From Vulcanimicrobiota bacterium (GTDB lineage Bacteria; Vulcanimicrobiota; Vulcanimicrobiia; Vulcanimicrobiales; Vulcanimicrobiaceae), in assembly GCA_003133185.1 (NCBI GenBank), contig PKWF01000058.1, forward strand, positions 745-14,447: a DNA stretch of 13,703 nucleotides. Reading direction: 5' to 3'. The stretch's first letter is position 1, and every line of letters starts with the position of its first letter. The notes under the pieces were generated by a model. The model ran no database searches and was not told where the DNA came from. It worked only from the letters and a program-made list of their open reading frames with translations. A program made the translations under genes and the position numbers. Below, one piece after another: positions 1 through 13,703 of this stretch.

Positions 1-1619
1 TTCCACGACTCGACGACCGGATTCGGAGCGAAGCCTTTGAAATCCACGCTGATCGGCTCCATTTGGCGCAGCCACATCGTGAAGACGGCCGGATTGTCTC
101 GCGCCAGCAGCTCTTGAATTCGATAGTAGGCTGCGGTGCGGGACCGCCGATCGTAGTTTGTCAGCGCAGCCTGCTGAGCGGCTTGCATGCCGGGACTGCA
201 GTAGCGTGAATAGTTGTAGCCGCTGGGCGGGAAGTTCTGACACTGCAGCTGCGTGCTGTCGTCGGGATCGATGCCGGCATACCATCCTGAGACGGTGATG
301 TCGAATCGGCCGAGCTGCAGGATGCCGCCCATGCCTGCCGGCGCGTAGAGCATGTCGCCGGGATAGAACTTGATCTCCGACTCGATCCCCGCTTCTCGTA
401 ACATCGCTTGCACTTCAACTGCCTCGCGGCGTCGCGTCGCGTTCGAGTTATTCGTAACCATGAGGAGATCCAACCGCTGGCCGTTCTTGCGCACGATTCC
501 GTCCGGGCCTGGTGACCAGCCCGCTTCGCCCAGCAGCTTTCGCGCCATTGCCGGATCGTGCGGATAGGAACGAACGCGCGGGTTGAAGGCCCACATCCAG
601 TTGGGAATGTCTTCCGTCGCGACTGGTTGCATGTTGTACGCGAGCTTTTGCGCGAGCTCTTGCTTGTCGATCGCGTAGGCGACGGCCAACCGCACGCGCG
701 GATCGTGCAGGAACGGAGCCGAGCAGTTCATCTGAAGGTAGTAGTAGCCGTTGACGTTTACCCAGACGATCCGCACGTCGGGCGCGTCGCGCAAGGATAG
801 GTACGTTTCGATCGACGCCTGGAAGATATAATCGATCGCATGCGTTCGCAGGAGGTTGACCGACGTCTCCTCATCGGGAACGATCTTGACGTCGATGCGC
901 TGTAAGCCGGGTTTTCCCATGAAGAACGCATCGTTGCGCTCGAGCGTAATGTGATCGCCGCGTGCCCACTCGACGAACTTGAAGGGGCCGTCGGTCACGT
1001 CCGGCTTGTTGTTGAACGACACCTGATTGATATTGGGATATTGCGCCAAAACGTGTGCCGGAGCGATCATGTACGGCTGATCGCTCTCGGCGAAGAAGGA
1101 GTCGACGAACGGAGAGAACTTCTGCTTGAGGTGTACGACCACGGTGTAGGGGTCGGGCGTGTCGATGCTCGAGATGATGTCGTATCCGTGGCGCGATACG
1201 ACATTGTTATCCGGGTTCATAATCGCTTGCCACGACCACTTGACGTCGCGCGCCGTCAACGGCACGCCGTCGGTCCAACGAGTGCCGCGCCGCAAATGAT
1301 AGGTGATCCGCAGGCCGTCCGGGCTGATTCCACCGTTTTCGAGCGTCGGGACGGCTGCGGCCAGCATCGGCACCGGATTCCCTTTCGGATCGGCGCTCAA
1401 AAGCGGCTCGAACATCAGCCGGTCGACGAAAACGTCGGTCGTATTCGAGTTGAGCAGCGGATTGAGATTCTTGAGATCGCTTTGAACGGCGACGCGCAAC
1501 ACGCCGGGTCTCGTCCACGAATGCCTCCCCGCGCCAACCTCACCGCCCGTCTTCGTGCACGCCACAAACGCCAACGCCAACGCCACCAGGATCGAAGCCG
1601 TGCGGAATCTCACGGTCAT
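1..1619 (-). CDS. ABC transporter substrate-binding lipoprotein, family 5 (peptide/oligopeptide type), 3' end outside window
   Basis: The minus-strand frame stays open from an ATG at 1619 to the window edge (539 full codons), so the C-terminus is missing but probably only by a little. Residues 1-21 form a basic then hydrophobic leader ending in FVA-Cys21, a slightly atypical lipobox (Phe at -3), which suggests an exported, lipid-anchored protein. Residues 40-55 (VLRVAVQSDLKNLNPLL), 208-230 (TDGPFKFVEWARGD..LERND) and 307-325 (DPRVRLAVAYAIDKQEL) match the conserved blocks of family 5 solute-binding proteins, which deliver peptides, nickel or other small ligands to an ABC permease. The ligand cannot be told from sequence. 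No permease gene is visible; it could lie to the left. The start lies 102 bases after the EF-G-like gene on the same strand. No clear Shine-Dalgarno is seen, but the signal peptide supports this start. Confidence 0.88.
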   Translation of the reverse strand, partial: MTVRFRTASILVALALAFVACTKTGGEVGAGRHSWTRPGVLRVAVQSDLKNLNPLLNSNTTDVFVDRLMFEPLLSADPKGNPVPMLAAAVPTLENGGISPDGLRITYHLRRGTRWTDGVPLTARDVKWSWQAIMNPDNNVVSRHGYDIISSIDTPDPYTVVVHLKQKFSPFVDSFFAESDQPYMIAPAHVLAQYPNINQVSFNNKPDVTDGPFKFVEWARGDHITLERNDAFFMGKPGLQRIDVKIVPDEETSVNLLRTHAIDYIFQASIETYLSLRDAPDVRIVWVNVNGYYYLQMNCSAPFLHDPRVRLAVAYAIDKQELAQKLAYNMQPVATEDIPNWMWAFNPRVRSYPHDPAMARKLLGEAGWSPGPDGIVRKNGQRLDLLMVTNNSNATRRREAVEVQAMLREAGIESEIKFYPGDMLYAPAGMGGILQLGRFDITVSGWYAGIDPDDSTQLQCQNFPPSGYNYSRYCSPGMQAAQQAALTNYDRRSRTAAYYRIQELLARDNPAVFTMWLRQMEPISVDFKGFAPNPVVESW

Positions 1620-1721
1620 GGCGTGAGCGCAGTGCAGCAGGAGCGCAGCACGGATGCGGAGCGACGAGCGGCCCCGAACGCGACGTAGTGGCCGCCTGAC
1701 TCCCGCACGTAACGCAAAGAC

Positions 1722-3749
1722 TCAGACCGCGGCTTTCGGTCCGACTTTATTTCCTGGAACCGGATCGTACCGTTCGTGGCGCCACGAATACGTCCCCAAG
1801 CCTTGCGTCGCGGTGCGTAGCTCGGTGATGTAGCGCGAAAGCTCGACGGCCGGCACGTAGGCCTCGACGATGTCGAATCCGGCGCGCTCGTCGGGGTTCA
1901 TGCCGAGGATCTGTCCTCGCTTGCCGGTGAGCTGCTGTATGACGGCCGAGGTATAGCTCGTCGGTACGATCGCGCGCACGTGCGCGATTGGTTCGAGCAC
2001 GACCGGATTGCACTTCGGCAGCGCTTCGCGCACGCCCATGCTCGCCGCGGTTTTGAACGATTGTTCGCTCGAATCCACGTCGTGGTACTGACCGTCGAAA
2101 AGGGTCACGTGCATGTCGGTGACCGGGTTGCCGTTGGGGCCGTGGGCGAGCGCTTCGCGGACCCCTTTCTCCACGGCTGGAATGAACTGTCGCGGCACGA
2201 CGCCGCCGACGATCTTGTCTTCGAAGGTGACGCCGGCGCCTCGCTCGCGCGGTTCGAACCGCAGCCACACGTCGCCGAACTGCCCGTGCCCGCCGGTCTG
2301 GTGTTTGTAGCGCGAATGAACCTCGGTGCCGCCGGTGATCGTTTCCAGGTAGGGAATGGTCGGCGCGGCCGTTTCCACTTCGACCTTATATTTGCGAGCT
2401 AGCCGCTCGACCGCGATGGAAACGTGCTGTTCCCCACGCCCGAGCAGAAGCAGCTCGTGCGTAACGTCCGCTCGCTCCAATCGCAGCGCCGGATCCTCGT
2501 CGACGATACGGGCCATCATCTGCGACATCTTTGCTTCGTCAATTCGTTCCTTCGGCTTCACGGCAACCGCGAAGACGGGATCGGCGACCGGCACGCGGGC
2601 CAACAGCACCTTGTGTCCGTTCGACGTCAGCGTATCGCCGGTCGAGACCGATTCCAGGCGCGCGAGCGCGACGATCATTCCGGAGACCGCTTCGGGAATC
2701 GGCTCCTGCTTTTTGCCCTGGAGCCGATAGAGGCCGCCGAGCCGTACTTTTTCGTCGCGTTTAGCGATGTTGGTAAGGGTTGCGTCTGCTTTGATCGTGC
2801 CCGAGAGAATTCGGACGATCGAAACCTTTCCGCTCTGCGGGTGAATGCTGGTCTTGATGACGCGCGCGACGACCGGCGCGGCGGGGTCCGATTCGATTGG
2901 CCGTCCTTCGGCATCGACTTGCGACGCGTCGGCGGGCGAAGGCAGCCACGTTTCAATCGCTCGCACGAGCGCCGCGACGCCGGCGCCCGAGAGCCCGGCT
3001 GCCACGAGCACGGGAACGACTTGATCGTGCGAGCATTCGGCGCAAAGATCGCGCTCGATCTCTTCGAGCGGTGGCTCCACGCCTTCGAGCAACTCCTCCA
3101 GTAAATGATCGTCGAAGTCTGCCATCGCTTCGAGAAGCTCGGCGTGCATGCGAGCGGCGTGATCCTGCAAATCAGCGGGAATGGGCTCTTCGCCCGCATC
3201 GAACCGATAGGCTTTCATTTGCGCCAGGTCCACGTAGCCGGAAAACTGTTCGGCACTGCCGATGGGCAACTGTTCGGCCACGACGTGCCGGCCATAGGCG
3301 CTCTGCAGAGCTGCCAGCGTTCCTGCAAAATCCGCGCCGGGTCGATCCATCTTATTGACCACGAAAATGTGCGGCATCCGCACCGACTCCAGGTAGTCCA
3401 CGACCGCCTGCGTCTGCACCACGCGGCCGGGATCCGCCTCGACTACCACGATCGCCGCGTCGACGCCCGCAAGTGCCTGTTTGGTCTCTTCGAAGAAGTC
3501 GATGAATCCGGGCGCATCGACGATGGTGATGTCCACGTCGTCGGCCGTAGTATGCGCGAAGCCGACCGTCGTTGATTGGAGGTGCTTCACATCTTCCGGC
3601 TCGTGATCGGTGACGGTCGTTCCGTCGGCGATCGATCCGCGTCGTCCGATGGCGGCGCAATGCGCCAGGATCGCTTCGACGAGCGTCGTCTTGCCCGCGT
3701 GATGGGGTCCAACGAATGCGATATTTCTAAGGCGCACGATATCCGCCAC
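1722..3749 (-). CDS. EF-G-like translational GTPase (FusA2/EF-G2-type paralogue)
   Basis: The protein has 675 residues, close to EF-G length, and all EF-G domains can be followed. The G domain has a P-loop GPHHAGKTT (14-22), a G3 box DAPGFIDF (78-85) and NKMD (132-135). Domain II begins near 290. Domain IV carries QTGGHGQFGDVW and the tip loop YHDVDSSE with His556. Domain V has LTGKRGQILGM. The G3 box has Phe82 where EF-G has the catalytic histidine of DTPGH, and the switch I Arg-Gly-Ile-Thr motif is not recognisable. This fits the EF-G-like/FusA2 group rather than the housekeeping factor; mycobacterial EF-G2 of this kind is known to bind nucleotide but lack ribosome-stimulated GTPase activity. 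The start is GTG with AGGGG eight bases upstream. It lies 28 bases after the PHP gene, so cotranscription is likely. The function is unknown; a stress or ribosome-associated role is inferred. Confidence 0.9.
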   Translation of the reverse strand: MADIVRLRNIAFVGPHHAGKTTLVEAILAHCAAIGRRGSIADGTTVTDHEPEDVKHLQSTTVGFAHTTADDVDITIVDAPGFIDFFEETKQALAGVDAAIVVVEADPGRVVQTQAVVDYLESVRMPHIFVVNKMDRPGADFAGTLAALQSAYGRHVVAEQLPIGSAEQFSGYVDLAQMKAYRFDAGEEPIPADLQDHAARMHAELLEAMADFDDHLLEELLEGVEPPLEEIERDLCAECSHDQVVPVLVAAGLSGAGVAALVRAIETWLPSPADASQVDAEGRPIESDPAAPVVARVIKTSIHPQSGKVSIVRILSGTIKADATLTNIAKRDEKVRLGGLYRLQGKKQEPIPEAVSGMIVALARLESVSTGDTLTSNGHKVLLARVPVADPVFAVAVKPKERIDEAKMSQMMARIVDEDPALRLERADVTHELLLLGRGEQHVSIAVERLARKYKVEVETAAPTIPYLETITGGTEVHSRYKHQTGGHGQFGDVWLRFEPRERGAGVTFEDKIVGGVVPRQFIPAVEKGVREALAHGPNGNPVTDMHVTLFDGQYHDVDSSEQSFKTAASMGVREALPKCNPVVLEPIAHVRAIVPTSYTSAVIQQLTGKRGQILGMNPDERAGFDIVEAYVPAVELSRYITELRTATQGLGTYSWRHERYDPVPGNKVGPKAAV

Positions 3750-3777
3750 TGCTCAGTCCCCTATATAAAAACGGGTG

Positions 3778-5334
3778 TTAGCGGCGCTTTGCCGCGGGCT
3801 TTTTCTTTTTGACGCTCTTCTTCGCGCGTCCGGCGGCGATCCGCTTCGGCTTCGCCGGGCGGCGCGGTGCGGCGGTCTTTGCTGCCGGTTTCTTACGAAT
3901 GGGTTTTTTGCTGGAGGCTTTTTTGGTAACCTTCTTGCTGCCGCCGCCCTTGCTGGAGCTCTTCTTGGCGACGCTCTTGCGGGCGGGCGCGGCCTTTTTC
4001 GCGACGGGTCGCGACGGCTTTACGGCGGGCTTCTTTGCTTTGGGCGTTGGGGCCGGCAGTCGCGCGGGTTTTTTCTTTTCGGGAGCGGCGGGTTTGGCTA
4101 CGCGCGCGGCCTTTGCTTTGGTCGCCGACGACGTCGAGTCGGCGCTGCGGCGAGACGTGCTCGTAGCCGGCGGAGCCGTGACGGTGGGGCGCTTCGACGT
4201 GCGAGCCGAGTCGCCGGCGCGCTTCTTCGGCCCGCTTTCGCGTGTGGCGCGGCCACCTTCGCGATGTCCGGCCGGCTCCTCTTCAGGCAATCCAAGCTCG
4301 GCCCGGCCGTAGCCCGTGATGCTGCTGCCCGGCACGGCCGGCTGACGGCCTGCTTGGGCCTGCGCCTCCAGATGTTCTCGCGTCGCGCGCAACGCAACCC
4401 GAGCCAGCCTTCCCGCAACTGGAAAGACCAACTCGTTGATGTGCGCGTCGTCAAGCAACCCGAGGACGACGTCGAACGCATTGCCCTGATCCTTCGGACT
4501 GTGGGCGTCAGATCCAATCGCGATGCCGACTCCGCGGGCCTTAGCTTTGCGGATCAGTCTCGCATTGGCTTCGAGGTATTTCTTTTTGCGATCCTCGGGA
4601 TGGTCGCGGTAGAGGAACCGCGTGTTGATCTCGACGGCGATGCCTCGCTGATGGCAGATATCGAGCAAACGATCCTCGTAGTGCTCGAGCGTCTTTTGGG
4701 CGGGCCAGCGCCCGAGCGTCGCCGGAACGTAGAAGTGCCCGGCGATGTGCGTGGGCAGCTTCTCCAGATCGTCGAACAACTTGGCGGTGTAGAGTTCCCA
4801 GAGCGTCTCCGTGCCGACCGCTTCGTACAGGTCGATAAACTCCTCACTGTCAAAGGGCCACGGCCACTCTGCCCCTTTTTCCGGATGTTGGATCGGAACG
4901 AAGTGCACCGAGCGGATAATTCCGTCGGGGCGCAGTGCGTCAACGATGTTCTGCGCATCGGGCCGCGCGCGCGGGTCGTTATCCATCTCAGCGCCGATCG
5001 CGAATCGCATGCCCCGGCGCAACCCCTCCGAGACGATCGCGGCGTGCGGAGAATCGACGCCGGCCGTTTCGGCCGCACCGATCAGGTCGCCCGCCTGTGC
5101 CAGCTTGAGCGCCCGGCGGACCGTGGCGACCGCTCCAGGATCCTCGAATGTCAAATAGTTGGCGTGGTCGGCAACCATCAAAAAGCGTGGAGATAAGCGG
5201 CGACAGGCGTGGTAAAACCAGAGGAAGAGCATTCGCGCGGAATACGCGAGCGGCCGTTCCTCCGTAAAAGGCCGGTGTTCGCCTTTGGCGTGACCGTGGA
5301 CGTCGGGGATGGCGGCGATCCGAGGATCGGTCAT
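3778..5334 (-). CDS. PHP-domain phosphoesterase with lysine-rich histone H1-like C-terminal tail
   Basis: The 518-residue protein has a polymerase/histidinol phosphatase (PHP) domain over about 1-320. Metal-site motifs appear in the expected order: DVHGH (11-15), ADH (55-57), GAE116, SVH144, AGH200, VEIN (234-237) and GSDAH (274-278). Such domains bind two or three metals and hydrolyse phosphoesters; the exact substrate is not evident. Residues about 363-518 are Lys/Ala/Pro/Ser-rich with KKPAAK- and AKKS-type repeats, like histone H1 or bacterial HU/H1-like tails, and probably bind DNA or RNA. The ATG at 5334 is chosen because homology begins right after it (MTDPRIAAIPDVHGH). The frame stays open upstream to 5709, but that part runs across the alkyltransferase gene and looks non-coding. 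No good Shine-Dalgarno is seen. It lies 44 bases downstream of the alkyltransferase and 28 upstream of the EF-G-like gene. Confidence 0.85.
   Translation of the reverse strand: MTDPRIAAIPDVHGHAKGEHRPFTEERPLAYSARMLFLWFYHACRRLSPRFLMVADHANYLTFEDPGAVATVRRALKLAQAGDLIGAAETAGVDSPHAAIVSEGLRRGMRFAIGAEMDNDPRARPDAQNIVDALRPDGIIRSVHFVPIQHPEKGAEWPWPFDSEEFIDLYEAVGTETLWELYTAKLFDDLEKLPTHIAGHFYVPATLGRWPAQKTLEHYEDRLLDICHQRGIAVEINTRFLYRDHPEDRKKKYLEANARLIRKAKARGVGIAIGSDAHSPKDQGNAFDVVLGLLDDAHINELVFPVAGRLARVALRATREHLEAQAQAGRQPAVPGSSITGYGRAELGLPEEEPAGHREGGRATRESGPKKRAGDSARTSKRPTVTAPPATSTSRRSADSTSSATKAKAARVAKPAAPEKKKPARLPAPTPKAKKPAVKPSRPVAKKAAPARKSVAKKSSSKGGGSKKVTKKASSKKPIRKKPAAKTAAPRRPAKPKRIAAGRAKKSVKKKKPAAKRR
3781..4248 (-). 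repeat. Low-complexity Lys/Ala/Pro-rich coding repeat (H1-like tail)
   Basis: This segment encodes residues 363-518 of the PHP protein. It is built of degenerate short units rich in AAG/AAA, GCC/GCG and CCG codons, which appear on the plus strand as recurrent T-rich blocks. The units are not exact tandem repeats. Such tracts evolve by slippage, so length may vary between strains. Confidence 0.6.
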
Positions 5335-5378
5335 CTGATGAAAAGTACGCGAATCGCCACGTTCGCTAGGGTTGGCGT

Positions 5379-6110
5379 CTAGCCGCGGTAGCCCTCCATT
5401 TGAAGAAGCCGTGCCTTCATTTCGAGTCCGTAAAAATAGTCGTGCAGGTCGCCCGACGAGTCGACGACGCGGTGGCACGGAAAGAGCAGCGGAAGCGGAT
5501 TGCGCGCCATTACGCGGCCGACTGCGCGCGCGGCTTTGGGTCGTCCGATCTGCGTCGCGACCCATGCGTACGAACGAACTTCGCCAGGAGGGATGCGAGC
5601 CGCCGCCCGAAGCGCGGCTTGTTCGAACGGCGTGAGATTGCTGATATCGACGACCGCGTCGTCGACCTTCCAGGTACTGAAGAATCGTTCGATGGCGCTC
5701 ACGAGCCATGGTGGCGCCTGTCCCTGCACGACGCGCCGGCGCAAACGGCGTTCGGCGCGGGCGGCAACTTCTTCGGGCGAACCGCCGGTGTCCAGGCTAA
5801 GGTAGGCGATGCGGTTGTCTTTGAATCCGGCGTAGAGCCGTCCCAGCGGCGTCGAGATCGCGGAGAGCACGATCGGCGCGGCCATCGCGCCCTTGAGCGC
5901 GGCAAGGTGTTGGATGACCTTTTTCGTGAGGTCGCACGAAGGTTCGGGAAGCGGCAGACAGGAGAGGCAGTAAGCGACCCCCGCGTATTGTTCGTAGACC
6001 GCCTGACAGGAGGGACAGGCTCGAAGATGAGTATGGACGGTCTCTTTTAGCGAGGCTTGGCACTCGCCGCGAAGCTCGTCCCATAATGCATCGACGTCAC
6101 GACAACGCAT
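5379..6110 (-). CDS. Zinc-finger anti-sigma domain fused to O6-alkylguanine-DNA alkyltransferase
   Basis: The protein has 243 residues and two parts. Residues 1-70 look like a ZAS anti-sigma domain: Cys3, then His28-x3-Cys32-x2-Cys35, followed by a Cys-rich and Pro-rich stretch (48-60). No membrane helix follows, so it should be soluble. Residues 80-243 are an Ogt/MGMT alkyltransferase. Relative to human AGT, the Tyr (181), arginine finger (Arg195), Asn204, nucleophile Cys212 in PCHR, His213 and Glu239 all match, so transfer of an alkyl group from O6-alkylguanine to Cys212 should be possible. The loop after PCHR reads YFYG where human AGT has YSGG, placing bulky residues near the pocket. The gene overlaps the sigma gene by 14 bases and has AAGGAG nine bases before its ATG, so the two are translated together. 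I infer that it inhibits the adjacent sigma factor and releases it on alkylation stress. Confidence 0.88.
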   Translation of the reverse strand: MRCRDVDALWDELRGECQASLKETVHTHLRACPSCQAVYEQYAGVAYCLSCLPLPEPSCDLTKKVIQHLAALKGAMAAPIVLSAISTPLGRLYAGFKDNRIAYLSLDTGGSPEEVAARAERRLRRRVVQGQAPPWLVSAIERFFSTWKVDDAVVDISNLTPFEQAALRAAARIPPGEVRSYAWVATQIGRPKAARAVGRVMARNPLPLLFPCHRVVDSSGDLHDYFYGLEMKARLLQMEGYRG

Positions 6111-6744
6111 GAGCGGGAACTCCTTCCGGGTTGAATCTTCCGATCTGCGGGCCGAGAATGCGTCGCAGGATGCGTACGGCCCGATGAACGTGGGACTTCA
6201 CCGTTCCGATCGGTTGGTTAAGAATTTCGGCGATCTCCGGGTGGCTGCGCCCTTCGATGAAGCGTAGAGTGGCCGCGGCACGCAAATGCATCGGCAGTTG
6301 GAGCAGCGCACGCTCGACCAGCGCAATCTCGGTGTTTTGTTCGACGATTCTTTCGGGCTGAGGCGGCCCCTCGTTCGATTCGCGTAACAGAGCGTCGGGG
6401 TCGGCGAGCGCATCGAGGGCCACGTTGACGGGGCGCTTGCTGCGGAGCCGATTGCGGGTGACGTTCAGCGTAATCGTATAGAGCCAGGGCTGCAGCCGCA
6501 GATCGGCGCGCTGCTCGAGCGACATTTTTCCCAGAGCGCGATAGGCGCGCACGAAGGCGTCCTGAACGATCTCTTCAGCGTCCTCTCGGTTTCCCGTCAT
6601 TCGTAGTGCAAACCCGTAGAGCCGCCGCTGGTAGTCGTCGACGATTCTCTCAAACTTTTCGACGCTCGGAATCGAGGCCGCCGCCTGCGCGACCGCAGCC
6701 GTCCGCGCGGCCGTCGTCCGGCCCGATGGAGTCGCTGATGGCAC
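6097..6744 (-). CDS. ECF-type RNA polymerase sigma factor
   Basis: This is a small sigma-70 family protein containing only regions 2 and 4. Region 2 is YQRRLYGFALRMTGNREDAEEIVQDAF (about residues 38-64) plus the PWLYTITLNVTRNRLR segment. Region 4 ends in a helix-turn-helix (HPEIAEILNQPIGTVKSHVHRA, about 168-189). It directs RNA polymerase to a dedicated promoter set. I chose the GTG at 6744 (215 residues) because GGGAG lies five bases before it. A GTG at 6756 in the same frame has no Shine-Dalgarno but would add only four residues. The stop lies inside the 5' end of the next gene, which encodes a ZAS domain, the usual arrangement of an ECF sigma and its own anti-sigma factor. It is first in a collinear run of minus-strand genes. 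Autoregulation is likely by family precedent, but I cannot identify a convincing promoter. Confidence 0.93.
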   Translation of the reverse strand: MPSATPSGRTTAARTAAVAQAAASIPSVEKFERIVDDYQRRLYGFALRMTGNREDAEEIVQDAFVRAYRALGKMSLEQRADLRLQPWLYTITLNVTRNRLRSKRPVNVALDALADPDALLRESNEGPPQPERIVEQNTEIALVERALLQLPMHLRAAATLRFIEGRSHPEIAEILNQPIGTVKSHVHRAVRILRRILGPQIGRFNPEGVPAHALS

Positions 6745-6756
6745 GTATACTCCCAC

Positions 6757-6985
6757 GAAGGAGTGGTGCAGGTGCGCTCATACAGTGCCCCCGACACCAC
6801 CGCTAGGGCCGGTGGTTTCACATCGTGGGAGAAAACTCCTCAAAACCGCGGTAGTGCGCGCGCGAGCGCAGGGAAATTTTCCCTCGTTTCTAAAAGGTCG
6901 CCATGCCGATTTCGCTCGGGCCGCCGGCCCGAACCCCGTAGGAAACCGCTTCGCTCCCCTTTACAGAGACGAAGCGGTTTTTTGT
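6757..6985 (+). ncRNA. Possible structured small RNA in the sigma-factor upstream gap
   Basis: The gap contains a series of potential hairpins in plus-strand order: 6796-6816 (7-bp stem ACCACCG/CGGTGGT), 6828-6839 (GGAG/CTCC with AAAA loop), 6855-6870 (TGCGC/GCGCA), 6871-6883 (GGGAAA/TTTCCC) and 6916-6932 (7-bp TCGGGCC/GGCCCGA). They end at a strong plus-strand intrinsic terminator although no plus-strand protein gene precedes it. A TATACT hexamer at 6745-6750 could be a -10 box, but I see no good -35. It does not match any riboswitch, 6S, SRP or RNase P signature I know. It could instead be the long 5' leader or control region of the minus-strand sigma gene. Confidence 0.3.
6943..6983 (+). 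terminator. Intrinsic terminator, plus strand
   Basis: An 11-bp perfect stem, AAACCGCTTCG (6943-6953) with CGAAGCGGTTT (6970-6980), encloses a 16-base loop and runs into six T residues. On the minus strand only three T residues follow the stem, so it is oriented for a plus-strand transcript ending just before the gene at 7023. No plus-strand protein gene lies upstream within the gap. Confidence 0.75.
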
Positions 6986-7022
6986 TTACCTGGAGCCTCT
7001 CCCTAGCTTGAGGTGAAGCTGA

Positions 7023-7418
7023 ATGCAACAAACCGCGCTCGATCCCACGGAAATATCGCTGGATGCCTATACGATGTGCAGTTTCGTGCCAAACCTGACC
7101 TCTGCAAGAGCCATTCCCTTAGTGTTGATCGGATACCGCCAGAGCGAAGATCCGTGGTTCGTGTGGCTCGTTCCTAAAGAGGGCGTGGATTCCACGGGCT
7201 TGACCGACGACCCGTACTACGCCAAGGTTTTACGCGATCCGCGGACCTACTTCAAGAAAAAGCTGGCGAAATACGTTGAAGAGAGCGGCTCGGTCAAGCG
7301 TGCGATCGAAATGCTGATCGACTGTCATCAAAACCATTTGGCTTTAACGCCGTTGACGGAGCTACGCGAGCAGCCGTTCCGTCATCCGCTGCAGGTCGAG
7401 CTCATCGGAGCATTTTGA
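7023..7418 (+). CDS. Hypothetical protein, 131 residues
   Basis: I do not recognise this family. The ATG at 7023 has GAGGTGA six bases upstream, a good ribosome site. The protein has no signal peptide or membrane helix and looks globular. It has a hydrophobic/aromatic strand-rich first half (PLVLIGYRQSEDPWFVWLVPKEG, about 32-54) and a charged helical second half (about 78-110, with KKKLAKYVEE and SVKRAIEMLIDCH). The gene follows the intrinsic terminator and so probably has its own promoter close to the start. Its last 17 bases overlap the end of the minus-strand gene at 7402. Confidence 0.7.
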   Translation: MQQTALDPTEISLDAYTMCSFVPNLTSARAIPLVLIGYRQSEDPWFVWLVPKEGVDSTGLTDDPYYAKVLRDPRTYFKKKLAKYVEESGSVKRAIEMLIDCHQNHLALTPLTELREQPFRHPLQVELIGAF

Positions 7419-8142
7419 CCGCCTGACCGACGTCGCCCGCGCGTTGCGCCACGCGAATCGCTCGGCTATAGGTGATGTGCACCGGTATGAAGACGGCTGG
7501 ATGACTTTGACGCAGGCGCGCGTCGATTGTGAGCCTCGCACTGAGCGCCAGAAGCATCGCATCGTCGAGGGCGTAGTACGCCATGCCCTCCATCCGCATC
7601 GTGCCCGAAATGCCGGCGTCAGCGCTTTGGGGCAACGTTCCGGTCATTGGTCCAACGGCTTGGAAACGTACGGCCACGCTGGGACGCCCATCGATCGGGC
7701 CGTTAGCACCGGGCCGCAAGGAACCGTGGAGCACCGAGTCTCCGCCGAGCGGAGAGCTTGCCGAGAAAGGGACGGCACCGCGGAGCTCGCGCAAATCGCG
7801 GAGCGTTGCCGGGTCGAGCTGCACGGCAAATGGTTGGTTGAGGATCGTCAGAAAGTCGGGATCGTCGTCGACGCGGCCTTCGAATGAGCCGTTCGGCAGA
7901 AGTTCGGTGACGAATCGGGCGTCCACGCTGCTCTTGCCATCCGGGGAGTAGCGAATGTATCGCGCTCGCGCTTCGAAACGCGTGCGCTTGCCGTCTTGCT
8001 CGATCGATAGGTTTTCGGTACCGGCATACGAGACTCTCGAAACCGTCGAGGTCGACTCGATCCGATACACGTCCTCGCCCGCCAAATCGTACCGAATATC
8101 CGGAAGCGCCGGTCGTAGCACCGCCAGGAGTGCGGCCACCAA
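7402..8142 (-). CDS. Probable exported hypothetical protein
   Basis: I do not recognise this family. The frame gives 246 residues from a TTG at 8142, starting inside a hydrophobic run (VAALLAVL) followed by a strand-rich, polar body. No Cys or obvious catalytic motif is seen. The start is uncertain. The TTG has no Shine-Dalgarno, and reading back six codons to an ATC at 8160 gives a textbook signal peptide, (M)IKLGLVLVAALLAVLRPA, with GGAG exactly six bases upstream of the ATC. No ATG or GTG occurs in that upstream interval. The body has alternating hydrophobic residues typical of beta-sheet secreted or periplasmic proteins. It follows the gene at 8234 on the same strand, and its 3' end overlaps the convergent gene ending at 7418 by 17 bases. 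Confidence 0.65.
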   Translation of the reverse strand: MVAALLAVLRPALPDIRYDLAGEDVYRIESTSTVSRVSYAGTENLSIEQDGKRTRFEARARYIRYSPDGKSSVDARFVTELLPNGSFEGRVDDDPDFLTILNQPFAVQLDPATLRDLRELRGAVPFSASSPLGGDSVLHGSLRPGANGPIDGRPSVAVRFQAVGPMTGTLPQSADAGISGTMRMEGMAYYALDDAMLLALSARLTIDARLRQSHPAVFIPVHITYSRAIRVAQRAGDVGQAVKMLR

Positions 8143-8233
8143 GACGAGGCCGAGTTTGATTGTGTGCTCCGTTTCTGCCGTGAAGAGCTTTTCTTCTACA
8201 GTATCACCCGATGCAAGAGCAACCGCCGGCTGT

Positions 8234-8551
8234 CTACTTTCGGTTCGGAGCTATCCTCCGTCGCTGGCTCAAAAAGAAACGAATATCAACGCTGCCCTCG
8301 CAGACGACGACCGCGTCCGGATCGGCGAACGTGCGTCCGTTGACGTCGACCGTAAAGTCGCCGGCGCAAAGACCGGCCAACGTACGATGAACGGTCCGCG
8401 AGAACTTGTCGCCGGGAGCGCGCGTCCCGATCGCTTCTCGAACGGCAAATCCAAGCAGGTCGCGAATGCGCAGCGGCGTGGCAAGCGCGAAGGCACCAGA
8501 GCCGCCTTGGGAGACGGCGTGGAGATCGAGCGGCACCTTCACTCGGATCAT
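8234..8551 (-). CDS. Small hypothetical protein, 105 residues
   Basis: I do not recognise this protein with confidence. The ATG at 8551 gives MIRVKVPLDL, a first beta strand, then a helix (PLRIRDLLGFAVREAI), and ends in a strand-turn-strand (GDFTVDVNGR..VVVCEGSVDIRFFL). This order loosely recalls the beta-grasp fold of MoaD/ThiS proteins, but there is no C-terminal Gly-Gly tail, so that link is weak. A TTG at 8593 would add 14 residues without better support. The gene lies upstream of the exported protein on the same strand and diverges from the gene at 8600. The opposite strand is also open here, but it reads as Arg/Ser-rich low-complexity sequence. Confidence 0.55.
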   Translation of the reverse strand: MIRVKVPLDLHAVSQGGSGAFALATPLRIRDLLGFAVREAIGTRAPGDKFSRTVHRTLAGLCAGDFTVDVNGRTFADPDAVVVCEGSVDIRFFLSQRRRIAPNRK

Positions 8552-8599
8552 GGAAGGCAATTTCTGCCGCATCGAGGAGCTGCCTGCTGCCAAGGATAA

Positions 8600-9001
8600 A
8601 TGAATCGACCGATGTCCTTCGGGAACGTGCCGGCCGACATGCTGGTAGGTACAGTCGAGAAGCTTCTCGCGAAGATTGACGAGGCCGATCTCGCCGCTTT
8701 CTACGAACGCGGGATTTCGACGATGCCTTCGGAAGCGTATCCGGCGTTCGTCGAATCGGTCTTTACCGCGTTTCGGGAACGCGGGGAGTCCTCGGAAGAT
8801 GCGGCCGAGGGCGCCGGCACGACGTTGGAGAGCATCGCGCGGCGCGAAAACGGAGCCGCCGGCGCATTGTTGGCGTACGCGCGAAGTAACCCTGACCTGC
8901 TCAAGGAAGCGACGGTGCTCTTCGTTTCGGAGCGGCCGGAGCTCGTTACGGCGTTGCCCGCCGGGCTTCGCGACGCGCTGTCCGAACGGTTGACGCCCTG
9001 A
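8600..9001 (+). CDS. Acidic helical hypothetical protein, 133 residues
   Basis: I do not recognise this protein. It is acidic and predicted mostly helical, with no signal peptide, membrane helix, Cys or His. Helix-like blocks are VEKLLAKIDEADLAAFYERG (about 19-38), PAFVESVFTAFRERG (about 48-62) and GAAGALLAYARSNPDLLKEATVLFV (about 85-109). An AAGGA lies three bases before the ATG at 8600; a second in-frame ATG at 8612 is possible. The TGA at 8999-9001 lies at the border of the following membrane protein, so the two are probably cotranscribed. Confidence 0.65.
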   Translation: MNRPMSFGNVPADMLVGTVEKLLAKIDEADLAAFYERGISTMPSEAYPAFVESVFTAFRERGESSEDAAEGAGTTLESIARRENGAAGALLAYARSNPDLLKEATVLFVSERPELVTALPAGLRDALSERLTP

Positions 9002-9084
9002 ACGGAAGGGAACCGCCTCGCCGGCGACGCGGCGACGACGAACCCTCCGGCAGAGGACTTCCGGTTTTCCCGCTCATCGTCGTC

Positions 9085-9756
9085 GTGATTCTGGCCGGCC
9101 TTCTATTAGGGGGCGTGCTCGCGCATTTTTTCGGCGGCTCCAACGCACCGCAACGCCTGGCGCAAAGCCCGCTTGCGCAAGCGTCCGTGCCGCCGGTGAC
9201 ACCTCTGCCATCGGCGCCGTCAATGGCGTCTGCAACGCCGTCGCCGATGGTGACTCCAACGCCTACGCCGCGGCCGGCGCAATCGCCCGCGCCCACAAAG
9301 AAGCCGGCGAAGCTAACGCCGACGCCAACGCCGAGCGCAGCGCCGGCGCCCAGCGCGACGCCGACGCGAGCGCCGGCACCGGTCGCCACTGCCACGAGGA
9401 CGGCGATCGTCGCGACGGCGAGACCCATCGCAGCCGCAACGTCCATGCCGGCCGCACCTCCGAAAGCGCCCGCTGCCGACCCCGCTGCGTCGCTCGTGCG
9501 CTCCTATCTCGAAGCGCTCGCACGCGGCGACCGCGCGACGGCGAGCACGTATCTCGCGAGCGGAAGCGCAAGCGAAACGTTCATGAGCGGCGAGGCACAG
9601 ATCGAGTCCATTCGTTCGACCCCGCAGAGCAACTCGAACTACCTGGTGACGGCCGACGTTAAGTCGGGCGGGGTTGAATATTACGCCACGTTCACCGTAG
9701 CGCCGGGTCCGGGTGGTTTACAAATTACCGACCACTACTACATCAAACCGCAGTAG
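9085..9756 (+). CDS. Membrane-anchored protein with Pro/Thr-rich linker and NTF2-like C-terminal part
   Basis: The frame gives 223 residues from a GTG at 9085. It starts with a hydrophobic helix (ILAGLLLGGVLAHFF). About 100 residues rich in Pro, Thr and Ala with PTPTP motifs follow, typical of an extracytoplasmic spacer. A C-terminal unit (about 131-223) begins SLVRSYLEALARGDRATASTYL and ends in strands (YYATFTVAPGP..ITDHYYI), resembling NTF2-like/DUF4878-type accessory domains. The exact function is unknown. The GTG clips the hydrophobic helix: the frame is open upstream and reads PLIVVVILAGLLL preceded by a basic RRRR stretch, with a CTG at 8998 overlapping the stop of the previous gene. 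The true start may therefore lie further left. No strong ribosome site precedes either codon. Confidence 0.68.
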   Translation: MILAGLLLGGVLAHFFGGSNAPQRLAQSPLAQASVPPVTPLPSAPSMASATPSPMVTPTPTPRPAQSPAPTKKPAKLTPTPTPSAAPAPSATPTRAPAPVATATRTAIVATARPIAAATSMPAAPPKAPAADPAASLVRSYLEALARGDRATASTYLASGSASETFMSGEAQIESIRSTPQSNSNYLVTADVKSGGVEYYATFTVAPGPGGLQITDHYYIKPQ

Positions 9757-9774
9757 GGCTTCCTACGGAAAGCC
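9757..9774. terminator. Weak hairpin between convergent genes
   Basis: GGCTTCC and GGAAAGCC pair around a TAC loop with one bulged A, directly after the TAG of the plus-strand membrane protein and 15 bases before the stop of sufU. No long T run follows on either strand, so termination here is only suggested by position. Confidence 0.3.
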
Positions 9775-9788
9775 ATTTAGGGAGCTAT

Positions 9789-10178
9789 TTATTCTTCGTC
9801 GGGCCAATCGGCGAGTTTGCCGATTGCCGCGCTCTTGAGCACGCGCAAGCCAAGCATCGCGCATTTCATGCGGGTTGGGCTGATTCCGATTCCGACATTT
9901 TCTAAGACGGCGTCCTTGGGCAACTGCGCGACGTCGGTGAGCTTCATTCCCTTGACGGTCTCCAGCAGCATCGACGTCGAAGCCTGGCTGATGGCGCACC
10001 CCTTTCCGGAGAAGCGCACGTCGCTGATCTTGCCGTCGTCGAGCTTGAGCTCGACGCGGATTTGGTCACCGCAGAGCGGATTAACGTCTTCGGCCGCTAC
10101 ATCGGGCTGCTCGAGAGTTCCAAAGTTGCGCGGACTGCGGTAGTGGTCGAGGATGTAATCCCGGTAGAAATCGTCCAT
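9789..10178 (-). CDS. sufU: SufU, zinc-dependent sulfur-transfer/scaffold protein of Fe-S assembly
   Basis: The 129-residue protein starts MDDFYRDYILDHYRSPRNFG, typical of SufU/IscU-like proteins. Conserved ligands are Cys36 in NPLCGD with Asp38, Cys61 in GKGCAISQAS and Cys106 in RMKC. The insertion before the third Cys (about residues 78-100) and Arg in place of the IscU His (RMKC instead of HC) mark it as SufU rather than IscU. SufU binds zinc and accepts persulfide sulfur from SufS for delivery to the SufBCD scaffold. Its ATG shares one base with the sufS stop (TGATG), so translation is coupled. It is the last gene of the minus-strand suf operon and converges on the gene ending at 9756. 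Confidence 0.95.
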   Translation of the reverse strand: MDDFYRDYILDHYRSPRNFGTLEQPDVAAEDVNPLCGDQIRVELKLDDGKISDVRFSGKGCAISQASTSMLLETVKGMKLTDVAQLPKDAVLENVGIGISPTRMKCAMLGLRVLKSAAIGKLADWPDEE

Positions 10179-11398
10179 CAGATGTGAAAGACGCGCGCTG
10201 CTTTTTCGAGGCCCTCACAAAGCGCGTCGACATCGGCCTCCGTGTTGTAAATGTAGAACGAGGCGCGAGCGGTGGCGCTCCAGCCTGATTTCTCCATCAG
10301 CGGCATCGTGCAGTGATGACCCGCCCGTATGCAAACGCCTTCGGTGTCCAGAATTGAGGCAAGATCGTGCGGGTGGATATCGCCGAAATTGAACGATATA
10401 ACGCCGGAGCTTCGCGCCGGATCCCGCGGCCCGTAGATCGCGAGACCGCGCGGCTCGAGCGTGGCAAGGCGTTCCAGCGCGTAACCCGTCAACGCACGCT
10501 CGTGCTCGCGAACCCACGGCATCCCGAGCGCCGCTAGATAGTCGGCGGCGACGCCGAATGCGATGGTGTCAGCGATGTTGCTCGTCCCGGCCTCGAAACG
10601 GCGCGGCGGATCGTTAAAAGTGGTTCGAGTATATTCGACCTTGCGAATCATGTCGCCGCCGGAGAGAAACGGAGGCATCGCTTCCAAGAGCTCGCGCTTC
10701 CCGTAGAGACATCCGATTCCGGTCGGTCCGAGCATCTTGTGTCCGCTAAAGGCGTAAAAATCGGCATCGAGTGCCTTGACGTCGAGGGGAAGATGCGGCG
10801 CACCTTGCGCCCCGTCCACGAGCACGACCGCACCGGCCGCGTGCGCGCGGGGGATGATGGTCTCCAGCGGCGCAATGGTTCCCAGCGTATTGCTGACGTG
10901 CGAGATCGCAACGAGTTTGCAGCCGTCGAGCAGCCGGTCGAGGTCGTCGAGAACGTGGATGCCGCGAGCGTCGACCGGAATGAAACGTAGCTGCGCTCCG
11001 GTTCGTTGCGCCAGAAGCTGCCACGGAACGAGATCCGAATGATGCTCGAGCTCGGTGAGCAGGATGGCATCGCCCGCGGTTATGTTGTGGTCGCCCCAGG
11101 AATAGGCGACTAAGTTTATCGCTTCGGTGGTGTTGCGGACCCAGACGACCTCGGAGGTTTGGGCGCCGATAAAACGCGCGAGCTTAACCCGAGCGTGCTC
11201 GTACTCGTCGGTGGCGCGTTGGGCGATCTCGTAGACGCCGCGGTGGATGTTCGCGTTATATTGCTCGTAGTAGTCCACGAGCGCCTGGATGACGGCTCGC
11301 GGTTTCTGGGACGTCGCTGCGGAGTCGAGATAGACCAGCCGTTTCCCGCGCGACGTCGGCCGCGCCAGAATCGGAAAATCGGCAATGATGCGCTCCAT
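10178..11398 (-). CDS. sufS: SufS, PLP-dependent cysteine desulfurase
   Basis: SufS takes sulfur from L-cysteine, giving alanine and an enzyme persulfide that is passed to SufU. From the ATG at 11398 the protein has 406 residues, the same length as E. coli SufS. It shows LVYLDSAATSQKP near the N-terminus, the LEHHSD motif, HVSNTLG, DGAQ and SGHK(221)MLGPTG with the PLP lysine, and RAGHHC(363)TMPLM with the catalytic cysteine. The ATG start has AGGGTGA seven bases upstream. A GTG at 11449 overlapping the sufD stop would add 17 residues (MTQTLRPPFDRAQGDKA) that come from a dispersed DNA repeat, so I prefer the ATG. Coupled re-initiation at the GTG cannot be excluded. It lies between sufD and sufU in the same operon. 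Confidence 0.95.
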   Translation of the reverse strand: MERIIADFPILARPTSRGKRLVYLDSAATSQKPRAVIQALVDYYEQYNANIHRGVYEIAQRATDEYEHARVKLARFIGAQTSEVVWVRNTTEAINLVAYSWGDHNITAGDAILLTELEHHSDLVPWQLLAQRTGAQLRFIPVDARGIHVLDDLDRLLDGCKLVAISHVSNTLGTIAPLETIIPRAHAAGAVVLVDGAQGAPHLPLDVKALDADFYAFSGHKMLGPTGIGCLYGKRELLEAMPPFLSGGDMIRKVEYTRTTFNDPPRRFEAGTSNIADTIAFGVAADYLAALGMPWVREHERALTGYALERLATLEPRGLAIYGPRDPARSSGVISFNFGDIHPHDLASILDTEGVCIRAGHHCTMPLMEKSGWSATARASFYIYNTEADVDALCEGLEKAARVFHI

Positions 11399-11405
11399 AG
11401 CCTTG

Positions 11406-11428
11406 TCACCCTGAGCGCGGTCGAAGGG
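11406..11428. repeat. Short dispersed repeat at the sufD/sufS junction
   Basis: The segment containing CCCTGAGCGCGGTCGAAGGG has the form of a short repeat (CCCTGAGC-n-TCGAAGGG) that I know to be scattered through many bacterial genomes. It is often mistranslated as PFDRAQGD or LSAVEG peptides. It sits between the sufD stop and the sufS ATG. On the coding strand its AGGGTGA end is placed as the ribosome site of sufS. No second copy occurs in this window. Confidence 0.6.
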
Positions 11429-11445
11429 CGGGCGCAACGTTTGAG

Positions 11446-12654
11446 TCACGTAAGCTTTGCCGCCAGCGAAGTGCGAATTTCATCGCGCAGCGCTGCGGTT
11501 GGAAAGCGCTCGATGGCCGGCTCGAAGAAGCCCAGCGCGATCATGCGCTCAGCGGCGGCGCGTTCGAGGCCGCGGCTCTCCATGTAGAAGATTTGCTCGG
11601 CATCGATCGCGCCGACGGTCGCGCCGTGGTAGGCTTTGACGACGTTCGCGCCGATTTCGAGTGCGGGCACCGAATCGACGTGAGCGGTTGGCGAAAGCAG
11701 CAGCGCATCGTCGCGTAGACGTGCATCGCTTCCTTGAGCGTGGGGCGCGATGCGAATGTTACCGAGAAAGCGCGCCTGTCCGCGGTCCCGAGCGGCCGTC
11801 TTCACGATCGTTTCGGAAGTTGCGTCACCGGCACGGTGCTCGACGGTGCTCACGACATCGACGTGTTGCGAACCGCGTGGAAAGAAGATCGCCGTGAGAT
11901 TCGCCTCGGCTCCGGGCGCTTCGATCGAAACGGAGAGCTCGCTGGCGGCGAGTTCGCCGCCGAGCTCGGCCGATGCCCATGACATCCGCGCTTCGGGCCC
12001 GGGACGCGCGGCTCGGCTCCAGATAATTCGCGCGCCGTCGTCGACTTGCTGAAAAGCCGCGAAATGGACGTCCGCGCGCTCTTCGGTAACGACTTCGCTG
12101 GCACCGCAGAGAAAGGCTCCAGCGCCGCCTTCGAGACGTTCGACGATCGTGACGCGTGCGCCGCGTTCGGCGAGCACGACGGTCCACGGAAAGATTGCCG
12201 CTCCGGCGGGCGCTGTGTAGCGGATGACGACCGGGTCGTCGCAGGCATGGTCGGCTCGCACGTGCACGAAGACGCCGCACTGCGCGAAGGCCGCTGCGAG
12301 CGAGCCGAACTTCGTGGCCGCGATGCCGGTGGTTCCGAAGGCCCGCGCGAAAAGCTCGGGAGATTCGCGCGCGGCGGTCGCGAGGTCGCAAACGAAGACG
12401 GCCGGATCGTGATTTTCAACGCGCACGTTTCCGGCGCTTAGATCGATCGCGCCGGCCTCGGGTGCAATCGATTCGAAATCGACGCGCCAGAAGCGCCCCG
12501 GCTTTTCGCGACCGCTGCGTAACGAAACGAAGCGGTCGAGCGCGCGCGTCCGCTGCTCGATGGAGAACGGTGACAGACCCAGGCCGGCGACGCGGTCGTA
12601 GAGCCCTTGCGTCGTGTCGTCGCGACCGGCGACGACGGGAGCCGGACTAGGCAA
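11446..12654 (-). CDS. sufD: SufD, Fe-S cluster assembly scaffold subunit
   Basis: SufD partners SufB and SufC in the SufBC2D complex that builds Fe-S clusters. The C-terminal core is diagnostic: VVKAYHGATVGAIDAEQIFYM, with the conserved histidine about 60 residues from the end, and SRGLERAAAERMIALGFFEP. Ala replaces the cysteine that precedes this motif in E. coli SufD. The N-terminal part (SPFSIEQRTRALDRF) and length of about 400 residues fit SufD rather than the longer SufB. The start is uncertain. A TTG at 12654 has GAGGAG ten bases upstream and overlaps the sufC stop by eight bases. A GTG at 12663 sits too close to that site. The frame stays open to 12744, but that part lies over sufC and has no SufD similarity. 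The stop overlaps a possible sufS GTG by four bases. Confidence 0.9.
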   Translation of the reverse strand: MPSPAPVVAGRDDTTQGLYDRVAGLGLSPFSIEQRTRALDRFVSLRSGREKPGRFWRVDFESIAPEAGAIDLSAGNVRVENHDPAVFVCDLATAARESPELFARAFGTTGIAATKFGSLAAAFAQCGVFVHVRADHACDDPVVIRYTAPAGAAIFPWTVVLAERGARVTIVERLEGGAGAFLCGASEVVTEERADVHFAAFQQVDDGARIIWSRAARPGPEARMSWASAELGGELAASELSVSIEAPGAEANLTAIFFPRGSQHVDVVSTVEHRAGDATSETIVKTAARDRGQARFLGNIRIAPHAQGSDARLRDDALLLSPTAHVDSVPALEIGANVVKAYHGATVGAIDAEQIFYMESRGLERAAAERMIALGFFEPAIERFPTAALRDEIRTSLAAKLT

Positions 12655-13417
12655 CGACCGCACTCTCCTCACGCAGTTTGTCGTACCCTTCACGCTCGAT
12701 GCGATGCGCCAGGTCGTGGCCGCCGGTCTTGACGATGCGCCCATCGATCATGACGTGCACGACGTCGGGGACGACGTACGAGAGTATCCGCGGATAGTGC
12801 GTGATGATCAAGAAACCGGTGTTGCGTCCCTCTTCACTCGCGCGCAAGGCGGCGATGGAGCTACCGACGTCCTTAAGGGCATCGATGTCGAGACCCGAAT
12901 CGGTTTCGTCGAGAATCGCATACTTTGGCGCTAAGACGGCCAGCTGCAGCATTTCGATCCGCTTTTTTTCGCCGCCTGAAAAGCCGTCGTTGAGATAGCG
13001 GCCCATGAACGAGGGATCGATCCCGAGCTGCTCCATCTTTTCCACCAGGAGTGCGCGGAACTTGGCGGGCGGAAGATCGCCGGGCCGTTCGGCCTGCCGA
13101 GCGGCGTGAAGAAAGTTCGCGACCTTCACCCCCGGGATCGCGGCCGGATACTGGAAGGAGAGGAAGAGTCCGGCGCGGGCGCGCTTATCCGGAGGAAGCG
13201 CCAGCATGTCCTCGCCGTCGAGTTCGACGCTTCCGCCGGTCACCTCATATTGAGGATGGCCGGTAATCGCGAAGGCGAGCGTCGATTTGCCGCTTCCGTT
13301 CGGGCCCATGAGCGCGTGAATTTTTCCCCGATCGACGGTGAGATCGATCCCCTTGAGGATTTCCTTGCCGGCGATTTGGCACCGGAGGTCGGTGACACGA
13401 AGAGCGTGGTCGGGCAT
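12647..13417 (-). CDS. sufC: SufC, ABC-type ATPase of the SUF system
   Basis: The 256-residue soluble ABC ATPase powers the SufBC2D scaffold. Walker A is GPNGSGKST (38-46), followed by a Q-loop in SFQYP, the signature FSGGEKKR, Walker B AILDETDSGLDIDAL and the switch histidine in ITHY. The DETDSGLD Walker B and FSGGEKKR signature are typical of SufC. It is the first gene of the minus-strand suf operon and is followed by sufD with an overlap. The ATG at 13417 lacks a clear Shine-Dalgarno and lies only seven bases after a candidate -10 box, so the mRNA may be almost leaderless. Confidence 0.96.
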   Translation of the reverse strand: MPDHALRVTDLRCQIAGKEILKGIDLTVDRGKIHALMGPNGSGKSTLAFAITGHPQYEVTGGSVELDGEDMLALPPDKRARAGLFLSFQYPAAIPGVKVANFLHAARQAERPGDLPPAKFRALLVEKMEQLGIDPSFMGRYLNDGFSGGEKKRIEMLQLAVLAPKYAILDETDSGLDIDALKDVGSSIAALRASEEGRNTGFLIITHYPRILSYVVPDVVHVMIDGRIVKTGGHDLAHRIEREGYDKLREESAVVA

Positions 13418-13424
13418 GGAATTT

Positions 13425-13454
13425 ATCGTAGCCGAGGCTCTCTTAGAAAGTCAA
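13425..13454 (-). promoter_or_regulatory. Candidate promoter of the suf operon
   Basis: On the minus strand TTGACT (13449-13454) and TACGAT (13425-13430) are separated by 18 bases, five of six and four of six matches to the sigma-70 consensus. Initiation about seven bases further would fall at or next to the sufC ATG at 13417. The divergent regulator promoter lies immediately to the right. Confidence 0.5.
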
Positions 13455-13462
13455 GGAAAAAC

Positions 13463-13492
13463 TTTACTATCTAGGTCGCTTCGTGCTAGGAT
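13463..13492 (+). promoter_or_regulatory. Candidate promoter of the SufR-like regulator gene
   Basis: TTTACT (13463-13468) and TAGGAT (13487-13492) are spaced by 18 bases, each matching four of six consensus positions. The predicted start would be only a few bases before the ATG at 13504. The -10 box lies within the 13467-13494 dyad, so a repressor bound there would block it. Confidence 0.4.
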
Positions 13493-13494
13493 AG
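13467..13494. promoter_or_regulatory. Imperfect dyad, candidate SufR-like operator
   Basis: CTATCTAG (13467-13474) and CTAGGATAG (13486-13494) are inverted copies with one extra G, separated by 11 bases. A second short inverted repeat, AAAGT-n9-ACTTT, lies at 13447-13465 over the sufC -35 box. Both sit between the divergent start codons, where a suf regulator would be expected to bind. Neither matches the CAAC-n6-GTTG operator described for cyanobacterial SufR. Confidence 0.35.
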
Positions 13495-13503
13495 CGCCAG
13501 AAA

Positions 13504-13703
13504 ATGCAATCGGACCGCTTTTTTCAGACCACTCGCGGAAAGATCGTCAGCGAACTCCGCCGGCGAGGCTCGGCTTCGGCCGCCGATCTGGCACAAGTCT
13601 TCGGGCTCTCGCCCAACGCCGTGCGCCAGCAGCTCATGGTTCTCGAGCGCGACAGCCTGGTGGCAGAGACGTCGGTGCGCCGCGGTCCGACAAAACCAAC
13701 ATA
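13504..13703 (+). CDS. SufR-like winged-helix transcriptional regulator, 3' part outside window
   Basis: Only 66 codons are visible. They encode a DNA-binding domain: TRGKIVSELRRRGSASAADLAQVFGLSPNAVRQQLMVLERDSLV, followed by a wing (VRRGPTKPT). This is the ArsR/DeoR-like winged helix found at the N-terminus of SufR and related regulators. The C-terminal cysteines that bind a [4Fe-4S] cluster in SufR would lie beyond the window and cannot be checked. Divergent placement 86 bases from sufC supports a role as Fe-S-responsive repressor of the suf genes, but this is inference. The ATG at 13504 is supported by the start of the domain; an AGGA lies a rather long 12 bases upstream. Confidence 0.8.
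   Translation, partial: MQSDRFFQTTRGKIVSELRRRGSASAADLAQVFGLSPNAVRQQLMVLERDSLVAETSVRRGPTKPT

Follow-up and report, generated by a model that had tools for sequence, protein, structure and literature searches.

A conserved ECF sigma factor gene paired with a zinc anti-sigma–alkyltransferase fusion gene: a proposed switch for DNA alkylation

Introduction

An ECF sigma factor gene and an overlapping gene for a ZAS-MGMT fusion, in which a zinc anti-sigma (ZAS) domain is joined to an O6-alkylguanine DNA alkyltransferase (MGMT), form a real and deeply conserved gene pair. The pair lies in a stretch of 13,703 nucleotides from a Vulcanimicrobiota bacterium (contig PKWF01000058.1), which is referred to here at its full length as the window. 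Among the readings of the pair that were considered, the best is an autoregulated sigma/anti-sigma switch for DNA alkylation that resembles Ada, a reading to which we give an even chance.

ECF sigma factors are a major route by which bacteria sense their surroundings. To our knowledge, the activating signal is unknown for many ECF groups. The fusion of the window is called type A below. Two other arrangements of an ECF sigma factor with MGMT (types B and C) are described after it and are used to weigh the proposed switch against other explanations.

The sigma-fusion gene pair

The features of the pair are as follows, in window coordinates.

6097..6756, minus strand: ECF (sigma-70 family) sigma factor gene (Pfam Sigma70_r2 57.1 bits and Sigma70_r4_2 48.8 bits, both above cut-off)
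5379..6110, minus strand: ZAS-MGMT fusion gene, 243 aa, proposed anti-sigma factor and alkylation sensor
6097..6110, minus strand: overlap of the sigma and fusion genes, 14 bases, ATGCGTTGTCGTGA
6120..6125, minus strand: likely ribosome-binding site of the fusion gene, AAGGAG, within the sigma gene (from the sequence)
5991..6110, minus strand: ZAS zinc anti-sigma part, residues 1-40, with ligands Cys3, His28, Cys32 and Cys35
5865..5990, minus strand: linker, residues 41-82 (from the alignment)
5646..5864, minus strand: residues 83-155, the rapidly evolving N-terminal half of MGMT (dN/dS 0.170)
5382..5645, minus strand: MGMT catalytic and DNA-binding core, residues 156-243 (PF01035, E 8.7e-29)
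5475..5477, minus strand: codon of Cys212, the predicted methyl-acceptor cysteine of the PCHR motif (93/93 conserved)

An earlier note on this DNA had described an ECF sigma gene that overlaps a ZAS-MGMT fusion gene by 14 bases, and the open reading frames (6097-6756 and 5379-6110, minus strand) bear this out. Among the nearest solved relatives of the sigma factor are 6in7_B (by name an RNA polymerase sigma-H factor) and SigW (5wuq_A). In most aligned relatives the sigma gene starts at an ATG and the protein begins with 'MSA(L)APL'. Since this ATG and the sigma gene are in different frames in the window, as in its two nearest aligned relatives (L016 and L017), a GTG is assumed as the start codon here, and the start is uncertain.

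The zinc domain of the fusion scores below threshold in Pfam. The family zf-HC2 (PF13490; cut-off 22.2) reaches 18.2 bits with the whole fusion and 20.9 bits with the N-terminus alone, and it was detected in 13 of 20 homologous N-termini at E values up to 0.1. A profile built from 20 N-termini matches RsiW, an anti-sigma factor of solved structure (5wuq_C, E 5.4e-5), and gives a weak match to 3hug_B (E 0.02); the linker stretch 'PEPSCDLTKKVIQHL' aligns with the end of the RsiW anti-sigma domain. SigW, matched by the sigma factor, and RsiW, matched by the ZAS domain, are chains A and C of one entry, 5wuq. The ligands Cys3, His28, Cys32 and Cys35, named from the window alone in the earlier note, proved to be invariant in the alignment, where each of the 94 homologues keeps all four. 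Because of these invariant ligands and the match of the N-terminal profile to RsiW, we take the sub-threshold zinc domain to be real. It has three zinc cysteines, as do redox-sensing anti-sigma factors. Extra cysteines in the linker are common but not universal (Cys48 in 78, Cys51 in 75 and Cys59 in 63 of the 94), and the fusion matches antisig_RsrA (NCBIfam) weakly, at 16.9 bits against a cut-off of 62.5.

The MGMT part is matched by DNA_binding_1 (PF01035) at 99.6 bits, with a cut-off of 27. PF02870 is unmatched by Pfam, and about 75 residues are present where the N-terminal ribonuclease-like domain is expected. A Pfam scan of the window protein detected neither the Ada metal-binding domain (PF02805) nor an AraC-type DNA-binding domain. 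The catalytic positions listed in the earlier note are all present: the PCHR active site is kept in 93/93 homologues, as are Tyr181, Asn204, Cys212, His213 and Glu239, and Arg195 is kept in 92/93 (these counts exclude L108, which is cut by a contig end, hence n = 93). Two loop positions, His223 (kept in at least 90% of 54 sequences) and Tyr227 (91/93), are those that we take to be Gly156 and Gly160 in human MGMT. At the position of Tyr227, the AraC-MGMT protein of the same genome (L002) has Trp, and 4bhc, a solved relative of the Ogt type, has Gly. With His and Tyr in place of Gly, the active-site pocket may be narrow and possibly methyl-selective. The pocket of Ada is narrow and methyl-selective.

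Conservation, selection and distribution

The search covered 149 genomes of the phylum, 103 in the order of the window and 46 others. The fusion with its N-terminus was found in 94 of the 103 genomes of the order (93 complete, one cut by a contig end). Four more genomes hold the C-terminal part only (G045, G064, G070 and G127), and no part of the fusion was found in the remaining five, all of which are incomplete (G049, G063, G068, G114 and G123). Complete fusions within the order score E 2.2e-66 or better. None was found in the 46 other genomes: their best match reaches E 3.7e-24, and the matches listed for them lack the N-terminus, beginning at residue 74 or later.

The claim that the fusion stands next to a sigma gene, against which a fusion never adjoining one would have counted, extends to these relatives: an ECF sigma gene lies directly upstream of the fusion at 94/94 loci. 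The two genes overlap by 14 bases at 77 loci and by 11 bases at five, abut with a spacing of 0 at two, and are separated by a gap of 2-8 bases at ten. Identity to the window protein falls to 44% among complete members, so the conservation of the fusion is not one of shared recency. Within the genus (15 genes), dN/dS is 0.077 for residues 1-40, 0.137 for the linker, 0.170 for the N-terminal half of MGMT and 0.054 for the MGMT core. Purifying selection thus acts on both domains, which argues that their fusion is not due to chance.

The protein searches for the fusion, which refer to the best 120 matches listed, gave ten loci in named genome records. Nine are metagenome-assembled genomes of Candidatus Eremiobacterota, and in the tenth (L014, Bacillota) the match is confined to the MGMT core. 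ZAS and MGMT were not found together in 384 plasmid records, since the sole match there covering at least 80% of the fusion query, from Bernardetia, starts at residue 39.

Promoter, candidate targets and gene neighbours

An ECF-type promoter was recognised in the alignment of upstream regions.

6793..6820, minus strand: ECF-type promoter TGAAACC-N18-GTC upstream of the sigma gene

It is present, with slightly varied spacing, at 17/17 aligned loci of the genus and near relatives. Over the order, GAAAC was found 34-48 bases before the ATG at 75 of 79 loci, compared with 2.1% of random windows; the count began with 94 loci, of which 89 have enough upstream sequence and 79 an assignable ATG (ten dropped). 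Such a promoter is typical where an ECF factor drives expression of its own operon, and this one is probably recognised by the sigma factor itself.

No regulon is claimed from the promoter pattern, because the site totals lie near those of a reversed-pattern control: nine sites vs ten in the genome of the window, 38 vs 21 in four relatives, and 47 vs 31 over the five genomes together. The promoter of the sigma operon was itself recovered in all five. Of the 47 sites, 39 were inspected, and no alkylation-repair gene was recognised downstream of any of these. A few sites closely precede genes of other kinds, namely those of a pirin (own genome), a MerR-type regulator and a zinc-binding dehydrogenase, families that were checked on one copy of each. 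The site before the MerR-type gene recurs in two genomes (L136 and L145). In the genome of the window, no GAAAC was found within 150 bases upstream of the Ogt gene; the one upstream of the AraC-MGMT gene, at -112, does not lie at the promoter position.

Downstream of the fusion gene lies a further conserved gene.

3778..5334, minus strand: PHP-domain gene, 44 bases downstream of the fusion gene (PHP match below the Pfam cut-off)

This gene is a conserved neighbour at 88 of the 91 loci with room for it and is probably only linked to the pair. A pyroglutamyl peptidase gene (Pfam-confirmed at one locus) is a neighbour in many relatives. Both were considered as parts of the switch and rejected: their order is conserved, and no link to alkylation was seen. 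In the operon of the window, no alkylation-repair gene was recognised besides the fusion itself.

Related pairings of ECF sigma factors with MGMT

In type B, the MGMT core of the partner is preceded by a short N-terminal stretch and followed by an Ada metal-binding domain at the C-terminus, and the partner gene lies behind that of a paralogous ECF sigma factor (46% identity in G029 and G031). The 20 stretches around further MGMT matches comprised 14 of type B and six with plain MGMT outside the type B arrangement. Full-length type B is found in 14 of the 149 genomes, and partial or broken copies in G117, G036 and G130. All 14 partners keep the four Ada zinc cysteines; in the five that were scanned, PF02805 scored above the cut-off in three and below it in two. 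An ECF gene lies upstream of each, directly in 13 cases and as a broken frame in one (L196). The HxxxCxxC motif was found in the first 70 residues of none of the 14. The ZAS domain is specific to type A and the fused Ada domain to type B. At four of the 14 type B loci (G029, G030, G129 and G076), an Oxygenase-NA gene (PF09859) overlaps or lies near the pair, with Pfam run on two of the four and only the start of the gene present in G030, at a contig end. Oxygenase-NA acts on damaged DNA according to the Pfam description of PF09859. This family gave no match in the genome of the window, which is 68% complete.

Type B was also found in plasmid records of Actinomycetota, in 6/6 records with at least 80% query coverage. 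All six proteins keep the four Ada cysteines and PCHR. The ECF gene overlaps the start of the partner in Rubrobacter radiotolerans, Nonomuraea gerenzanensis and three Streptomyces. In Streptomyces sp. NBC_00212, sigma region 4, MGMT and the Ada domain form one 448-residue chain, in which sigma region 2 is unrecognised by Pfam, so this chain may be decayed. In the four type B proteins from Streptomyces, the Tyr and Arg-finger positions of MGMT are lost, and a separate MGMT gene adjoins all four loci; the Ada domain, and not MGMT, may be the sensor there. Within the order of the window, the Ada metal-binding domain (type B included) occurs in 34/103 genomes, and in 2/18 of the genus, a scarcity that leaves room for type A to replace Ada without proving that it does.

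Type C consists of an ECF sigma factor and plain MGMT in actinobacterial repair operons (gene names given without a Pfam accession follow the record annotation). The genes of Arthrobacter sp. StoSoilB13 run ogt, ECF sigma, MGMT, AlkB (PF13532) and methyladenine glycosylase (PF03352), of which the first four genes overlap. Tsukamurella tyrosinosolvens has ogt, ECF, MGMT, a 2OG-Fe oxygenase and AlkB. The order in Rhodococcus antarcticus is ECF, MGMT, a 2OG-Fe oxygenase and a lone Ada-domain protein, in which Gly replaces the first zinc cysteine. ECF neighbours were sought in five of 15 records, namely these three, Caballeronia and Streptomyces sp. 3211; no annotated ECF gene was found beside MGMT in the latter two.

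The relation of the three types was analysed with trees. In a tree of 59 MGMT domains, whose bootstrap is not fully settled, type A forms one clade (support 100/97), and type B of both phyla forms another (98/92) together with an f3 protein that has no sigma gene (L202). The grouping of A with B is moderately supported (91/63, or 99/89 with one more f3 protein). Type C forms a separate clade on the side of the ordinary Ogts (97/84). In an earlier tree with fewer rows, the type A row L103 and the relation of A to B were unplaced; the 59-domain tree places both. Since type C falls with the ordinary Ogts and apart from A and B, the most simple reading is that ECF and MGMT were paired at least twice, with MGMT as the constant partner. 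One old pairing followed by losses could also account for the trees. In a tree of the sigma factors, A and B group in one clade (100/97) that excludes 24 other ECFs from this phylum, which are best matches rather than a random sample. When actinobacterial rows were included (16 of 28 A rows and 10 of 13 B rows, with the long L173, L177, L179 and L183 dropped), the tree did not settle how sigma A and B relate, and the Arthrobacter type C sigma, on a very long branch, was placed with weak support (59/71) among the actinobacterial type B rows. This tree neither shows nor excludes that all ECF-MGMT sigma factors share an ancestor.

Proposed mechanism and alternatives

In the proposed switch, the ECF sigma factor and its partner would be co-produced from a promoter of the type that the sigma factor recognises, and the N-terminal ZAS domain of the partner would hold the sigma factor. 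The C-terminal MGMT domain would scan DNA and flip out O6-methylguanine or a similar lesion, and the methyl group would move irreversibly onto Cys212. Methylation loosens the MGMT domain in known MGMTs; here, methylation of Cys212 would alter the shape or stability of the fusion and so free the sigma factor. The free sigma factor would transcribe its own operon, yielding more MGMT and more sensor, along with further targets, and newly made unmethylated partner would turn the switch off. From the sequences we infer the binding of sigma by ZAS, the activity of MGMT, the release on methylation, the regulon and the cysteine that acts as trigger.

The gene order, domains, ligands, active site, promoter motif, selection and relatives in repair operons all speak for this switch. 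Against it, type A is without recognised repair neighbours or a visible repair regulon, its ZAS domain has the three zinc cysteines of redox-sensing anti-sigma factors, the MGMT tree would also fit one old pairing with losses, and the sensors are weakened in some relatives (MGMT in the four Streptomyces, the Ada-domain protein in Rhodococcus). Sensing of alkylation is supported by context outside the window, that is, by the joins with Ada domains and by nearby genes for DNA-demethylating oxygenases and repair. An ECF sigma factor with MGMT is all that types A, B and C have in common, which would place the sensor in MGMT and not in the zinc cysteines. The zinc cysteines appear less likely as the trigger because type B keeps MGMT without HxxxCxxC. 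A wider version of the proposal is that alkylation-sensing ECF switches form a general class, in which MGMT is the sensor that controls the sigma factor, which arose at least twice (A/B and C) in two phyla, and which replaces Ada in many genomes of one order; in the form seen in the window, methylation of MGMT would drive ZAS off the sigma factor. We put this wider version at slightly less than an even chance.

The three cysteines and one histidine of the zinc site, the extra linker cysteines of many members, the weak antisig_RsrA match and the few promoter-pattern sites before the pirin, MerR-type and dehydrogenase genes would suit a thiol or redox switch. RsrA, the partner of SigR, senses oxidants through its zinc cysteines. 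The ZAS domain of the fusion would sense oxidants or electrophiles in this manner, and MGMT would be fused to it for co-production or for retention at RNA polymerase. Such a switch is unlikely, given that the extra cysteines are not universal, that type B retains ECF and MGMT with no HxxxCxxC in its N-terminus, and that type C is an ECF sigma factor with plain MGMT in repair operons.

A positive role for the fusion seems quite improbable. Once methylated, it would bind damaged or promoter DNA and recruit the sigma holoenzyme, in the way that methylated Ada activates transcription; the activator role of Ada and its chemistry are described in PMC4437013. Recruitment would fit the DNA-binding nature of the MGMT core, the presence of the Ada metal-binding domain in type B, and the Streptomyces single chain, where sigma region 4 is joined to both. 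The N-terminus of type A matches a true anti-sigma domain, that of RsiW, which argues instead for inhibition, and the single chain with its unrecognised region 2 may be decayed. At least as improbable is an ordinary anti-sigma factor with a bystander enzyme, where an unrelated cytoplasmic signal frees the sigma factor and MGMT only repairs DNA. Neither a regulon nor other repair genes were found around type A, as this explanation would have it, but 94/103 genomes of the order keep the fusion, both of whose domains are strongly constrained, and ECF and MGMT are paired separately in another phylum. The alkylation switch is compared below with systems that are already known.

Relation to known systems

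E. coli Ada shares with the fusion a suicide methyl transfer of the MGMT type (predicted here), the conversion of repair into a transcription signal (proposed here) and autoregulation. It differs in its AraC-type DNA-binding and Ada metal-binding parts, whereas the output of the fusion is an ECF sigma factor. The pairs RsiW-SigW, RsrA-SigR and ChrR-SigE resemble the pair of the window in that the partner gene overlaps or adjoins the end of the sigma gene, the zinc site has a Cys/His...HxxxCxxC pattern and the promoter is of the ECF type; the likeness to RsiW was tested by profile. The anti-sigma factors of these pairs end in a membrane segment, a cupin or nothing, unlike the fusion of the window, whose C-terminus is a complete DNA alkyltransferase. 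In AdaA/AdaB and the AraC-MGMT regulators, MGMT is likewise coupled to a transcription regulator, but these are one-component DNA binders with no sigma factor. The genome of the window also encodes an AraC-type MGMT protein (L002).

A statement on the neighbours of one ECF group, ECF122, reportedly goes back to the 2021 ECF reclassification. According to a review, the conserved neighbour of ECF122 is a 6-O-methylguanine DNA methyltransferase, the mechanism is given as unknown, the example is from Cellulomonas, and the group is placed among those without a cognate anti-sigma factor (PMC8999054). On this account, ECF122 is like type A in its MGMT neighbour and unlike it in having no anti-sigma factor where type A has ZAS. 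Types B and C may be ECF122. The suggestion in the earlier note that no such system had been described holds for one part: the ZAS-MGMT form, a fusion of MGMT with an anti-sigma domain, was not found among the titles and abstract openings listed by full-text searches, which leave out most subscription papers, while the ECF-MGMT neighbourhood is already in print as ECF122 (PMC8999054).

If the proposed alkylation switch is true, the joining of a suicide repair enzyme to an anti-sigma factor would make a one-shot counter of DNA damage that is wired to RNA polymerase, and it would be a second solution to the problem solved by Ada. The regulation of MGMT-linked ECF sigma factors, in ECF122 and its relatives, would then become testable through one mutation, that of Cys212.

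Neighboring genes and upstream regions

Besides the ZAS-MGMT fusion and its ECF sigma gene, the window holds two other features:

3778-5334, minus strand: PHP-domain protein whose C-terminal tail is very rich in lysine and alanine
9789-13417, minus strand: SUF-type iron-sulfur cluster operon, with consecutive NifU_N, class-V aminotransferase, SufBD core and ABC ATPase domains

A conserved neighbor, the PHP-domain gene follows the fusion in 88 of 91 loci; in many relatives a pyroglutamyl peptidase gene lies between the two. The ATG that serves the sigma gene in other species was found to be out of frame with sigma in the window (6757-6830), as it is in the closest relatives. The N-terminus of these sigma factors would thus be shorter or begin elsewhere. 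By eye, the TGAAACC promoter of the fusion type (type A) was not seen in the upstream regions of several type B sigma genes, those paired with an Ada-domain MGMT (loci L193-L195 and L197-L200). These genes are preceded by a short open frame with a VWND/ERR-like stretch at its end.

Other MGMT relatives

The window's own genome also encodes an MGMT relative:

L004:1309-1758 (G000:C234): alkyltransferase-like protein with PAHR instead of PCHR

Here alanine replaces the acceptor cysteine, as in ATL proteins. The MGMT of a class relative (L202, genome G027) clusters with type B in the MGMT tree, with neither an upstream ECF gene nor an Ada domain present at that locus. It is possibly a pre-fusion relative.

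ECF sigma genes and alkylation repair in Actinomycetota

Three plasmid loci join sigma and MGMT parts in other arrangements:

L228:1889-3235, Streptomyces sp. NBC_00212: sigma region 4, MGMT and Ada metal-binding domain in one 448-residue protein (type B)
L229:1303-4446, Arthrobacter: ECF sigma gene within an overlapping alkylation-repair operon (type C)
L231:1971-4929, Tsukamurella: the same type of operon

In the Streptomyces protein, no sigma region 2 was recognized and the MGMT part lacks the Tyr and Arg positions; it may therefore be decayed or repurposed. The Arthrobacter and Tsukamurella operons comprise ogt, sigma, MGMT and AlkB, along with a gene for either methyladenine glycosylase or a 2OG-Fe oxygenase, and are candidates for an ECF-run adaptive response in Actinomycetota.
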